Part shown: positions 1 to 64,000 of the stretch, piece by piece
Position numbering within the stretch: position 1 is the first letter of the stretch
Layout: every line of letters begins with the position of its first letter
Assembly (NCBI GenBank): GCA_022842935.1
Contig: JALHOP010000002.1
Coordinates: forward strand, 372,001 to 436,000
Length of the DNA: 64,000 nucleotides
Source of the DNA: Myxococcota bacterium
GTDB taxonomy: Bacteria > Myxococcota > XYA12-FULL-58-9 > JALHOP01
Direction of reading: 5' to 3'
Program-made: the position numbers and the translations under genes
The notes under the pieces: model-generated
Seen by the model: the letters and a program-made list of their open reading frames with translations, nothing else
Database searches by the model: none
What the model was told of the DNA's origin: nothing

Positions 1-262
1 CCATGCCCATCTGCCGGCGCATTGCCGCGAGCCGCTCGCGCTGCACGTCTGGGGGTAGGTCGCGGCTCAATGTCACATTCCCGACACAAACGGAGCCGGA
101 GTCGAAGCTCTCGAGGCCGTTCAAGCAGCGCAAAAACGTGCTTTTGCCGCAGCCCGAAGGACCAATGATGGCAGCCACATCGCCGCGGTCGATTTCGACC
201 GACACGTCACGCAAGACACCAAGCGCACCGTGGGACTTCTTCAAGTGGCTGACTTTGATCAT
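1..262 (-). CDS. Amino-acid ABC transporter ATPase, N-terminal fragment
   Basis: Nucleotide-binding subunit that would power uptake of a polar amino acid. The visible 87 residues start MIKVSHLKKSHG and contain the Walker A motif GPSGCGKST (residues 34-42), then the run into the Q-loop (MRRQMGM), where the window edge cuts the gene. The length and spacing are those of the GlnQ/HisP family. It lies 58 bases downstream of the binding-protein/permease fusion on the same strand, so both probably form one operon encoding a complete importer. The substrate cannot be told from this fragment. The start is the ATG at 260-262; the frame upstream is closed by the end of another reading frame. Confidence 0.9.
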   Translation of the reverse strand, partial: MIKVSHLKKSHGALGVLRDVSVEIDRGDVAAIIGPSGCGKSTFLRCLNGLESFDSGSVCVGNVTLSRDLPPDVQRERLAAMRRQMGM

Positions 263-320
263 CGGGTCTTTTGATTCACCACGTCGGCGCTAAAGCGTAC
301 AGGGACCGGCCCGGCAATGG

Positions 321-1817
321 TTATCGTCGTAGGCGACGTTCCATGCGCGTCGAAAGTAACGACAGCGGGTAGCTCATGCCCAGGTAAAGGAGCGCGGTGA
401 CCGCAGCCAACGGCAGGATGTCCTTGGGGTTGTTCATGACCGCGATGTTGTAGCGCTTGGACAGTTCGACGACGGTGATCACCGAGCACACCGAGGTGTC
501 CTTGAAGAGAGCAATGAAGTCATTGGTGACCGGCGGCATGACCATGCGCGCGGCCTGCGGCAAAACGATGCGTCGAAGCGCCATGCCCCGCGACATGCCG
601 AGGGTCAGCGCGGCTTCCATCTGCCCGGGCGGGACCGCCTGCAGGCCAGCGCGGTAGATCTCCGCCTCGTACGCCGAGTAGTTCACCGCGAGTCCGATGA
701 TGGCTGCGGGGAGTGCGCTGATGTTCAGACCGACCGCAGGTAACAGGAAGAAAATGAAGAAGAGCTGGAGCATGAGCGGCGTGCCGCGAATGACCTCGAC
801 GTAGACCGTTGCTGGGATGGCGAGCGCCCGCGGGCCGTACAGCCGGGTCACCGCGATGAGCACGCCAATCACGATGGCGAGCGGCATGGCGGTCACCGAC
901 AAGAGGATCGTCGTACCGGCCGCCGCGAGTAGGAGCATCCCGTGCTTCTCGACGAACTCGTGGAAGCGCGAGCCCTCCGCCGCAGTCGCCTCGAGCTTCG
1001 GCAGCTGCAAGAGAGCTGGGTTCTCCTGCGTGGCGTTCCACATGGCGTAGCGCTCGAACAGCTCGCGCAGAGCACCACGGCTGCGCAAATTGGCGATGGC
1101 GGCGTCGAGCGCCTCGCGCAAAGCGTCGTCGCCCTTACGCACCAAGATCACGTAGCGGCCAGGCTCGACGGGCTTGTCGACGAAGCGGAGCTTGGGAAAA
1201 TCCTTGTGATAAAAGGTCGCGATCGGGAGGTCCTGCACCGTCGCGTCGAGCTTACCGGCGTGCGTATCGCTCATGGCGTTGACGTTGCCGTCATAGAGCA
1301 CCGGCTGAACCTCGCTCGCCGTGAAGTGCTGGCGCACATATGTCTCGGACGACGAGCCACCGAGGACGCCGACCTGTTTGCGCGGGCTACCGTGGAGGTC
1401 ATCCCAACTCTGGATGGGGCTGCCCTCGGGCACGATGAGCTGCAGCTCGTAGACGTAATACGGGATGGTGCTGTCGACGACCGAGACGCGCTCAGGGGTC
1501 CACTCGTAGCCATTCATGACGATGTCGATACGGCCGGTGTTGAGGACGGTCGGTAGCGTGTCCCACTGCGCCTGAAAGAACCGAGGTGCGATGCTGGTGC
1601 CAGTGGCGCGGGAGAGCTCTTGGGCAAGCAGATCGGCAAGCTCGGCTTCGACGCCAGCAAGTCCCCGGGGAGCGGCATCATCGGGCCACATGAAGGGGCC
1701 ACCGCCCTCGAGATCGCCGCCCCAGAGAAAGTAGCCACGGGACGTGATGACCGAGAGCGTGTCCGTGCTGGGTGGGGCGGTGAGGAGCGCCACCGCCAAG
1801 AGCGCGGGGGCAAACAT
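321..1817 (-). CDS. Amino-acid ABC transporter, fused substrate-binding and permease protein
   Basis: Single polypeptide (498 aa) joining a type-3 periplasmic solute-binding domain to a His/Glu/Gln-type membrane permease. A signal-like hydrophobic segment covers residues 1-15. The binding domain spans about 20-270 and includes the FFQAQWDTLPTVLNTGRIDI region. A permease domain with about five membrane segments spans 290-490 and carries the EAA loop around 388-422 (GLQAVPPGQMEAALTLGMSR). Such fusions are known (the GlnPQ type), where the tethered receptor delivers substrate directly to the translocator. The ATPase gene follows directly. In a Gram-negative cell the tethered binding domain would face the periplasm from the inner membrane. 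The amino-acid specificity is not visible. Confidence 0.9.
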   Translation of the reverse strand: MFAPALLAVALLTAPPSTDTLSVITSRGYFLWGGDLEGGGPFMWPDDAAPRGLAGVEAELADLLAQELSRATGTSIAPRFFQAQWDTLPTVLNTGRIDIVMNGYEWTPERVSVVDSTIPYYVYELQLIVPEGSPIQSWDDLHGSPRKQVGVLGGSSSETYVRQHFTASEVQPVLYDGNVNAMSDTHAGKLDATVQDLPIATFYHKDFPKLRFVDKPVEPGRYVILVRKGDDALREALDAAIANLRSRGALRELFERYAMWNATQENPALLQLPKLEATAAEGSRFHEFVEKHGMLLLAAAGTTILLSVTAMPLAIVIGVLIAVTRLYGPRALAIPATVYVEVIRGTPLMLQLFFIFFLLPAVGLNISALPAAIIGLAVNYSAYEAEIYRAGLQAVPPGQMEAALTLGMSRGMALRRIVLPQAARMVMPPVTNDFIALFKDTSVCSVITVVELSKRYNIAVMNNPKDILPLAAVTALLYLGMSYPLSLLSTRMERRLRR

Positions 1818-1897
1818 GGCGGCGGTTTATCGCAAAAGCCGGTGCGACAGTTGCGAGCGTCCAGACGGGCGCGGGCGGCTGAAGGCCTGACATGGCC

Positions 1898-1925
1898 TAG
1901 ACGTATCCCCTTGGCGACCTCAACG
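1898..1925. repeat. Copy 1 of a 26-nt near-identical repeat
   Basis: Bases 1898-1905 (TAGACGTA) and 1908-1925 (CCCTTGGCGACCTCAACG) recur at 12821-12828 and 12830-12847, with only a TC/G difference between the two blocks. Here the element lies in the untranslated gap just after the Ser/Thr kinase stop; the other copy encodes the last residues of the fructosamine kinase. An 18-base identity followed by 8 more bases in register is unlikely by chance in 64 kb. Confidence 0.7.
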
Positions 1926-1934
1926 CGGCGGACC

Positions 1935-3473
1935 TCACTCGAGACTGGCCTCCAACTTGACCGTCTGATTGACCCGAACCTTGATCGTGACAGTCCGCGT
2001 GACGTGCGTCTGCGGATTCACCAAGGTGAAGCTCTGCTCGCCCTCGGCGAGGGTATAGGGCGCCATCGGTGTGGTCCCAATCTTCTTGCCCCTCAGATAC
2101 ACGTCGGCCCAAGGCCGCACGTCGAACGCGACAGTGCCGTTACCCGCCGGTTCGCGTGGAGCCGGCTTCGGGCGCGGCTTTGGACGTGACACGGGTCGCT
2201 CGGGCGGGGGTGTAGGGACGCTTGCGGGTGGAGCGGGCGCTTCACGCGGAGCTACGTCCCCGGTCAGTGGCACCTTCGGCGCCTCGTCCACTTCGGCTCG
2301 CGCCGCACCGCCAGGGGCGAGCGGTAGCCGCGTCGCGAACATCAGCCACAGCGCAACTCCTGCGGCCGCTGCCGTCAACGCACCCGTGACCCGCCGTCGT
2401 CGCAACACACGCCGCCTGGGCGTCGGCGTCCGCACGACACTCGGAAGAGGCATGGTCTGATCAAGGCGCAGGCCGGGGTTTTCAAGCTCGCCCTGCACTG
2501 GCTGGGCGTCGTAGTGCATGGTGGCGCTGCGCACGCGTGTCGCGACCGACGCGCGCTCGTCGCCGAAGAGAGTCTGCAGATAGGTAGCGACGTCGTTGGC
2601 CATGAGGCGCGTGCTCATGAGACGATCGAGGTCCCGAGCAGCCTCGCTGGCAGAGGCGTAGCGATCTGCGGGGCTCGGAGCGAGCATGCGATGGAGCACG
2701 CCTCGCAAAGCAGCGGGCACATCGGGGCGATCGATACGGCTCGACACGTCAGCCAAGCCCGCCACCTTGAGCAGCACGGTCTGAGGGTCTTCGGCCGCGA
2801 AGAAACTCTCGAGCGTGAGCAGCTCGTAGAGCACGAGACCAACCGAGAACACATCGCTACGACCGTCCACCTCGGCTCGGCCGGCTTGCTCGGGCGACAT
2901 GTAGCAAACTTTGCCCTTGAGCCCCTCGTCTTCGCTCGACTGGGAGCCGGCATACGACGCGACGCCGAAGTCCACCACCTTCACGTCGCCGTTCCACGTG
3001 ACGAGCAAGTTCGTGGGCGAGATATCCCGATGCACGATCTGCAGCGGCTTACCATCCTCGCGTCGCAGGCGGTGTGCGTAGTCGAGACCTTCCAGCGCGC
3101 GAATGGCGATGTAGATGGCAATGTCGTGTGGCAGTGGATCGCCCACCTCATCACAACGATCGAGCAGCTGCCCAACATCTTGCCCCTCGAGGTACTCCAT
3201 CACGAGGCAGTAGTGACCTTCGATACGGCTGAGCTCGTAGACCTGCACCAGGTTCGGATGGTTGAAGCGGGCGGCCAAGCGCGCTTCGTCGAGGAACATG
3301 GTGACGATCTGAGCATCCTCGGAGAGCCACTCGAGGATGCGCTTCACGACGACGCGTTTCTTGAACTGCTCCGGCCCGTCGAAACGAGCCAGGAACACTT
3401 CTGCCATGCCACCAACAGCGAGGCGCCGCTCGAGCGTGTATCGACCCAAACGGACAACCGGTGTGGCAGCCAT
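1935..3473 (-). CDS. Ser/Thr protein kinase with membrane anchor and PEGA domain
   Basis: Eukaryotic-like (PknB-type) protein kinase of 512 aa. The glycine-rich loop is LAVGGMAEVF (18-27) and the catalytic lysine is K44. HRDISPTN (148-155) supplies the catalytic aspartate, DFG lies at 168-170 and the SPEQ activation-segment end at 193-196. One membrane helix follows at about 363-382, then a Pro/Lys-rich linker, then a C-terminal PEGA domain (about 445-512) that would sit outside the membrane and may bind envelope ligands. All catalytic residues are present, so it should be active. It is divergent from an FHA-domain sigma-54 activator only 44 bases away. FHA domains read phospho-threonine, so that protein is the obvious substrate or reader. 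The start ATG has the Shine-Dalgarno GAGG just upstream. Confidence 0.93.
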   Translation of the reverse strand: MAATPVVRLGRYTLERRLAVGGMAEVFLARFDGPEQFKKRVVVKRILEWLSEDAQIVTMFLDEARLAARFNHPNLVQVYELSRIEGHYCLVMEYLEGQDVGQLLDRCDEVGDPLPHDIAIYIAIRALEGLDYAHRLRREDGKPLQIVHRDISPTNLLVTWNGDVKVVDFGVASYAGSQSSEDEGLKGKVCYMSPEQAGRAEVDGRSDVFSVGLVLYELLTLESFFAAEDPQTVLLKVAGLADVSSRIDRPDVPAALRGVLHRMLAPSPADRYASASEAARDLDRLMSTRLMANDVATYLQTLFGDERASVATRVRSATMHYDAQPVQGELENPGLRLDQTMPLPSVVRTPTPRRRVLRRRRVTGALTAAAAGVALWLMFATRLPLAPGGAARAEVDEAPKVPLTGDVAPREAPAPPASVPTPPPERPVSRPKPRPKPAPREPAGNGTVAFDVRPWADVYLRGKKIGTTPMAPYTLAEGEQSFTLVNPQTHVTRTVTIKVRVNQTVKLEASLE

Positions 3474-3487
3474 GACCTCATCTAGCC

Positions 3488-3493
3488 TATACT
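3488..3493 (+). promoter_or_regulatory. -10-like hexamer in the kinase/activator divergent gap
   Basis: TATACT lies 25 bases before the ATG of the FHA activator, inside the 44-base gap between two divergent genes. No convincing -35 is visible for it. On the opposite strand the overlapping TAGTATAG could serve the kinase gene. Any shared regulator would have to act within this short space or inside the coding ends. Confidence 0.35.
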
Positions 3494-3517
3494 AAAAAGG
3501 TCGTCATCGGTTCCCAC

Positions 3518-4849
3518 ATGACCGAATCCAAGAAGGCCCGCCACCAGAGCACCGACCACGTGGACAGGAAGTCGGTCACTGGTCACGGCTGCATGGTACG
3601 CGTCGTTCACGGACCCGACCGCGGACGCGAGTGCGCCATCACGAGCGCAGTCGTCATTGGCAAAGCGCCCGGTAGCGATCTGGTCCTGACAGACCCGACG
3701 GTGAGCGCATCGCACGCGCGCATCGAGGCGCGCGAGGATGGATTGCACGTCAGCGACCTGGGTAGCACCAACGGCACCTACTATCTCGAGACCCGGGTCC
3801 GCGACGTGGTGGTTGCGCCCGGTGGCGTGCTGAGCCTCGGGCAGACCCGCATTGCGCTCATGCCGCACGGTGGTGTCGCGGATGCGTCGGTGGCCCGCAA
3901 TGGCTACGGCGCCATCCTCGGTGCCTCACCCGCGATGCAACCGCTTTACGCCTTGCTGCACCGACTCGAGGGCCGGGAGCACACCGTGCTCGTGCTGGGC
4001 GAAACTGGCGTTGGTAAAGAACTGGTCGCTGGCGAGCTGCACCGCAACTCGCCGCGAAAAAACGGACCACTCGTGGTGTTCGATGCGAGCGCTGTCACCG
4101 CGAACCTCCTCGAGAGTCAGCTCTTCGGACATGTCCGTGGAGCGTTCACGGGTGCTGCGAACGATACTCTGGGGCTCTTCGAGCGAGCACGAGGCGGCAC
4201 CATTTTCCTCGACGAGATCGGCGAGCTGCCGCTCGACCTGCAACCAAGGCTGCTGCGCGTGCTCGAGTCGCGTACCATCCGACGTGTTGGCTCAGCCGAG
4301 ACACGCGACGTCGACGTCCGCGTGGTCGCAGCGACCAATCGCGACCTGGCGAGCGAGGTCGAGCGGGGACGCTTTCGTGAAGACCTCTACTATCGACTGC
4401 AAGTGCTGACCGTCGAAGTCCCACCGCTGCGGTCTCGCCCCGAAGACATACCAGTCCTCGTCCAGCACTTTTGCAAACAGCTCACCGGGGGTGAGATCTC
4501 CCTGTCGGAGTCGACACTCAATCTCTTCCAGAGCGGCTACAGCTGGCCGGGCAACGTCCGTGAGCTACGCAACGCGGTCGAGCGCGTGCTAACGGTTGGT
4601 GCGCTACCCGAGGCGTTGTCGTCCACCCCTCCCACGGAAGGCGAGCGCCCGGCAGGGGTCGAGGTTGACCTCACCGAACCGCTGCTCGAGGCCAAGCGCC
4701 GGGTCTCCGATGGCTTCGAGCGCGACTACTTGGTGAATCAACTGCGGCGTGCGCGCGACAACATCAGCGAAGCAGCGCGCCTGTCGGGGATGGACCGCAG
4801 CTACTTCAAGCGCCTCCTGAGGCGCCACAACTTACGTTGGTCGGAGTAA
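3518..4849 (+). CDS. FHA-domain sigma-54-dependent transcriptional activator
   Basis: Enhancer-binding protein of 443 aa with an FHA domain as sensor instead of a receiver domain. The FHA fold spans about 25-115 (core SASHARIE and LGSTNGTYY, residues 63-70 and 81-89). The AAA+ domain has Walker A GETGVGKE (161-168), an intact GAFTGA loop (208-213) that contacts sigma-54, and Walker B around FLDEIGEL (230-237). A Fis-type helix-turn-helix occupies the last 40 residues. FHA modules bind phospho-threonine peptides, so activity is probably set by the neighbouring Ser/Thr kinase; that link is inference from adjacency. FHA-type activators of this design are well known in myxobacteria. Confidence 0.93.
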
Positions 4850-4854
4850 GAATC

Positions 4855-5373
4855 GTGACTGCGGCTTTGCTACTTTGTCTACTCACCGCAAGCCAGGCAC
4901 TCGAGGACGCACAGAAGGCCTATGACGAGCTGCGCTACGACGCTGCGGAGGCGTTGGTCTACAAAGGGTTGAGCGAGCCACTCGCGGAGGCCGACGTGGT
5001 GACCGCCTACGAGCTGTTGGTCGTCATTCAGCTCACTGCGGGCCGCGAGGCCAAGGCGAGAGACGCGTTCGTCGCACTCTTGCAACGCGTGCCCGGCTAC
5101 GCGCCGAAGGAAAGCGTCTCACCGAAGATCTGGGCCGTTTATCGCGACGCCCGCGAGCGGGTGCTCGCACAGCAAGCGACAATCCTCACCCCAACCGCTG
5201 GTACGCCCCCCGAACCCCCAGCACCTCTCGTCGCGGCGGCGCGCTGGTACCAAAACCCGTGGGTTTGGACCGCGATTGGGGTCGTCGTCGGAGGAATCGC
5301 TAGCTATGGCGTTTATCGCTACGCCAACCCGAGCGCTCCAGCTTCGGAGTTTCCAGTCGTACCCTTGCGATGA
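4855..5373 (+). CDS. Exported single-helix membrane protein of unknown function
   Basis: Protein of 172 aa. It starts at a GTG six bases after the activator stop; the Shine-Dalgarno GGAG at 4843-4846 lies inside the activator's 3' end, which suggests translational coupling. The N-terminus is a signal-like hydrophobic stretch (TAALLLCLLTASQA). A helical tetratricopeptide-like middle follows (AYDELRYDAAEALVYKGL), then a Pro-rich linker and one C-terminal membrane helix (WVWTAIGVVVGGIASYGVY). The architecture resembles small accessory envelope proteins found beside kinases in Myxococcota. I recognise no named family. It overlaps the next gene by four bases (ATGA), so genes 3518-5780 are one operon. 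Confidence 0.75.
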   Translation: MTAALLLCLLTASQALEDAQKAYDELRYDAAEALVYKGLSEPLAEADVVTAYELLVVIQLTAGREAKARDAFVALLQRVPGYAPKESVSPKIWAVYRDARERVLAQQATILTPTAGTPPEPPAPLVAAARWYQNPWVWTAIGVVVGGIASYGVYRYANPSAPASEFPVVPLR

Positions 5374-5780
5374 AGACCATCAGCCTTCTCATTCTTGCGC
5401 TCGGACTGTGCGGCTGCGGACCACGCGCCTTCATCGAGGTCACCGTGCGGTCGGTGCTGTCGGTGCCCGACGCGGCCGACTCCGTAGAGCTCGCGGTTTT
5501 CGACGGCGACGACGAAGTGGCGCGGCAATCGCTCGCGTTGGTACAGGGCGATGATTTCCCCTTGACCATCGTGCTCGAGCCCTCGAGCGACACCGGGTCG
5601 GTGTTGGAGGTTTTCGTGCGCGCCCTCTTGCTCGGGGAAGAGCAAGCAGCGGGCGCCGCGCGCTTGCGCTGGGAGGCGGGTCGCGTCAACACGCTCGCGC
5701 TCGACCTTACGCCGCTGGCAACCCTTGGCAGCCACACCTCTGCGTTTGCAGCGGCACCGCAGAGCGGGAATACTGACTGA
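5370..5780 (+). CDS. Small predicted lipoprotein
   Basis: 136-residue protein beginning MKTISLLILALGLCGCG, a short type-II signal with Cys at the end of a LCGC lipobox, so probably an outer-membrane or periplasmic lipoprotein. The mature part is beta-rich (EVTVRSVLSVPDAADSVELA, then strands around the ELAVFDGDDEV and LPLTIVLEP-type segments), resembling an Ig- or transthyretin-like domain, but I cannot assign a family. The start overlaps the previous stop (ATGA) and the next gene begins three bases after its own stop, placing it in the middle of a tightly packed operon with the FHA activator. Confidence 0.7.
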   Translation: MKTISLLILALGLCGCGPRAFIEVTVRSVLSVPDAADSVELAVFDGDDEVARQSLALVQGDDFPLTIVLEPSSDTGSVLEVFVRALLLGEEQAAGAARLRWEAGRVNTLALDLTPLATLGSHTSAFAAAPQSGNTD

Positions 5781-5783
5781 ACT

Positions 5784-7139
5784 GTGACGTTCTCAGCACG
5801 AGCGCTCGTCGGCTTCATGGCAGCCCTCTATGGCTGCACCCTCGAGCGGAGCGCTGTCGATGCGTCGCCGCTCGACGTGCCGTTCCCCATTGACCGCTCA
5901 TCATCGACACCGGGGCTGCCGGGCTCACTCGACGCGTCGTTCGGCGAGGGTGGACGCAAGCTCATTGCGGCAAGCGCCGGCGACAACGCGATCTGGGACA
6001 GCGCGCTCACGCCGGACGGCGGCCTCCTCATCGTGGGGAACGTCGCCACCGCAGCGGGGGACGATATTGCGCTCGTCAAGCTGAGCAGCGACGGCGAGCT
6101 CGAGAGTTCGTTTGGTCTCGACGGCACCGGCGTCGTCATCATCGACGCGCAAAATGACAACGACAACACCTGCGGTGTCACCCTGGCCCCGGACGGCAAG
6201 ATCGTGGTGCTCGGGGCCCGCGGCGGCGCTGACTTCGTCGCGATGCTCGTCGCTCGGTTGAGCGCAAACGGACTCTTTGACACCGCCTTCGACGGTGACG
6301 GCATCCGCAGCCTCGACGTCGGCAGCACCGGCCAAGAGTTTAGCTGCAACGCCTTCTTCGACACGACAGGCCGAACCACGGTGATCGGACAGGCCACCGA
6401 GGGGACGACCGGAACTGACATCGTTGCGGTTCGCCTCCTTAACGACGGGCGGGTGGACACGGCCTTTGGTGGTGGCGATGGCGTCGTGGCCTTTGACCTC
6501 GGTGCCGACGAGCTCGTCTGGCGTGCAGCCCAGCAAGACGCTAGCGGGCGGCTTGTCCTCGGGGGTCACAAGGAGCTCGACGCCACACGCTGGTCGCTCT
6601 TCGTGACGCGCATCGATGCGAGCGGGGTTCTGGACACCTCGTTCGGCACTAGCGGCTGGTTCCTCGCCGACCCGACGCCCGGGCGTGACCTCGTCGACGC
6701 TATCGCCCTGACGAGCAACGGGCTCGTACTGGCGGGTCACAGCAGCAATGCCGGCTTCGTCATGCGACTCGACGCGAATGGACAGCGCGACGCGAGCTTT
6801 GGCGACAACGGCACGGCCTGGATTGACCCCTCGACGGGCGTCGACGCGACTCTCGACCTCGCCATCGATAGCGCGGGACGGATCGTGCTCGGCGGCTACG
6901 CGCAAGCTGCGGGCAACACCGACTTCCTAGTCGCGCGGCTCGAGAGCAACGGCGCGCTCGACACGACCTTTGGCAATGGCGGCTTGCGCACCCTCGACGT
7001 TGGCGGAACGAGCTTCAACGATGAGGCGGCAACCCTCGAGCAGCTCCCCGACGGTCGCATCCTTTTGGGTGGTTGGAGCGAGCAAGAGATCGGCGGTGAG
7101 CGTGTGCGCCGCTTTTCTACTGCGCGCTTCTGGCCGTAG
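5784..7139 (+). CDS. Delta-60 repeat lipoprotein, probable beta-propeller
   Basis: 451-residue protein starting at GTG, with a signal peptide and a possible lipobox (AALYGC). Seven copies of the delta-60 core are visible: LDASFGEGG, LESSFGLDG, FDTAFDGDG, VDTAFGGGD, LDTSFGTSG, RDASFGDNG and LDTTFGNGG, each about 50-60 residues from the next and alternating with strands of the LLIVGNVA / IVVLGARG type. Delta-60 repeats are abundant in secreted proteins of delta-proteobacteria and probably fold as a propeller; no molecular function is established. As the last gene of the run behind the FHA activator, it may be a cell-surface output or ligand-binding component. Start and operon position are well supported; function is unknown. 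Confidence 0.85.
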   Translation: MTFSARALVGFMAALYGCTLERSAVDASPLDVPFPIDRSSSTPGLPGSLDASFGEGGRKLIAASAGDNAIWDSALTPDGGLLIVGNVATAAGDDIALVKLSSDGELESSFGLDGTGVVIIDAQNDNDNTCGVTLAPDGKIVVLGARGGADFVAMLVARLSANGLFDTAFDGDGIRSLDVGSTGQEFSCNAFFDTTGRTTVIGQATEGTTGTDIVAVRLLNDGRVDTAFGGGDGVVAFDLGADELVWRAAQQDASGRLVLGGHKELDATRWSLFVTRIDASGVLDTSFGTSGWFLADPTPGRDLVDAIALTSNGLVLAGHSSNAGFVMRLDANGQRDASFGDNGTAWIDPSTGVDATLDLAIDSAGRIVLGGYAQAAGNTDFLVARLESNGALDTTFGNGGLRTLDVGGTSFNDEAATLEQLPDGRILLGGWSEQEIGGERVRRFSTARFWP

Positions 7140-7172
7140 CGACACGCCCCTCCGGACAAGTGGCGCAGAGAG

Positions 7173-8642
7173 TTACCTCAAGAGCTCTGGAATGGTGCCA
7201 CTCACGTCGCCAAGACCTGTGGCGCTACCCCCGACCGCGTTCATGCACGTGGTGAGAACGCTCGCCGGGTGTCGCGGCTTGGCGGAGCCGTTGGGGTGTG
7301 ACCCTGCCGGCGCTGGCTTGATATGCTGGCCCCGCTCGAGGACGCCGCCGGCATCGCCACCAATGAGCACGACCATGTTGTCAGTCGAGTGCGCCTGCCT
7401 GCTCGAGCCACCCGCAGCCGCGTCGCGCCCATGTCCTGCCTCGAGCAGGAAGATCACCGCCGAGTGGTCGAGCACAGTGCCGCCCGCCTCGGGCATTGCT
7501 TTCAGAGCGCGGAGCATTCGCCCGAACAACGAGAGGTGCCACACTTGCGAGGCAAGAAAGTCGGTGCGGCTGCCCGAGTGGCTCTCCTCGTGAATGTCCA
7601 TGCGGTGGTTCGGGAGGGTGAACATCGGCATGCTGAAGGAGATGAGCAGGGAGGCGACACGCGTGAGATCACACGCGAGGGCCATGGCGATGAGATCGAC
7701 GAGTACCTCACCGCGCTTGATCTCGTCGTTGTAGTCGTTACCTCGGGTGAACGACCCAGGCTGCGCGGGCCTTTCGCACGCCGACCCGACGGGTACGCCG
7801 GGGTCCATGGGATCTGGCGGCGCCGCAAGGCGTGCAACGCGTCGCTCGAGACTCCGCACCTCGTCGAGATGCGCACTCAAACGCGACCTGTCGCTCGCAC
7901 CGAGCCGCGCAGAGAGCGACTTCGAGCTCTCGAGGATTGCGTCGAGCACACTTCGACGCCTGAGGGCATTGCGAGCGACGACAGGATCGACGGTCGGAGT
8001 CGTGGGAGTCCCGCCCGACGTCGGTGGAGTAAAGCTCGAGAACAACGTTTGCCAGGCAACTGCCGGGTCGGCGACAGAGTTGTTCACCGGACGGCCCGAC
8101 GCCGAATACGATATCTCGGCAAAGTGGCCGTTGATCTCATCGAGCTGCACTCGGTAGTTGATCTGCCGGAACGGAGTCGTCCCGCCGATCTGCTGGGCCA
8201 CTAGATAATCCGAGGTGGCCCCGCTTGCCCCGTAGTTGTCACCCGTCGCCGCCCGACCCGCGAGCAAGGGCGACAGCGTCTTGTCATGCGTTGCGGTGTC
8301 CTTCCCTCCTGCTGGCTTCGACGTGTTGCCATCGAGACCCTGCGACGGGATTTGCAGACCCGAGACAATGGTGAAGTCGTCGAGGAGATCCGTAAGTCCA
8401 GCGAGCGCGGGCTTCATGGTCTGTCCGCGCAGCGCGCCAACCGCGTCCGGCACGAAGAAGTTCTCGCTGCTCCCGTCCTGTCCGGTCGACTGGCCCGACG
8501 TCATGATGAGGTAGCGCTTGAGGGCGGCGCTCTGCGCGTAGGCCTCGCGTGGCGAGAGCATGATCTCGAGCAACGGCAAGCCGAGCACGGCCCCACCCGC
8601 GCCTCGCAACAACGCCCGACGGTCCAACTTCAGCTGCTTCAT
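7173..8642 (-). CDS. DUF1552 protein with Tat signal
   Basis: 489-residue exported protein. The N-terminus has a twin-arginine signal (DRRALLRGAGG, then a hydrophobic stretch to a YAQ cleavage site near residue 36), so it is folded, possibly cofactor-loaded, before export. The body matches the DUF1552 type: MTSGQSTGQDGSSENFFVPD near the start, the THDKTLSPLLAGR region, and the late NMVVLIGGDAGG segment, related to the sulfatase/DUF1501 group. It overlaps the upstream DUF1592 gene by four bases (ATGA). This pair recurs in Myxococcota and Planctomycetota, where the DUF1592 partner carries a haem-like motif. The biochemical role is unknown. Confidence 0.87.
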   Translation of the reverse strand: MKQLKLDRRALLRGAGGAVLGLPLLEIMLSPREAYAQSAALKRYLIMTSGQSTGQDGSSENFFVPDAVGALRGQTMKPALAGLTDLLDDFTIVSGLQIPSQGLDGNTSKPAGGKDTATHDKTLSPLLAGRAATGDNYGASGATSDYLVAQQIGGTTPFRQINYRVQLDEINGHFAEISYSASGRPVNNSVADPAVAWQTLFSSFTPPTSGGTPTTPTVDPVVARNALRRRSVLDAILESSKSLSARLGASDRSRLSAHLDEVRSLERRVARLAAPPDPMDPGVPVGSACERPAQPGSFTRGNDYNDEIKRGEVLVDLIAMALACDLTRVASLLISFSMPMFTLPNHRMDIHEESHSGSRTDFLASQVWHLSLFGRMLRALKAMPEAGGTVLDHSAVIFLLEAGHGRDAAAGGSSRQAHSTDNMVVLIGGDAGGVLERGQHIKPAPAGSHPNGSAKPRHPASVLTTCMNAVGGSATGLGDVSGTIPELLR

Positions 8643-10243
8643 AGCTCCACCTCACGACGTTGAACGAACGTTTCGTCTGCGACTAAAGCGCGCACGATGT
8701 CAGCGAACTCCATGCCTCCGCCTTGCAGGGCTTCACCAAGCACCGAGGCGAGCGGTCGATCGGCGGCGCGCAAACGGCGGCCAAGCGCGTACGTGTAGAC
8801 GTACTTGGCGACACAGGTCTCGAGCTCCCCTGAGTCGAGCACGAGGCTTGCGAGCTCAGCAGGGCCACTGAAGGCTCCGATCTCATCCACCGCGCCCACT
8901 CCCGAGATTGGACACTCGGGTCGGTCGAGGTCGTGGGTGCGAAACCGCCCCTGGCTGTCGTAACTTTCCAGGCCGAAGCCGACGGGGTCGGTGAGCACAT
9001 GGCACACCGCGCAGCTCCCTGTGCGATGCATTTCGTAGCGCTCGGTTTTGCACGCGTCGGGCGACGCGCCCTGTGGCGGCTGATCGACGTTCACGTCGGG
9101 CGGGGGCGGAGGGATCTCCTGGCAAAACAGGCGGCTGCGAATATAGATGCCCCGGCGCGTGGGGCTCGTATCACCGTTCTTCGCGCCGTAGGCGAGGACC
9201 GACGCGTGAGACAAGATGCCGCGCCGCTGCGGCGTGGGGTAAGTGACCCAAGCGCCCGATGCCGTCGCGGGTGCAGGCAGCCCGTAGTGGGCTGCAAGCG
9301 TGTTGTCGAGCCAGGTGCGCGCGCTGGAGAATAGCTCGCGGTAGTCATGTCCGTCGTCGACGGCGGCGGCGACCAGCGCGTCAGACTCTGCGCGCATCGC
9401 CGTGCTCAGTGCGTCGGTTTCGCCAAAACGGGCGTAGCCGAGCCACATGGCGTGAAAGCGCTGCCAGTGAGCCACGGCGCGCGGCGTCGCGAGCAGTCGG
9501 TCAGTCTCCGCGATGCGCGCTGCCGCGGACAACAGCGTGCTCTTTTCAGCCGCCTCGAGCAGAGCGTCGTCCGGCGTCGAACCGGTAACGAGGTAAGCGA
9601 TCCGCGTCGCGATCTCGTAGCTCGACAGGGTCGCGATGTCGTTACCAGGAAGCGTGATGCCCGGCTCGAAGCGGTAGAGCATCGCAGGGTGGCTCAGCAA
9701 GGCGCGCAGGACGAGCTCGGCACCCGAGTCAAACGACGCCTCGTCGATACTGAAGCTCTGCAGAGCCATGAAGGCCGTCTTCTCGTCCGGGCTCAGCGGA
9801 CGGCGCAGCGCGCGGCGGCCGAATCCTTCGACCAATGAGGTGAAACATGCCGTGTCAGCGGGACCCTTCGCTGCGCAGCCGTACACGCGTCGCTTCACAG
9901 TGGCGTTGGCCATCACCCAGGCCGCGACACTCTCGGCGACGAGGTCCGCCCCTTCGATGACCACTGGGGTGACGTGCTGGAGCTCGATGTCGTTGTCGAA
10001 GGGCACGCCCTCGTCGACCGCGAAGTAAGCGATCGGGACCGGCACCGCTGGGTCGATGAGATCGCGCAGCGTCTGCGTGTACTCGGCGCGGGTCAGGCGA
10101 CGCGCTTCGAGACGCGCGACGGTGACGACGCCGGTATCGATGTCGTCGGGGTCGACTCCACGCTCGTCGCCATCGCGCGAGTCTCCAATGAGCCCCACAC
10201 AGGCGCTGCTGCAGGCGAGAAATAGAATGACAACACAACGCAT
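8639..10243 (-). CDS. DUF1592/DUF1588-type lipoprotein with CxxCH
   Basis: 534-residue protein; ATG at 10241-10243 preceded by a perfect GGAGG about seven bases upstream. The N-terminus is a lipoprotein-like signal (MRCVVILFLACSSAC). It then runs through the DUF1587/1595/1592/1588/1585 series: LEARRLTRAEYTQTLRDLI, the HWQRFHAMWLGY stretch, RGILSHASVLAYGAKNG, then CAVCH followed by DPVGFGLESYDSQGRFR. The CxxCH suggests covalent haem. It is translationally coupled to the Tat-exported DUF1552 gene, and the two probably act together in the periplasm or at the surface. The family is widespread but undescribed at reaction level. A longer upstream in-frame start exists but runs through a terminator hairpin and has no ribosome site. 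Confidence 0.87.
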   Translation of the reverse strand: MRCVVILFLACSSACVGLIGDSRDGDERGVDPDDIDTGVVTVARLEARRLTRAEYTQTLRDLIDPAVPVPIAYFAVDEGVPFDNDIELQHVTPVVIEGADLVAESVAAWVMANATVKRRVYGCAAKGPADTACFTSLVEGFGRRALRRPLSPDEKTAFMALQSFSIDEASFDSGAELVLRALLSHPAMLYRFEPGITLPGNDIATLSSYEIATRIAYLVTGSTPDDALLEAAEKSTLLSAAARIAETDRLLATPRAVAHWQRFHAMWLGYARFGETDALSTAMRAESDALVAAAVDDGHDYRELFSSARTWLDNTLAAHYGLPAPATASGAWVTYPTPQRRGILSHASVLAYGAKNGDTSPTRRGIYIRSRLFCQEIPPPPPDVNVDQPPQGASPDACKTERYEMHRTGSCAVCHVLTDPVGFGLESYDSQGRFRTHDLDRPECPISGVGAVDEIGAFSGPAELASLVLDSGELETCVAKYVYTYALGRRLRAADRPLASVLGEALQGGGMEFADIVRALVADETFVQRREVEL

Positions 10244-10315
10244 GCGTCGACCTCCGGCGCTCCCGCAATTACACGAAACGTGCCACGCGCAGGACCAGCC
10301 ATTTACGAACACAAA

Positions 10316-10345
10316 CAGGGGCTTACCCTTCTGAGCTAAGCCCTG
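10316..10345 (-). terminator. Hairpin terminator after the 10462-11817 gene
   Basis: Arms CAGGGGCTTA (10316-10325) and TAAGCCCTG (10337-10345) pair over nine bases with one bulged G and an 11-base loop. Read on the minus strand it is followed by TTTGTGTT, a weak U-tract, 117 bases after the stop of the upstream gene and before the DUF1592 start. Confidence 0.5.
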
Positions 10346-10461
10346 CTTCCCGCTTGCCAAGGCGGACGATGCTGTGGACTGTCCCCAGAAGCCCGGGACG
10401 ATTTGTCCTGCTTGGTACGCGTCCTACGGAACTGCTCCGGTAGCATGTGCGCTGTTGGCGA

Positions 10462-11817
10462 TCAGCGGTGGCGTGACACGATCGTGTCGCGCGAGTGGCG
10501 GACCACGCGCCTTGCGAGCTCGAGGTAGGAGCGCCGCACTTCGGAGACCTCGTCATCCGTGAGGTCGAGCTCCTCGAGAGGTCTCGACGATTGGTTGAGT
10601 ATCCGCGTCAGTTCGGCGTCCGCGAAGGGCGCCCGGCGCTCGGCGCCCGCAGAGCGTCGGGCGGCATTGATGTCGCGGACGAGTCCCACCAGGTAGTTTG
10701 CCGTCAGATGGTACTGGTGGTCTGGGTCCCTGCGTTCGGCGCGCATCAGCAGGAGCCGATTGATTTCCGACGTATCGACCTGAATGGAAACTGCGTCAGA
10801 CCCGAGCTCGTTCGGCTGGATGTTCGTACGTACCTGCAGGCCATACGGCCACTCGAAGTCATCGTAGTGCGAGGGTCGGTCCAGTCGCTCACGCTCGAAC
10901 GCGCGGACCTCCTCGGAGGTCGCATTCGGGCGAGCCTCGCGGAAGGCAGCAAGCTGATGCTCGTAGAAGCTGCTGTGGAACAGCTCGTTGTGAACGGTCG
11001 AGAGGGGCTCACCGGGGTTTACGAAAGCGAATCCATTCAAGTCGGTGCCGACACGATTGGCGCCCATGGGGCGGCCAAGCTCCGTGTAGGTGCGAGGCGC
11101 GAGAACCGACCCCGGGCCGTCGGGAAAGAGCGTACGGAGCGCCGGAATCAAGCTGGGATCGACGGTGCGCAGCTTTCCGAGCCCGCGAAATCTCTCGGCA
11201 CCCGCAACAAGGGCGGCGCGGATCGCGAGTAGGCGTTCGGTGTCGAGCGGCAAGGGATCGCGAAAGACGCGGACCATCGGCGCTGTTCCAACATCGTGTA
11301 TCTCAACTTCATGGCGGATAGGGTCGTACCTGAGAGACGCTGGGTCGCCGACGCCGCGGCGCTGTCGTGCCGTGGCAAATAGCAGGGTGACCCGACCATC
11401 TGAGCTCACCCGGCCCCCGCGAATGGAGACGCCAGCTGGGACGTTCCAGATCACCTGGGCCCGCCCGCCGTAGGTGTGCGACAGGCTGATATGCCCCGAG
11501 AGGGGGTCGGTGTTGAAGACGAGCCCCGCCCGGGCCATTGCGTCGCGCACGCGCGTTGGCAGGCGATCGAGTCCTTGCAGTCCCCTTGCGACTGGGTTGC
11601 GCGTCGACACCGAGCTGCCCGGGGGTCTCGGGAGCACGTCTTGGGTCGCTAGGTTGACTGGGTTTTCGGTGACGCGTCGGCGAGTCAATGGGACGATGCG
11701 ATCGCTAACGTCGACTGCGGTCAACATGGTGACCGGCTCCACCGCGCAGCGGCCGTCGGAGGCCAGCAAGCGCGCGGTGTCGGGTGGCTGTGGCGCGACG
11801 AGCTTGAATGAAACCAT
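10462..11817 (-). CDS. Hypothetical protein with a HNELFH motif
   Basis: 451 aa with no signal peptide or membrane segment. I do not recognise the family. The N-terminal 80 residues look unstructured. The centre has beta-rich repeats (GRAQVIWNVPAGVSIRGGRV, GRVTLLFATARQ), and a helical part carries the sequence STVHNELFHSSFYEHQ with nearby acidic residues (DDFEWPYG). HNELFH resembles a HExxH zinc-site but lacks the exact spacing, so a peptidase call would be a guess. The gene stands alone on its strand, with strong hairpins on both sides (10316-10345 and 12011-12045), so it is probably transcribed by itself. Codon use looks native. It belongs stylistically with the other orphan proteins in this window (34324-37014 and 54057-55471). 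Confidence 0.7.
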   Translation of the reverse strand: MVSFKLVAPQPPDTARLLASDGRCAVEPVTMLTAVDVSDRIVPLTRRRVTENPVNLATQDVLPRPPGSSVSTRNPVARGLQGLDRLPTRVRDAMARAGLVFNTDPLSGHISLSHTYGGRAQVIWNVPAGVSIRGGRVSSDGRVTLLFATARQRRGVGDPASLRYDPIRHEVEIHDVGTAPMVRVFRDPLPLDTERLLAIRAALVAGAERFRGLGKLRTVDPSLIPALRTLFPDGPGSVLAPRTYTELGRPMGANRVGTDLNGFAFVNPGEPLSTVHNELFHSSFYEHQLAAFREARPNATSEEVRAFERERLDRPSHYDDFEWPYGLQVRTNIQPNELGSDAVSIQVDTSEINRLLLMRAERRDPDHQYHLTANYLVGLVRDINAARRSAGAERRAPFADAELTRILNQSSRPLEELDLTDDEVSEVRRSYLELARRVVRHSRDTIVSRHR

Positions 11818-12010
11818 TTGTTATCGGTGGGCGAGACGCCCGCGTTGAGCAAAAGAAGTTATCGCGAGCAGTGACGCGGTGTCGCTAGAAACGCGCCGTG
11901 GGGCTCTTGTGCCGCAGCTTGCCCAAAATCACGCTGCGGGAGTCCCTTTTGGCGTGTCTTCGCACGGGCGTCTGCTCCGGAGCGGGCTGTGGCGCGCCGG
12001 AGCGACTGGT

Positions 12011-12045
12011 CGCTCACGGGCGCTTTTTCGGCCAACCCGTGAGCG
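12011..12045. terminator. Strong hairpin downstream of the carbonic anhydrase gene
   Basis: A perfect 10-bp stem, CGCTCACGGG (12011-12020) with CCCGTGAGCG (12036-12045), and a 15-base loop. It begins 17 bases after the carbonic anhydrase stop (minus strand). There is no U-tract on either side, so it is either a factor-assisted terminator or an mRNA-stabilising 3' structure. Confidence 0.5.
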
Positions 12046-12061
12046 GGGCCCAGCAACCCTG

Positions 12062-12556
12062 CTAGACGCGAATCTCCCGTAGCTTGCCACTACGCACGTC
12101 GTAAACGAAGCCGCGCACGGGTACGTCTTGGCGGACGATCGGCGAGCTCCTGTAGATGGCAATGTCGTCGCGCACAGATTGATCGAGGTCACGGAACGCC
12201 AGGAAGCTGATATTGTCGGCATCCGCGTTCAGGCCCTCCCGCAACTTCGTGCGCAGCTGGGCATCCGTGAACGTCAGCATCCCACAATCGGTGTGGTGAA
12301 TGATCGCCACCTCTTGCGTGCCGAGGAGCTGCTGACTGATCGCGATACTGCGCAGCGCCTCGACCAAGCGGCCGCCAGCGTTGCGAATGACGTGCGCGTC
12401 ACCTTCCTCTAGCCCGAGGGCCTTGGCCGGGTCGATCCGGGCGTCCATGCACACCACGATTGCTATCTTGCGTTTTGGCGGCAGGGGTAGCTCCCCCTTC
12501 TTGAATTCCTTGGCGTAGCTATCGTTAGCGTCAACCAACTCATCGATAACTGACAT
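12062..12556 (-). CDS. Beta-class carbonic anhydrase
   Basis: Zinc enzyme interconverting CO2 and bicarbonate. The 164-residue protein shows the complete beta-class active site: CMDAR (36-40; zinc-ligand Cys36 with the Asp38/Arg40 dyad) and HTDC (88-91; zinc-ligand His88 and Cys91). The short length and GEGDAHVIRNAGG-like segment match the compact mycobacterial Rv1284-type subfamily rather than the longer CynT/Can proteins. It stands alone. Its AGGAG ribosome-binding site lies in the 3' arm of a hairpin (12558-12592), so translation may be controlled by RNA structure. A role in supplying bicarbonate for carboxylations or pH balance is inferred from the family. Confidence 0.93.
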   Translation of the reverse strand: MSVIDELVDANDSYAKEFKKGELPLPPKRKIAIVVCMDARIDPAKALGLEEGDAHVIRNAGGRLVEALRSIAISQQLLGTQEVAIIHHTDCGMLTFTDAQLRTKLREGLNADADNISFLAFRDLDQSVRDDIAIYRSSPIVRQDVPVRGFVYDVRSGKLREIRV

Positions 12557-12557
12557 G

Positions 12558-12592
12558 GATCTCTCCTCGTTCAGCCGAACGACCGAGAGATC
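12558..12592 (-). promoter_or_regulatory. Hairpin covering the carbonic anhydrase ribosome site
   Basis: Outer arms GATCTCTC (12558-12565, plus strand) and GAGAGATC (12585-12592) form 8 bp. An inner stem CGTTC/GAACG (12568-12572 with 12577-12581) closes over the loop AGCC. In the mRNA the AGGAGAG Shine-Dalgarno just before the ATG is the 3' arm, so it would be paired when the hairpin forms. The structure is seen directly; regulation by it is inference. Confidence 0.55.
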
Positions 12593-12604
12593 TCACGCGA
12601 GAGC

Positions 12605-12626
12605 CCACGGCCGAAAACGGCGGTGG
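12605..12626 (+). terminator. GAAAAC-loop hairpin followed by CTTTCT
   Basis: CCAC-G-GCCG (12605-12613) pairs with CGGC-G-GTGG (12618-12626), one G-G mismatch, loop AAAA. On the plus strand it is followed by CTTTCT, resembling an intrinsic terminator, but no plus-strand gene ends here. It might protect the fructosamine kinase/carbonic anhydrase interval from antisense reading. Confidence 0.3.
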
Positions 12627-12819
12627 CTTTCTCGCACAGCGCATACCGGTCAGGCCTGAAGCACGCCCGGTGAACGCCGCGAAACCACCGCGACGACAGA
12701 GCGACAACAACAAGCGAGGCCAGACGTCAGCTGCATATTCTCCGAGAACGGTAGCCGACATGACGCAGCCCGGCAAACAAATGTGCGTGCCTTCGTACTG
12801 CGTGCGCGAAGATGGTCTC

Positions 12820-13674
12820 TTAGACGTAGCCCTTGGCGACCTCAACGGCGCTCGCCACGTAGCCGCCCCCGAAGAGGTTCACGTGCACGAGGAGCGGGTA
12901 GAGTTGGTAGAGCTTTACCCGATCTCTCCAGCCTGATCGCGGCGGCGCCGCTTCGTCGTACGCCGCGAAGACGCGTTCGCTGAATCCGCCGAAGAGCCGC
13001 ATCATCGCGAGGTCGATCTCACGGTCGCCGCCGTAGGCCGCAGGGTCGATGAGCACGGGGGCGCCACGCTCGTCCGTATGGACGTTGCCACCCCAAAGGT
13101 CACCGTGCAGGCGCGAAGCGCGGTCGAGGTCGCCAACAAGTGACTCCATCCGCTGAAGCAGACGGTCGAAGACTCTTCGGTCTTGCGACGAAAGCTGCGT
13201 ACCAGCTCGCGCGATGAGCGGCGCCAAGCGTTCGTCGCGGTAGAACTCGGCCCACCTCACGCGAGAGCGATTCGATTGCGGCAGAGTGCCGATGTAGTTG
13301 TCCACCGGCAGGCCGTACCCGTCAGCCCCAGCCCGATGCAGCGCCGCGAGTCCGCGGCCAAGACACACGTCGAAGTCATCTCGACGAACGGCGGAGCGGA
13401 TAAGCTCGAGCAGCAAGACGCGCTCGCCGACACCTATTACCTTCGGAACACGCAGCGCCCGCGCGTCAGCAAGCCAAGCGAGTCCCTCGGCCTCGCGCTG
13501 GAACATCATGCGCAGGGCGCGCTTGTTGGATTTGACGAACACTTCGCGACCGTCCGCTAAAGCGACAGCATGGGCATCGTTGATGTCGCCGCCATGCAGA
13601 CGCTCGGCGCGCACCACCCTCGCCCCTGCGAGCGCCGTGACCTCCTCTGCAACGACGCTATCGAGCAAGGCCAT
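12820..13674 (-). CDS. Fructosamine kinase family protein
   Basis: 284-residue kinase of the fructosamine-3-kinase/ketosamine kinase type. It phosphorylates sugar adducts on protein amines so that they come off spontaneously, a protein deglycation repair step. Diagnostic sequence: GGDINDAHAV near residue 28, the ATP-site lysine in VFVKSN (46-50), HGDLWGGN (190-197) with the catalytic aspartate, and LIDPAAYGG (208-216) with the metal-binding aspartate. The ATG start overlaps the 3' end of the phosphatase gene by 17 bases, so both are co-translated. In several bacteria this kinase lies beside a low-molecular-weight phosphatase, as here, suggesting a kinase-phosphatase pair acting on glycated substrates. 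The final codons carry one copy of a 26-nt repeat. Confidence 0.9.
   Translation of the reverse strand: MALLDSVVAEEVTALAGARVVRAERLHGGDINDAHAVALADGREVFVKSNKRALRMMFQREAEGLAWLADARALRVPKVIGVGERVLLLELIRSAVRRDDFDVCLGRGLAALHRAGADGYGLPVDNYIGTLPQSNRSRVRWAEFYRDERLAPLIARAGTQLSSQDRRVFDRLLQRMESLVGDLDRASRLHGDLWGGNVHTDERGAPVLIDPAAYGGDREIDLAMMRLFGGFSERVFAAYDEAAPPRSGWRDRVKLYQLYPLLVHVNLFGGGYVASAVEVAKGYV
12821..12847. repeat. Copy 2 of the 26-nt near-identical repeat
   Basis: Matches 1898-1925 in two blocks of 8 and 18 identical bases. On the minus strand it encodes the C-terminal VEVAKGYV of the fructosamine kinase, so this copy is probably the ancestral one and the other a transplanted fragment. Confidence 0.7.
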
Positions 13675-14143
13675 GTTTGCGCTTGAGATGTTCGAGCAAA
13701 CCTCTCGAGCCTGCTTCGACCAGGTCGTAGACGTTCTCGAAGCCATCAGGACCGCCGGCGTACGGGTCGGGCACCGACGAACCCTTGGGGCTTCCAGAAT
13801 CGAAGTCGCGCAGGAGATGGATCTTGCCGCGGTCGGCGTCACTCTTGGCGAGCTGCTGCAGATTGCGCTGGTTCTGAGCGTCCATGGCGACGGCGTAGTC
13901 GCATTCCGCGAAACTCCCGTCGGTGAACTGGCGGGCACGACTCGTGAGCTTCACACCGCGACGGGCGGCGGTCGCGGCGCTGCGCGGGTCGGGCTCTTCG
14001 CCGACGTGCCAGGCCCCCGTGCCCGCGCTCCAGACATGAATGGCGGAGCCCAGCCCCTCGCGCTCGACGAGGTCACGCATGACCCCTTCGGCGGTGGGGG
14101 AGCGACAGATATTACCCAGGCAAACGAAACAAACGCGGATCAT
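13658..14143 (-). CDS. Low-molecular-weight protein phosphatase
   Basis: 161-residue phosphatase with the P-loop CLGNICRS (8-15; nucleophile Cys8, Arg14) and the general-acid loop DPYAGG (126-131). These are the hallmarks of the low-molecular-weight tyrosine phosphatase family, which also includes enzymes acting on phosphorylated sugars. Length is typical. It overlaps the helicase stop (ATGA at 14140-14143) and, at its 3' end, the fructosamine kinase start, so three genes are translationally linked. The pairing with fructosamine kinase suggests removal of the phosphate or repair of phosphorylated glycation products as an alternative to protein-tyrosine dephosphorylation; sequence alone cannot decide. 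Confidence 0.92.
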   Translation of the reverse strand: MIRVCFVCLGNICRSPTAEGVMRDLVEREGLGSAIHVWSAGTGAWHVGEEPDPRSAATAARRGVKLTSRARQFTDGSFAECDYAVAMDAQNQRNLQQLAKSDADRGKIHLLRDFDSGSPKGSSVPDPYAGGPDGFENVYDLVEAGSRGLLEHLKRKHGLAR

Positions 14144-17121
14144 TCGCGTAGTAGGTCCAGCAGGTCGTCGCGCGTCAAGCGCAAGGCCGCGTCACCGCCA
14201 CCCAGGGCTGCGTCCGCGAGGCTACGTTTGCGCGATTGCAGCTCGAGCATGCGCTCTTCCACCGTGTCTTTGGCGACCAGCCGATAGACCATCACCGGCT
14301 TGTCCTGACCGATGCGGTGTGCGCGATCGGCGGCTTGGTCTTCGACCGCAGGGTTCCACCACGGATCGAGCAGGAACACGTGATCGGCTGCCGTCAGGTT
14401 CAAGCCCGTGCCGCCCGCTTTGAGCGACACCAGCATGATCGGCGGCCCATCGGGATTCTGGAACTCTTTGACGACGGCACCGCGGTCGGCAGTCGAGCCG
14501 TCGAGCCGAGTGAACGGCAGCAGCGCATCCTTGAGCGGGGTCTCCACCAGGTCGAGCAGACTCGTCCACTGCGAAAAGACGAGCGCCTTGTGACCGTCGG
14601 CCACCGCTTCGTCGAGCTTCTCGAGCAGCAGCTCGACCTTCGACGAGTGGAGAACGGCTTCGCCGCCCGGCACCAACGCAGCGTGCGAAGCAACCTGGCG
14701 CAAGCGCAACAATGCCTCGAGTGCCTGCATGACGTTGCCCTGGCCGGCGGTGAGCTTGTCGACGACGTCGCGCATACTGGCGGCACGAATGACGTCGTAA
14801 ATGGCCCGCTCGGCCTCGGACAGCTCGCAGCGCAGGGTCACCTCGGTGCGCGGCGGTAGCTCTGGCGCGACCTCCCGCTTCAAGCGGCGCAACACGAACG
14901 GCGACACGCGCTCACGCAGGTGCTCCGCGGCACCAGGCTCAGCACGCTCGATGGGCTTGGCGAAGCGCTCGTCGAAGTCCTTGCGACTCCCGAGGAGGCC
15001 GGGGTTCACGAAGTGCATCTGACTCCAGAGCTCTTCGAGGCGGTTTTCCACGGGAGTGCCGGAGAGCGTGATGCGGAAGTCGCCCTTCAAGGCATACGCG
15101 GCGCGCGTCGTCTGACTGTCGGGGTTCTTGATGGCCTGCGCTTCGTCGAGGACGATGGTGTCGAAGTGCTGGGCCGCAAGCTCCGCGATGTCGAGACGCA
15201 AGATGGCGTAGCTCGTCAGCACCACGTCGAGGTCACGGGCGAGCGAGCGTGTCGGTCCGTAGTACATGCCGACGCGGAGATTCGGGCGAAAGCGCGTCAG
15301 CTCGGCGTGCCAGTTGAACAACACGCTTGTCGGCGCAATGACGAGCGAGCGGCCGGAGAGCGCGGTGATCGCCTGCACGGTTTTGCCGAGACCCATGTCG
15401 TCCGCGAGGATGCCGCCTAGCCCAGCCCCCCGAAGGAAGGTAAGCCAGTCGACGCCGCGCTGCTGATAGGAGCGCAGCTCAGCGGTGAGCCCCTCGGGTA
15501 GATTGGCTTTGGGGATGGTGGTGAAGCCGGTCACCAGAGCCGAGAGCTTCGCGAAGCCTGGCGGATCGGGCTCCCCGAGATCAGACGCGAGCTTCTTGAG
15601 ATCGAACAATCCGGCGGTCGCGATGGTGCCATCGTCGGCGCGCGCCGCGAGCACATCGAGCAGGCGTTCGCCGTGTTTGCCGAGAAAGTCGACCGGCAGC
15701 GGCGCAACGCCACCGGAGAGCAGAGGCACGAGAGGCTCGCCACGGCGGAAGGCATCGAGCACCGCCTTGGGGTCGGCCGCGCTCACGGTCCCATCGATGT
15801 CAGTGGTGAGAAACGAGAGATCGAGCTTGTTCCCCTGAATAGCGACCTTCGCGGTAAGGCCAGGCAACAGGCGAAAGTCGCGCGCCGCCCCACCAGCTGC
15901 TTCATCGGACCAGTCGGCGAGCTTGCGGGCGAAGGCGACGGCCTCGTTTAACGGTACGCTGTGGCGGACACCCGGCAACAGCTTGAGCTCGCTCGCAAGC
16001 CTCACCACCAGCTTACGCTCGGCCGCCTGATCACGCACGGGCACAGAGCCCTGCAAATGAACCAGTTTGTCTCCGTCGATGCGCGCTGTCGGAGGATCCC
16101 CGTAGACCAGCGTCGCTAAAACGGACAACGTCGTATCCTCACGGTTGGTGACGATTTGAATGCGAGGCTTCGCCTTTTCTGCCTTGGGAAGACTCTTGGT
16201 GAGGTCGAGGATAGCGACGCTGCGTGCAAGGCGAGGCAACAGCCCTGTGACGAGGTCGGGGATCTCGTGCTTGCGGAAGATCTTGCCACGCCGAAGGTCC
16301 GCAACGTCTTTCGCGCTCACCTTGGCCTCGTCGAACGGCCGCAGCGTCTCGTCTTCTAGGACGACGCCGTTGACGAACACTGCGCGCACGCCGGGATCCT
16401 GCTCGATGCTCACACGCACACCTTCGGGGACATCTTCGAGCCGCGCACGCATGCCAGCGGTCGGCTCACCCGTGGTCACCGGTCGACCATCGAGGGTGAG
16501 GTCGGGCGCGTCCCGGAGCGCCGCGAGAAGCTTCGCCATGAGCTCGCGCGTCAAGATGCCCCGCGGGGTCGAGCCGAGGAGCACCTCGATGTCGAGGTCC
16601 TGCTGTGTTGCGATGAACGGCTTGCTGCGGTCGTAGGAGAGCATCGCCAGCGTGTTGGTGAGCGCTACTTCGTTGCGACCGGTTACCATGACCCGGTCGA
16701 ATGCGAGTCCCTTGCCGCTCGTGAAGCGGTAGCCGATGTAGCCCGTTGTTTGCTCGCTCTTTGGGGCGAAGAGCGACTCACCCTTCTCCTCCGCCTGCTT
16801 GACCGCGATGACGGCGGCCGCGACGTGAATGCAAGCGGCCGCGGCGCTCGGACATTCGCACGACCACTCGGCGTCGTCGGGGAACAACGTAACGAGAGGC
16901 GCGACCATGCCGCCCTGCATGGAAACGCGTAGATCGAGCTCTCTGCCCTGGGCCCGCTCGCCAATGACGGCTCCCTGGCGAACGAGCTCGACCCCACGTG
17001 ACCAGATCGCCGGCGGGCAAGCTTTGCGAACCGCCACGAAGGTAGCGTCAATCACGTACGGCCCTCGGCTGCTGAAAGGCCGTTGGGCGAAACCACGAAT
17101 GAGGAGCGCATCCGATTGCAC
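14140..17121 (-). CDS. SWIM-domain SNF2 helicase/ATPase
   Basis: 993-residue DNA translocase. The N-terminus has a SWIM zinc finger (Cys88, Cys90, Cys97, His99 in WSCECPSAAAACIHV). A long beta-rich middle follows, then the SNF2 ATPase: Walker A DDMGLGKT, Walker B/DEAQ (LDEAQAIKNP), SGTPVENR, and the helicase C motifs KAGGTGLNLT and DQAADRAHRIGQ. This is the bacterial HepA/RapA-like SNF2 class with a SWIM finger, common in myxobacteria. The role is probably remodelling nucleic-acid/protein complexes during transcription or repair, which is inferred. It is the first gene of the unit that continues into the phosphatase and fructosamine kinase. Its start is 43 bases from the divergent serA gene. 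Confidence 0.92.
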   Translation of the reverse strand: MQSDALLIRGFAQRPFSSRGPYVIDATFVAVRKACPPAIWSRGVELVRQGAVIGERAQGRELDLRVSMQGGMVAPLVTLFPDDAEWSCECPSAAAACIHVAAAVIAVKQAEEKGESLFAPKSEQTTGYIGYRFTSGKGLAFDRVMVTGRNEVALTNTLAMLSYDRSKPFIATQQDLDIEVLLGSTPRGILTRELMAKLLAALRDAPDLTLDGRPVTTGEPTAGMRARLEDVPEGVRVSIEQDPGVRAVFVNGVVLEDETLRPFDEAKVSAKDVADLRRGKIFRKHEIPDLVTGLLPRLARSVAILDLTKSLPKAEKAKPRIQIVTNREDTTLSVLATLVYGDPPTARIDGDKLVHLQGSVPVRDQAAERKLVVRLASELKLLPGVRHSVPLNEAVAFARKLADWSDEAAGGAARDFRLLPGLTAKVAIQGNKLDLSFLTTDIDGTVSAADPKAVLDAFRRGEPLVPLLSGGVAPLPVDFLGKHGERLLDVLAARADDGTIATAGLFDLKKLASDLGEPDPPGFAKLSALVTGFTTIPKANLPEGLTAELRSYQQRGVDWLTFLRGAGLGGILADDMGLGKTVQAITALSGRSLVIAPTSVLFNWHAELTRFRPNLRVGMYYGPTRSLARDLDVVLTSYAILRLDIAELAAQHFDTIVLDEAQAIKNPDSQTTRAAYALKGDFRITLSGTPVENRLEELWSQMHFVNPGLLGSRKDFDERFAKPIERAEPGAAEHLRERVSPFVLRRLKREVAPELPPRTEVTLRCELSEAERAIYDVIRAASMRDVVDKLTAGQGNVMQALEALLRLRQVASHAALVPGGEAVLHSSKVELLLEKLDEAVADGHKALVFSQWTSLLDLVETPLKDALLPFTRLDGSTADRGAVVKEFQNPDGPPIMLVSLKAGGTGLNLTAADHVFLLDPWWNPAVEDQAADRAHRIGQDKPVMVYRLVAKDTVEERMLELQSRKRSLADAALGGGDAALRLTRDDLLDLLRE

Positions 17122-17164
17122 CTCTAACGCCGTCCGCGTCGATGTGCTAGGGCTTCCGGCCGTT

Positions 17165-18373
17165 ATGACAGCGACACAAAAGCTCCTGCTCCTCGAAGGT
17201 GTTCACCCCGTTGCCCGCGAAGCCCTGCAAGCGCGAGGCTATCAGGTCGAGGCGCTCGCACACGCCCTTGAAGAGGATGAGCTCGTCCGGGCTGTGAAGG
17301 GTGTAAACGCCCTCGGCATCCGCTCGAAGACACAAGTCACACCGCGCGTCCTCGAGGCGGCGAGTGACCTCTTGGTGGTCGGCGCGTTCTGCATCGGAAC
17401 CAACCAGGTCGCGCTCGACGTAGCGAACACCAAAGGTGTCCCGGTGTTCAACGCGCCCTACAGCAATACCCGCAGCGTCGCCGAGCTCGTGCTCTCCGAG
17501 ATCATCGCTTTGTCGCGACGCCTTACCGAGGTCTCGGGTCGCGCGCACAAAGGTGAATGGGTGAAGTCCGCGGCCGGCGCACACGAGGTTCGTGGTCGCG
17601 TCGTCGGCATCGTCGGCTACGGTCATATCGGGAGCCAGCTATCCGTTCTCGGCGAGGCCCTCGGTCTGCGCATCATCTACTACGACATCATCAAGAAGCT
17701 GCCGCTCGGTAACGCCAAGGTCTGCGAGACACTCGAACACCTACTCGAGCAGGCGGACTTCGTGACTCTTCACGTACCGGCGACACCATCGACCGAAAAC
17801 ATGATCGGCGAAGAACAGCTCGCGCGCATGAAGCGCGGCGCCTGCCTCATCAACGCGAGCCGTGGGACGGTCGTGCAAATTCCGGCGCTTGCTGCCGCGT
17901 TGAAGTCGGGTCACATCGGTGGCGCAGCCATCGACGTCTTTCCGCAGGAACCGGCAAGCACCAAGGAGAAATTCGTCTCGGAGCTGCAGGGGCTCGCGAA
18001 CGTCATCTTGACGCCACACATCGGTGGCAGCACGGAAGAGGCGCAAGAGGCGATCGGTCACGAGGTCGCCGACTCTCTGGTACGTTTTCTCGAACAGGGC
18101 AGCACCCTCGGCGCGGTCAACTTCCCGCAGCTCGATGCGGGCGCCGCACGCGGCGCTCACCGCATTCTCAACGTCCACCGCAACGTTCCCGGCGTTCTCG
18201 GAGCGGTCAACGGCATCATGAGCGAGCTCGGCGCGAACATCGAAGGTCAGCAGCTCATGACGGACGCCAACATCGGCTATCTGATCATGGACGTGGCGCG
18301 CGCCGATGCTGAAAAGGTTTGCGCGCGCGTGGCCAAGCTCGAGACGAGCATCAAAACACGACTCGTCTACTAA
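17165..18373 (+). CDS. serA: D-3-phosphoglycerate dehydrogenase
   Basis: First enzyme of serine synthesis: oxidises 3-phosphoglycerate to 3-phosphohydroxypyruvate with NAD. The 402-residue protein has the GYGHIGSQLS nucleotide motif, NASRGTVV with the catalytic arginine, the DVFPQEP segment, the TPHIGGSTEEAQ catalytic histidine region, and a C-terminal ACT domain (about 330-402; HRNVPGVLGAVNGIMSELGANIEGQ-type, here split across the tail) that would give feedback inhibition by serine. Its length matches the E. coli-type enzyme, which lacks the extra substrate-binding domain of the long form. Start: ATG at 17165-17167, in the same frame as the conserved N-terminus LLLEGVHP. It is divergent from the SNF2 gene, with 43 bases between starts. 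Confidence 0.95.
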   Translation: MTATQKLLLLEGVHPVAREALQARGYQVEALAHALEEDELVRAVKGVNALGIRSKTQVTPRVLEAASDLLVVGAFCIGTNQVALDVANTKGVPVFNAPYSNTRSVAELVLSEIIALSRRLTEVSGRAHKGEWVKSAAGAHEVRGRVVGIVGYGHIGSQLSVLGEALGLRIIYYDIIKKLPLGNAKVCETLEHLLEQADFVTLHVPATPSTENMIGEEQLARMKRGACLINASRGTVVQIPALAAALKSGHIGGAAIDVFPQEPASTKEKFVSELQGLANVILTPHIGGSTEEAQEAIGHEVADSLVRFLEQGSTLGAVNFPQLDAGAARGAHRILNVHRNVPGVLGAVNGIMSELGANIEGQQLMTDANIGYLIMDVARADAEKVCARVAKLETSIKTRLVY

Positions 18374-18390
18374 TCAAGGTCTTGCCCAAC

Positions 18391-18906
18391 GTGGACGTAC
18401 CCGTAATCGAGAGCGAACGCCTCGTGCTTCGCGGGCATCGACTCGACGACTATCCGAGCATCACACGCCTCTACGGTGACGCCGTGGTGATGCAGCACAT
18501 CAGCGGTCGAGCCCAGAACGCAACCGATAGCTGGGCTCGAATGCTCCGCTATGTCGGACACTGGCAACTCTTGGGGTACGGCTTCTGGGCAGTCGCGGAG
18601 CGGGCCACTGGCCTGTATCTGGGCGACGTCGGTTTCGGGGACTTTCATCGCGACATTTCGCCGCCGCTCGACGATCTGCCGGAGGCTGGTTGGGTCTTCG
18701 GCACGCAAGCACACGGCAAGGGGTTCGCGCTCGAAGCAATGCGCGCCGCCCTCGCCTGGATGGACACGCGCAGTCGCCGCACGCAGTGCATCATCACGCT
18801 CGATAACCACCGGTCGCACAAGCTCGCTACGAAGCTCGGCTACGTGGCCACCCGCGAGACCGACCATGGTGGCAGTCGGGTGGCGGTCTGGCTCCGAGAA
18901 GCCTAA
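18391..18906 (+). CDS. GNAT-family N-acetyltransferase (RimJ/RimL type)
   Basis: 171-residue acetyltransferase. The opening ESERLVLRGHRLDDYPSI, the WAVAERATGLYLGDVGF segment and GWVFGTQAHGKGFALEAM (acetyl-CoA pyrophosphate loop, with QAHGKG in place of the RGQGYG-type consensus) followed by DNHRSHKLATKLGY are typical of GNAT enzymes acting on ribosomal or other protein N-termini. The substrate is unknown. A GTG start at 18391 is chosen because AAGG lies ten bases upstream; an in-frame TTG at 18382 is too close to it. It follows serA by 17 bases and probably shares its transcript. Convergent with the methyltransferase gene. Confidence 0.85.
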   Translation: MDVPVIESERLVLRGHRLDDYPSITRLYGDAVVMQHISGRAQNATDSWARMLRYVGHWQLLGYGFWAVAERATGLYLGDVGFGDFHRDISPPLDDLPEAGWVFGTQAHGKGFALEAMRAALAWMDTRSRRTQCIITLDNHRSHKLATKLGYVATRETDHGGSRVAVWLREA

Positions 18907-18942
18907 AAGTCGGGTGGTTGCCCTCTGGGCCTGACGATTGCG

Positions 18943-19725
18943 CTAACGCGACCCGCGCGTGAGCAAATAGTGGCTGCGCAAGACGAGACGGTCTTGGGCT
19001 TCACTCTCACGTCGCAAGAGCGCCACGGATCGCTCGCGAACGGTAGCCCAAACTTCGGGGCGGCTGCTGACGATCTTCTTCACGCTCATCCACACGGGGT
19101 GGTGCTGCTCTTGCTCAGCGAACCAAGCCTCGGCGGAGGCTGCCTCGAAGGTCATGCTCGAGCTGCTGACCTCGGCATGCGCTCCGTTGCGCGCGAACAG
19201 CTGGGTGATCGATTCGGCGCTGCTCCACGGTCCAGAAGGGCGAGGACTACCTCCTCCGGTAACCTCAGATGCGCCCTGCCACATGATGGCACCGATCTCG
19301 AAGATGACACCGGTGGCGATCCAGCTCGTGATGACGAACCGTCCGCCAGGGCGGAGGACACGCACGAGCTCGCGTGCTGCCTTCTCGGCGTCAGGAGAGA
19401 AAATCATGCCGAAGACCGAGATAGCGACGTCGAAGGTCGCGTCACGCGCCGGAATCTGCTCGGCGACCCCGTTGACGGTCTTCACCGCAAGCTTGTTGAG
19501 CTTGGCGCGGCTACGGGCGACCTCGAGCAAGCGCTCGGCCGGGTCGACCGCGGTGACATGTGCGCCGCGCCGAGCAATTTCGAGTGCGACGTTACCCGTA
19601 CCACAGGCGAGATCGAGCGCGGTCTCTCCGGCGGCGACCGCAGCAGCTTCGACGGCGAGCTTACCGACTGGCTCGAGTGTCTTGGCGGTGAGCTCGTAGT
19701 TTCCGACGCTCCAGTCGATCATCAC
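18943..19725 (-). CDS. Class I SAM-dependent methyltransferase (UbiE/COQ5-like)
   Basis: 260-residue methyltransferase. Motif I ALDLACGTGNVALEIA binds S-adenosylmethionine, followed by the acidic AVDPAERLLEVARSRA loop, the post-motif FDVAISVFGMIFSPD and motif III ELVRVLRPGGRFVIT. This arrangement is that of UbiE-like and small-molecule methyltransferases. The C-terminal segment (FAEQEQHHPVWMSVKKI) is not a known hallmark, so the substrate is unassigned. The GTG/ATG start overlaps the stop of the FAD-oxidase gene (TGATG at 19722-19725), so both are co-expressed; a shared pathway is possible but not shown. Confidence 0.88.
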   Translation of the reverse strand: MMIDWSVGNYELTAKTLEPVGKLAVEAAAVAAGETALDLACGTGNVALEIARRGAHVTAVDPAERLLEVARSRAKLNKLAVKTVNGVAEQIPARDATFDVAISVFGMIFSPDAEKAARELVRVLRPGGRFVITSWIATGVIFEIGAIMWQGASEVTGGGSPRPSGPWSSAESITQLFARNGAHAEVSSSSMTFEAASAEAWFAEQEQHHPVWMSVKKIVSSRPEVWATVRERSVALLRRESEAQDRLVLRSHYLLTRGSR

Positions 19726-21095
19726 GGGTCGAACATCTTGCCGGGGTTCATGATGCCGTCGGGGTCGAAGACTTGCTTGAGCGCACGCATCGTTGCGATT
19801 TCTTCGGGACTCCGCGTGTACGAGAGGAACGGCTTCTTGGTGAGGCCGACGCCGTGTTCGGCGCTGATGCTGCCTCCATGCTTTTGCACGACCTCGAAGA
19901 GCATGGTGTCGACCTTCTGACAGGCCTTGTAGAACTGCTCCATCGGCAACTCCTTTGGTTTCAAGATGCTGATGTGCAGATTGCCGTCGCCGATGTGGCC
20001 GAACCAGACGATGGTGTAGGTGGGATACTCACGCTTGAGCACCGCGTCGGCGTCCGCCAAAAAAGACGGAACACGACTCACCATCACGGAGACATCGTTC
20101 TTGTAGGGAGTGTGATGCGCGAGCGCTTCGGTGATGTCTTCGCGTAGCCGCCAGAGGGCCGCAGCCTGCGCGGAGCTCTCGCTCACCACACCGTCGAGCG
20201 CGAGCCCTTCGTTCATCACGGTCTGGAAGACTTCGAGAGCGCGGTCGTTGTCGGCTGTATCGTGCTCGACGAGCACGTACCAACGGCTCACCGTCTCGAG
20301 GGGGCGCTTGAGTCCTTTGGCGCTCACACCCTGCATTGCATCTTCGTTCAAAGTCTCGAACGCCGAAATTGCGACGCTCGAGCGGAACGCGTCGAAGATC
20401 TTCATGATGCTCTCGGTGTCGTTCACCGCCATGAAGAGCACCCGCTGTGGAAGCGGCGGACGAGTGAGCCGCATGGTCGCGTGGGTCACGAGACCCAAGG
20501 TGCCTTCGCTGCCAATGAAGAGGTGGCGCAGATCGTAGCCAGTCGCGTTCTTGATGAGCCCCTTACCGAGCTCGAGCACCTCGCCGGTGCCGGTCACCAC
20601 GGTAAGCCCAGCAACCCAGTCACGCGTCAGGCCATAACGTAGGACCTTGATGCCACCCGCGTTGGTCGCGATGTTGCCGCCAATCGCGGACGAGCCGCGG
20701 GCCGCGAAGTCGACCGGGTAGTAGAAGCCGTGATCGAGAGCGAATTTCTGGAGGTTCTCGGTGATGACGCCTGCCTCGCAACGCACCATGGCGTCACCGC
20801 GTGACAGCTCGAGGATCTTGTTCATCTTCGAGAACGAGACGACGAGCTCACCCTTGATGGCCATGGCCCCACCAGACAGCCCGCTGCGCCCTCCCGAAGG
20901 GACGATGCCGACCTTCTCGTTGCGCGCCCAGCGCACGATGCCACGGACGTGCTCGGTGCTGCGCGGGAAGGTCACAGCGAGCGGCGCCGGTTGCATGTAG
21001 CGCGTCCAGTCGCGACCAAACTCGTGTCGAACGTCGTCGTCGACCGTCAGGTTCTCGGGACCAACCACGTTGGCGAGGGACTGCAAATCGGCCAT
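19722..21095 (-). CDS. FAD-binding oxidase, glycolate/D-lactate/2-hydroxyacid type (GlcD-like)
   Basis: 457-residue flavoprotein oxidising a 2-hydroxyacid (glycolate, D-lactate or D-2-hydroxyglutarate type). The FAD domain shows PSGGRSGLSGGA, GNIATNAGG and the GSEGTLGLVTHAT loop; the C-terminal oxidase domain has FGHIGDGNLHISIL and ISAEHGVGLTKK with the conserved EHGVG. No iron-sulfur domain is fused. The closely packed 2-oxoacid:ferredoxin oxidoreductase upstream makes a link between hydroxyacid oxidation and 2-oxoacid use plausible. Start ATG at 21093-21095, immediately after a TGA. The gene continues by overlap into the methyltransferase. Confidence 0.92.
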   Translation of the reverse strand: MADLQSLANVVGPENLTVDDDVRHEFGRDWTRYMQPAPLAVTFPRSTEHVRGIVRWARNEKVGIVPSGGRSGLSGGAMAIKGELVVSFSKMNKILELSRGDAMVRCEAGVITENLQKFALDHGFYYPVDFAARGSSAIGGNIATNAGGIKVLRYGLTRDWVAGLTVVTGTGEVLELGKGLIKNATGYDLRHLFIGSEGTLGLVTHATMRLTRPPLPQRVLFMAVNDTESIMKIFDAFRSSVAISAFETLNEDAMQGVSAKGLKRPLETVSRWYVLVEHDTADNDRALEVFQTVMNEGLALDGVVSESSAQAAALWRLREDITEALAHHTPYKNDVSVMVSRVPSFLADADAVLKREYPTYTIVWFGHIGDGNLHISILKPKELPMEQFYKACQKVDTMLFEVVQKHGGSISAEHGVGLTKKPFLSYTRSPEEIATMRALKQVFDPDGIMNPGKMFDP

Positions 21096-21167
21096 GTCAA
21101 TTCGCTCCGAGCTTGCTGGCGAGGAACGCCTGCGTCTTTGCCCCAGGCCGCCTTGGCGGCTGGTGAG

Positions 21168-21257
21168 TCATCGTGGCGCGCTGGGCGGAGGTGGCGACGG
21201 CGCCTTCTTCTGGTCACATGCAGCGAGCGCTACGAGGAACCAGAGAACGCGTCGCAT
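21168..21257 (-). CDS. Tiny predicted lipoprotein, possibly frameshifted
   Basis: 29-residue frame MRRVLWFLVALAACDQKKAP followed by a Pro/Ser tail and TGA at 21168-21170. It has an excellent lipobox (ALAAC) and GGGAGAG five bases before the ATG, directly behind korB. A second frame downstream ends in QAFLASKLGAN just before the FAD-oxidase start, and its amphipathic ending looks protein-like. The gene may therefore once have been, or still be, longer through a shift in the GGGGCAAAGACG stretch. Function unknown. Confidence 0.4.
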   Translation of the reverse strand: MRRVLWFLVALAACDQKKAPSPPPPSAPR

Positions 21258-21270
21258 GTCTCTCCCGTCG

Positions 21271-22316
21271 TCAGGCAACCATCCACGTGTCGTTGCCGGT
21301 GACCAAAGCTTGCAGATCCGCCGGGCCCTTGTCAGTGGCTTCGCGGAGCTGCGCGCGTAGGGCACCGTCGTATGTCGGACGCTCGACGGCGCGCAAGATA
21401 CCCATGGGGACCGGCTTCGCGGGGTGCTCCCATTGCGCCAGCGCGAAAGCAACCGTCGGGTCGGGGTCGTGCGCGTCATGAACGAGGATGTCCGCCATCG
21501 CCGCCTTACCCTCGCCAACATCGACGACGTCGAGCTTGCCGCGTACCCAGGCGACGCCGCGCGTCCCCCCGGCGAAGAGCATAGGCTTGCCATGCTCGAG
21601 CTGGAGCTGCCGGTCGCCTTTGGCCTTCTTGTCCATCACGGCGTCGAAGGCTCCGTCGTTGAAGACGGGACAGTTCTGGAGGATTTCGATGAACGCGGTA
21701 CCCTTGTGCGCGTGCGCGGCCTGCAAGATGAGAGGCAGGAGCTTGGCATCCGTGTCGCCCACCCGCGCGACGAACGTCGCGCCTGCGCCGATAGCGAGCG
21801 AGAGCGGCTTGAACGGCGTATCAATCGAACCCACGGGCGTCGACTTGGTGCGCGTTCCTACATCGCTGGTCGGCGAATATTGCCCCTTGGTGAGGCCGTA
21901 GATCTTGTTGTTGAACAACATGATCTTGATGTCGACGTTGCGGCGCATGGCGTGCATGAGGTGGTTGCCGCCGATCGACAGACCGTCGCCATCCCCCGTG
22001 ACGACCCACACGTGCAGGTCGGGGCGGTAGCTCTTCAGGCCAGTCGCGATGGCGGGCGCGCGCCCATGGATGGTGTGGAAGCCGTAGGTGTTCATGTAGT
22101 ACGGAAACCGGCTCGAACAACCGATGCCGCTGACGAACACGATCTTCTCGCGCGGCACGCCTAAGCTCGGCATCGTCTTCTGCACGGCCGCGAGGATGGC
22201 GTAGTCACCGCAGCCCGGGCACCAGCGGACGTCCACGCCAGCGTCGAAGTCTTTTTTGGTCAGCGCCGGCAGGGCGTCGCTGTTGGCGGTCATGGGGGTG
22301 TTCATGGAAATGCTAC

Positions 22317-22320
<4 letters not shown>
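21271..22320 (-). CDS. korB: 2-oxoacid:ferredoxin oxidoreductase, beta subunit
   Basis: 349-residue thiamine-diphosphate subunit of a CoA-dependent 2-oxoacid (probably 2-oxoglutarate) ferredoxin oxidoreductase. It has the iron-sulfur-type Cys pair RWCPGCGDYAIL (33-44) and GIGCSSR, and the TPP-binding GDGDGLSIGGNH motif with the later NKIYGLTKGQ. With the alpha subunit it oxidatively decarboxylates the 2-oxoacid, passing electrons to ferredoxin. The start overlaps the alpha stop by four bases (ATGA), giving the usual alpha-then-beta order. Start choice between the ATG at 22320 and a downstream ATG is uncertain but only a few residues differ. The substrate (2-oxoglutarate or pyruvate) is inferred from the two-subunit architecture. 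Confidence 0.93.
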
Positions 22321-24221
<1,901 letters not shown>

Positions 24222-24291
24222 CTCGAAGGGCCCTTGCTGAGGCTCGCGGCTTGTACAGAAGCGCAGGTGATCTGACAAGCTTGGAACGGCT

Positions 24292-25635
24292 ATGGTGGCT
24301 GACACGATGGGGCAGCGACGAGTCGACCTAGCCGCGGGCGAAACGGCCCTCGAGACCCGCGAGCGCGCCCTGGCCGAGCTCGAGCTGCTCCTCGGCGAGC
24401 GCGAGGAACAGCTCAAGAAGGCGGAGCTCGCCGCCGCGGAGAAGGCGGGCCGAGCACGGGAGCAAAAGCGCGTCCGGCACGAGCTGCTCATGGAACGCCG
24501 AGCGAGGCTCGCGCACGTCAGCGGTACGGAGGCGCTAGCGCTACGTGACCAGCTCGTCGAAGAGATCGTCGCGTTTGGAGCTCGCGCACTGCGTAAGCGG
24601 GCCCGCGTTCACGATGAGAGCGTCACGCGTGACCTCGCGAGCGTCGCGGAGCGCCTGCTGGGCCTCGTGGTCGCGCGATACGACGGCGTCGGTCATCTCG
24701 AGCGTATCGGCCAATCGGTCGTCATCGACGACCCCGCGACTTTCGAAGCCCTCGCTGATGAAACGAATGCGTTATCGCGGTGCCTCGCGAATGGGGTTGG
24801 GTGCTCCATCAGCGTCGACGCAGAGAAGAGAACCGTCACAGCCCTCGCCGATGATGCTGCGGCCCGCGAGCTCGGGCGCCGCATGCTGCGCGCGCTGGCC
24901 ACCGAGACTTGCGACGCCGAAACACTTAACCGGCGCATCGTGGCCGCCAAAGCGGACATACACCGCGAGATACGCAGAGCTGGAGAAGAAGCCTTCGCGT
25001 GCGTCAATTTGCCGCGAGCCGCGCCAGAAATCCTCGATTTGATGGGGAGGTTGACCTTCCGTACCAGCCACTCCCAGAACCAGTGGAAGCATTCCGTCGA
25101 AGTGGCACGTCTTGCCGACATGCTCGCCGCAGAGCTAGGGAGCGATCGCATCGCAGCCCGCCGAGGCGGCTTGCTGCACGACATGGGTAAGGCCATGACG
25201 CATGACCATGAAGGCTCGCACGCCATTCTCGGTGCTACCGTGGCGCGCCGCTGTGGCGAGACCGAGATCGTCGCGAACGCCATCGGCGCTCACCACAACG
25301 ACGAGCCCATGGCGACGCCGACGGCCTTTTTGGTCACCGCCGCCGACGCTTTGAGCGGTGCTCGGCCGGGAGCACGCCGTGAGAGCGCCACGCAATACAT
25401 CGCGCGCATACGCCAAATTCACGAGATCGCGAGTCGCGGTCCGCTCGTGGATCGCGTCGATGTCATGTACGCCGGTCGCGAAATACGCATCACGGTCCGG
25501 CCCGACGCGCAGGACGACACGTTGCACCCTCTCGCCCAGCGTGTCGCGCGCGCACTCGAAGACGAAGTTGCGTTTCCAGGTCAGATTCGTGTCACTGTCA
25601 TTCGTGAATCGCGCGTGTCCGCGATAGCGAGGTAA
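24292..25635 (+). CDS. Soluble RNase Y-like HD-domain protein
   Basis: 447-residue protein related to ribonuclease Y. The N-terminus is a charged coiled coil (LETRERALAELELLLGEREE) but has none of the membrane helix that anchors classical RNase Y. A KH-like segment (about 142-203) follows without the GxxG loop. The HD phosphohydrolase domain is intact: His267, HD at 296-297 in GLLHDMGKA, HH at 334-335 (GAHHNDEP) and DALSGARPGARRES. The ending GQIRVTVIRESRV is a strong RNase Y signature. An endoribonuclease or phosphodiesterase role is likely, but cytoplasmic and perhaps with altered RNA recognition. The P450 gene starts six bases after its stop. Start ATG at 24292; GTG 24295 and ATG 24307 are possible. 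Confidence 0.85.
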   Translation: MVADTMGQRRVDLAAGETALETRERALAELELLLGEREEQLKKAELAAAEKAGRAREQKRVRHELLMERRARLAHVSGTEALALRDQLVEEIVAFGARALRKRARVHDESVTRDLASVAERLLGLVVARYDGVGHLERIGQSVVIDDPATFEALADETNALSRCLANGVGCSISVDAEKRTVTALADDAAARELGRRMLRALATETCDAETLNRRIVAAKADIHREIRRAGEEAFACVNLPRAAPEILDLMGRLTFRTSHSQNQWKHSVEVARLADMLAAELGSDRIAARRGGLLHDMGKAMTHDHEGSHAILGATVARRCGETEIVANAIGAHHNDEPMATPTAFLVTAADALSGARPGARRESATQYIARIRQIHEIASRGPLVDRVDVMYAGREIRITVRPDAQDDTLHPLAQRVARALEDEVAFPGQIRVTVIRESRVSAIAR

Positions 25636-25640
25636 TTGCA

Positions 25641-27005
25641 ATGCAAGCCGTCATGGACGGGCCTCCCGCCGCGCCCCCTACTCCTGGTCCGCGGTTTGGC
25701 CTCCGCGACATTGGTGTCTTGCAGCGCGACCCGCTGGGCGTACTCACCAAGCTCAAGGAAACCTACGGCGACATCGTCAACGTTCGCTTGCCGCTTTCGA
25801 CGGCTTATCTCGTCGCCGACCCCGCTCTCATCGAGCAGGTTCTACTCCGCGACCACCACGTCTTCCGTAAGGACATACTGACGCGCGAGCTTCGCTTCCT
25901 TCTGGGCGACGGACTGCTGACGAGCGAAGGTGACCACTGGAAGCGGGTACGCAAGCTTGCGTCACCGCCGCTCACCAAACGCGCGATCTCCGCTTACGCG
26001 GACGAGATGGTGTTGGCCGCCCGGCGATCAGTCTCGACCTTCACACCCGAGGTGCCGAGGAACGTCCACGAAGACTTAATGCAGCTCACGCTCGAGGTCG
26101 TGACCCGCACCCTATTTGGCACCGACCTGCCACCTGGGTCCGAGGGCGTCGGCAGCGCCCTGCAGACCGCGATGGACTACTTCTTGAACTACACGCGCTC
26201 GATGAAGCGCCTCATTCCCAAGTGGCTGCCAATCCCGGCGCACTTGCGCATGCGCAAGGCCATCAAGACGATCGACGCGACGCTTATGCAGGTGATTGCA
26301 CAGCGCCGCGCGACACTGAGCGATGACGCCATCGACCTGGTCTCGCTGCTCTTGCGCGCGCGCGACGACGATGGAGCGGGACTTACCGACACACAGCTCC
26401 GCGACGAGGCGATCACCATTTTTCTCGCTGGCCACGAAACGACGGCGCTCGCGTTGGCGTACAGCATCATGCTGCTGGCCGAGCATCCGGAGATCCAGGC
26501 TCAGGCGCATGCAGAGGTCGACAGTGTGCTGCAAGGCAGAAGCGCCACCGCCGCCGACTACGGAAAGCTGCCGCTTCTCGATCAGATCCTGAGCGAGAGT
26601 ATGCGTCTGTACCCGCCTGCGTGGATCGTCGCGCGTGAGGCGACCGAAGCGTACCACCTGGGCGCGTACCACGTCCGCCCCGGCGAACAGGTCTGGATCT
26701 CGCAGTGGATCCTCCATCGCGACCCTCGTTGGTTCTCCGAGCCCAACCTCTTCAAGCCGGCTCGCTGGACGAGCTCCATGCGCGAACAGCTGCCGCGGTT
26801 CGCCTATTTCCCGTTTGGCGGTGGGCCTCGTATTTGTATCGGCAACCACTTCGCGTTGATGGAGGCCCTCTTGTTGCTTGCAACGCTACTGCAGGAGCGC
26901 AGCTTCACCCTCGCGCCAGACCACAAGCTCGTGCTGGAGTGCTCGGTGACCATGCGTCCGGCGCACGGGGTGAAGGTGATCCCACACGCGCGCCGCGCAC
27001 CCTAG
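25641..27005 (+). CDS. Cytochrome P450
   Basis: 454-residue haem monooxygenase. The I-helix oxygen-binding motif is AGHETT (263-268), the K-helix ExxR is ESMR (319-322), the PERF region is reduced to FKPARW, and the haem-ligand loop is FPFGGGPRICIG (390-401), with Cys399 as the iron ligand. The overall type is the bacterial/eukaryote-like CYP family 102/110/4 class, soluble without an N-terminal membrane anchor. The substrate is probably a lipophilic compound or fatty acid; the fatty-acid hydratase further right is only suggestive. No redox partner is next door, so electrons must come from elsewhere. It follows the RNase Y-like gene by six bases, probably co-transcribed. Confidence 0.93.
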   Translation: MQAVMDGPPAAPPTPGPRFGLRDIGVLQRDPLGVLTKLKETYGDIVNVRLPLSTAYLVADPALIEQVLLRDHHVFRKDILTRELRFLLGDGLLTSEGDHWKRVRKLASPPLTKRAISAYADEMVLAARRSVSTFTPEVPRNVHEDLMQLTLEVVTRTLFGTDLPPGSEGVGSALQTAMDYFLNYTRSMKRLIPKWLPIPAHLRMRKAIKTIDATLMQVIAQRRATLSDDAIDLVSLLLRARDDDGAGLTDTQLRDEAITIFLAGHETTALALAYSIMLLAEHPEIQAQAHAEVDSVLQGRSATAADYGKLPLLDQILSESMRLYPPAWIVAREATEAYHLGAYHVRPGEQVWISQWILHRDPRWFSEPNLFKPARWTSSMREQLPRFAYFPFGGGPRICIGNHFALMEALLLLATLLQERSFTLAPDHKLVLECSVTMRPAHGVKVIPHARRAP

Positions 27006-27091
27006 AATACAGGGCTCTTCACTCGCGTTGATTGCAAGGCTCCGACGAGGTCCTTCACCAAACGCGTCGAGTCGTGGTTAACCGTGTGTCC

Positions 27092-29062
27092 ATGCGACGA
27101 CTTCTGCTTCCGCTTCTCGTTGTTTGCGCCTGTAAGCCAAAGGCTCCGGCAGAGACCCCGGCTTCCGCCGATACCCTCACGATGCCCAAGCTCTACGACG
27201 CGCTCCAGAGGGCCGAGCTCAACACCCGCGCTCTCGAGCACAACCTGCCGCTCTTCTGGCGGGAAGACGACAACAAGAACGGCGCGCTCGATGTGAGTGA
27301 GCTCGAGGTCCTCTGGGGCCACGGTGTCAAACGCACGACGTATATCGACGACGGCCGCTTCACCGAGGCCTTCGATCGCGCCTACACGACATTGCAGGCC
27401 CCAGTTGAGCCCCGTGACGACCGACAACGCGCGGTCCTCGCCGACCTGTCACGTGGTAGGCCCAGCCTCGCTGGAGCGACCTTCGATGCGGATGCGGGCA
27501 CCAAGAAAGCGCTAGCGCACCTGCTCGACGCCGCCGAGGTCATCGAGCGCTTGTACCAGAAACAACTGGGCGTCTACGGCATGGATGCTCAGATCGAGCC
27601 CAGCGATACGCTATCGCGGTCGCACTTCCACATCAATCAGGGACCTTGGTGTACCGCGACGGGCAGCGGTCCCGAGTGTAACGCGCTTGCGAGCAAGCCT
27701 CCGCAAGTGGTCGGGCTCTACCCAGCCGCGCTTCAGGCCGACAAGGGCTTCTGCGCGAAGCTCGAGAAGACCGCCAATGCGGAGGAGCTGCTCTCGCCGT
27801 TCACCGTCGTCGTGCAGCAGGGCGACAAGCTCGCCGCCGTGCCCTACAACGTTCATTTCTCGGAAGACACCACGAAGGTCGCCGAGCACTTGTCGGCCGC
27901 CGCGGACGCTCTGCCGGCAGATGAAGGCGCACTCGTCGCCTACCTGCGCGCGGCGGCCGCGGCGTTCATGACCAACGACTGGTTCGCCGCCGACGAGGCT
28001 TGGGCCAAGATGAACGCGGAGAACTCACGCTGGTACGTCCGGGTGGGCCCAGACGAGGTCTACGACGAACCCTGCAACCGCAAGGCGATGTTCCACATGA
28101 CCCTAGCGCGCATTAACCCAGGGTCGAAAACTTGGACCGCGAAGCTCACCCCGTTACGAACCGAGATGGAGCAACTCGCGGCCGAGCTCTCTGGGCGGCC
28201 TTACAAAGCCCGCGATCTCGCCTTTCACATGCCGGACTTCATCGACGTCGTCGTCAACGCTGGCGACGACCGCGCACCGCGTGGCGCCACCGTGGGTCAA
28301 AGCTTGCCGAACTTCGGACCGGTCGGCGAAGGGGGACGCGGTCGCACCGTGGTCATGGTGAATTTCTATGTCGACGCTGACAACCGCGCCGCGTTCAATC
28401 GACAAGCGGCTTCGCTCTTGTGCCCTGCGACTATGTCCGCTTTTACGGAAGATCACGAAGCCGAAGTCATGTCGACCGTCCTGCACGAGGCGACGCACAA
28501 CTTCGGCCCCGCGCAGGGCTACGCGGTGAACGGCAAGACCTCGGCGGCGGCATTTGGCGGCGCTGACGCGTCGATGCTCGAGGAGCTCAAGGCGCAAACC
28601 GGCGCCATCGTCTATACCGACTGGCTGGTCGCCAAAGGCGCGGTCGATGCAGCCACCGCCAATCGTAGCCACATCCGCGAAGTGTTGTGGATGTTCGGGC
28701 ACATATCGCGCGGCATGTACGATCCGAACGGCAAGCCACGCCCCTACAGCCAGCTCGCCGCCATTCAAGCTGGCACGTTCGTGCGCGAGGGTGTGCTCAA
28801 CTTCGACGCGGAAGCCAAGGCCGCGAATGGCAGCGACGTCGGCTGCTTCGCAATCGATCTTGCCAAGCTCCCGCAAGCCGCGACGAAGCTTGGTCACACG
28901 GTGTTTGGCGTGAAGGCGCGCAACGACGTGAAGGGGCTTGCCACCTTGAAGCGCGAGCTCGTCGACACCACGGGTGCGTGGAAGGCAAGCATGGACGTCA
29001 TCGGTGAGCGCTGGCGCCGTGAGCCACAGGCGACTTTCGTCTACGCATTGCGGGCCGACTGA
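27092..29062 (+). CDS. M49-like (dipeptidyl peptidase III-type) metallopeptidase lipoprotein
   Basis: 656-residue exported protein. A lipoprotein-like signal (MRRLLLPLLVVCAC) is followed by a Pro-rich linker and a large domain. The zinc site is HEATH (465-469) with a second glutamate pair at 497-498 (EELKAQTG). That matches the gluzincin arrangement of family M49, in which the usual HExxGH is a pentapeptide HExxH in some bacterial members. The surrounding VLHEATHNFGPAQGY and AGTFVREGVLNF segments resemble this group. Likely a periplasmic or outer-membrane peptidase; substrate unknown. Start: ATG at 27092 without a strong Shine-Dalgarno; a longer frame exists upstream but has no signal sequence. 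Confidence 0.72.
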   Translation: MRRLLLPLLVVCACKPKAPAETPASADTLTMPKLYDALQRAELNTRALEHNLPLFWREDDNKNGALDVSELEVLWGHGVKRTTYIDDGRFTEAFDRAYTTLQAPVEPRDDRQRAVLADLSRGRPSLAGATFDADAGTKKALAHLLDAAEVIERLYQKQLGVYGMDAQIEPSDTLSRSHFHINQGPWCTATGSGPECNALASKPPQVVGLYPAALQADKGFCAKLEKTANAEELLSPFTVVVQQGDKLAAVPYNVHFSEDTTKVAEHLSAAADALPADEGALVAYLRAAAAAFMTNDWFAADEAWAKMNAENSRWYVRVGPDEVYDEPCNRKAMFHMTLARINPGSKTWTAKLTPLRTEMEQLAAELSGRPYKARDLAFHMPDFIDVVVNAGDDRAPRGATVGQSLPNFGPVGEGGRGRTVVMVNFYVDADNRAAFNRQAASLLCPATMSAFTEDHEAEVMSTVLHEATHNFGPAQGYAVNGKTSAAAFGGADASMLEELKAQTGAIVYTDWLVAKGAVDAATANRSHIREVLWMFGHISRGMYDPNGKPRPYSQLAAIQAGTFVREGVLNFDAEAKAANGSDVGCFAIDLAKLPQAATKLGHTVFGVKARNDVKGLATLKRELVDTTGAWKASMDVIGERWRREPQATFVYALRAD

Positions 29063-29147
29063 AGACTGACGCCCCACTGCGGCGCGCTGCCCCCACTCTC
29101 GCCGACGTGAGCCAGCTGATATCCGCGGTTCGTCGCGGTGAGCCGCT

Positions 29148-29163
29148 TGGCATGGCCGCTGCA
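29148..29163 (+). promoter_or_regulatory. Sigma-54 promoter for the DUF1328 gene
   Basis: TGGCATG-N4-CTGCA matches the -24/-12 consensus TGGCACG-N4-TTGCW at 10 of 12 positions. The GG (29149-29150) and GC (29161-29162) are exactly ten bases apart. The predicted start point near 29174 leaves a short leader containing GGGAGGG before the ATG at 29201. Confidence 0.6.
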
Positions 29164-29200
29164 GCACTCGCCACCACGAACTGTTCTCGGGAGGGTGAGC

Positions 29201-29395
29201 ATGCTGAGCTGGGCACTTGGATTTCTCGTCGTCGCCTTGATTGCGGCGCTCTTCGGCTTTGGTGGACTCGCGGCGGGTGCTGCCTCGATCGCGAAGCTCA
29301 TCTTCTTCGGATTTCTCATCCTCGCGGCGATCGCGGCGGTGGTGGGCCTCGTCACAGGTCGCAAAATCACCGACGCCCTGCCGCCGGGTTTGTGA
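29201..29395 (+). CDS. DUF1328 (UPF0391) small membrane protein
   Basis: 64-residue hydrophobic protein starting [20 protein letters not shown], then [20 protein letters not shown] and an [10 protein letters not shown] end. This is the family hallmark of two membrane helices. The start is the ATG at 29201 with GGGAGGGTGAG just upstream; an upstream in-frame ATG lacks this. DUF1328 proteins are typically stress-induced (YtjA type). The clear sigma-54 promoter in front suggests control by an activator such as those encoded in this window. Followed by a strong hairpin at 29428-29455. Function not established. Confidence 0.9.
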
Positions 29396-29427
29396 CGTCA
29401 TCGCGAACCAAAGGTCTTCGACGCGCC

Positions 29428-29455
29428 CATCGACGCGGTCGACGCAGCGTCGATG
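29428..29455. terminator. Bidirectional hairpin between convergent genes
   Basis: Perfect 9-bp stem CATCGACGC (29428-29436) with GCGTCGATG (29447-29455), 10-base loop. It lies between the DUF1328 stop and the stop of the convergent PQQ-type dehydrogenase. No clear U-tract on either side. Confidence 0.5.
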
Positions 29456-29503
29456 CAATCGTTCCAGGCGAGCGACGCCCCTGGTCGCGGCTCATTCACC
29501 TAG

Positions 29504-31810
29504 TCAGGGACAGATATGCTCCGGTGGCAAGGTTGCCGGAACATCGTCCATTGCGTCAATCCACAACCTCAGCACGTCCACGGCATCGCCGTCGGGTACG
29601 AGCGTCGCGAGCGGCGGCATCTGTCCGCCACCGCGGAAACCGGCGCGATCCTCGACGATCGGCGAGTTTGCACCGTTGCCGGGAAGGATAGGCGGCTGCG
29701 CCGTGTTGATGATTTCGCAAAGCCGGCTGTCGTCGATGGTGGTGGCATACCGCATGTCGGGGTAACGGCCGCCGTTCTCGGTTCCGCTGTGGCAGTTCGA
29801 GCAGTTGGCCGCGAGCCAGCTCCGCGCCCGAGCCCCCAGAGAGGCAGTGGTGTCGTCGAGGGGAGTCAGGGCTGGAAGCGGCCCGGTCAGCGGTGCGGCC
29901 AAGAAGCCAGCGGCCGTCATGGCCTCGATCTGATTGACGGCGCCAGCACCATAGTCGCGATCGCGGTTCACCTGCTCGGTTCGCAAGCCGAGCACGAAAC
30001 CGCCGTTCGCGGTGTGGCAGGTGTTACAGGCGCCACGCGACGGGAAGACATGCTGATGCGTCTCGCCGTCGACCGTATAGTCGGCGATGAGCTCGTTGTC
30101 GGGGCGCAAGGTGGCGGCGGTGCCTGCGGCGTTCCAGATGTAGCTGAAGCCACGCCACGTATCTTGCGCGACCTGCACGAGGAAGCGCGTCTCGATGGGA
30201 ACCACACTGTCGGGATTGCCCGCTTCGAGCTCGAGCTCGAACTCCTTCACGATGATGGTGCCGACCGGGAACGTCCACTCGGCCGTTGCCGTCGCTGTGA
30301 TGGTCGAGGTGCCGGGCAAGATGAAGTAGCGATGCTTGTCGGCTCCGTCGGACCAGAACGGCACGCGCATCTCGTACGGGACTGCGGCGGCGATGAGCTG
30401 GCGGTTTGCGACATCGGCGTAACAGCCAGTCGCGGCGAGCGTGGGTGGCGCGTTCGCCGTGTTGTCGTCGACCTCGAGGCGCTGGATGTCTCCGTTGAAG
30501 TGCAGGATGTAGATTTCGCCGAGGTCGTCGTAGCCAAAGCTGCTGATTCCGCCGCCCGCATTCATGATCCGCGAGCCGGTCCAAACTCCACCGAGCTCGT
30601 CGATGCGATAAACGTCGCCGCTACCATAGTCCGCGAAAACAAACGCCCCGTCGAGATTGGGAATCGCACTACCGCGGTAGACGAAGCCGGCCGTGATCGC
30701 GACACGCCCGCCGCTGTGGTCGTACTCATAGATCGGATCGATGCAGCCATCGGCTGGATCACACCCGCCCGAGTAGTTGTGTGCACCCTCGCGCAAGTCC
30801 CAGCCGTAGTTGCCGCCCGCGGTGATCAGGTCGACCTCTTCCCAGTTACCCTGCCCGACGTCGCCAATGAAGATGCGCCCCGTCGCGCGGTCAACACTGC
30901 CGCGCCAGGGATTGCGAAACCCGTAGGCGTAAATTTCGGGGAGCGCGTCCATGTTGCCGACGAATGGGTTATCGCCCGGGATGCTGTAATTGCGAGGCGG
31001 GTCGTCTTGCGTGGGGTCGATGCGCAGCAACTTGCCGCCGAGGACGCCAAGGTTTTGCCCCCAGTTTTGCGGGTCGCCGCCATCGGCGCTGTCGCCGGTC
31101 GTGATGTAGAGGAGATCGTCGTTGCCGAAGAAGATCTGGCCGGCGTTGTGATTGCCGAAGGCGTCGGGGCGCGGCAACACGATGACAGGGCGCGCCGACG
31201 CTTCGTTACAGGTTAGTCCGTTATTGCGGCTACAGGTGTATCGCTGCACCATCGTATCGCCGTGCAGTGGATACGTGCCGCCGTTGTCGATGGCGTAGCT
31301 GACATACAGATAACCGCCGCTCACGCCGAAGTCGGGCGCGAACGCAACGCTATAAAGGCCCTTCTCGCCGCCACCGGTGTCGAGTACCTCGCTTACGAGG
31401 TCGAGCGCCGTGTGTTCGCTCCCTACCGTGTAGCCGTCGCGATCGAAAACGACGATCGTGCCGTTTTGCATGGCAAGCAAGAGCTTTCCGGGCGCGCCTG
31501 GCACCGGCATCAAGCCCACGAGACTGCTGCTCGCGAGACCTTCGAAGACATTGCTCGCCGCCGACGCCGCGAGATCGCAACTCGTGTTGAGGACTCGAGT
31601 TAGGCCGAGGGGCGAGGTGTCCCCGCCGTCGTCACCGCCGTCGCCGCCGGCTGCGTCGCCAGGGTTCTGGTTGCCGTCGCCGTCTTGGTCGGTCGTGCCG
31701 ACATCGCGGTCACCGTCGTCGTCGAAGGGACTACCGCTGACGCCCCCGCCGCACCCCGCCAACACCACCACCGCCGCGCCCAAGGCGCAGGAGAGCCGCT
31801 TTCTGATCAT
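29504..31810 (-). CDS. PQQ-type sugar dehydrogenase lipoprotein fused to a di-haem-like domain
   Basis: 768-residue lipoprotein (lipobox VVVLAGC). A Gly/Asp-rich linker (DDDGDRD, DQDGDGNQNPGD) resembles calcium-binding or flexible spacer repeats. Residues about 80-450 form the beta-propeller of the soluble aldose sugar dehydrogenase (GSDH) type (GLYSVAFAPDF, DNPFVGN, YAYGFRNPWRGS, GDVGQGNWEEVDL). The C-terminal third holds two CxxCH motifs (CNTCH, CSNCH), consistent with covalent haem, in a DUF-type region also seen with large electron-transfer lipoproteins. Likely oxidises a sugar or alcohol with PQQ and passes electrons to the haems; the cofactor is inferred from family. It is transcribed convergently to DUF1328. 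Confidence 0.85.
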   Translation of the reverse strand: MIRKRLSCALGAAVVVLAGCGGGVSGSPFDDDGDRDVGTTDQDGDGNQNPGDAAGGDGGDDGGDTSPLGLTRVLNTSCDLAASAASNVFEGLASSSLVGLMPVPGAPGKLLLAMQNGTIVVFDRDGYTVGSEHTALDLVSEVLDTGGGEKGLYSVAFAPDFGVSGGYLYVSYAIDNGGTYPLHGDTMVQRYTCSRNNGLTCNEASARPVIVLPRPDAFGNHNAGQIFFGNDDLLYITTGDSADGGDPQNWGQNLGVLGGKLLRIDPTQDDPPRNYSIPGDNPFVGNMDALPEIYAYGFRNPWRGSVDRATGRIFIGDVGQGNWEEVDLITAGGNYGWDLREGAHNYSGGCDPADGCIDPIYEYDHSGGRVAITAGFVYRGSAIPNLDGAFVFADYGSGDVYRIDELGGVWTGSRIMNAGGGISSFGYDDLGEIYILHFNGDIQRLEVDDNTANAPPTLAATGCYADVANRQLIAAAVPYEMRVPFWSDGADKHRYFILPGTSTITATATAEWTFPVGTIIVKEFELELEAGNPDSVVPIETRFLVQVAQDTWRGFSYIWNAAGTAATLRPDNELIADYTVDGETHQHVFPSRGACNTCHTANGGFVLGLRTEQVNRDRDYGAGAVNQIEAMTAAGFLAAPLTGPLPALTPLDDTTASLGARARSWLAANCSNCHSGTENGGRYPDMRYATTIDDSRLCEIINTAQPPILPGNGANSPIVEDRAGFRGGGQMPPLATLVPDGDAVDVLRLWIDAMDDVPATLPPEHICP

Positions 31811-31827
31811 CGTGGCTCGATTATAGC

Positions 31828-32346
31828 CTAGAGATCGGTACGTGTACTGATTACTCCCGTCCGCTCGCCCGAGAGCAGGGCGAGCAAGTCGTTCTCGATA
31901 CCGTTCGGGGACGTCTCGACCACACGCCCGATCTCTTTGCCGCCGCGCTTCACGATGAAGGTCGGCACTTTCGTCACTGTGACCCCGTCAGGGTACCGCC
32001 GATGCGACTTGTCCCGCGGCATGGCCACGGTGCGCAACGCGAAAGGGACAGAGCCGCCAGCCATGGTCATCGCCTTCCAGAGGCGCGGGAGCTCACGGCG
32101 GCTGTCCCCACACCAGGTGCCAAAGTAAACCTCGACGGTCGCTCCGGTCGGCACCTTGGCGAGCTTTTTCGCGGTCTCCGCGTTGGGCTCCGCGGCCTCG
32201 CGGGCCTCGCGCCATCCGTCGATCTTCTTTTCGACCTCGATGCGACTGACCGCGCCAACCAGCTCGAGCGGCGGTGCATCAGGTTTCTGCGTCGGTGGGC
32301 TCGCGACCCCGATGAGGGCGGCAACGGCGCAAGCGGTGATGATCAT
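31828..32346 (-). CDS. Thioredoxin-like protein with CGDS motif
   Basis: 172-residue exported protein with a short signal-like N-terminus (MIITACAVAALIGVASP). The thioredoxin fold is shown by EVYFGTWCGDSRRELPRL (active-site Cys79 with Ser82 in place of the second cysteine) and the cis-proline KVPTFIVK (about 126-133). Having one cysteine rules out classical disulfide reduction; such variants may act as isomerases, chaperones or thiol sensors. The gene starts 17 bases after (upstream of) the PQQ dehydrogenase start, same strand, so both are probably one transcript and the protein might assist haem attachment or folding of that dehydrogenase. That role is inferred only from position. Confidence 0.82.
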   Translation of the reverse strand: MIITACAVAALIGVASPPTQKPDAPPLELVGAVSRIEVEKKIDGWREAREAAEPNAETAKKLAKVPTGATVEVYFGTWCGDSRRELPRLWKAMTMAGGSVPFALRTVAMPRDKSHRRYPDGVTVTKVPTFIVKRGGKEIGRVVETSPNGIENDLLALLSGERTGVISTRTDL

Positions 32347-32375
32347 GTGGTTCTCCGGAGGGCCCCGCTGATTTC

Positions 32376-32403
32376 TTTACCGAGCGTCACACCCCGGTAT
32401 CAT
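32376..32403 (+). promoter_or_regulatory. Promoter directly upstream of a possible leaderless gene
   Basis: TTTACC (32376-32381), a 16-base spacer and TATCAT (32398-32403) resemble a sigma-70 promoter. The expected transcription start, about seven bases on, coincides with the ATG at 32410, so the mRNA would have essentially no leader. Confidence 0.45.
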
Positions 32404-32409
32404 TTTTCC

Positions 32410-32664
32410 ATGACCGCGAAGATCTATCGACTCGATGAATACCGTCTTCGCCGCTACCCGACAGGCGCAAGTCACAGGCCAAGCGAGCCAGGTGCGGCCC
32501 TGGGGACCGCCCTGCGCGCCGTAGCCGCCAACCCCTCGAAGGATTTCAAAGTGAATGCGAGCGTCTTCCAACGCGCCTTCCGAGAGGCTATCGAGCGAAC
32601 CAACGCACAGCTCAGAGGCCAGTCGCAGGCAGAAGGCTGCGAAGAGGACGACGGCGGGCTGTAA
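32410..32664 (+). CDS. Small hypothetical protein, likely leaderless
   Basis: 84-residue protein (MTAKIYRLDEYRLRRYPTGA opening), Arg-rich at the N-terminus with a helical middle (VFQRAFREAIERTNAQLRG) and an acidic end (EEDDGGL). No Shine-Dalgarno is visible, and a promoter-like TATCAT sits only six bases before the ATG. It stands immediately upstream of the alpha/beta hydrolase and uppP genes. I recognise no family; a nucleic-acid- or membrane-binding role is possible from charge, but not shown. Confidence 0.6.
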   Translation: MTAKIYRLDEYRLRRYPTGASHRPSEPGAALGTALRAVAANPSKDFKVNASVFQRAFREAIERTNAQLRGQSQAEGCEEDDGGL

Positions 32665-32685
32665 CCGAAGGGTTCACGCTCCAAT

Positions 32686-33510
32686 ATGAAGCTCGACACC
32701 GGTGAGCTAACGCTCGCTTTCGAAGATACAGGCCGCGGCCCGCCAGTGCTGTTGATTCACGGCTATCCTCTTGGACGGCGGATGTGGCGGCCACAGCTCG
32801 AAGCGTTGATCGGCAACATGCGCATCATCGCCCCAGACCTCCGCGGCCACGGCGACTCCGACCCGGTGCCCGGCCCCTACAGCATCGATATGCTCGCCGA
32901 TGACTGTATCGATCTGCTCGATGGCCTCGAGGTCGACGAGCCGGTCGTGGTTTGCGGCCTTTCCATGGGCGGCTACGTGGCGATGGCGATGCACCGCCTC
33001 TACCCCGAACGGGTCGCCGGCCTGGTGTTGTGCGCGACCCGCGCGGCACCAGACTCTGACGAGGGGAAGAGCAAGCGCAACCAAACCATGACCCAGGCAC
33101 GCGATGGCGGCGTGGCCGCGATCGTCGACAGCATGGTGCCCAAGCTTTTCGCGCCCCAGAACATGGTCCCAAAGCAAGCCGTGGTGAAATACGTCGATCA
33201 GGTGATGCGCAAGACCTCGCTCGAAGGGCTCCTCGGCGACCTGGTCGCGCTGCGTGATCGTCCCGATGCGCGACCGGGGCTCGCGGCAATCGAGGTGCCA
33301 ACTCTCGTCATTCACGGCAGGGACGACCAGCTCATCCCGGTCACCGAAGCCGAGGCGCTGACGGCGGGCATCCGTGGCGCGCGCTTGGTGCTCCTCGAGA
33401 ACACCGGACACCTGCCCAATCTCGAGCAGCCGCAGCTCTTCAACGCGGCACTGCGCGACTTCGTGAAGCTCTTCGACGAGGCGGACGACGACGAGACGAC
33501 GGCGCACTGA
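32686..33510 (+). CDS. Alpha/beta hydrolase
   Basis: 274-residue hydrolase. The oxyanion-hole HGYPLGRRMW, the nucleophile elbow GLSMGGYVA (Ser in GxSxG), the acid in the HGRDDQLIP segment and the catalytic histidine in ENTGHLPNLEQP make a full catalytic triad. No signal peptide is present. The family includes esterases, lactonases and haloperoxidase-like enzymes; the substrate is unknown. It starts 21 bases after the small leaderless gene and uppP starts three bases after its stop, so the three form an operon. Confidence 0.9.
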   Translation: MKLDTGELTLAFEDTGRGPPVLLIHGYPLGRRMWRPQLEALIGNMRIIAPDLRGHGDSDPVPGPYSIDMLADDCIDLLDGLEVDEPVVVCGLSMGGYVAMAMHRLYPERVAGLVLCATRAAPDSDEGKSKRNQTMTQARDGGVAAIVDSMVPKLFAPQNMVPKQAVVKYVDQVMRKTSLEGLLGDLVALRDRPDARPGLAAIEVPTLVIHGRDDQLIPVTEAEALTAGIRGARLVLLENTGHLPNLEQPQLFNAALRDFVKLFDEADDDETTAH

Positions 33511-33512
33511 CG

Positions 33513-34337
33513 ATGACCTACCTGCAAGCGCTGATTCTCGGCATCGTCGAGGGCATCACCGAGTTCCTGCCAGTCAGCTCGACTGGCCACCTCCTTCTCA
33601 CGCAGCGAATACTCGGCATCCCAGGCAGTGAGGCCGCCGACGCGTTCGCGATCTGCGTTCAGGGCGGGGCGATTCTCGCGGTGCTTGGTCTCTATCGCGG
33701 ACACGCAATCCAAGCCGCCAAGGGCTTGATTGGGCGCGACCAAGAGGGGCGCAGGCTCGTCATCAACCTCATCGTCGCCTTTCTGCCTGCGGCGGTCATT
33801 GGTCTGCTCTTGAACAAGGCCATCGAGCGGGTTCTCTTCGGCCTGTGGCCCGTCGCGACTGCATGGTTCGTCGGTGGTCTCGCGATCTTCGCTGTCGCCC
33901 GCTGGTACAAGAGGCGCGAGAAGGGCACAGGCCTTTCGCTCGCAGCGCTCTCCTGGCAGTCGGCCTTCATCATCGGCCTGGCACAAACACTTGCTATGTG
34001 GCCGGGGACCTCGCGCAGCTTGGTCACCCTGCTCGCTGGGCTTACGGTCGGGCTTTCGGTGACCGCGGCAGTCGAGTTCTCGTTTTTGCTCGGCGTCCTG
34101 ACGCTCGGGGCGGCGAGTGGCTACAAGCTTCTCAAATCAGGGCACGTCATGCTCGAAGCCTACGGAGCCCTGACGCTCGCGGTCGGCTTTGTCTCGGCTT
34201 GGGTCTTCGCGGTCCTCGCAGTGCGCTGGATGGTTGCGTACCTGCGAACCCGGGACCTATCGGTGTTTGGCTATTGGCGGGTATCGCTTGCGTTGGTGAC
34301 CGCGGCGCTGCTCGCGGGTCACGTCATTGAACCGTGA
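33513..34337 (+). CDS. uppP: Undecaprenyl-diphosphate phosphatase
   Basis: 274-residue integral membrane enzyme recycling undecaprenyl diphosphate to the monophosphate lipid carrier needed for peptidoglycan and O-antigen export. The two family motifs are present: GITEFLPVSSTGHL near residue 14 and WPGTSRSLVTL (about 158-168). Eight or so hydrophobic helices cover the rest. It follows the alpha/beta hydrolase by three bases. Its 3' end overlaps the end of the convergent subtilase gene by 14 bases. Together with glmS and glmU at the right end it belongs to cell-envelope supply, although not in the same operon. Confidence 0.95.
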   Translation: MTYLQALILGIVEGITEFLPVSSTGHLLLTQRILGIPGSEAADAFAICVQGGAILAVLGLYRGHAIQAAKGLIGRDQEGRRLVINLIVAFLPAAVIGLLLNKAIERVLFGLWPVATAWFVGGLAIFAVARWYKRREKGTGLSLAALSWQSAFIIGLAQTLAMWPGTSRSLVTLLAGLTVGLSVTAAVEFSFLLGVLTLGAASGYKLLKSGHVMLEAYGALTLAVGFVSAWVFAVLAVRWMVAYLRTRDLSVFGYWRVSLALVTAALLAGHVIEP

Positions 34338-35709
34338 GGTTCATCAGCCTGATCACCGACGAGCGGACGCGCGGCAGCTCGCGAGCGCTGACCCCCACGG
34401 CTCCTAGGGCGCGGTCGAGCGCCATACCGCTCGCGACCATACCGATGACAGCCGCCACGGCCATGGCTCGGTCTTCATTGATGGTGCCACCGGCCCGGTT
34501 TCGACCCGTCCACGCGGCTTGCAGGTCGGCGGTCTCGACGATGAGTCGGCTCACGTCGTTCGCGGTCATGCGCGGCGAGAGCAACATGCACTTGGCGGCG
34601 AGGTTTGCGACCTGAGGTGCGGCCACCGAGGTCCCTGTCGACAAAAAGTCGTGGGTACCGTTGCGCGACGACGCGAGCGTGTGAGGCACGCGGACGTTGA
34701 CACCGCGCGCAGCGATCGTGACGAAGGGGGCGCCGTAGTTGGTCCCCAAACGTTGACCACGCCAGAGATCGCCGTCTTCAGTTGCAGCCCCGACCACCAT
34801 GAGGTTGGGCGCCGTGACATCGGCGCCACGACGACGCGCTTGCGCCGCGGTGAGCTCAGTCTTGTCGTTGCCCGCCGCCATGACAAACAGCACGTGGGGG
34901 TAGCGGGCGAGCAGCTGACGCAAGCGGTCTGCGTTTTCCGGCGTGGCCATGGTCGTGCTGAAGTTGATGACACGCGCCCCTTTGCGAACCGCATAGTCCA
35001 CCGAGGCGAAGAGAGGCTCGAAGGTCGTAAGGTCTTCGGCCATGACAGTCATGGCCATGACACGGATGCGCGGGGTGCCTTCGGAGACTAGGGCGGCGGA
35101 GGCGTTCCCATGCGAGGTTGCGCCAGCGGCCACATCTCCGCTATTGCGTACGAAGTTCCAGCCATTGACGTCGTCGGGGAAACGACCGTCGGGGTCGTCT
35201 TCGTCACGGCCGTTGCCGGGAACTTCGCCGGTGTTCACCCATTCGCGTCCCGCGAGGTGCGGTTGACGGAACTCGGTACCGGTGTCGCCGACGGCGACGA
35301 TGACGCTCGAGCCACGATGACCCGTGACACTCGCGAGCCGCTCGAAGATGGTGTCGGGCGTACCCAACGGGCGTTGGACGAGACGGCGCCCGGGGGCCGT
35401 CGCGGAGACTGTAGCCGCCGGGGGTTCGAGCGCATAGCCCGCCGCCTCGAGGAGACGATTGATGCGCGGCGCGGCGCTATCGAAGAAGCGTACGCGCGGG
35501 TCCTGCCAGGCGTCGGCGAGAGTTTGCAGCTCGGTGGGATCGGGGACGCCGTCGGTGTTGATGATCGGCGCGAGGACCGTCATCACCTCGTGGTCGGTGA
35601 CCACCCGGTCGGCCAGGATCGACCGGATTGCCTCGGAAAGCCGCGTCACCGGACGGTTATCGGGGCGAAAACCCCGAGGTTGCCGGGGTAACCTAGCAAC
35701 CGCCGGCAC
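34324..35709 (-). CDS. Subtilase (S8 family) without signal peptide
   Basis: Serine protease, up to 461 aa. The catalytic triad is visible: Asp in AVGDTGTEF, His in TSHGNASAAL (an unusual HGN instead of HGTH) and Ser in STGTSVAAPQVAN. No signal peptide or pre-domain is evident. The first 100 residues are helical, with a DGVPDPTELQTLAD segment recalling TerB/EF-hand-like regulatory helices. Either a cytoplasmic protease or one exported by a non-classical route. The GTG at 35709 or a GTG near 35649 may be the start, and two alternative hairpins (35655-35693) lie between them. It overlaps uppP at its 3' end and faces an orphan gene 23 bases from its start. Confidence 0.8.
   Translation of the reverse strand: MPAVARLPRQPRGFRPDNRPVTRLSEAIRSILADRVVTDHEVMTVLAPIINTDGVPDPTELQTLADAWQDPRVRFFDSAAPRINRLLEAAGYALEPPAATVSATAPGRRLVQRPLGTPDTIFERLASVTGHRGSSVIVAVGDTGTEFRQPHLAGREWVNTGEVPGNGRDEDDPDGRFPDDVNGWNFVRNSGDVAAGATSHGNASAALVSEGTPRIRVMAMTVMAEDLTTFEPLFASVDYAVRKGARVINFSTTMATPENADRLRQLLARYPHVLFVMAAGNDKTELTAAQARRRGADVTAPNLMVVGAATEDGDLWRGQRLGTNYGAPFVTIAARGVNVRVPHTLASSRNGTHDFLSTGTSVAAPQVANLAAKCMLLSPRMTANDVSRLIVETADLQAAWTGRNRAGGTINEDRAMAVAAVIGMVASGMALDRALGAVGVSARELPRVRSSVIRLMNLTVQ
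35655..35693. promoter_or_regulatory. Mutually exclusive hairpins near the subtilase start
   Basis: TCGGGG (35660-35665) can pair with CCCCGA (35672-35677) over a CGAAAA loop, or CCCCG (35672-35676) can instead pair with CGGGG (35684-35688). Flanking GGTTA/TAACC (35655-35659 and 35689-35693) can close the whole element. Such a two-state structure could act as an attenuator or translational switch; this is inference. Confidence 0.4.
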
Positions 35710-35732
35710 TCGCCGCCGATATCAAGCGCGCC

Positions 35733-36023
35733 ATGTACGTAGCAAAACCCCTTGGACAGCCTTTCCCCGCCCAATTGCCTCACGCCGACATCCCGAATGT
35801 TGGCAACCTCATCGCCTACGCGCTCAATCCGAGCGTCGCGATGGCGAACGAGTTCCACCGCCAGGTGACGCGGGACCCCTTGGTCCTCGTTAGCCCTCTG
35901 CGCTTTGCCCAAGCTTCGGTCCAGGCCGGCATGGTTGGGTGGGCGTCTGCCCTCTGGGGCTGGCAGGCTTTGACGCAACCCGTCGGGGTCACTGCGGGGC
36001 TCATCCCGCGCCGCAGCTACTGA
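35733..36023 (+). CDS. Hypothetical protein
   Basis: 96-residue frame opening MYVAKPLGQPFPAQLPHADI. The middle is helical and hydrophobic (FAQASVQAGMVGWASALWGW), possibly one membrane segment, and it ends RRSY. No recognised family and no strong ribosome site. It is divergent from the subtilase with 23 bases between starts. Codon use looks compatible with coding, but the evidence is moderate. Confidence 0.45.
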   Translation: MYVAKPLGQPFPAQLPHADIPNVGNLIAYALNPSVAMANEFHRQVTRDPLVLVSPLRFAQASVQAGMVGWASALWGWQALTQPVGVTAGLIPRRSY

Positions 36024-36066
36024 GCGCTTCCTCGGCTTAGCCGTTCACGCGACACACCCGCAGCCA

Positions 36067-37014
36067 TCAGAGCTCGGCGGTCGCGGCAAGGAAGCTCCGC
36101 ACGGCCGCCAAGTTGCGCACGCGCAGGTCGGGCTCGATGGGCGCGATCATGCGGCTACCGAGGAACGTCTCGAGCTCGCGGCGACTCATGGGGCGGAAGC
36201 TCTCCGTGGGGGCATCGATGCCTCGCGGGTCATACGAGACGTCGATGGTGCCTGACGCGGTGAAGCAATAGCGTATCGCGACGCTCGTGCCGTCAGGCAG
36301 CGTCTGTGCCTCTGTGGTCACCCCATCTTCGATGTGGCTATGCGTGAAGGAGCCCAGGTCCAACAGCTCGCGCTCGTCGGCGGGCGTCCCTTCGGTGGGG
36401 ACATGGTCGGCCGTGAAATGGTCCCAGTCTGGCGCGTGTGGATCGAGCGCCGGCCCCTCCGTCTCGACGAGTTGAATCTCCGTCATGCGGCGCGCAATGG
36501 CTTCGCGCTCGCTGGCGTTGAGTCGCAGGGCTGGCTGGCGAGCGAGATCTTCACCCGCGCGGGCGAAACGCGCTTCGAGTCCCTGGTTGCCGAGCGTGAG
36601 GGCCATACGGTTCCCCCGGGGATCACTGAACACGCCGAGCTCAGCCGCACCGTTCTGCTCCCTATCGTCGGTGCGCAGGCGCGAAAGCTCGATATACCGC
36701 GGGAAACGCAGCGCGCCGGGTGCCTGTGGCGCAGCCGGGATAGCCAACGCGGTTCCCTCAATCAGCGTGCCGCGCAAGGCAGCGACGTGTGTCTCGGGGA
36801 GCCCAGAGTGCCGCGCGACCGTGAGGAGCGCATGGGCTTCGATCATATCGACGCGGCCGTCGCGATGGTAACCCAAGAGACCGTCCGCGGCATGGCGCAC
36901 CTGCTCCGCGGTGATCGTCTGCGCGTCGGCATCACCCGCGATGGCGAGAAAAAAGCCACGCACACGCTGTTGGACCTCGGGTGTCATGTTGGGCGGTACC
37001 TGCACGTTCCCCAT
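36067..37014 (-). CDS. Hypothetical protein with TerB-like helical N-terminus
   Basis: 315 aa, no signal. Residues about 25-90 are helical, with GYHRDGRVDMIEAHALLTVA resembling the N-terminal part of the nearby subtilase (both show DG-x-V-D/P...E-x-x-x-L). The C-terminal half is mixed (EAQTLPDGTSVAIRYCF, beta). GGAG lies two bases before the ATG. Function unknown. It probably belongs with the neighbouring orphan proteins on this strand. Confidence 0.7.
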   Translation of the reverse strand: MGNVQVPPNMTPEVQQRVRGFFLAIAGDADAQTITAEQVRHAADGLLGYHRDGRVDMIEAHALLTVARHSGLPETHVAALRGTLIEGTALAIPAAPQAPGALRFPRYIELSRLRTDDREQNGAAELGVFSDPRGNRMALTLGNQGLEARFARAGEDLARQPALRLNASEREAIARRMTEIQLVETEGPALDPHAPDWDHFTADHVPTEGTPADERELLDLGSFTHSHIEDGVTTEAQTLPDGTSVAIRYCFTASGTIDVSYDPRGIDAPTESFRPMSRRELETFLGSRMIAPIEPDLRVRNLAAVRSFLAATAEL

Positions 37015-37040
37015 TCTCCAAGCTCGGGTTGAGTCAGTTA

Positions 37041-37074
37041 TCGGCGCTTGGGCGTGGGTGATGTGCAGCGCCGA
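37041..37074 (-). terminator. Hairpin between PilZ gene and next gene
   Basis: Eight-bp stem TCGGCGCT (37041-37048) and AGCGCCGA (37067-37074) with an 18-base loop, 42 bases after the PilZ stop on the minus strand. The following bases (TAACTGAC) are only weakly U-rich, so termination is possible, not assured. Confidence 0.35.
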
Positions 37075-37115
37075 ACCGACGTCGTGTCAGGCACAAGGCG
37101 CACTCCGGGGCGCTT

Positions 37116-38108
37116 TCAGAAATAGTTCACTGAACGCCGGCTGCTCTCCGCGCGCGCGATCACCGCCGCGCTGATGAACGACCAAAAGCGCTCGCGGCCC
37201 GGCGCGTCGAGCTGAAACTCGACGGCGAGCCCTGGCTGACTGCCGTCGCTGACGCACCGCCTGACGACACACTTGATGGGAAACTCGACCAGGGTGTCCG
37301 GATGGACCACGCGCAGGGTCAGAGATTCACCCTCGGCGGTCGCGATGTTGGTGGCGATGAACATCCCGCCCTGTGACACGTCACGCGTGTGCATCAGCAC
37401 GAGGTCCTCGAGGCTATCGAAGTACGCCTTCACCTGGACGTCGACCTCGAAACGCCGGAATCGCCTGCGCTCATCGGCTGCCGCCGCAGCGTCGTAGCGC
37501 TCGACTTCGACCTCGATATCGAGCTCGGGTTCGGGCTCGACCGACGCCGCGCGAGCGATGACTGGTTGCGGTGCGAGGGGCGAAGACGCGTTCGAGGCAG
37601 CGTCGGGGTGCAACGGCGGTGCCTCCGCTTTAGCGGCCTTTCGGCGTAATGGAAGCGCCGGCGGAAGGGGGGGCGGCGCGGGTTTTGCGACCGCCTGAGC
37701 CTTACTCGAAGCAACCGGCATTGTATCACCAGCGGGCTCGGGCAAGTGCACGTCATGCTCGCTGGCCTTCGGATACAGCTGCTCGACCGCACGCACGAAC
37801 TTCTGCCATAGGTCGCGCTCAGCCGGGCCATTGCCGTAGAACGCAACACCAACCCCGGCTGGACGTCCCGAAGCGCTCGCCTGCCGCACCGAGCTGACGC
37901 GCCCCAACAACGCGACCTCTTCGCCAACGAGGGGAAGCTCGACGGCAATACGAACCAATGCCCCTTCTTTGGGTCGCATCTCGGTGCGCAGGAAGACGCC
38001 ACTCATGCCGATGTCTGCGGTTTGCAGCCGCAGCTTGTCTTTGCCGAGCAGCACCGAGACCGGCATGCAAATTCTATAGCGCCGGTAGCGGCGCGCGTTG
38101 GCTCTCAT
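37116..38108 (-). CDS. Protein with two PilZ domains
   Basis: 330-residue protein with two PilZ c-di-GMP-binding modules separated by a Pro/Ala-rich linker. Domain 1 (about 1-115) has RRYRRYRICMPV and DIGMSGVFL; domain 2 (about 210-325) has RRRFRRFEVDVQV and DVSQGGMFI. Both keep the arginine motif and a D-x-(S/M)-x-x-G motif, though domain 1 has GMSG rather than NxSxxG, so it may bind c-di-GMP less well. No enzymatic domain is attached, so it is an effector adaptor reading the second messenger. Targets (motility, polysaccharide secretion) are unknown. Transcribed on its own strand just upstream of the orphan gene at 36067. Confidence 0.9.
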   Translation of the reverse strand: MRANARRYRRYRICMPVSVLLGKDKLRLQTADIGMSGVFLRTEMRPKEGALVRIAVELPLVGEEVALLGRVSSVRQASASGRPAGVGVAFYGNGPAERDLWQKFVRAVEQLYPKASEHDVHLPEPAGDTMPVASSKAQAVAKPAPPPLPPALPLRRKAAKAEAPPLHPDAASNASSPLAPQPVIARAASVEPEPELDIEVEVERYDAAAAADERRRFRRFEVDVQVKAYFDSLEDLVLMHTRDVSQGGMFIATNIATAEGESLTLRVVHPDTLVEFPIKCVVRRCVSDGSQPGLAVEFQLDAPGRERFWSFISAAVIARAESSRRSVNYF

Positions 38109-38299
38109 GCTGCTATCGCCGGCAGCGGCTCAAGGGGGGAGCCCACGGCCAGCGGGCTCATGCTAGCCCCGTCGCGTTCCCGCGTCCACGCTAACCGCAA
38201 ACAGCCACTGAGCCGGGGGCTTAGGGGGCGCAACTCCTGGCCGACAGGGTCGATAACTGCTGACTCGCGTCGCCGACACGCGAAGGGTTTGGAGCAAAG

Positions 38300-38650
38300 A
38301 TGGCCGCGTCCGACAGTCTTTCTGCCACGTCGCAAACGGTGACTGCGATGCGCACGTATGCCGAAGCCAAAGCAGTGGCCGGCCGCACTGATCTCGCGGT
38401 TGTGGGGCGCGCACGTCGGTATCTCGGCGCAACTCCCGATGACACGATGAGCTCGGTCCCCGGCCACCCCCGGCCACCCGCCTCGGTCGTCGACATGCGC
38501 AAGTGGTATACAACTGACGCAGGGCGCGACGCGGCGTTTCGAGCCCTTCTTTCGGCAATCGAAGCGACCACGCTACCGCCCCAGACACCGCTCATCGAGC
38601 CAAGTCACATCTGGCAGATGCCCAGCGACACGCCCCGCCCACGCGCCTAG
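38300..38650 (+). CDS. Hypothetical protein
   Basis: 116-residue frame with GGAGC about four bases before the ATG. Composition is Ala/Thr-rich (MAASDSLSATSQTVTAMRTY opening), with short helical segments (RDAAFRALLSAIEATT) and Pro-rich ends. No family recognised. Antisense frames exist in the same stretch but carry no ribosome site. Confidence 0.4.
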   Translation: MAASDSLSATSQTVTAMRTYAEAKAVAGRTDLAVVGRARRYLGATPDDTMSSVPGHPRPPASVVDMRKWYTTDAGRDAAFRALLSAIEATTLPPQTPLIEPSHIWQMPSDTPRPRA

Positions 38651-38807
38651 GCCGTCCCTGGCACTCACTCGGCACTAAGGGGTCATCCCTTCGTGAACGA
38701 GCAGGCGCGACAAAGCGTCTTCCATGATGACGCGGGCGCGCTGCGTTTCGCGATGGAGCATCGCGTGAATGGCAGCGTCCGGTGGCCTGTCAGCCGCGGA
38801 CACGGGC

Positions 38808-38813
38808 TATACT
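38808..38813 (+). promoter_or_regulatory. -10-like TATACT upstream of the S37 peptidase
   Basis: TATACT lies 50 bases before the ATG at 38864, with no convincing -35. The leader ends with AGGTGAG five bases before the start codon. Confidence 0.3.
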
Positions 38814-38863
38814 CACTGCGAGCGAAAGGCACGTGCCGCAGGGGAACTCGTGCTAGGTGAGTC

Positions 38864-40219
38864 ATGATGTGCGGTCTATCGAAATGGTTTGCCGTCGCGG
38901 CGCTCGGACTCGTGGGCTGCGGGAGCGGCGATGCAGACGACGACGCAGCGTTGTTGCTCGACCAACTCAACGGTCTCGACGGCGTGCGCGCAGAACCACT
39001 GGGCCGATCACCGGATGGCTCGGCCGTCTATGACCTTCGCGTTCGACAGCCGGTCGATCACACTTTCGCCGCGGGCGAGACGTTCGAGCAACGCGTCATT
39101 TTGCGATTTACCGGACGCTATAGCAGTCCAGTCGTTTTGCTCACCGATGGCTATCAGCTTCAATATTTCGACGAAGCGAGTGGGACTGCTTACCTGACTG
39201 AACCAGCGTCGATCTTCAACGCCACGCAGATCGAGGTCGAGCATCGCTACTTCGCAAGCTCCATCCCGAGTGTGCCTGATTGGTCAAAGCTCGATATTGC
39301 GCAAGCCGCGGCCGACCACCACCGCGTGCGTGAGCTCCTAGCACCGCTCCTCACGGGCGCGTGGGTCGCCACGGGCGGCAGCAAGAGTGGCATGGCGGCG
39401 GTATTCTACCGCTATTTTTATCCGGAGGATGTGAGCGCGACGGTCGCATACGTGACCCCGCTCATGCAGGGGCGCGATGATCCTCGCTTCGTCACCCGTC
39501 TCCAGGAGCTCGGCGACGCGGTCTGCCGCGCTGACTTGGTCGCTTTCCAACGCGAAGCTCTGTCGCGAGCTCCACGAACCGGAGCGCTGACTGCATCGCG
39601 CCGTAGTGAGCTCGTGCGACGGATCCGCGAGACGTTCGGGGCCTCGAGCTTCACGCTGCTGGACCCCGACCTCGTCTTCGAGATCGCGGTCATCGATATG
39701 CCGTTCCTGTTCTGGCAATACGCCGACCCGCGGCTGTGCCAGAGCATCCCTGACGCAGGCGACAACGACTCTGCGTTCTTCAACTTTCTGACGAGGGTCT
39801 TCCCGTTCGAGCCACTCACGGACGCAGAGCTCGTCCTTTCGCGCCCGTATCGCTACCAGCTGGCGACGCAACTCGGTACACGCGCCCTCGATCTCGCCGC
39901 GATCGCGGACTTGCTCATTTACGACGAGACCGCGAGCGGCGGTGCCGAGCTACCGGCCACGACCATCCCCCCTTTCGATCCCGTGCCCGTCCAGCAAGTC
40001 GCTTCGTGGATGGCGACCGCGAGCGAGCACGTCATGCTCATCTATGGAGCAAACGACCCGTGGACCGCGGGCGCCATCGCGGTGAGTACCGCGAGCAAGA
40101 CGTTCACGGCGACCAATGCCAATCATGGCGCCGAGATCCAGGACTTAAGCGACGTGGATCGTCAAAGCGCTTACGGCGTGCTCGAGCAGTGGACGGGCAT
40201 CGCCGTTGATTCGCGCTAG
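38864..40219 (+). CDS. S37-family (PS-10) aminopeptidase lipoprotein
   Basis: 451-residue predicted lipoprotein (lipobox LVGC) of the tripeptidyl aminopeptidase S37 type, an alpha/beta-hydrolase fold protease known from Streptomyces and myxobacteria. GYQLQYFDE near residue 97 and TGGSKSGMAAVFYRYFYP (nucleophile serine in GGSKSGM) match, and the histidine near the end lies in NANHGAEI. Likely releases di- or tripeptides from the N-terminus of extracellular proteins, fitting a predatory or degradative life-style; this is inference. AGGTGAG precedes the ATG. A hairpin overlaps the stop codon (40212-40233). Confidence 0.87.
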   Translation: MMCGLSKWFAVAALGLVGCGSGDADDDAALLLDQLNGLDGVRAEPLGRSPDGSAVYDLRVRQPVDHTFAAGETFEQRVILRFTGRYSSPVVLLTDGYQLQYFDEASGTAYLTEPASIFNATQIEVEHRYFASSIPSVPDWSKLDIAQAAADHHRVRELLAPLLTGAWVATGGSKSGMAAVFYRYFYPEDVSATVAYVTPLMQGRDDPRFVTRLQELGDAVCRADLVAFQREALSRAPRTGALTASRRSELVRRIRETFGASSFTLLDPDLVFEIAVIDMPFLFWQYADPRLCQSIPDAGDNDSAFFNFLTRVFPFEPLTDAELVLSRPYRYQLATQLGTRALDLAAIADLLIYDETASGGAELPATTIPPFDPVPVQQVASWMATASEHVMLIYGANDPWTAGAIAVSTASKTFTATNANHGAEIQDLSDVDRQSAYGVLEQWTGIAVDSR

Positions 40220-40233
40220 CTAAGCTAGGCGCG
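40212..40233 (+). terminator. Hairpin overlapping the S37 peptidase stop codon
   Basis: CGCG-CTAGC (40212-40220) pairs with GCTAG-G-CGCG (40224-40233), one bulged G, loop TAA. The stop TAG (40217-40219) lies in the stem. No U-tract follows; it may stabilise the message end or help factor-dependent termination. Confidence 0.45.
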
Positions 40234-40253
40234 TCGACACTTCGCGAAACATG

Positions 40254-40283
40254 CCTATCCGGAGCGGTGCGGCACCGAATAGG
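40254..40283. terminator. Nested hairpin between convergent S37 peptidase and small genes
   Basis: Outer CCTAT/ATAGG (40254-40258 with 40279-40283) encloses CGGTG/CACCG (40265-40269 with 40273-40277) over a CGG loop. Its place between converging transcripts suits a bidirectional terminator, although it has no U-tract. Confidence 0.35.
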
Positions 40284-40359
40284 CTGCGTGAAGAGCGCCT
40301 CCGGTGTTTTCACCACGGACCGCGACGCCACCTCCTTCTACGCCAAAGACGAGGGCGTC

Positions 40360-40512
40360 CTACCGCCCCGGCAAGGAAAGAGTGCGTGGCGCCCGCACGG
40401 GCTGAGCGAGACCAAGAAAGCGCATGGCGTCACGCCGGCGCCTCGCCTGGACTGCCCGCTGCGCATCACGCTGCTTACGAGCTTCCTCGAGAGACAGCTT
40501 GGGCAGCTTCAC
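40360..40512 (-). CDS. Small basic protein, translationally coupled
   Basis: 50-residue frame beginning MKLPKLSLEEARKQRDAQRA and rich in Arg (RRRRDAMRFLGL). It starts at GTG, which overlaps the stop TGA of the preceding 100-residue frame (GTGA, 40509-40512); GAGG is about four bases upstream. The shape suggests a real small protein, perhaps RNA- or membrane-binding, but no family is recognised. Confidence 0.45.
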   Translation of the reverse strand: MKLPKLSLEEARKQRDAQRAVQARRRRDAMRFLGLAQPVRAPRTLSLPGR

Positions 40513-40811
40513 GAAGCCTCAGGGTGCTCGCTCACCCTCACCCACTGGGCAGCGTCGTCCGAATGGCGACGCGTCGAAACGTGGAAGCCTGGCATGCTCT
40601 CCTTGAGCATGGCCACGATGGCCGGAACGAACTCGCTCTTGAAGGCCTTCTCGACCACGAGCTCGGCGCCGGACTCGACGAGCGACTTAATCGCGTCCTG
40701 GTAAGTCTTCGCGACCTTGCAGGCGACGGCGGCGCGGTTGCTATCGCGGGCCGCCAGCGCGCTCGGAAGTGGGTAAGAACTCTCGACACAATTTCCACTC
40801 TTCTCAACCAT
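40509..40811 (-). CDS. Hypothetical small protein upstream of the basic peptide
   Basis: 100-residue frame (MVEKSGNCVESSYPLPSALA opening). The central part YQDAIKSLVESGAELVVEKA is helical and protein-like, and the sequence ends in EHPEAS. GGAGG lies about eight bases before the ATG. Overlaps the following small gene by four bases, which supports a two-gene unit. Function unknown. Confidence 0.5.
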   Translation of the reverse strand: MVEKSGNCVESSYPLPSALAARDSNRAAVACKVAKTYQDAIKSLVESGAELVVEKAFKSEFVPAIVAMLKESMPGFHVSTRRHSDDAAQWVRVSEHPEAS

Positions 40812-41140
40812 CGTCAGAGCCTCCAGGTGCTACGCTGCGCCAGGGGTATCGGCCCGCCCCAGCCCGAATTGCGCGTCACCAATCTGTCGAGGTGGCAGAC
40901 CTCGGTGTACCGCCGCAACGCACCGGCCAGCTGTTGGCGGCCACCGAGATCGTGACCACATCCTGCATCACGGATTCTCTGTGACGGTCGCAGTACGCTA
41001 TAGCGTCTCATCAACCCAACCAACGTCTCGAAGGCTACGTCCTCGAGCTCATCCAGCGGACAAGCACATCGCCATGATCGCATTGTGTCCGGAAGCGGTC
41101 GAGCTCGCGGACCAGATCGTCCAGCAGGGAGGAATGCTCG
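40812..41140. other. Intergenic stretch without a convincing gene
   Basis: About 330 bases with only weak frames on either strand (for example, a minus frame 40814-41083 with high Cys/Arg content and no good ribosome site). A sigma-54-like element, TGGCCGG-N4-TTGCG, is present on the minus strand at 40914-40929, facing the small gene at 40811. I see no other supported feature here; a degenerate gene cannot be excluded. Confidence 0.4.
40914..40929 (-). promoter_or_regulatory. Possible sigma-54 promoter for the 40811 small gene
   Basis: TGGCCGG-N4-TTGCG keeps GG (40928-40927), GC (40916-40915), TGGC and TTGC with the correct ten-base GG-GC spacing. It would start transcription about 92 bases before the gene. 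Such partial matches occur by chance about twice per 64 kb, so this is tentative. Confidence 0.3.
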
Positions 41141-41386
41141 ATGCGCCCAACCACCCAGGCGTGGACCCGTCGGTTGAAGTGTTTACCGCGCGAGCGTCGC
41201 GGTGACGTCTCGACGCATCTAGCGTTGCTCTCACTGAGACTCGCACGCTCGGGCTGTGCAGCGGCAAGAACGCTCGCGACGCTCGTGGGTGTCGCACGCG
41301 GTCACGAGCTTGCTGACGGCGAGCTGTTGGAGATGTCGGATCGCCGTCGTCGCGCCAGCCTGCAACTCATTGGCGGCATTCGCTAG
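41141..41386 (+). CDS. Hypothetical small protein
   Basis: 81-residue frame with GGAGGA eight bases before its ATG. It is Arg/Leu-rich and helical (LALLSLRLARSGCAAARTLA, ending QLIGGIR). It is convergent with the MBL hydrolase gene. Whether it is expressed is unclear, but the ribosome site is better than that of any competing frame. Confidence 0.35.
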   Translation: MRPTTQAWTRRLKCLPRERRGDVSTHLALLSLRLARSGCAAARTLATLVGVARGHELADGELLEMSDRRRRASLQLIGGIR

Positions 41387-41426
41387 TCCAAGGTATCGCC
41401 AGTCGACCCAAAAAAGCGACACGAAT

Positions 41427-42287
41427 TCAGAACTTTAGCTCTTCGCCAACCACGACGTTTCCGTCCTTCTCTGCGAGCTTGCAGGCGGTGAGGGTCGGGT
41501 CGTGCTCGAAGAAGATGGTCCAGTCTTCTTCGAGGCCTTGAGCGAGCAGCATGCGCTTCTCTTCGAGCGTCGTGAGCGGATAGAGATCGTAGCCCATCAC
41601 CCAGGCGAGCCGCAGGTGCGCGCGGGTCGGCATGACGTCGGCACAATAGAGGAGTTTCCCGTCATCGTCGCCGTCGAGAAGCACGAGTTGCTGGGCGACG
41701 GTGTGACCTTCGCTGACGATGAGGGATACGCCAGGGAAGAGCTCGATGGGACCATCGAAGAGATGGAGCTGTCCGTTCGCGCCGAGCGCTTGAAAGTCAG
41801 CAGTGCGAAACGAACCGCTATCGCGTTCAGTCGGATGTTCGGCCCACTTCCAAGCCCGTCGTTGCAGGTGGTAGGTGGCGTTCGGAAAGGTCGCGACGTA
41901 TCCGTCATCGCGGGCCGTGGTGGCGCCACCTGCGTGGTCGAAGTGCAGGTGTGTGAGGATGACATCGGTGATGCTGTCGGGGTCGATGCCGGCCGTGGCG
42001 AGCGCTTGACGGACGCCGCCTTCGGGCTGCGTGATCTTGAACTGCGCTTTCTGCTTCTCGGGGAACTTGTTGCCAACGCCGGTATCCACCAGGACGCGAC
42101 GCTTGATGGTGGTCGTGGTGTCCTCGACGACCATGAGGCGAGTCGCGAGATCGATGCGGTTCGCCTCGTCGGCGGGGTTCGTACGGGACCACAAAGGCTT
42201 CGGCACGACACCGAACATGGCGCCGCCGTCGAGTCCCAGGCGGCCAGCTTCGATGGCACTCACGTTGAAACGCCCAAACCGTCGCAT
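41427..42287 (-). CDS. MBL-fold metallo-hydrolase
   Basis: 286-residue metallo-beta-lactamase fold protein. The metal site is THLHFDHAGG (about 111-120), followed by a histidine in VSEGHTVAQQ and the late LYCADVMPT motif. This is the lactonase/glyoxalase-II-like group that hydrolyses esters, lactones or thioesters with two metals; AHL lactonase is one possibility but not supported beyond the fold. No signal peptide. The gene lies alone between the small-gene region and the divergent TldD gene. Confidence 0.9.
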   Translation of the reverse strand: MRRFGRFNVSAIEAGRLGLDGGAMFGVVPKPLWSRTNPADEANRIDLATRLMVVEDTTTTIKRRVLVDTGVGNKFPEKQKAQFKITQPEGGVRQALATAGIDPDSITDVILTHLHFDHAGGATTARDDGYVATFPNATYHLQRRAWKWAEHPTERDSGSFRTADFQALGANGQLHLFDGPIELFPGVSLIVSEGHTVAQQLVLLDGDDDGKLLYCADVMPTRAHLRLAWVMGYDLYPLTTLEEKRMLLAQGLEEDWTIFFEHDPTLTACKLAEKDGNVVVGEELKF

Positions 42288-42428
42288 GGCCTGCTACCTA
42301 GCAGTCGTCGCGAGGAAAGCGCTACCCGGGCATGGCGCCCGAGCCGCGGCACGCCCCCAGGCACGCGATGTGGAGCCTGCCGCGCTGGCCCCTGGCGGCC
42401 CGGCCAGATGTGACGTTACTTAGAGCCC

Positions 42429-43841
42429 ATGTCGCTCCAAGCCAAAGTCCCCCTCCGACTCGTCGACGAGCTGCTCGGCCTCGCCCTTTCAAAGGGTGGC
42501 GATTTTGCTGAGGTTTATGTCGAGCACAGCCGTGGGAACAGCGTCGCGCTCGAAGAGAAGAAGATCCGCACCGCCGCCTATGGTGTCTCCCTCGGCGTCG
42601 GTATTCGGGTCATCGCCGGTACCGAGGTCGGCTACGCCTACTCCGACGACCTCGATCCAAAGGCCCTCCGCGAGACAGCGCTCGTCGCCGCGAGTATCGC
42701 GCGCGGAGGCAAGAACCCGCCCAAAGCGGTCTCGCTGCAGGCACTCAAGCTCCCCAATCGCTATCCGGTCGAACGCGTCCCCGACGCTGTGGCCCCACGC
42801 GACAAGGTCGACCTGCTCTTGCGCGGTGACAAGGCCGCCCACGCGGTCGACCCGCGCATCACCCAGGTGATGGGTTCGTTCATCGATCAGACGAAAGACA
42901 TCCTCATCGCCACCTCGGACGGCAAGCTCGCCGAAGACCGTCAGGTGATGTGCCGCATGAACTTCTCCGCGATCGTGGACGACGGCAAAGGCGATCGCCG
43001 CACCGGCTTTCACGGCGGTGGTGGGCGCGTCGCTTTCGAGCACTACAAGGACTTCACGCCGGAAGACGTGGCGAAAGAGGCGGCCCGCATGGCGGTCGCG
43101 CAGCTCGGTGCCGTCGCGGCACCCGCGGGGCCACAAACGGTGGTCTTGTCGCCAGGCTGGAGCGGTATCCTCTTGCACGAAGCAGTGGGCCACGGACTCG
43201 AGTCGGACTTCATTCGCAAGGGCACCTCGCTCTACGCGGGCAAACTCGGTGAGCGCGTCGCGAGCGATCTCGTGACGGTCATCGATAGCGGCGAGAACCC
43301 CGGCCGGCGCGGCACCATCAACGTCGATGATGAAGGAGAGGTGGCGACCGAAAAGGTGCTCATCGAGAACGGCATCTTGAAGGGCTACATGGTCGACCGC
43401 TTGAGCGCACAGATCATGGGTATCGCCTCGACCGGCAGCGGCAGGCGCGAGTCGTATCGTCACGCGCCCATGCCGCGCATGACCAACACGTTCATGGCGA
43501 AGGGCAAACACACGCACGACGAGATCGTGCACAGCGTCGACAAGGGCATTTATTGCGCGGCCTTCGGCGGCGGTCAGGTCGACATCTCGAACGGCAACTT
43601 CGTCTTCGAGGTGCGCGAGGGCTACCTCATCGAAAACGGCAAGCTGACGGCGCCGGTGAAGAACGCGACCCTGATTGGCGTGGGTCCCGATGCGCTCAAG
43701 AGCGTGTCGATGGTCGGCGACGATCCACAGCTCGACCCGGGCCTCGGCACCTGCGGCAAAGACGGCCAGAGCGTTCCCGTTGGCGTCGGCATGCCGACGG
43801 TTCGTATCGATAACATCACGGTTGGGGGCACGCGTGTCTGA
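42429..43841 (+). CDS. tldD: Metalloprotease TldD
   Basis: 470-residue catalytic subunit of the TldD/TldE heterodimer, with the zinc motif HEAVGHGLE (His250-Glu258 region) and the family blocks GGGRVAFEHYKDFTPE and AFGGGQVDISNGNF. The heterodimer cleaves unfolded or leader-type peptides inside the cytoplasm; it is known for microcin maturation and toxin-antitoxin turnover in E. coli. The TldE/PmbA partner starts within its final codons (GTG at 43834, overlapping by eight bases), the classical co-translated pair. No RiPP precursor is obvious beside it, so the native substrate is open. Confidence 0.95.
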   Translation: MSLQAKVPLRLVDELLGLALSKGGDFAEVYVEHSRGNSVALEEKKIRTAAYGVSLGVGIRVIAGTEVGYAYSDDLDPKALRETALVAASIARGGKNPPKAVSLQALKLPNRYPVERVPDAVAPRDKVDLLLRGDKAAHAVDPRITQVMGSFIDQTKDILIATSDGKLAEDRQVMCRMNFSAIVDDGKGDRRTGFHGGGGRVAFEHYKDFTPEDVAKEAARMAVAQLGAVAAPAGPQTVVLSPGWSGILLHEAVGHGLESDFIRKGTSLYAGKLGERVASDLVTVIDSGENPGRRGTINVDDEGEVATEKVLIENGILKGYMVDRLSAQIMGIASTGSGRRESYRHAPMPRMTNTFMAKGKHTHDEIVHSVDKGIYCAAFGGGQVDISNGNFVFEVREGYLIENGKLTAPVKNATLIGVGPDALKSVSMVGDDPQLDPGLGTCGKDGQSVPVGVGMPTVRIDNITVGGTRV

Positions 43842-45195
43842 CGAGCGAATGTTGACTGACGTAGCCGGGAGGGTGCTCGAGCTCGCCAAGAAACACGGCG
43901 CCTCGAGTGCCGACGCGGTCGTGTCGCGTGGCACCGAGTTCGAAGTGAAGGTCGCCGACGGCGCCATCGTCACGCTGACACAAGCAGTATCGAAGGGCAT
44001 GGGTCTGCGTGTCTTCGTCGACGGCAGGCTCGGCTTCTGCACCACCAGCGACTTCGCTGATGCGAGTCTCGCGTACGCCGTCGAGCGCGCCGTTCAGCTC
44101 GCCCGTGAGGCAGCACCCGACCCACACAACGGGCTCGTCGAGCTCAAGCCCGGTCTCGAGGTCGCGGGCGATGAGCTCGAGCTCTACGACCCCGCCGTAG
44201 CGGCCATTCCGACCGAGGAGAAGATCCGCTGGGCGCACACCCTCGAAGAGGCAGCCCGAGCCGCCGATCCGCGCGTCCGCAAGTTCCGCGATAGCGGTGT
44301 TTCGAATGGTGAGTCGCATACTGTGCTGGCGACCTCGGCAGGCGCCATACGCGCGGTGCGTAGCACTGGCATCGCGCTATGGTGCAATCCCATCGCTGAA
44401 GCCGACGGTCAGCTGCAGACCGAGGTCTGGTACGACTCGCGTACGCACGTAGGCGATCTCGAAGCTCCTGAAAAGGTGGGCCGCATCGCCGCAGAGCGCG
44501 CCGCGCGCATGCTGGGCGCAAAGCCCGTAAAGACGCAGCGCGCCCATCTCATCCTCGAGCCGGCGATGGCCGCAGGCTTCATGGGCAGCATGCTCGCCGC
44601 CATCGACGGCGACTCGGTGTACAAGAAGGCGTCCTTTTTGGCGGACAAGCTTGGTAAGCAGATCGGTAACAAGGCCCTGACCTTGGTCGACGATCCCCAC
44701 ATCAAACGCGGCAACGCGAGCTCACCCTTCGACGGCGAAGGACTGCCAACCTACAAGAAGAAGCTGGTCGATGCCGGTATCCTGACGACCTTCTTGTACG
44801 ACGGTTATACGGCGCGCAAAGCCGGCGTGAAGCCGACCGCGAGCGCCAAACGAGGCTACAGCTCGCCGCCGCACGCCGGCGTCTTCAACTTCATCGTGCA
44901 ACCTGGTGCTGTCTCTCCCGCGTCCATCTGGAAAGACGTCGACTGCGCGCTCGTGCTCACGCGTGGTCTCGGCCGCGGCTTGAATAGCGTCAGTGGCGAA
45001 TACTCGCGCGGCGCGAATGGGCTGTGGATCGAGCGCGGCGAGGTCGTGCACCCAGTGCAAGAGGTCACCATCGCCGGTGACTACCTCGCGATGTTGCAGA
45101 ACATCGACGCGGTCGGAGACGACCTGCAGATGCGCGGCTCGTCGGGGGCACCGACGATGCGCATCGCGGATGTGACGATCAGCGGAACGCGCTGA
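43834..45195 (+). CDS. pmbA: TldE/PmbA partner subunit
   Basis: 453-residue non-catalytic partner of TldD (PmbA-like). It shows the family layout (GFCTTSDFADASLAYAVERA near the start; GFMGSMLAAIDGDSVYKKAS; LTLVDDPHIKRGNASSPFDG; the end VSGEYSRGANGLWIERGE) and lacks the HExxxH zinc motif, as expected for TldE. The GTG start overlaps the TldD stop; GGGGG lies just upstream. TldE shapes the channel through which unfolded substrate reaches TldD. It is convergent with a small gene at 45241-45537. Confidence 0.93.
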   Translation: MSDERMLTDVAGRVLELAKKHGASSADAVVSRGTEFEVKVADGAIVTLTQAVSKGMGLRVFVDGRLGFCTTSDFADASLAYAVERAVQLAREAAPDPHNGLVELKPGLEVAGDELELYDPAVAAIPTEEKIRWAHTLEEAARAADPRVRKFRDSGVSNGESHTVLATSAGAIRAVRSTGIALWCNPIAEADGQLQTEVWYDSRTHVGDLEAPEKVGRIAAERAARMLGAKPVKTQRAHLILEPAMAAGFMGSMLAAIDGDSVYKKASFLADKLGKQIGNKALTLVDDPHIKRGNASSPFDGEGLPTYKKKLVDAGILTTFLYDGYTARKAGVKPTASAKRGYSSPPHAGVFNFIVQPGAVSPASIWKDVDCALVLTRGLGRGLNSVSGEYSRGANGLWIERGEVVHPVQEVTIAGDYLAMLQNIDAVGDDLQMRGSSGAPTMRIADVTISGTR

Positions 45196-45240
45196 GGCCG
45201 CCGTCGTTGACGCGCGGCACACCTCTCCGAAGCGGGCACT

Positions 45241-45537
45241 TCAAGTCAGGCGTGGTCGCTGCGCCTGCGAGGCTGGCACGTGACTCTCTGCGAGCTTTGC
45301 GAGAATGGCGTCCCAGGTACCAGACTCGACCGACTTTCTGGCCAAGGTGTTTTTCGTTGGTGGGCTCGGTGGTGCAGCGCGTTGCACACCATCGCCGAGC
45401 TTTTCCAGGTCGATGTATTCGTCACCGTTAGCGAGGCTCATGGCCTCGGCGTTGCTGACCTGAGCGACCTCGGCGTCAGACAGTAGCTTCATAATCGCCG
45501 CCCGCGTGCAATACGGCCTACGTTTGTCCTGGTTCAT
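45241..45537 (-). CDS. Small hypothetical protein under a sigma-54 promoter
   Basis: 97-residue protein opening MNQDKRRPYCTRAAIMKLLS; Arg/Lys-rich start, helical middle (AEVAQVSNAEAMSLANGDEY) and a Pro-rich linker near residue 65. Start ATG with GGGAG about five bases upstream. A strong -24/-12 promoter at 45601-45586 would give a 38-base leader, so it is expected to be activator-controlled, for example by the regulator encoded at 51282. Family not recognised. It is convergent with TldE, so a functional link to peptide processing is only speculation. Confidence 0.7.
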   Translation of the reverse strand: MNQDKRRPYCTRAAIMKLLSDAEVAQVSNAEAMSLANGDEYIDLEKLGDGVQRAAPPSPPTKNTLARKSVESGTWDAILAKLAESHVPASQAQRPRLT

Positions 45538-45585
45538 CGCAGCTCCCAAGTCGCGTGAGACATGCACGACGACCTCAACCGACAG

Positions 45586-45601
45586 AGCAACAAGCATGCC
45601 C
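45586..45601 (-). promoter_or_regulatory. Sigma-54 promoter for the 45241-45537 gene
   Basis: GGGCATG-N4-TTGCT on the minus strand matches TGGCACG-N4-TTGCW at 10 of 12 positions, with GG (45600-45599) and GC (45588-45587) ten bases apart. The expected start near 45575 leaves a 38-base leader with a GGGAG site before the ATG. Confidence 0.65.
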
Positions 45602-45652
45602 CACTGCCTGCGACGCGTGTTTCATCGCCAACAGCGTCACCGCGTTACGCAG

Positions 45653-45669
45653 CCCATCGAATCGATGGG
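45653..45669. promoter_or_regulatory. Palindromic operator-like site between divergent genes
   Basis: CCCATCGA (45653-45660) and TCGATGGG (45662-45669) form an 8-bp inverted repeat around one base. It sits between the small gene and the FixJ-like regulator, about 90 bases before the regulator start. The symmetry suits a dimeric DNA-binding protein rather than an RNA hairpin. Confidence 0.45.
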
Positions 45670-45758
45670 GCGATGCAGTCACTTTGAGGGAGCAAGCGTG
45701 ACATTAGCGCCCCGCATGCACAGCTTCACTCTGAGGTAGCGGAAACGACGAAGGTATC

Positions 45759-46430
45759 ATGCGACGCACGACGTTCGAGTCGCCAGGGCGACGAGCACCC
45801 GCTGTGGTCTTCGTCGTCGAAGACGACGACGACACGCGCGAGGGAATGCGACGGGTCCTTGGCTCGGGCGAATTCGTGATAGCGGACTTCTCGTCGACTG
45901 AAGCGTTCCTCGCCGCGTACCAGCCAAGTGAGGTCGGCTGTCTTTTGCTCGACGCCTTCATGCCAGGGGCTGGTGGCATGGCTTTGCTGCGGCACATGCG
46001 AACGCTTGTTCATGACCTTCCCGTCGTCATGATCACAGGTCGCGGCTGCGTTTCGCTTGCCGTGGACGCGATGCGCCACGGCGCCTTCGACTTCATCGAG
46101 AAACCCGCTGGGCGCGAGACGCTCATCGCCGCCATCGGCCTGGCGCTCGCAGAGTCGCGACGGTTGCGGGGCGCGCGTGATGAACGCGGATCGTCCATCT
46201 CGGACCTCGCGAGTCTGACGAGCCGGCAAAAGCAAATCCTCGGCCGCATTCTTGCTGGCGTTGCCAACAGAGCCATCGCAGTGGAGCTCGGAATCAGCCA
46301 ACGAACCGTCGAGAACCATCGCGCCACGGTCATGCGGAAGATGGGCGCGCACTCGGTCGCCCAGCTCACGCGGATGGCCGTCATGGCACGTTGGGCCGGG
46401 CTCGACGCCATCGAGGTCTCTGAGGCGTAG
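45759..46430 (+). CDS. FixJ/NarL-type response regulator
   Basis: 223-residue two-component regulator. The receiver domain has the acidic cluster VVEDDDDTREG (20-29), the phosphoacceptor aspartate in LLLDAFMPG and the conserved lysine in DFIEKPAG. The C-terminus is a LuxR-type helix-turn-helix (LTSRQKQILGRILAGVANRA and GISQRTVENHRATV). No histidine kinase gene is adjacent, so it is an orphan response regulator. It starts the plus-strand group that continues into the DUF6544-like gene (14-base gap) and oleate hydratase, so it may control these lipid/stress genes; that is inference. A 17-bp inverted repeat upstream is a candidate operator. Confidence 0.93.
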   Translation: MRRTTFESPGRRAPAVVFVVEDDDDTREGMRRVLGSGEFVIADFSSTEAFLAAYQPSEVGCLLLDAFMPGAGGMALLRHMRTLVHDLPVVMITGRGCVSLAVDAMRHGAFDFIEKPAGRETLIAAIGLALAESRRLRGARDERGSSISDLASLTSRQKQILGRILAGVANRAIAVELGISQRTVENHRATVMRKMGAHSVAQLTRMAVMARWAGLDAIEVSEA

Positions 46431-46444
46431 CGTGAAAAGGGGGG

Positions 46445-47575
46445 ATGGTACGCGCTGTGAGCCAAGCTGTCTGCATCGTCGTCACTTTGGTTCTCGTCGT
46501 TCATGGCGTGATCCACGGGGCGGGTTTCGCCAAGGCGTTTCACCTCGCCGAGCTTGCGCAACTCACCCGCCCCATTGCGCGGTGGCTCGGCGTGTTCTGG
46601 TTCGTGACAGGTCTCTTGGTGCTGGGCGCGGCGGCGCTGCTACCGCTCGAACCGCGATGGGGCTGGGTCGTTGGTGCAATCGGCTTGGTCTGCTCGCAGG
46701 CACTGGTGTTTTCGAATTGGGGTGACGCAAAGCTCGGTACGTTAGCGAACGCGGTGTTGCTCTTGGCAGTGGGCTACGCCTTCGCGGCGTACGGACCATG
46801 GAGTCTGCGCGCTCAGTACGAGGATCGCACGGAGCGCGAGGAGTCTATCGTTCAGCCCGCGACGTTGTTGAACGAGGCCGATCTGGCGACCCTGCCGGAG
46901 CCGGTGCGGCGCTACATAAGGGCTGCGGGCGTCTTGGGTCGGCCCCGCGTGCACAACCTTCGCGCGACGTGGACGGGCCGCATTCGTAGCGGCCCGACTG
47001 ACCCTTGGATGAGCTTCACGGCCGAGCAGGTCAATACGATCGACCCTCCGCGGCGCTACTTCTTCATGAACGCTGTGATGAAAGGGCTGCCTGTCGATGT
47101 GCTTCATGCGTTTGACGAGGCTGGCGCAACCATGCGCGTGCGCCTGCTGGCCGTAAAGACGATGGTCGATGCGCGCGGAGAAGTGCTAACCCGTGCGGAG
47201 ACCGTCACGCTGTTCAATGACCTGTGTTTGCTCGCGCCGGGTGAGCTCGTGCGCTCGTCGATCACCTGGGAGACGATCGACGCGCACACGGTTGTGGCTC
47301 ACTATTCACACGGGGCAAACATCATCGCGGCCACGCTCACGTTCAACGACGCAGCCGAGCTGGTGGAATTCCGTTCCGAGGACCGCAGTCCCTCGCCAGA
47401 CGGCACCACGGGTGCGGTCACGTGGACGACACCGGTTCGTGACTACGCGATCATGGGGCCCGCGCGGGTCTTTCGTCATGCGGAGACCGTGTGGCACCCG
47501 GACGCTGGCGCTTGGACCTACGGCGAGTTCACGCTCACGCGCCTCGCGTACAACGTGGCGCGAGCCTCAAGGTGA
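46445..47575 (+). CDS. DUF6544/DUF6920-like membrane protein
   Basis: 376 aa. The first 110 residues have about four hydrophobic segments (VCIVVTLVLVVHGVIHGAGF and LGVFWFVTGLLVLGAAALLP-type), followed by a cytoplasmic or periplasmic beta-rich domain with LATLPEPVRRYIRAAGVLG and DPWMSFTAEQVNTIDPPRRY, resembling the DUF6544 group. The biochemical role is unknown. It follows the regulator by 14 bases; a GGGG stretch precedes the ATG. Part of the proposed lipid/stress unit. Confidence 0.72.
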   Translation: MVRAVSQAVCIVVTLVLVVHGVIHGAGFAKAFHLAELAQLTRPIARWLGVFWFVTGLLVLGAAALLPLEPRWGWVVGAIGLVCSQALVFSNWGDAKLGTLANAVLLLAVGYAFAAYGPWSLRAQYEDRTEREESIVQPATLLNEADLATLPEPVRRYIRAAGVLGRPRVHNLRATWTGRIRSGPTDPWMSFTAEQVNTIDPPRRYFFMNAVMKGLPVDVLHAFDEAGATMRVRLLAVKTMVDARGEVLTRAETVTLFNDLCLLAPGELVRSSITWETIDAHTVVAHYSHGANIIAATLTFNDAAELVEFRSEDRSPSPDGTTGAVTWTTPVRDYAIMGPARVFRHAETVWHPDAGAWTYGEFTLTRLAYNVARASR

Positions 47576-47629
47576 GAGACCGCGCACGCTTCCTGCAGAA
47601 GAGGATGACTAGAAACCCAGGGAGCACCC

Positions 47630-49201
47630 ATGCACCAAAATGCGAGGGCCTATCTCATCGGCGGCGGCATTGGTTCGCTCGCCGCTGCTGCCTTCATGAT
47701 CCGCGATAGCAGCATCCACGGATACAACATCACCATCTTCGACTCCGCTTCCACGATGGGCGGAAGCCTCGACGCGCGTGGTGATGCGAATGCCGGCTAC
47801 TCGATGCGTGGCGGGCGCATGCTCACGATGGAGAACTACGAGTGCACCTGGGACCTATTCAAATCGATCCCGTCACTTGCGTCCGCGGGAAGGTCGGTTT
47901 TCGAGGAGACTGTCGCGTTCAACGAGCTGAATCGCTCGCATGCCATGGCGCGTCTGGTCGACCGTCAACGCGCGATCATGCCGGTCGCATCGATGGGCCT
48001 ATCGAACACAGATCGCGCTGAGCTGTTGAAGCTCGTTCTCGCTGAGGAAAGTGACATGGGCGCAACGCGAATCACCGATTGGCTGTCCCCCGGATTCTTC
48101 GCCACCAAGCTCTGGTGCATGTGGGCGACGACGTTCGCTTTTCAACCATGGCATAGCGCCGTCGAGCTGAGACGCTATCTGCACCGCTTCATGAAGGAAT
48201 TCTCGCGGATCGACACGCTCGCGGGGGTCAAGCGGACGGCGTTCAATCAGTACGACTCACTGGTCCTACCATTGCAGAGATGGCTCATCGACCATGGAGT
48301 GCACATCGAGCCAGGCTGCACAGTGACAGCATTGGACTACGAAACTACGCACAACGAGCTGATCGTGACCGGGCTGCGATGTCTGCGCGGGGGAAAGACT
48401 GATCGCGTCCAAGTGAACGAGGGCGACTTCGTCTTTCTTCAGAACGGCTCGATGACGGACGCCTCGAGCATCGGGTCCATGACAACGGCACCACCCAAGC
48501 TTACGAAGCGCGACAGCGTGAGCTGGACGTTGTGGGAGAAGCTTGCGGTCGACTGTCCTGGTTTTGGTAACCCCGCCGCGTTCAACGACTGTGTCGCTCA
48601 ATCCGCGTGGCAATCGTTCTCGGTGACCGTGAGAACTTCGACCTTCTTCGAAGCGATGCAACGCTTTAGCGGCAACGCCGCTGGCACCGGCGGCCTGGTC
48701 ACGTTTCAGGACTCGAACTGGCTCATGTCGATTGTTCTCGCGAAGCAACCGCACTTTGCGAACCAGCCATCCGATACCGACGTGTTCTGGGGCTATGGGC
48801 TCTCGGCGGATCGCATCGGCAACTTCGTGGCAAAGCCAATGGAGGACTGCAACGGCGCCGAGATTCTGCGCGAGCTATGCGGACACATGCGTTTTGACGT
48901 GGAGATACTCGACTCGGCGGTCTGCATTCCGTGTCGCATGCCGTACATCACGAGCATGTTCATGCCGCGGCTCCCGGGTGACCGCCCCGAGGTGGTCCCG
49001 AAAGGCTCGAAGAACCTCGCGCTCGTCAGTCAGTTCGTCGAGATCCCGGAGGACGTCGTGTTTACGGTCGAATATTCGGTGCGCGCCGCGCAGATGGCGA
49101 CCTACGCCCTACTCGGTATCGACCGCCCGGTCCTTCGCGTCACGCCGCACGACAAGTCGCTGCATGTGCAGCTCAAGGCGATGGTCAAGGCTCTCGTGTG
49201 A
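47630..49201 (+). CDS. ohyA: Oleate hydratase
   Basis: 523-residue FAD-dependent fatty-acid hydratase (formerly myosin-cross-reactive antigen) adding water to the cis-9 double bond of oleic acid to give 10-hydroxystearate. The Rossmann FAD motif IGGGIGSLAAAAF starts at residue 10; STMGGSLDARGDANAGYSMR carries conserved active-site and FAD residues. Oleate hydratases detoxify unsaturated fatty acids in membranes and hosts. GGGAGC lies just before the ATG. It is followed by an amphipathic helical protein and a glycine-zipper membrane protein, suggesting lipid-surface association. Confidence 0.92.
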   Translation: MHQNARAYLIGGGIGSLAAAAFMIRDSSIHGYNITIFDSASTMGGSLDARGDANAGYSMRGGRMLTMENYECTWDLFKSIPSLASAGRSVFEETVAFNELNRSHAMARLVDRQRAIMPVASMGLSNTDRAELLKLVLAEESDMGATRITDWLSPGFFATKLWCMWATTFAFQPWHSAVELRRYLHRFMKEFSRIDTLAGVKRTAFNQYDSLVLPLQRWLIDHGVHIEPGCTVTALDYETTHNELIVTGLRCLRGGKTDRVQVNEGDFVFLQNGSMTDASSIGSMTTAPPKLTKRDSVSWTLWEKLAVDCPGFGNPAAFNDCVAQSAWQSFSVTVRTSTFFEAMQRFSGNAAGTGGLVTFQDSNWLMSIVLAKQPHFANQPSDTDVFWGYGLSADRIGNFVAKPMEDCNGAEILRELCGHMRFDVEILDSAVCIPCRMPYITSMFMPRLPGDRPEVVPKGSKNLALVSQFVEIPEDVVFTVEYSVRAAQMATYALLGIDRPVLRVTPHDKSLHVQLKAMVKALV

Positions 49202-49206
49202 GCCGT

Positions 49207-49223
49207 CCCGTCAAAATGACGGG
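49207..49223 (+). promoter_or_regulatory. Hairpin between oleate hydratase and the helical protein
   Basis: CCCGTC (49207-49212) and GACGGG (49218-49223) pair over the loop AAAAT, six bases after the oleate hydratase stop. No U-tract follows, so partial termination, mRNA processing or differential stability within the operon is more likely than a full stop. Confidence 0.4.
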
Positions 49224-49295
49224 GTCGCACCCATCACAATGACCAACGAGGCCCTGATGACAGCTCGAAACCCAATTAACCTAACGGAGACGATC

Positions 49296-49718
49296 ATGAC
49301 CCAAGTCACAAAAGTTGTAGAGCCGCAAACGAGCCCCAAGGGCAACGCAAAGGACTCGCTCAAACTCATCCGAGCGGCTGCGCAACAGCTGCACGGGGCG
49401 ATCACCGACGCCACGGCCAAGCGTGCCGAGGCGATGAAGGCCGACTTGGAGGCAATTCCGCAGAAAGCCAAGGCGGTCGCCGAATCGGTCAAAGTTTCGC
49501 TTGGCGAGCAGAGCAAACCGGCGAAGAAGCACCTCACCGACGCCCTCAAGTATATCGAGGCGACGCAGAAGCACGTGGCCGAAAGTCTGAAGACGACGGG
49601 GCATGCACTCGAAGCCTCGGTTCAGCAAGCGGTCGCCGACGCGCACTCTGCAGCTCGGAAGATCAGCGAAGCCGTGGCCGCGAAGTCTACAACCGAATCC
49701 ACACACAGCCACGCGTAG
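49296..49718 (+). CDS. Amphipathic helical (phasin/apolipoprotein-like) protein
   Basis: 140-residue protein, almost entirely charged amphipathic helix (DSLKLIRAAAQQLHGAIT, AKRAEAMKADLEAIPQKAKA, AVAESVKVSLGEQ), with Ala/Lys/Glu periodicity and no signal. This is the style of phasins and apolipoprotein-A-like proteins that coat lipid or polymer surfaces. Start ATG at 49296 with AACGGAGA upstream; an ATG at 49239 is too weakly placed. Directly behind oleate hydratase, so it may bind lipid droplets, membranes or fatty-acid micelles; this is inference from composition and context. No sequence family is certain. Confidence 0.7.
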   Translation: MTQVTKVVEPQTSPKGNAKDSLKLIRAAAQQLHGAITDATAKRAEAMKADLEAIPQKAKAVAESVKVSLGEQSKPAKKHLTDALKYIEATQKHVAESLKTTGHALEASVQQAVADAHSAARKISEAVAAKSTTESTHSHA

Positions 49719-49728
49719 GAGAACTCCA

Positions 49729-50304
49729 ATGCGCAACTACATTGCCGTGATATTCAATGACAGGGCGAAGGCTTACGAAAGCTTGCACGCGCTTTGGCAG
49801 TTTGACAGCGTCGGGGAAATCACAGTGCACGGAACGGCCGTTGTCCACCGTGATGCCCTCGGCCAAATCCGAGTCGATACGAAAGAGACGCACCCTGGTT
49901 TGGCCACGGCCGTCGGCGTCGGTGTCGGCGCCCTGTTAGGCCTTTTCGCGGGCCCCGCCGGCGTCGCGATCGGTGCCGCTACGGGCGCAAGCCTCGCTGC
50001 CGCGGGGGCCGGCCTCGGCGCTGCGGCTGGAGCCGTCGTTGGCGGGATCACGGACCTCGCGCGCGCCGATACTCGCGACAACGCACTGAGGGACACGTCG
50101 TTCGTACTTGGCACGGGTCAATCGGCCGTCATCGCGGACGTGACGGAGGACTGGGTAGGGACCATCGATGATCGTATGCGGCAGCTGAGCGGCACGGTCT
50201 ATCGGCGCTCAAAGAGCGACGTCCGGGAGGATTCCTCGTGGGCTGCGTACGACAGCTACTTCTACCCCTACGAGTACGTTCCTCGCGAATCGTACTACTG
50301 GTAG
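49729..50304 (+). CDS. DUF1269-type membrane protein with glycine zipper
   Basis: 191-residue protein. The N-terminal YIAVIFNDRAKAYESLHALW domain and the long Gly/Ala-rich hydrophobic stretch at 60-105 (VGVGALLGLFAGPAGVAIGA, AAGAGLGAAAGAVVGGI) match DUF1269, a family of small membrane or membrane-interacting proteins seen with stress genes. The C-terminus is aromatic (YDSYFYPYEYVPRESYYW). AGGAG is eight bases before the ATG; the gene follows the helical protein by 10 bases, so it is the last member of the lipid cluster. Function unknown. Confidence 0.85.
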   Translation: MRNYIAVIFNDRAKAYESLHALWQFDSVGEITVHGTAVVHRDALGQIRVDTKETHPGLATAVGVGVGALLGLFAGPAGVAIGAATGASLAAAGAGLGAAAGAVVGGITDLARADTRDNALRDTSFVLGTGQSAVIADVTEDWVGTIDDRMRQLSGTVYRRSKSDVREDSSWAAYDSYFYPYEYVPRESYYW

Positions 50305-50386
50305 CGGGAAGTCCGAGCCCGCCGCGGTGAGAGAGGCCTTCACGGCTTCGCTCACCGGTCCTCGGAGACTGTCTTGCGGGTTGGGA

Positions 50387-50412
50387 AACGGTGTGCGCCC
50401 GGGCACACCGTT
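50387..50412. terminator. Strong bidirectional terminator after DUF1269 and BON genes
   Basis: Perfect 10-bp stem AACGGTGTGC (50387-50396) and GCACACCGTT (50403-50412) with a six-base loop, between convergent genes. On the minus strand it is followed by TTTCCC. It lies 72 bases after the BON stop and 82 after the DUF1269 stop. Confidence 0.6.
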
Positions 50413-50484
50413 CAGAGGACACGCGAGGCGGTCGATTCGGCCGAGTACGTCATGGCGGAAACTGCCGTGGCATGCGTTTGGCTC

Positions 50485-51144
50485 TCAATAGGTCATCTGC
50501 ATCTTCACGTCATCGACGACATGCGTGACGCCCGGCGCGGACCATGCGGCACTCGCTGCGTCCTCGATCGTCTGCCAGGACGAGGCGGTCCCCGTGAGCG
50601 TAACCTTGCCGCCATCGGCCTCGACGTTGATGGATTTGGCGTCAGTCGTTGCTTGACGTTCGAGAGCCTCTAGAACCTTCTCCTTCACCAGCGATACCGA
50701 AACATCCGGCTCGAGTGTGATCGCATTGCTGACCGTCTTCACACCCATCAAGTAGCGCACGGCTCTCTCAGCCGCAGCGCGTTGATAGTGCCACGCGACT
50801 TCGCCCTCGAGGGTCACCGCACCATCCGTGACCCGCGCCGTAACGGTCTTGGGCGTGAGGATGTCCCACTTCAGAGCGTTCTGGATTGCCCCCGCGATTT
50901 CGGAGTCACTCCGCGCGTGTGCCGATTGTAGCTTAACAGTCAGATCCTCAGCGACCGTGCGCACGCCGGCGACACGTTTGCTTGCGCGTTCGGCTGCCCA
51001 CTTTTGCGGATAGGTGTCGACGACACCGCGCAGAGTCACGGCTCCGTCGTCCACCGTAACGCCAATCTGCGCTGCGTTGACCGCCGGCTCCCAGCGGAGC
51101 TCGGATTCGATGTCTCGCTTCAGATTCAAGTCAGTTTTCTTCAT
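50485..51144 (-). CDS. Protein with three BON domains
   Basis: 219-residue protein of three repeated BON domains: about 8-72 (VTVDDGAVTLRGVVDTYPQK), 78-145 (VTDGAVTLEGEVAWHYQRAA) and 152-218 (VEADGGKVTLTGTASSWQTI). BON domains bind phospholipids or osmotic-shock ligands in OsmY, CsgA-like and mechanosensitive proteins. No signal peptide is visible, so a cytoplasmic or membrane-surface location. The family is typical of stress operons. It faces the sigma-54 activator at 51282, sharing a 137-base divergent gap with it. The start matches the MKKTDLNLKRDIESEL pattern usual for the family. Confidence 0.9.
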   Translation of the reverse strand: MKKTDLNLKRDIESELRWEPAVNAAQIGVTVDDGAVTLRGVVDTYPQKWAAERASKRVAGVRTVAEDLTVKLQSAHARSDSEIAGAIQNALKWDILTPKTVTARVTDGAVTLEGEVAWHYQRAAAERAVRYLMGVKTVSNAITLEPDVSVSLVKEKVLEALERQATTDAKSINVEADGGKVTLTGTASSWQTIEDAASAAWSAPGVTHVVDDVKMQMTY

Positions 51145-51281
51145 GCTCTGTCCGGTGCACGATGCACGCCACTGCCGTGCTCAGGCGTTCACATGACGAT
51201 GTCAGCGCGTTGCGGAAACTACGCATAGCCGACTCCATCACAACGACTTACTGTCTCCATCAGCCTGAAGGAGTCGTCGAT

Positions 51282-52301
51282 ATGCCAGCCAGCGACGAAC
51301 GAAATCCGCGCCGCCTCCACGAGGTGCCCGATGAAGATCAGCACACCTCCAGAGGTGCAGAAGGCACCGTAGCGCAGAGCGAAGTGATGCGAGCCGTTGT
51401 TGACCTCACGCGCAGGGTAGCCAAGTCCAACGCGACCGTGGTGGTCAGTGGCGAGAGCGGCACGGGCAAAGAGCGCATCGCGCGCATGCTTCACACTGAG
51501 TCCAGTCGTGCGGACGGTCAGTTCATCGCGATCAACTGCGGAGCGGTCAGCGAGACCCTCCTCGAGAGCGAGCTCTTCGGTCACGCGCGTGGCGCCTTCA
51601 CTGGGGCGTTGCACGACCGCCCCGGCATCTTCGAGGCGGCGAATGGCGGCACCCTGCTTCTCGACGAAATCAACTCCGTATCGCCAGCCATGCAGGTCAA
51701 GCTTCTGCGCGCCATTCAGGAGCGTGAGGTACGACGGGTTGGCGAGAACAAGGTACGAGCGGTGGATGTGCGCGTGGTTGCGGCCACGAACAAGGAGCTC
51801 CTTGAAGCCGTCGCCTCAGGCACCTTCCGGGAAGACCTCTACTACCGTTTGAATGTCGTCACGATTCGCGTGCCCGCGCTTCGCGATCGCAGAGACGACA
51901 TTCTTCCACTCGCGCGTGTGCTGCTCGCTGGAGCGGCTCGCCGGATGCAACGCAGAGAGCTCGTGCTTTCGCCAGTCGCTGCCGCATCGCTGCTCAAGTA
52001 CCGTTGGCCAGGGAACGTCAGGGAGCTCGGAAACGCGATGGAGAGAGCACTCGCGCTCGCCACCGGCGAACGACTGCAGCTCGAAGACCTGCCCGCTCAG
52101 GTTCGCCGAATCACTGCTGCACCGACTGATATCGTTGGGCCTGTGCGCCGGCTCGCGGACGTCGAGAAGGACTACATTCTCGCCGCCCTCCGCGCCAACA
52201 ACGGCAATCAAACGCACACTGCGGAGCAGCTGGCCATCGGCTCGGCAACCCTTTACCGCAAGCTGAAGGTCTACAGAGCGCCAGCGCCCCAGGCTGACTA
52301 G
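51282..52301 (+). CDS. Sigma-54 activator lacking a sensory domain
   Basis: 339-residue enhancer-binding protein consisting of AAA+ and HTH domains only. Walker A GESGTGKE (57-64), GAFTGA loop (104-109), Walker B around LLLDEINS (124-131), sensor region [12 protein letters not shown]-like ([13 protein letters not shown]) and a Fis-type HTH (NQTHTAEQLAIGSATLYRKL). There is only a 30-residue polar N-terminus and no receiver, FHA, PAS or GAF domain, so activity must be set by expression level or by a partner protein. It starts at ATG 51282 with AAGGAG upstream. It is the natural candidate for driving the sigma-54 promoters in front of the 45241 and DUF1328 genes; that assignment is inference. 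Confidence 0.93.
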   Translation: MPASDERNPRRLHEVPDEDQHTSRGAEGTVAQSEVMRAVVDLTRRVAKSNATVVVSGESGTGKERIARMLHTESSRADGQFIAINCGAVSETLLESELFGHARGAFTGALHDRPGIFEAANGGTLLLDEINSVSPAMQVKLLRAIQEREVRRVGENKVRAVDVRVVAATNKELLEAVASGTFREDLYYRLNVVTIRVPALRDRRDDILPLARVLLAGAARRMQRRELVLSPVAAASLLKYRWPGNVRELGNAMERALALATGERLQLEDLPAQVRRITAAPTDIVGPVRRLADVEKDYILAALRANNGNQTHTAEQLAIGSATLYRKLKVYRAPAPQAD

Positions 52302-52321
52302 CGACCTACGCATCGCAACGC

Positions 52322-53047
52322 TTAGAGGTACGGGATCGTGAGCCCGACGCTCACGCGAGGCTGCGCAGCCCCGAGCTCATTCTTGACACGCTCGATAGAA
52401 CCGAAGAGAGCAACTCCGTTATTGTAGACGCGACTCGCACCTAAAGCCACGACTTGCCGCTGGCCAAGGTGATCGTCACGCCGTTCGCTCACCAGGTCGA
52501 CGCGCGTGCAGGAGACCCCGCATGGCGCCCGCAATCCGACCCGCACCGCGTAACCCGGTCGCTCCAGTCCGCGTCGTAGGGTCGTGTCGACCTCGACATC
52601 GCCCAGAGAGGTGGGTTTGGTGTAGCGCGCCTCGAGGCGGTCAGAGCGGCCGTTGACGACACCGCGTAAGCGGACTCTCTCGCCATCGTCGCCAAGCCTG
52701 ACCGTGCGCGCGAGCTCTAGTTGGCGTGCGCGCACGAGATGGAACGTCGTGACCAAGGCTTGCCGCGCGAGTGGTTGCCCCTTGAACCATTCGCGAGTCT
52801 CATCGCGCGTTGCCCGCGCGAGCGGCAAGTTACTGAGCAAGCGCTGCGCCGCGTCTTCCTTAGCGTCCGTCGGTGCACTTCGCACGTCGTAGCTGCCTGG
52901 GGGCAGATCGCCGTCGCGTTGGAGGCGCGTGAGCGCGTCTCTGTAGGCCTCCATGAAACGCATTTCGTAGTGCCGCTCATTGGCCTTCATGCGGTCGGCG
53001 ATCGAGTCGCCGATAGAGCGCGGTCCTGAGAGCACAGGTTCTGTCAT
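52322..53047 (-). CDS. Hypothetical protein
   Basis: 241 aa, no signal. The first 80 residues are helical (DRMKANERHYEMRFMEAYRD, DALTRLQRDGDL); the rest is strand-rich, with alternating basic residues (GLRAPCGVSCTRVDLVSERR, ALGASRVYNNGVALFGSIER, RVSVGLTIPYL) and could form a beta-barrel-like C-terminus. Family not recognised. It is convergent with the activator (20-base gap), so probably unrelated to its operon. Confidence 0.6.
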   Translation of the reverse strand: MTEPVLSGPRSIGDSIADRMKANERHYEMRFMEAYRDALTRLQRDGDLPPGSYDVRSAPTDAKEDAAQRLLSNLPLARATRDETREWFKGQPLARQALVTTFHLVRARQLELARTVRLGDDGERVRLRGVVNGRSDRLEARYTKPTSLGDVEVDTTLRRGLERPGYAVRVGLRAPCGVSCTRVDLVSERRDDHLGQRQVVALGASRVYNNGVALFGSIERVKNELGAAQPRVSVGLTIPYL

Positions 53048-53293
53048 GCTGCTCCGGGTATCGTCACGCCGTTGCCATAGGTGTTGCGGCCGACCCTGCC
53101 GCGTCGTCAGTGCACCACTACGCCTCTTCGCATGGGGCGACCGCTTCCCGTCGGATGCCAGCTGCGCACCGCCTCGAGCCCGAGCAAAAGCACACGAACG
53201 GGCGGAGATCCCAACAAAGACGATGGAATCGTTGAGTTGGAGCTCCCCGAGAGTTAGTCAAAGGGGTAACGCTTGTTTGACTGAGGATCGTCG

Positions 53294-53965
53294 ATGGCGC
53301 GGATCACATGGGTGGGTGTCGTCAGCCTTCTTCTCGTCGCTACGGAAAGCGCCTGCCAAACGCGGGAAAGTGCCGCGACACAGGCGGCCGCCACGGAATT
53401 CGATGCGAAATCAGTTTCGATCCCCATCGCGTCTGTTCCCGAGATTTCGAGGTGGAAGCTCGACCCCGAAAACTCTTCAGCAGAGTTCGTTTGTAGGCAT
53501 GTATTGACGAAGGTCCGCGGCATGTTCCCGCAACCTTCCGGGACCGTCATGCTGGATGAAGCCAATCCAGCCAATTCCCGAATCGAGGCGACTATTGCAG
53601 TCAACGGCATCACGACGGGGGTGGAGGAACGCGACACGCACCTCAAGAGTGAAGAATTTTTCGACGCCCCAAAGTTTCCGACGATCACGTTCGCCTCGAC
53701 GAACGTGAGTCGCTCGGGCCCCGCCTCGTATACGGTGACGGGCGACTTGACGATGCATGGCGTGACCAAGCCCGTAACTCTGGCAGTAACAGCCTCGCCC
53801 GCCTTCAACCATGCCGAGAGCATCCGCAAGGGTATCGAAGCGACCACGACAGTCAATCGGAAGGACTTCGGGCTTCGCTGGGAGTTTCCAGGCGAAGGTG
53901 CGGGTGTCGTCGTGGGAGACGACGTTCAAATCACCATAAACGCCGAGCTCGTTTTACAGCCCTGA
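53294..53965 (+). CDS. YceI-family exported protein
   Basis: 223-residue protein with a signal-like N-terminus (RITWVGVVSLLLVA). The YceI lipocalin-like barrel, which binds polyisoprenoid lipids in the periplasm, is visible from KLDPENSSAEFVCRH through LTMHGVTKPVTLAVTA to RKDFGLRWEFP. YceI proteins are induced by acid, base or osmotic stress. It fits the lipid/stress theme of the preceding cluster. A cysteine after TESA might give lipidation, but the lipobox is atypical. Transcribed alone, with a 246-base upstream gap holding no obvious feature. Confidence 0.9.
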   Translation: MARITWVGVVSLLLVATESACQTRESAATQAAATEFDAKSVSIPIASVPEISRWKLDPENSSAEFVCRHVLTKVRGMFPQPSGTVMLDEANPANSRIEATIAVNGITTGVEERDTHLKSEEFFDAPKFPTITFASTNVSRSGPASYTVTGDLTMHGVTKPVTLAVTASPAFNHAESIRKGIEATTTVNRKDFGLRWEFPGEGAGVVVGDDVQITINAELVLQP

Positions 53966-54056
53966 CAAAGGGTTGGCTCGATGACTCGCGAGTCCGCGAT
54001 AGCGTCGTCGCATGTCCGTCCCTAGTTTGGGGCGCGCCACAGAATCGCGATGTCAG

Positions 54057-54542
54057 CTAGGCGCGTCGCGGCGGCCGGTGCTGCTCGGTGAGCGGACCAG
54101 GAGCGGGCTGCTGCTGTTGTTGCGGCTGTTGGTTGCCCCCAAGACCTAGCAAACTCAGGAAGAAATCCCCGATCGCCTTGAAGAGGCCGAAGATGCCTCC
54201 CTGCTGCTGATTTGCCCCCGGCCCGTCTTGCCCAGGCGCTTGCCGCGGCTGTGACTGCGGCTGCTCGGCCTGAAGTCGCTGCTGTAGCGCCTCACCGATG
54301 CGCTGCGCGCCTTCGGAGGGTGCCCCGCCTGCGCGCTGAACACTCTGACGCAAGAACTCCATGGCCTGCGCAGTCGACAGCTGGGCGCGACCTGCGAGCT
54401 CCATGAAAACACGCGGGTCTCCGGATCGAATAGCGCGCTCCAAGGCGGCCTGGACGCGAGGTTGCAGCTGCGGGAGCTGAGCTCCAGCCGCAGGCGGGGT
54501 GAACATCAAGGGCGAGCGACCCGCCGGTGCGATTCCTTCCAT
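54057..54542 (-). CDS. Low-complexity hypothetical protein
   Basis: 161-residue protein. GAGGAGC sits five bases before the ATG. A helical N-terminal part (RVQAALERAIRSGDPRVFME, STAQAMEFLRQSVQRAGG) is followed by Gln-rich tracts (QQQGG, QQQQQP) and a short hydrophobic segment (IFGLFKAIGDFFLSLLGLGG) that might insert into membranes. It is probably a structural or regulatory helper. No recognised family. Next gene upstream on the same strand is the orphan at 54680. Confidence 0.55.
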   Translation of the reverse strand: MEGIAPAGRSPLMFTPPAAGAQLPQLQPRVQAALERAIRSGDPRVFMELAGRAQLSTAQAMEFLRQSVQRAGGAPSEGAQRIGEALQQRLQAEQPQSQPRQAPGQDGPGANQQQGGIFGLFKAIGDFFLSLLGLGGNQQPQQQQQPAPGPLTEQHRPPRRA

Positions 54543-54679
54543 GCAGCTCCTCACGCGTTTTGGCGGCGCGTGTGGGCAACATACCCAGCCGGTCGCTCGA
54601 GCGGCCAAGGAAACAGCTCGTTGGTCGCCGAATCGCCGAGCCTGGCGATGCCGCCGAAGCTAAGGCGCTGCGCCCGGGG

Positions 54680-55471
54680 TCATTGCGAGCCTGTATCGCC
54701 TGCCGGCCGGCGCGCAGCTGCCGGCGGGTAGTAGGCGCACTGCGAGCGGTACGTGTTCTCTTCGCGGTCGCGGTAGATCACCGCGATGCCGTCGCTCGGG
54801 CTCGTCGCAAAGCGACGCTCGCCATTCTCGAGATAGCCGACGACGGGTTGGCCCGGGACTTCATGGGTGTGGAATTCGAATGGGCCCCCAACCAGCATGC
54901 CGATGCCACGTCCCTCTCGGGCCTCAAAGTGGGGCTCGACCATGACGTTGTCGAAGGCACCGGCGACGCCGCCAGTGGCGTTGCGCTGCTCGAAGACCTT
55001 GGCAGTGGCCGGGTCCTGGACGACAGCGACCGCCTGGCCAGGCGCGACGACCCAGTCGATGGAGCGCGTGGTCGGATTGTAGGTCCCGTTGACGCCCGCG
55101 ATGGGTTCGCGCCGCCATTCGACGCGACCTGTCTCCTCGTTGTAGATCCCGCAGATGCCGGCGCCGTTCGCCTGTCGGATCTCGACGTCGCGCGACTCGC
55201 GAAGGAGCACCCCGCGCAGATCACGGATGCGCGCTTCGTCACGGGTCGCCGCCGCGAGTCGTTGTTCGGCAGGCGAAGGCAACCGTGGTCCGCTTGGGTC
55301 GGGTGCTTGCGTCGACGCGGTCGCCGCGCGCGCCGCCTCGAGCTCGGAAATAGCCGCGACATGCAATGTGTCGGCAGCGGGGATGATTTGCGCCACTGAC
55401 TCCCGACGCGTGGTGGCGTAGCGTTGCAAGAGCGCGTCGATTCGCGCGGTGACTGAAATAGGGTCTGCCAT
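54680..55471 (-). CDS. Hypothetical protein
   Basis: 263 aa opening MADPISVTARIDALLQRYAT, with a helical N-terminus and a beta-rich body (YNEETGRVEWRREPIAGVNG, TYNPTTRSIDWVV) ending QCAYYPPAAARRPAG. No signal, no catalytic motif seen. The same style of sequence (helical lead, strand-rich centre) recurs in other orphan proteins of this window (10462, 36067, 52322). Function unknown. Confidence 0.6.
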   Translation of the reverse strand: MADPISVTARIDALLQRYATTRRESVAQIIPAADTLHVAAISELEAARAATASTQAPDPSGPRLPSPAEQRLAAATRDEARIRDLRGVLLRESRDVEIRQANGAGICGIYNEETGRVEWRREPIAGVNGTYNPTTRSIDWVVAPGQAVAVVQDPATAKVFEQRNATGGVAGAFDNVMVEPHFEAREGRGIGMLVGGPFEFHTHEVPGQPVVGYLENGERRFATSPSDGIAVIYRDREENTYRSQCAYYPPAAARRPAGDTGSQ

Positions 55472-55608
55472 GGCCGGACAACCTCGCGGCAGCCGCTTGG
55501 CCGCGGCGCCCGGGTTATCGCCGCCAGCTAGCGCCGAGTTGCGCGGGGAGCCCGACAACGCCCTTGCCGGGCGGGCGCACGACCAAAGTTGGGAAGGCGT
55601 TGTGATTT

Positions 55609-55914
55609 TTGTCAGGCCTCGACCTCCTCACGGTGGAGCTTGAGCACCTCGACATACGGGATGTCGGACATGTGGGGCGCATCCAAGCCGATCTCGATCA
55701 GCGCGGCCTTGGCGGCACCATCAGCGGCATCGACTACGATCACGACACCAACAGCTACACGTTGCGCATGAAGCCCGAGGACATCACCCAAGGGCACCGC
55801 GACGTTCAGCGCGAATGGAATTCGACCATCGGCAACCGCGACACCTATCGCGGGGGTTGGGATCCTAGCTGGCCCGACCCGCCGCGCATCAGCCTGCCTT
55901 TTTACGGCATGTAG
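55609..55914 (+). CDS. Hypothetical protein, TTG start
   Basis: 101-residue frame from a TTG with GGGAAGG about 12 bases upstream (an in-frame GTG at 55633 lacks a site). The sequence VELEHLDIRDVGHVGRIQAD followed by DYDHDTNSYTLRMKPE looks like a small beta-containing fold; ends RISLPFYGM. Convergent with the cardiolipin synthase gene by 10 bases. No family assigned. Confidence 0.45.
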   Translation: MSGLDLLTVELEHLDIRDVGHVGRIQADLDQRGLGGTISGIDYDHDTNSYTLRMKPEDITQGHRDVQREWNSTIGNRDTYRGGWDPSWPDPPRISLPFYGM

Positions 55915-55924
55915 ATATCGACCG

Positions 55925-57253
55925 CTATAGAAGAACGCGCAAGGCAAAGAAGAAGCTCTCGACCAGCTTCTCGGTGAGCGGCCGCCGATGCCACGTCGCG
56001 CGGTCAATGCGCGACGACTTGGCGATGTCGCGCTCGAATGTTTGGTCCATCGCCGCACCGAGGCGCTTGTCGACGCATGCGATGTTGGCCTCGAGGTTGT
56101 GCAGCAAGCTGCGCGCGTCGATGTTGTAGCTGCCGATGGTGCACCACTCGCCGTCCACGACAGCGGTCTTTGCGTGCAGCACGCGCTCGGTCCACTCGTA
56201 GATTTCGATACCGGCGTTCATGAGACGCGCGTAGAGAGCGCGCGACGCATAGCGGACGGCCAGGATGTCGGTCTTGCCGGCGACGAGGAGCTGCACCTTC
56301 ACGCCGCGCCGAGCGGCGTCGCGCAACGCGTGGCGAAAGTGGTGATCTGGAATGAAGTACGAGTTACAGATTCTGATGGTTCGACGCGCCTTGCGGATCG
56401 CGCGCAGATAGGCGCGGCGCACCGAGTAGCGCCGCGTCAAGGCGCTCTCGAGCACCTGCAATGTCGTACCACCGCGCCGCTGCGGATGTGCCAAGCTGCC
56501 GTTCCAGCGCTCGCCCGTCATGTTGCGCCAGCCGCGGTTGAACAAGCGCACGAGCTCGCGAACGACCGGACCTTCGACGCGCGCGTGCACGTCGTGCCAG
56601 GCCTTGCCGCCCCAGCTCAGTGGCGCGTAGTCGTCGCCGATGTTGATACCGCCGATGAAGCCGACCACATCATCGACGACCAGGAGCTTGCGATGATTGC
56701 GCCGCCATATGCCCCAGCGCCGCCGCCACGGTTGGAGTGGCTGATAATATTCAACGCGCCCGCCAGCCTCGAGTAGCGGTCTCCAGAAGTCGGGATCTGT
56801 GGCCCACGAACCGACGCCGTCGACCATGACACGCACACTCACGTCTGAAGCGGCCCTGTCGACGAGCGCGTCGAGGAACTTCTTGCCAGTGGCGTCGGAC
56901 GCGAAGATGTAACTCTCGAGGACGATCGAGCGCTTGGCGTCCGAGATCGCAGCGAGCATCGCCGGAAAGGCCTGCTCGCCATCAATGAGCAGCTCGACGT
57001 TGTTGTATGGGAAGACTTTGCGGCCACGCAGCCAGAACGCCACGGCATCGGCGTCAGGCGCGACATGAAGATGCCGGCCGTCGATGACCTCGGGCTCGCC
57101 GTAACGCTCGATCTCACGTTTCGCTTCGCGCGGACGCACGCGACCGATCTCGAGCTCTTCACCATGATGCCCGGTGATCTTGCCCTCGCCATCATCGCGG
57201 ATGACGGCTCCCGCCGTTTTCACGGCCTGCTCGATCTTCTGTCGCGTTGACAT
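55925..57253 (-). CDS. Cardiolipin synthase-like phospholipase D protein
   Basis: 442-residue PLD-superfamily protein with two HKD motifs: HRKLLVVDD (His187/Lys189/Asp194) and HAKTAVVDG (His360/Lys362/Asp367). It has the ClsA/ClsB-like layout but no N-terminal membrane helices, more like ClsB, so it should act at the membrane surface. Expected reaction: condense two phosphatidylglycerols, or PG with another phospholipid, to cardiolipin. ATG at 57251-57253 precedes MSTRQKIEQAVKTAG; further upstream codons are only a short extension. It follows glmS by 36 bases on the same strand. Confidence 0.9.
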   Translation of the reverse strand: MSTRQKIEQAVKTAGAVIRDDGEGKITGHHGEELEIGRVRPREAKREIERYGEPEVIDGRHLHVAPDADAVAFWLRGRKVFPYNNVELLIDGEQAFPAMLAAISDAKRSIVLESYIFASDATGKKFLDALVDRAASDVSVRVMVDGVGSWATDPDFWRPLLEAGGRVEYYQPLQPWRRRWGIWRRNHRKLLVVDDVVGFIGGINIGDDYAPLSWGGKAWHDVHARVEGPVVRELVRLFNRGWRNMTGERWNGSLAHPQRRGGTTLQVLESALTRRYSVRRAYLRAIRKARRTIRICNSYFIPDHHFRHALRDAARRGVKVQLLVAGKTDILAVRYASRALYARLMNAGIEIYEWTERVLHAKTAVVDGEWCTIGSYNIDARSLLHNLEANIACVDKRLGAAMDQTFERDIAKSSRIDRATWHRRPLTEKLVESFFFALRVLL

Positions 57254-57289
57254 GGGCTCAACGGAACATAAGCCCACCCCCGGCACATG

Positions 57290-59101
57290 TCACTCTACGG
57301 TGACGCTCTTGGCCAGGTTGCGCGGTTGGTCGATGTCGGTGCCCCGTAGATCGGCGACATGATACGCGAGCAACTGGAGCGGAATAGTCGCAACCAGCGG
57401 CGCGAGCATCGGGTCGGTGTCGGGTACGCTGATGACGTCGTCTGCCATACGCCCGATTTGCCGGTCGCCCTCTGTAGCAATGGCGATGATGTGCCCCTCG
57501 CGCGCTTTGACCTCTTGCAGGTTGCTGATGACCTTATCGTAGAGCGGACCTTGTGTCGCGATGACGATGACCGGAACGCCCTTTTCGATGAGCGCGATGG
57601 GACCATGTTTCATCTCACCGGCAGCGTAACCCTCAGCGTGAATGTACGAAATCTCTTTGAGCTTCAACGCACCTTCGAGCGCTACCGGATAGCCGAAGCC
57701 ACGTCCCAGATAGAGCACGGACCTCGCGTTGCGGATCTTCTGCGCGACGTCCATGACCGCTTTTTCGGACTTGAGAGCCTGTTCGATGAGCAACGGCACG
57801 GTACGCAGGCCCTCGACCAGTTGTTTCGCGCGCGACTCGGCCAGACCCCGCGCTCTGCCGAACGCGATAGCGAGCAGTTGCAGGGCGATGACCTGCGTGA
57901 TGAACGCTTTCGTCGAGGCGACGCCAATTTCGGGTCCGGCGTGCGTGTAGAGCACGTGATCGGACTCGCGCGCGATCGACGAGTCGACGACGTTCACGAC
58001 GCTCAAGATGGGTGAGCCCTTCTCCTTGGCCGCTTTGATGGCCGCGAGGGTGTCGGCCGTCTCACCGGACTGCGACACGGCGAGCACCAACGTCTCGGGA
58101 CCCATCATTGGACTCCGATAGCGGAGCTCACTCGCGAGGTCGACCTCGCAGCCGATACGCGCCAGCTCCTCGAGCATGAGGCGCCCGACGAGCGACGCGT
58201 GCCAGCTGGTACCGCAAGCGGTGAGCATGATGCGCTGGACCTTCGCGAGCTTGTCGATGGGAAGGCCTTCGAGCTGGACGGTGGCTTCGTGCGACGAGAG
58301 CCGACCACGCAAGGTGTCGATGACGGCGCGAGGCTGCTCGTGCATCTCCTTGTGCATGAAGTGCTTGTGCCCACCTTTTTCAGCGGACACAGCCGACCAT
58401 TCGATAATGCGCGGCTCGCGATTCACCGGCTCGCCGTTGATCTTGCTCACCTTGACCTTGCCTGGCTGCACCACCGCCATCTCACCCTCTTCGAGGACGA
58501 TGACCTTGCGCGTATGCGAGAGCAGCGCGGGGATGTCGCTCGCGATGAGCCCAGCGTCGTCACGCAGGCCGATGATCAACGGCGAGGCATTTTTTGCGGC
58601 AATCATGGTGTCAGGCTCACTCGACGAAATGACCGCGATAGCGTAAGCGCCGCGCACACGCGAGAGTGCCTTGCGAACGCGCTCTTCGAGCGTTCCTTTC
58701 TGGCCCGCGATGAGATGTGCGATGACCTCGGTATCGGTCTCGCTCTCGAACTTCGCGCCCTGCGCGGCGAGCTCGGCCTTGAGGTCGAGATAGTTTTCGA
58801 TGATGCCGTTGTGCACCACGACGACGTCGCCAACCCGGTGCGGGTGCGCGTTTTCGTCGGAGGGTTTGCCGTGTGTTGCCCAGCGCGTGTGACCGATGGC
58901 GATGTCGCCCTTGAGCGGCTCGGCCTTCAAGAGCTTCGCTAGCTCGGCGAGCTTCCCCTTGCGGCGCCTGACATCGAGCTTGCCGTCACAAACAGTGGCG
59001 ATACCGGCGGAGTCATAGCCGCGGTACTCGAGCCGACGCAGGCCGTCCAGCACGTTGTCCGAAGCTTCAGCGTTCCCGACGAAACCAACGATGCCGCACA
59101 T
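57290..59101 (-). CDS. glmS: Glutamine--fructose-6-phosphate aminotransferase
   Basis: 603-residue enzyme making glucosamine-6-phosphate from fructose-6-phosphate and glutamine, the first step of amino-sugar and peptidoglycan precursor synthesis. The N-terminal glutaminase opens CGIVGFVG with the catalytic Cys2 exposed after Met removal; the SIS domains carry TACGTSWHASLVG, SQSGETADTLAA and the LGRGFGYPVALEGALKLKE-type segment. The C-terminus ends RNLAKSVTVE as in the family. No riboswitch or ribozyme is visible upstream (9 bases to glmU). glmU directly upstream on the same strand gives the UDP-GlcNAc operon. Confidence 0.97.
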   Translation of the reverse strand: MCGIVGFVGNAEASDNVLDGLRRLEYRGYDSAGIATVCDGKLDVRRRKGKLAELAKLLKAEPLKGDIAIGHTRWATHGKPSDENAHPHRVGDVVVVHNGIIENYLDLKAELAAQGAKFESETDTEVIAHLIAGQKGTLEERVRKALSRVRGAYAIAVISSSEPDTMIAAKNASPLIIGLRDDAGLIASDIPALLSHTRKVIVLEEGEMAVVQPGKVKVSKINGEPVNREPRIIEWSAVSAEKGGHKHFMHKEMHEQPRAVIDTLRGRLSSHEATVQLEGLPIDKLAKVQRIMLTACGTSWHASLVGRLMLEELARIGCEVDLASELRYRSPMMGPETLVLAVSQSGETADTLAAIKAAKEKGSPILSVVNVVDSSIARESDHVLYTHAGPEIGVASTKAFITQVIALQLLAIAFGRARGLAESRAKQLVEGLRTVPLLIEQALKSEKAVMDVAQKIRNARSVLYLGRGFGYPVALEGALKLKEISYIHAEGYAAGEMKHGPIALIEKGVPVIVIATQGPLYDKVISNLQEVKAREGHIIAIATEGDRQIGRMADDVISVPDTDPMLAPLVATIPLQLLAYHVADLRGTDIDQPRNLAKSVTVE

Positions 59102-59110
59102 GGTCTTTCC

Positions 59111-60505
59111 CTACTCCTTCTTTGCCTTGGCTTTGGCGAGAGCTTGACGCTCGCGCAGTGCCTTGGCGTGCCCCGGTCGCGACTCTTGCCGTGCCCGCCC
59201 GAAGGCGAGCGCGTCGGCTGGAACGTCTTTGGTGATGGTCGATCCCGCCGCCACGTATGACTGCTCACCCAGCGTAACCGGCGCCACCAGGGTGCTATTC
59301 GAACCCACGAAGACACCGTCGCCGATGGTGGTGCGGTGCTTGGCAACTCCGTCGTAGTTGCAGGTGATGGTGCCCGCCCCAATGTTGGCTCCAGCGCCGA
59401 TATCGGCGTCACCCAAATATGCCAGGTGATTGGCCTTCGAGCCCTTGGCGACCTTGCTGTTCTTCACCTCGACGAAGTTACCGATATGGACGTCCTGGGC
59501 CAGCTCGGCGCCGGGCCGCAGACGGGCGAACGGGCCAATCTTGACGCTGGTGCCGACCTTCGCGGATTCGAGGTGACAGAACGATTCGATACGGGTGTCG
59601 GCGCCAATGCTGATGTCCTTGAGCACCGTGGGACCCTCGACCACGACGCGGTCTCCGAGCGTCACAGCGCCGAAGAACTGGACACCTGGGCCAATGACGA
59701 CATCGTCGCCAATGGCGACCCGCGGCGTCAGATACACAGTCGCCGGGTCGCGAAAGCGAACGCCCTTCTCTTGGTGAGTACGCACGAGGCGACGGCGCAT
59801 GATGGCGTCGACCTCTGCGAGCTCCATCTGGGTGTTGATGCCGCGCATCTCGTCGACGTCAGCGACCTCGACAGTACGAACGCTCGCCGCCCTCGCAACC
59901 ACATCGGTGAGATAGTACTCACCCTGCGCGTTGTCCGCTTTCAAGGACGCCACGGTGTCTTGCATGAGCTTCAAGGGACAGAGGTAAACACCAACGTTCA
60001 CCTCGTCGACGGCGCGCTCTTGGGCGCTGGCGTCCTTGTGCTCGACGATACGCATTTTAGTGTCGCTTTGGCGGACGACACGGCCATAGCCAGTTGGGTC
60101 CGGGAGCCTCGCGGTCAGCATGGCGAGCTCGACGCCTTCGAGCGCCGGCTCGAGCTTGTCGAGGGTGGTCTTGGTGAGGAGCGGCACGTCACCGTAGAGA
60201 ACGAGCACGCGATCGGCTTTGACGTGACCGAGCCCCGAACGCACGGCGTCGCCGGTGCCCATGGGTTTCTCCTGGACCGCGAACGTGAGCTGCGTGTCCG
60301 GGAACAAGCCGCGCAGCGTGGTCTCGACGCGCTTGCCATTGACCGGATCGACGACGACGACGATTGGCGCGCAGCCGACGTCTTTGGCCAGGGCGACGAC
60401 GTGTGCCACGAGCGGCAGGTCGCAGGCGGGGTGGAGGACCTTGGGCAAGGTGCTGCGCATGCGCTTTCCCTGCCCGGCGGCAAGAATGATGGCCCCTGTG
60501 GTCAT
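59111..60505 (-). CDS. glmU: Bifunctional UDP-N-acetylglucosamine pyrophosphorylase/acetyltransferase
   Basis: 464-residue enzyme forming UDP-GlcNAc. The uridyltransferase domain begins AIILAAGQGKRMRS and the acetyltransferase half is a left-handed beta-helix with hexapeptide repeats (SVKIGPFARLRPGAELAQDV, GDADIGAGANIGAG). The conserved start MTTGAIILAAG fixes the ATG at 60503-60505; a longer frame upstream is not coding-like. The gene is divergent from the four-cysteine gene with only 21 bases between starts, so both promoters must overlap; a TATAT core in the gap could provide a two-way -10. Confidence 0.97.
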   Translation of the reverse strand: MTTGAIILAAGQGKRMRSTLPKVLHPACDLPLVAHVVALAKDVGCAPIVVVVDPVNGKRVETTLRGLFPDTQLTFAVQEKPMGTGDAVRSGLGHVKADRVLVLYGDVPLLTKTTLDKLEPALEGVELAMLTARLPDPTGYGRVVRQSDTKMRIVEHKDASAQERAVDEVNVGVYLCPLKLMQDTVASLKADNAQGEYYLTDVVARAASVRTVEVADVDEMRGINTQMELAEVDAIMRRRLVRTHQEKGVRFRDPATVYLTPRVAIGDDVVIGPGVQFFGAVTLGDRVVVEGPTVLKDISIGADTRIESFCHLESAKVGTSVKIGPFARLRPGAELAQDVHIGNFVEVKNSKVAKGSKANHLAYLGDADIGAGANIGAGTITCNYDGVAKHRTTIGDGVFVGSNSTLVAPVTLGEQSYVAAGSTITKDVPADALAFGRARQESRPGHAKALRERQALAKAKAKKE

Positions 60506-60511
60506 GGCGAT

Positions 60512-60520
60512 GCTATATCT
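60512..60520. promoter_or_regulatory. Bidirectional TATAT core between glmU and the four-Cys gene
   Basis: The 21-base gap contains GCTATATC. TATATC (60514-60519) on the plus strand is about seven bases before the GTG at 60527, and TATAGC on the minus strand is about seven bases before the glmU ATG. Both transcripts could be leaderless. No clear -35 is present on either side, so this is tentative. Confidence 0.35.
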
Positions 60521-60526
60521 GCTCCC

Positions 60527-61156
60527 GTGAGCCGTACGCCAGGCACCTGCGGCGCGTGCATCGCCTTCCTGCCCGAGCACACCGACACGGAGCGGGGTCG
60601 TTGCCGCCTTCGGCCCGAAATGGGTGTCTACGGACACTCACTTCCACGCTGCCCCAAGTATGTCGAACGCGGCACCGGGGCGACCTGGACGCCCCCAAAA
60701 GTGGCGCGCCCGCGTGGCAGCGGCAAGTCCCAGGGCGACGACGACACAGAAGTCATCATCCAGAGACCCAAAGAGTACGGCGCCACCATCGATCTAGGCG
60801 ACGACGGAGACCCCATGGATACCCAAGCCCTGCGTGCCCTCATCCGCGATGTCATTCGTGAAGAGGGCCTCACCGGCGAGACCCCGCTCGGCAAGAAGTG
60901 GGAGGGCGGCACGGTCGTCATGAAGCCGGCCGACGCGTCCCTCCAAGGCAAAGAGATCCCGGTCGAGACGTTCTTCCACAAGATCGTCATGGTGCGCGAC
61001 CGACTGCGCGTGCTCGAGCAGAAGATCAACGGTCACGACGGCTTGAGCGACGCTGACAAGGTCGAGCTGCAGCAGTACATCACGCGCTGTTACGGGTCGC
61101 TTACGACCTTCAACGTGCTCTTCAGGGAAAAGGGCGATCAGTTCGAGGGAACATAA
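60527..61156 (+). CDS. Four-cysteine domain protein
   Basis: 209-residue protein starting at GTG. The N-terminal part has Cys8, Cys11, Cys26 and Cys42 in the pattern CGAC...GRCRLRPE...RCPKY, a probable small zinc or iron-sulfur module. The rest is helical (LRALIRDVIREEGLTGETPL, DRLRVLEQKINGHDGLSD, KVELQQYITRCYGSLT). This resembles a widespread myxobacterial family of unknown role. It lies divergent to glmU with 21 bases between, so they may be coordinated. No ribosome site is visible, agreeing with a leaderless start. Confidence 0.75.
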   Translation: MSRTPGTCGACIAFLPEHTDTERGRCRLRPEMGVYGHSLPRCPKYVERGTGATWTPPKVARPRGSGKSQGDDDTEVIIQRPKEYGATIDLGDDGDPMDTQALRALIRDVIREEGLTGETPLGKKWEGGTVVMKPADASLQGKEIPVETFFHKIVMVRDRLRVLEQKINGHDGLSDADKVELQQYITRCYGSLTTFNVLFREKGDQFEGT

Positions 61157-61228
61157 CTCCGTCGAGGTCGTCATCTCGGCTACCGATGTCCGCCATCGCG
61201 GCGCCACACTGGGCCATAACCGCCGCAT

Positions 61229-61261
61229 CCACCGACTCCTCGAAAAAACGGGAGCCGGTGG
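61229..61261. terminator. Hairpin between the four-Cys gene and the OmpA/TSP3 gene
   Basis: CCACCG-A-CTCC (61229-61239) pairs with GGAG-C-CGGTGG (61251-61261), with one A-C mismatch. The 11-base loop holds an A-run (plus strand) that is a T-run on the minus strand. It lies between two convergent genes, suiting a two-way terminator without an outer U-tract. Confidence 0.45.
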
Positions 61262-61297
61262 ACCTGGTGGCGTGGTCAACACCAAACGAGCACTGGA

Positions 61298-62707
61298 TTA
61301 GTGCAGCAACTCGAACTCGATGCGCCGGTTCGCGGCGCGGCCTGCCGCAGTCTTGTTGTCGGCCACCGGCGAGTCTGGGCCCGCGCCACGCGCTTCGATA
61401 CGGCCTTCGTCAGTGCCCTTTGACACGAGGTAGGCCTTCAGCGCATCCGCGCGCTCCTGCGACAGCTTGCGATTCGCGTCAGCTGAGCCGCGTGAGTCGG
61501 TATGGCCCGTGATGCGAATGCGCAGCGTCGGATACTGGGCAAGGATCTTGGAGACGTCGTCGAGCACCGGCTTCGACTGCTTCCGAATGGTCGATTTGCC
61601 CGACTCGAAGGTGATGCCCTTGATCGCGCCGGTATACTTGGCCACCTCTTTTGGTAGCTCGTCCGGGCAGCCGTCTTCGTCCTGGAACCCGTTCGCGGTC
61701 TCGGGCTCGCTCAGGCACTTGTCTGCGTCGTCCTTCACACCGTCGCCATCGGTATCTTTTGGCGGACAACCGTCGGGAGCCACACCGGCTACATCCGGGC
61801 ACTGGTCGGCTGCGGCCAGAATGCCGTCGCTATCGGCATCGGGGTTGGGGCAACCATCGGTGGGGGCATCAGACGCGCCGTCTTCGGCGGCATCGGGGCA
61901 TTTGTCATCGTTGTCGGCAACGCCATCGCCATCGCGGTCGCCCGGTGCGGACGCGGCGACAGCGCAACCGTCTGGAGACGTCCCAGCGGTCGTTGGGCAC
62001 TTGTCTTGGCTATCCGGAACGCCGTCGCCATCGCCATCGCCATCCGCACCCTCGGCGAGCTCGGTTCGACCGAGGGTGAACGCGACGCCGAGAAGGACAG
62101 ACATATTGTGCACCAGGTCGCCGTCCTCGACCCCAGCGATGAGTCGGTTCTTCTGGAGGATCGTGTCGCGTGCGTCGAGGCGGACGGTGAAGTTCTCTGT
62201 CACGGCGAACTTCACGCCAGCGCCGACGTGGAATGAGGGATCAGTGTCTTTGCCCATCGAGCCACCAGTGAGGGCGAGCATGCCGCCACCAACGAGCGCG
62301 AAAGGAACGACCCGCGCGATGGGGAGTTGAAGCACAGCGTGTCCCCGCAACGCGGCGATTCGGGCGCTCTGGTCGTCACCGGTCGTCGACGAAGGAATGA
62401 ACGCGCCCTCGACCTCGGCCCCTAGAAACGTCAGGGGATAAAAGCCGAGCCGCAAACCGACCTCGGGCGAGCTCGCCAGTTCTTGATGCGCGCGCCCGCT
62501 CTGGATGATGTTGTGGTCTGAAGAAAACCACTGCATGCCGCCGTGCAAACCGAGCTCAAGAGCCATCGGCAGCGGTCGATGACGCTTCAGGAACGGCGTC
62601 GCGGGCGTGTCGAACGGTCCCTCGCCCGCTGCTTGGCTAGAGGCCGGCAGCGCAATAAGAGTAGTTGTGAGCAAGAACAACGCAGCGGCAAGGCGAAAAG
62701 GCTTCAT
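61298..62707 (-). CDS. OmpA-family outer-membrane protein with TSP3 calcium repeats
   Basis: 469-residue protein. A signal peptide (MKPFRLAAALFLLTT...ASSQA) is followed by an outer-membrane barrel (about 40-220, e.g. PLPMALELGLHGGMQWF, VRLDARDTILQKN). Then come five thrombospondin type-3-like calcium repeats such as DGDGVPDSQDKCP and DGDGVKDDADKC. The OmpA C-terminal domain (about 350-469; ITGHTDSRGSADANR, SQERADALKAYL) binds peptidoglycan. The whole would link cell wall to outer membrane, with calcium-stiffened spacers. This domain order is common in Myxococcota and neighbouring delta lineages. Confidence 0.93.
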   Translation of the reverse strand: MKPFRLAAALFLLTTTLIALPASSQAAGEGPFDTPATPFLKRHRPLPMALELGLHGGMQWFSSDHNIIQSGRAHQELASSPEVGLRLGFYPLTFLGAEVEGAFIPSSTTGDDQSARIAALRGHAVLQLPIARVVPFALVGGGMLALTGGSMGKDTDPSFHVGAGVKFAVTENFTVRLDARDTILQKNRLIAGVEDGDLVHNMSVLLGVAFTLGRTELAEGADGDGDGDGVPDSQDKCPTTAGTSPDGCAVAASAPGDRDGDGVADNDDKCPDAAEDGASDAPTDGCPNPDADSDGILAAADQCPDVAGVAPDGCPPKDTDGDGVKDDADKCLSEPETANGFQDEDGCPDELPKEVAKYTGAIKGITFESGKSTIRKQSKPVLDDVSKILAQYPTLRIRITGHTDSRGSADANRKLSQERADALKAYLVSKGTDEGRIEARGAGPDSPVADNKTAAGRAANRRIEFELLH

Positions 62708-62832
62708 TCCGGGTGGCGAATTACCGCGCGTGGGCCCGAAAAGGCAACGAGATTTCTGACTTGCCCCAGCGCCCCCCCTCGACGAGGCGCTCTCCGCAGC
62801 GCCCGGCGAGCTTGGGCAACGCCTTAAAGGCG

Positions 62833-64000
62833 CTAGCCGTGTCCACTGTCTTTGACCACCGCGACGATCTTCCCGAGCGTCGCCTTGGCGTCTCCGAACA
62901 CCATCATGGTTTGGGGCAGACCGAAGAGCTCATTGTCGATGCCGGCGAACCCTGGAGCCATGCCGCGCTTGAGCACGATGACCGCTTTGGCGTAGTCAGC
63001 GTTGAGCACCGGCATGCCGTAAATGGGGCTCTTGGGCTGCGTGCGCGCCGCCGGGTTGACCACGTCATTGGCGCCGACCACGACCACGACGTCGGTCTGA
63101 GCGAAGTCGTCGTTGATAGCCTCGAGCTCGTAGAGCTGGTCGTACGGGACGTTCGCCTCGGCGAGAAGAACGTTCATGTGGCCCGGCATGCGGCCAGCGA
63201 CTGGATGAATGGCGTATTTTACGCGCGTGCCGTTGGCCGCGAGCGCGTTCGCGAGATCGCGTACAGCATGTTGTGCCTGCCCAACCGCCATGCCGTAGCC
63301 GGGTACGAAGGTCACCGAGCCTGCGAGCTTGAGGAGCTCACCCGCATCTTCTGCGCTGCCTTCCCGGACGCTGCCTTTCGCGGCGTCCGCTGTCGCGGTG
63401 ACTTCGTTCCCGAAGGCGCCGAACAACACGTTGGCGAACGAGCGGTTCATGGCCTTGGACATGATGATGGCGAGGATGACGCCCGAGCCGCCGTCGAGGG
63501 CACCGCAGATGATCAACACGTGATTGTCGAGCACGAACCCCGATGCGGCGGCCGCAAGACCAGCGTAGGCGTTGAAGAGACAGATGACGACCGGCATGTC
63601 GGCCCCGCCGATGGGGAGAACGACGAGCACGCCAAGCACAAGACCGGCCGCGATGATGCCGAGAAAGAGCCTAAGGTCACCGGGCTGAGTGACCAGAATT
63701 CCGAGGGCCACCGCGGCGGTCGCGAACATCGCGAGGCTGACGAGGTTGTTGCCGGGAAAAGTGACCGGTCTCCCCGTGATGGCGCCGTTGAGCTTGCCAA
63801 AGGCCATGAGCGAGCCAGTGAAGGTCATGGCGCCCATCAGCACCTCAAAGCTCACGGCCCCGACCGCGAAGTGCGTCATCGCGGCCCCCTGGTGCAGGAA
63901 CTCAGCGATGCCAACCGTGGTGACTGCGAGACTGCCGAAGGCGAGCGACAGCGCCACGCGCTCGGGCATCTTGGTCATCGGAATGAGAAGACCCATCGGT
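62833..64000 (-). CDS. pntB: NAD(P) transhydrogenase subunit beta, C-terminal part
   Basis: About 389 residues of the proton-pumping transhydrogenase beta subunit, cut by the window end (the frame is open to base 64000). Membrane segments (LFLGIIAAGLVLGVLVVLP, LAMFATAAVALGILVT) lead into the NADP-binding domain with GYGMAVGQAQHAVRDLANAL, HPVAGRMPGHMNVLLAEA and VVVVGANDVVNPAARTQPKS. It transfers hydride between NADH and NADP using the proton gradient. The full-length family protein is about 460-480 aa, so roughly the first 70-90 residues lie outside. PntA would be upstream, beyond the window. Confidence 0.95.
   Translation of the reverse strand, partial: PMGLLIPMTKMPERVALSLAFGSLAVTTVGIAEFLHQGAAMTHFAVGAVSFEVLMGAMTFTGSLMAFGKLNGAITGRPVTFPGNNLVSLAMFATAAVALGILVTQPGDLRLFLGIIAAGLVLGVLVVLPIGGADMPVVICLFNAYAGLAAAASGFVLDNHVLIICGALDGGSGVILAIIMSKAMNRSFANVLFGAFGNEVTATADAAKGSVREGSAEDAGELLKLAGSVTFVPGYGMAVGQAQHAVRDLANALAANGTRVKYAIHPVAGRMPGHMNVLLAEANVPYDQLYELEAINDDFAQTDVVVVVGANDVVNPAARTQPKSPIYGMPVLNADYAKAVIVLKRGMAPGFAGIDNELFGLPQTMMVFGDAKATLGKIVAVVKDSGHG

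Follow-up and report, generated by a model that had tools for sequence, protein, structure and literature searches.

We propose that the small gene at positions 45241-45537 (minus strand) of the analysed DNA, a stretch of 64,000 nucleotides referred to here as the window, is a stress gene transcribed by sigma-54 RNA polymerase and switched on by the sigma-54 activator encoded at 51162-52301 (plus strand) through a palindrome at 45653-45669, and that a nearby BON-domain gene is controlled likewise; we give this reading a probability of roughly 0.6. The activator, of the NtrC class, would bind the palindrome as its enhancer and open the promoter at 45586-45601 by ATP hydrolysis in response to a stress signal, and the BON gene would come under the same activator through a dyad at 51257-51271. 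The 98-residue product of the small gene is probably a domain with an accessory or sensory role alongside YflT/DUF1269-like proteins or CBS modules. From the sequence comparisons, the predicted sigma-54 promoter is well supported and the proposed pairing of enhancer and activator moderately supported, and a function for the small protein is suggested only by association.

The small gene and its upstream region

The small gene reads from an ATG at 45537-45535 to 45241 on the minus strand and encodes 98 residues, one more than the 97 of the initial annotation; an in-frame ATG further upstream, at 45597, would give an alternative product of 118 residues. The motif GGGCATG-N4-TTGCT previously noted before this gene is real: the putative sigma-54 promoter (-24/-12) GGGCATGCTTGTTGCT lies at 45601-45586 on the minus strand, as GGGCATG-CTTG-TTGCT with GG-N10-GC spacing. 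Since transcription would start near 45575, judging by its -12 element, the predicted leader spans 38 bases (45538-45575, minus strand) and includes a GGGAG at 45543-45547 (minus strand), five bases before the ATG; the sequence bears out both of these features as they had been described. The palindrome CCCATCGAATCGATGGG (45653-45669, no strand) is also exactly as claimed and where it had been placed, between the sigma-54 site and a gene for a FixJ-like regulator. It is a perfect 8-1-8 palindrome, CCCATCGA-A-TCGATGGG, which stands 51 bases upstream of the sigma-54 site; 60 bp separate its centre from the -24 element. Scans of the window for tRNA genes and Rfam families gave no matches.

A family of small domains

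The 98-residue protein has no match in Pfam, NCBIfam or PHROGs. A single-sequence search of 195 genomes of the phylum found 14 places in 10 genomes, its own included. One of these (L014/L031, genome G096) was rejected as a relative, its frame looking by eye like the C-terminal end of an activator of the NtrC type; without this false match, 12 relatives remain, spread over 8 genomes of the phylum besides that of the window. A profile search recovered the 13 remaining places as strong matches, and we disregarded five weak hits (E 0.004-0.01). Of the 17 loci that turned up when species genomes were scanned, 11 were new and six lay on contigs that were in the set before. The family thus assembled has 24 distinct loci, 23 besides the window: 19 in Myxococcota, two in Deltaproteobacteria, two in Opitutaceae and one in Desulfocurvus. 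No relative was found in the other 7 genomes of the window's own order, and viral contigs and plasmids held no relatives of the proteins tried. In the two Opitutaceae bins (L033, L038) the small domain occurs without a good sigma-54 site. Seven positions (R12, L19, G38, L44, G50, T74 and W75) are invariant in both alignment A1 (13 rows) and alignment A3 (18 rows), the latter having 13 invariant positions altogether. Two structural models (mean pLDDT 79 and 78) predict a fold of two helices, three short strands and one helix, for which Foldseek returned no match better than E = 2 in the PDB with either model. We considered a toxin-antitoxin or phage origin and set it aside because of the stress-related fusions described below.

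Recurrence of the sigma-54 site

For the scoring of sigma-54 sites we used an approximate matrix of base frequencies; with it the site of the small gene scores 11.9 bits. Compared with the consensus TGGCACG-N4-TTGCW it has the GG-N10-GC core and 6 of the 8 other consensus positions. It outscores shuffled versions of the region upstream of the gene at p = 0.033 and ranks joint eighth, by the same approximate matrix, among the 31 16-mers of the window that score above 9.5 bits. The loose pattern GG-N8-YYGCW is not enriched in the window, where it occurs 91 times against 111 expected, nor is a strict pattern enriched across the whole genome, with 12 matches against 10 for the reversed pattern. 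The sigma-54 site and the palindrome, each judged alone, are modest evidence, and it is the comparison with relatives that makes the sites convincing.

For that comparison we counted the promoters of 21 of the 24 loci, leaving out L021 and L025, each apparently the second gene of its operon, and L043, which has 53 bases upstream. Sites of at least 11 bits within 120 bp precede 11 of the 21 family genes and 5 of 110 neighbouring genes at the same loci (Fisher 3e-7), a crude control, since each neighbour was taken to start where its longest open frame begins. Two of those five neighbours belong to a single locus, L040, and one of them is its BON gene. A count made without the matrix gave 11/21 against 8/110 (4e-6), or 10/20 when the window was excluded (2e-5), and 11 of the 21 family promoters outscore their own shuffles at p < 0.05, for a combined p of 1.5e-10. 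At L027, L028, L044 and L046 the sigma-54-like site begins exactly 29 bases before the chosen ATG, which implies either near-leaderless messages or misplaced starts; the site of the BON gene in the window begins 27 bases before its start. The genome has one rpoN, and together with the recurrence of sites in the family this upholds the earlier claim of a sigma-54 promoter. We regard it as very unlikely that the match is accidental and an ordinary promoter drives the small gene: matches of this kind are frequent in the DNA of the window, and no site of 9 bits was found in eight of the 21 family promoters (both Opitutaceae, Desulfocurvus, L020, L022, L023, L034 and L035), but the family is enriched over its neighbours whether the window is included or not, and a crude scan of 45150-45800 gave no sigma-70-like promoter.

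The palindrome as a member of a dyad class

Perfect palindromes of this kind occur in the window at chance number (9 found, 8.6 expected); the probability of one falling within the 221-base intergenic gap is 0.0135. A role as a genome-wide operator was rejected: the genome search gave a single exact copy of the palindrome and four other places at two mismatches. Read as a dyad, CCATC-GATTC-GATGG, it fits the class CCWTC-N5-GAWGG. A second member, CCTTC-AGGCT-GATGG, matches it in arms and 5-base gap and lies upstream of the BON gene. This gene, the second predicted target of the circuit, encodes a three-BON-domain protein at 50485-51144 on the minus strand, divergent from the activator gene, and has a putative sigma-54 promoter, TGGCGTGCATCGTGCA, at 51156-51171 (minus strand; approximate matrix). 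We propose its dyad, CCATCAGCCTGAAGG (51257-51271, no strand), as the second enhancer copy. The same region holds two exact copies of the half-site TGATGGAG, 22 bp apart, at 51255-51262 and 51233-51240; the 22-bp spacing is found again in L023, and the promoter comparison revealed TGATGGAG-like half-sites upstream of L023, L026, L027, L028 and L029.

Four copies of CCWTC-N5-GAWGG are present in the window, compared with 0.25 expected: one before the small gene, one before the BON gene and two within coding frames (30244 and 41752). Only the first two precede a sigma-54 site of at least 11 bits. Two such pairs of dyad and site arose in none of 300 order-2 Markov sequences, and one pair in 3 of 300. 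When dyads with different gaps were compared over 29 sequences (397 kb), those with a gap of 5 lay 30-120 bp from a 9-bit sigma-54 site in 9 of 34 cases and those with other gaps in 6 of 105 (Fisher 0.002), one of the nine falling in a coding frame. Because the class was partly defined on the same data, we take these dyad statistics as support and not as an independent test. Among family promoters, a dyad with at most one mismatch was present within 260 bp in 3 of 21 (the window, L029 and L033). At L033 the dyad has no sigma-54 site; L023, L026, L027 and L028 have half-sites only, and most other family promoters show nothing clear. Since a near-complete dyad and a sigma-54 site coincide in only 2 of the 21, the circuit would vary within the family. 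A pattern of half-site plus sigma-54 site gave 58 hits in nine genomes against 36 for controls, one genome having fewer hits than controls, and we do not take it as proof because hits in promoters and in coding sequence were not sorted. The dyad upstream of the -24 element recurs at other sigma-54 promoters, the BON gene's included, and in this respect the palindrome behaves like a regulatory site, as had been suggested.

A candidate activator and its relatives

The protein encoded at 51162-52301, 6 kb from the small gene, is our proposed reader of both dyads. It has the Sigma54_activat (AAA+) domain and Fis helix-turn-helix of an NtrC-class activator, and a domain scan found no sensor domain. 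The gene may actually begin near 51283, because the start assigned to it overlaps the BON promoter. The window encodes a second sigma-54 activator, with an FHA domain, at 3518-4849.

Relatives of the 51162-52301 protein with 62-68% identity were found in six genomes (G055, G076, G077, G078, G155 and G161); at the same threshold G034 and G119 gave none. The six have 30-34 of 41 helix-turn-helix residues in common with it, as against 21-26 of 41 for four other activators (L101 was left out of this comparison). The sensors attached to this similar DNA-reading helix (window protein and L094-L099) are XylR_N and V4R in the activators of G076, G077, G078, G155 and G161 (V4R just under the cut-off in two), a receiver in that of G055 and none found in that of the window.

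Dyads lie 2-6 kb from the similar-helix activators in three of these genomes. In G055 the copy CCATCGATTCGAAGG, one base of 15 off the palindrome, is 2.4 kb from the activator and first surfaced in the dyad search of the 29 sequences; it lies before a gene encoding a receiver-bearing PAS histidine kinase, and 69 bp separate its centre from a 12.6-bit site, compared with 60 bp in the window. This kinase (L156, 11040-12848), found with its sigma-54 site and near copy of the palindrome close to the activator, is possibly the partner kinase of the receiver-type G055 activator. In G076 the dyad of the BON gene recurs letter for letter, CCATCAGCCTGAAGG, before a CsbD gene that also has a sigma-54 site (L152, 12494), 3.4 kb from the activator. 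The G161 contig carries the activator, a gene of the small-domain family and three dyads (two with one mismatch), all three within 6 kb of the activator. Two of them lie between divergent sigma-54 sites: in L155 two divergent gene pairs (9551/9692 and 12637/12764) each have one dyad flanked on both sides by such sites. G077 has a looser dyad, CCTTCGATTTGAAGG, with a weak site of 9.7 bits, and the activator surroundings in G078 and G155 showed no full dyad near a site, only half-sites with sites. From the dyads of G055, G076 and G161 and the differing sensor domains, it appears that the DNA-reading domain tends to be accompanied by the dyad, whichever sensor the activator carries.

The genome encodes 27 strong sigma-54 activator domains, so another activator could read the palindrome. 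It seems to us rather unlikely that the small gene is under sigma-54 control with the palindrome a chance dyad or the site of a different activator. The number of activators, the chance-level count of perfect palindromes in the window and the absence of a full dyad from most family promoters elsewhere fit such an explanation; against a chance dyad, the same 5-base gap and core are found near related activators in three genomes and at the BON gene, and the centres of the recurring dyads stay 50-93 bp from the -24 element.

The FixJ-like neighbour

The initial annotation tied the palindrome and the small gene to the divergent neighbour at 45759-46430 (plus strand), a FixJ-like response regulator with receiver and GerE domains. 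FixJ-type regulators lack the AAA+ domain that sigma-54 promoters require and so cannot open them. In tblastn searches the FixJ-like gene was absent from the 23 other family loci, some of which extend over only 3-5 kb; the one match, in L019, falls on the receiver domain of an activator of the NtrC type. Across the 195 genomes of the phylum the best candidates for orthologues, among at most 15 scored per genome, have 35-41% identity, so that no conserved FixJ site can be traced, and we found no conserved linkage of a FixJ-like gene and the site. No histidine kinase was seen among the window proteins scanned, which represent part of its genes, and the regulator may be an orphan, as it had been called. 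The wiring through this neighbour is therefore probably wrong, in view of the missing AAA+ domain and the lack of conservation beside the family, and the FixJ-like protein probably does not activate the small gene.

That the palindrome is nonetheless an operator of the FixJ-like regulator, controlling its own gene or the small gene, we judge distinctly unlikely. The palindrome does lie in the gap separating the two genes, some 90 bp upstream of the FixJ start, a distance from which FixJ/NarL-type proteins can act, and palindromic sites suit dimeric regulators; but for the small gene this would need activation of a sigma-54 promoter, of which such proteins are incapable, the regulator gene was not found beside the family elsewhere, its best matches in the phylum are 35-41% identical among the candidates scored, and the dyad recurs by genes where no FixJ neighbour was seen. 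The 51162-52301 activator remains our preferred reader.

Fusions, neighbours and stress context

In L019, L020, L024 and L029 the small domain forms the C-terminal part of a single frame whose N-terminal part is YflT/DUF1269-like; the Pfam cut-off is passed by the partner in L020 and L024 (YflT) and L019 (DUF1269), and that of L029 falls just under it. In L047 the domain follows a CBS pair in one fusion protein. At L025 the domain gene is directly downstream of a YflT gene, at L021 the upstream gene has 32% tblastn identity to the fusion partner of L024 and no Pfam match, and YflT genes are also near the domain in L035 and L038. Among 39 neighbouring proteins scanned around the relatives, 16 match nothing and only a few are stress proteins. 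Those that fit a stress context are YflT, Hsp70 (L035), BON (L040) and a trypsin/PDZ protease (L046); no link to stress is obvious for others such as RapZ, a desaturase and a P-type ATPase. We suggest a stress role for the 98-residue protein mainly because of the YflT/DUF1269-like and CBS fusions. Its earlier description as a 'tightly controlled effector' is not borne out, and a stress protein is the better guess.

In the window itself, the roughly 6 kb beyond the FixJ gene encode a DUF6544 protein, an oleate hydratase, a coiled protein, a glycine-rich protein with a sub-threshold DUF1269 match, the BON protein and the sigma-54 activator. The oleate hydratase (47630-49201; NF010584 over its cut-off) lies between the DUF6544 protein and the BON/activator pair.

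Taken more widely, and with somewhat less than even confidence, these data may point to a Myxococcota sigma-54 stress regulon in which the enhancer dyad and the DNA-reading domain are kept and the sensor of the activator is swapped between lineages (XylR_N/V4R, a receiver or none), with an undescribed domain of about 80 residues among the outputs, alone or joined to YflT-like or CBS proteins. If the swap is true, one stress regulon could be connected to different signals with its DNA code kept. An unannotated domain family thereby gains a probable regulatory setting and probable partners, and a testable pair of enhancer and activator is offered in a genome with so many sigma-54 activators.

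Comparison with known systems

Our literature search on V4R, YflT, CsbD, BON and DUF1269 in connection with sigma-54 gave, among the matches listed, no title on such a regulon or on the domain; papers behind subscription were mostly outside its scope. YflT (PF11181) and DUF1269 (PF06897) are the most frequent fusion partners of the family, but the 98-residue protein corresponds to the extra C-terminal domain and has no YflT domain itself. Like PspF, the window activator is short, with an AAA+ domain, a Fis helix-turn-helix and no sensor, and it matches TIGR02974 over the AAA+ part; unlike PspF, it scores 251 bits where the cut-off of that model is 444, and its relatives do have sensors. The activators of G076, G077, G078, G155 and G161 resemble those of the XylR/DmpR type, with XylR_N/V4R and a similar helix-turn-helix, and differ in this from the window activator, in which no sensor domain was found, and from the G055 relative, which has a receiver. 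The available text of a survey of sigma-54 regulons names V4R among the sensors of activators and describes the loss of rpoN as lethal in M. xanthus (PMC12316311).

A known parallel in layout is NmpR of M. xanthus. According to the available text of the report (PMC11841059), it recognises GCGCA-N5-TGCGC dyads that lie upstream of sigma-54 sites, and it controls a regulon linked to oxygen, with a universal stress protein among its members. As with NmpR in that text, the system proposed here would combine an NtrC-class activator with a dyad of two 5-base arms and a 5-base gap upstream of sigma-54 sites. The window dyad differs from that of NmpR in sequence, and the proposed activator has no receiver, NmpR being described there as a two-component regulator; NmpR also has several sites per promoter, whereas the small gene of the window has one full dyad.
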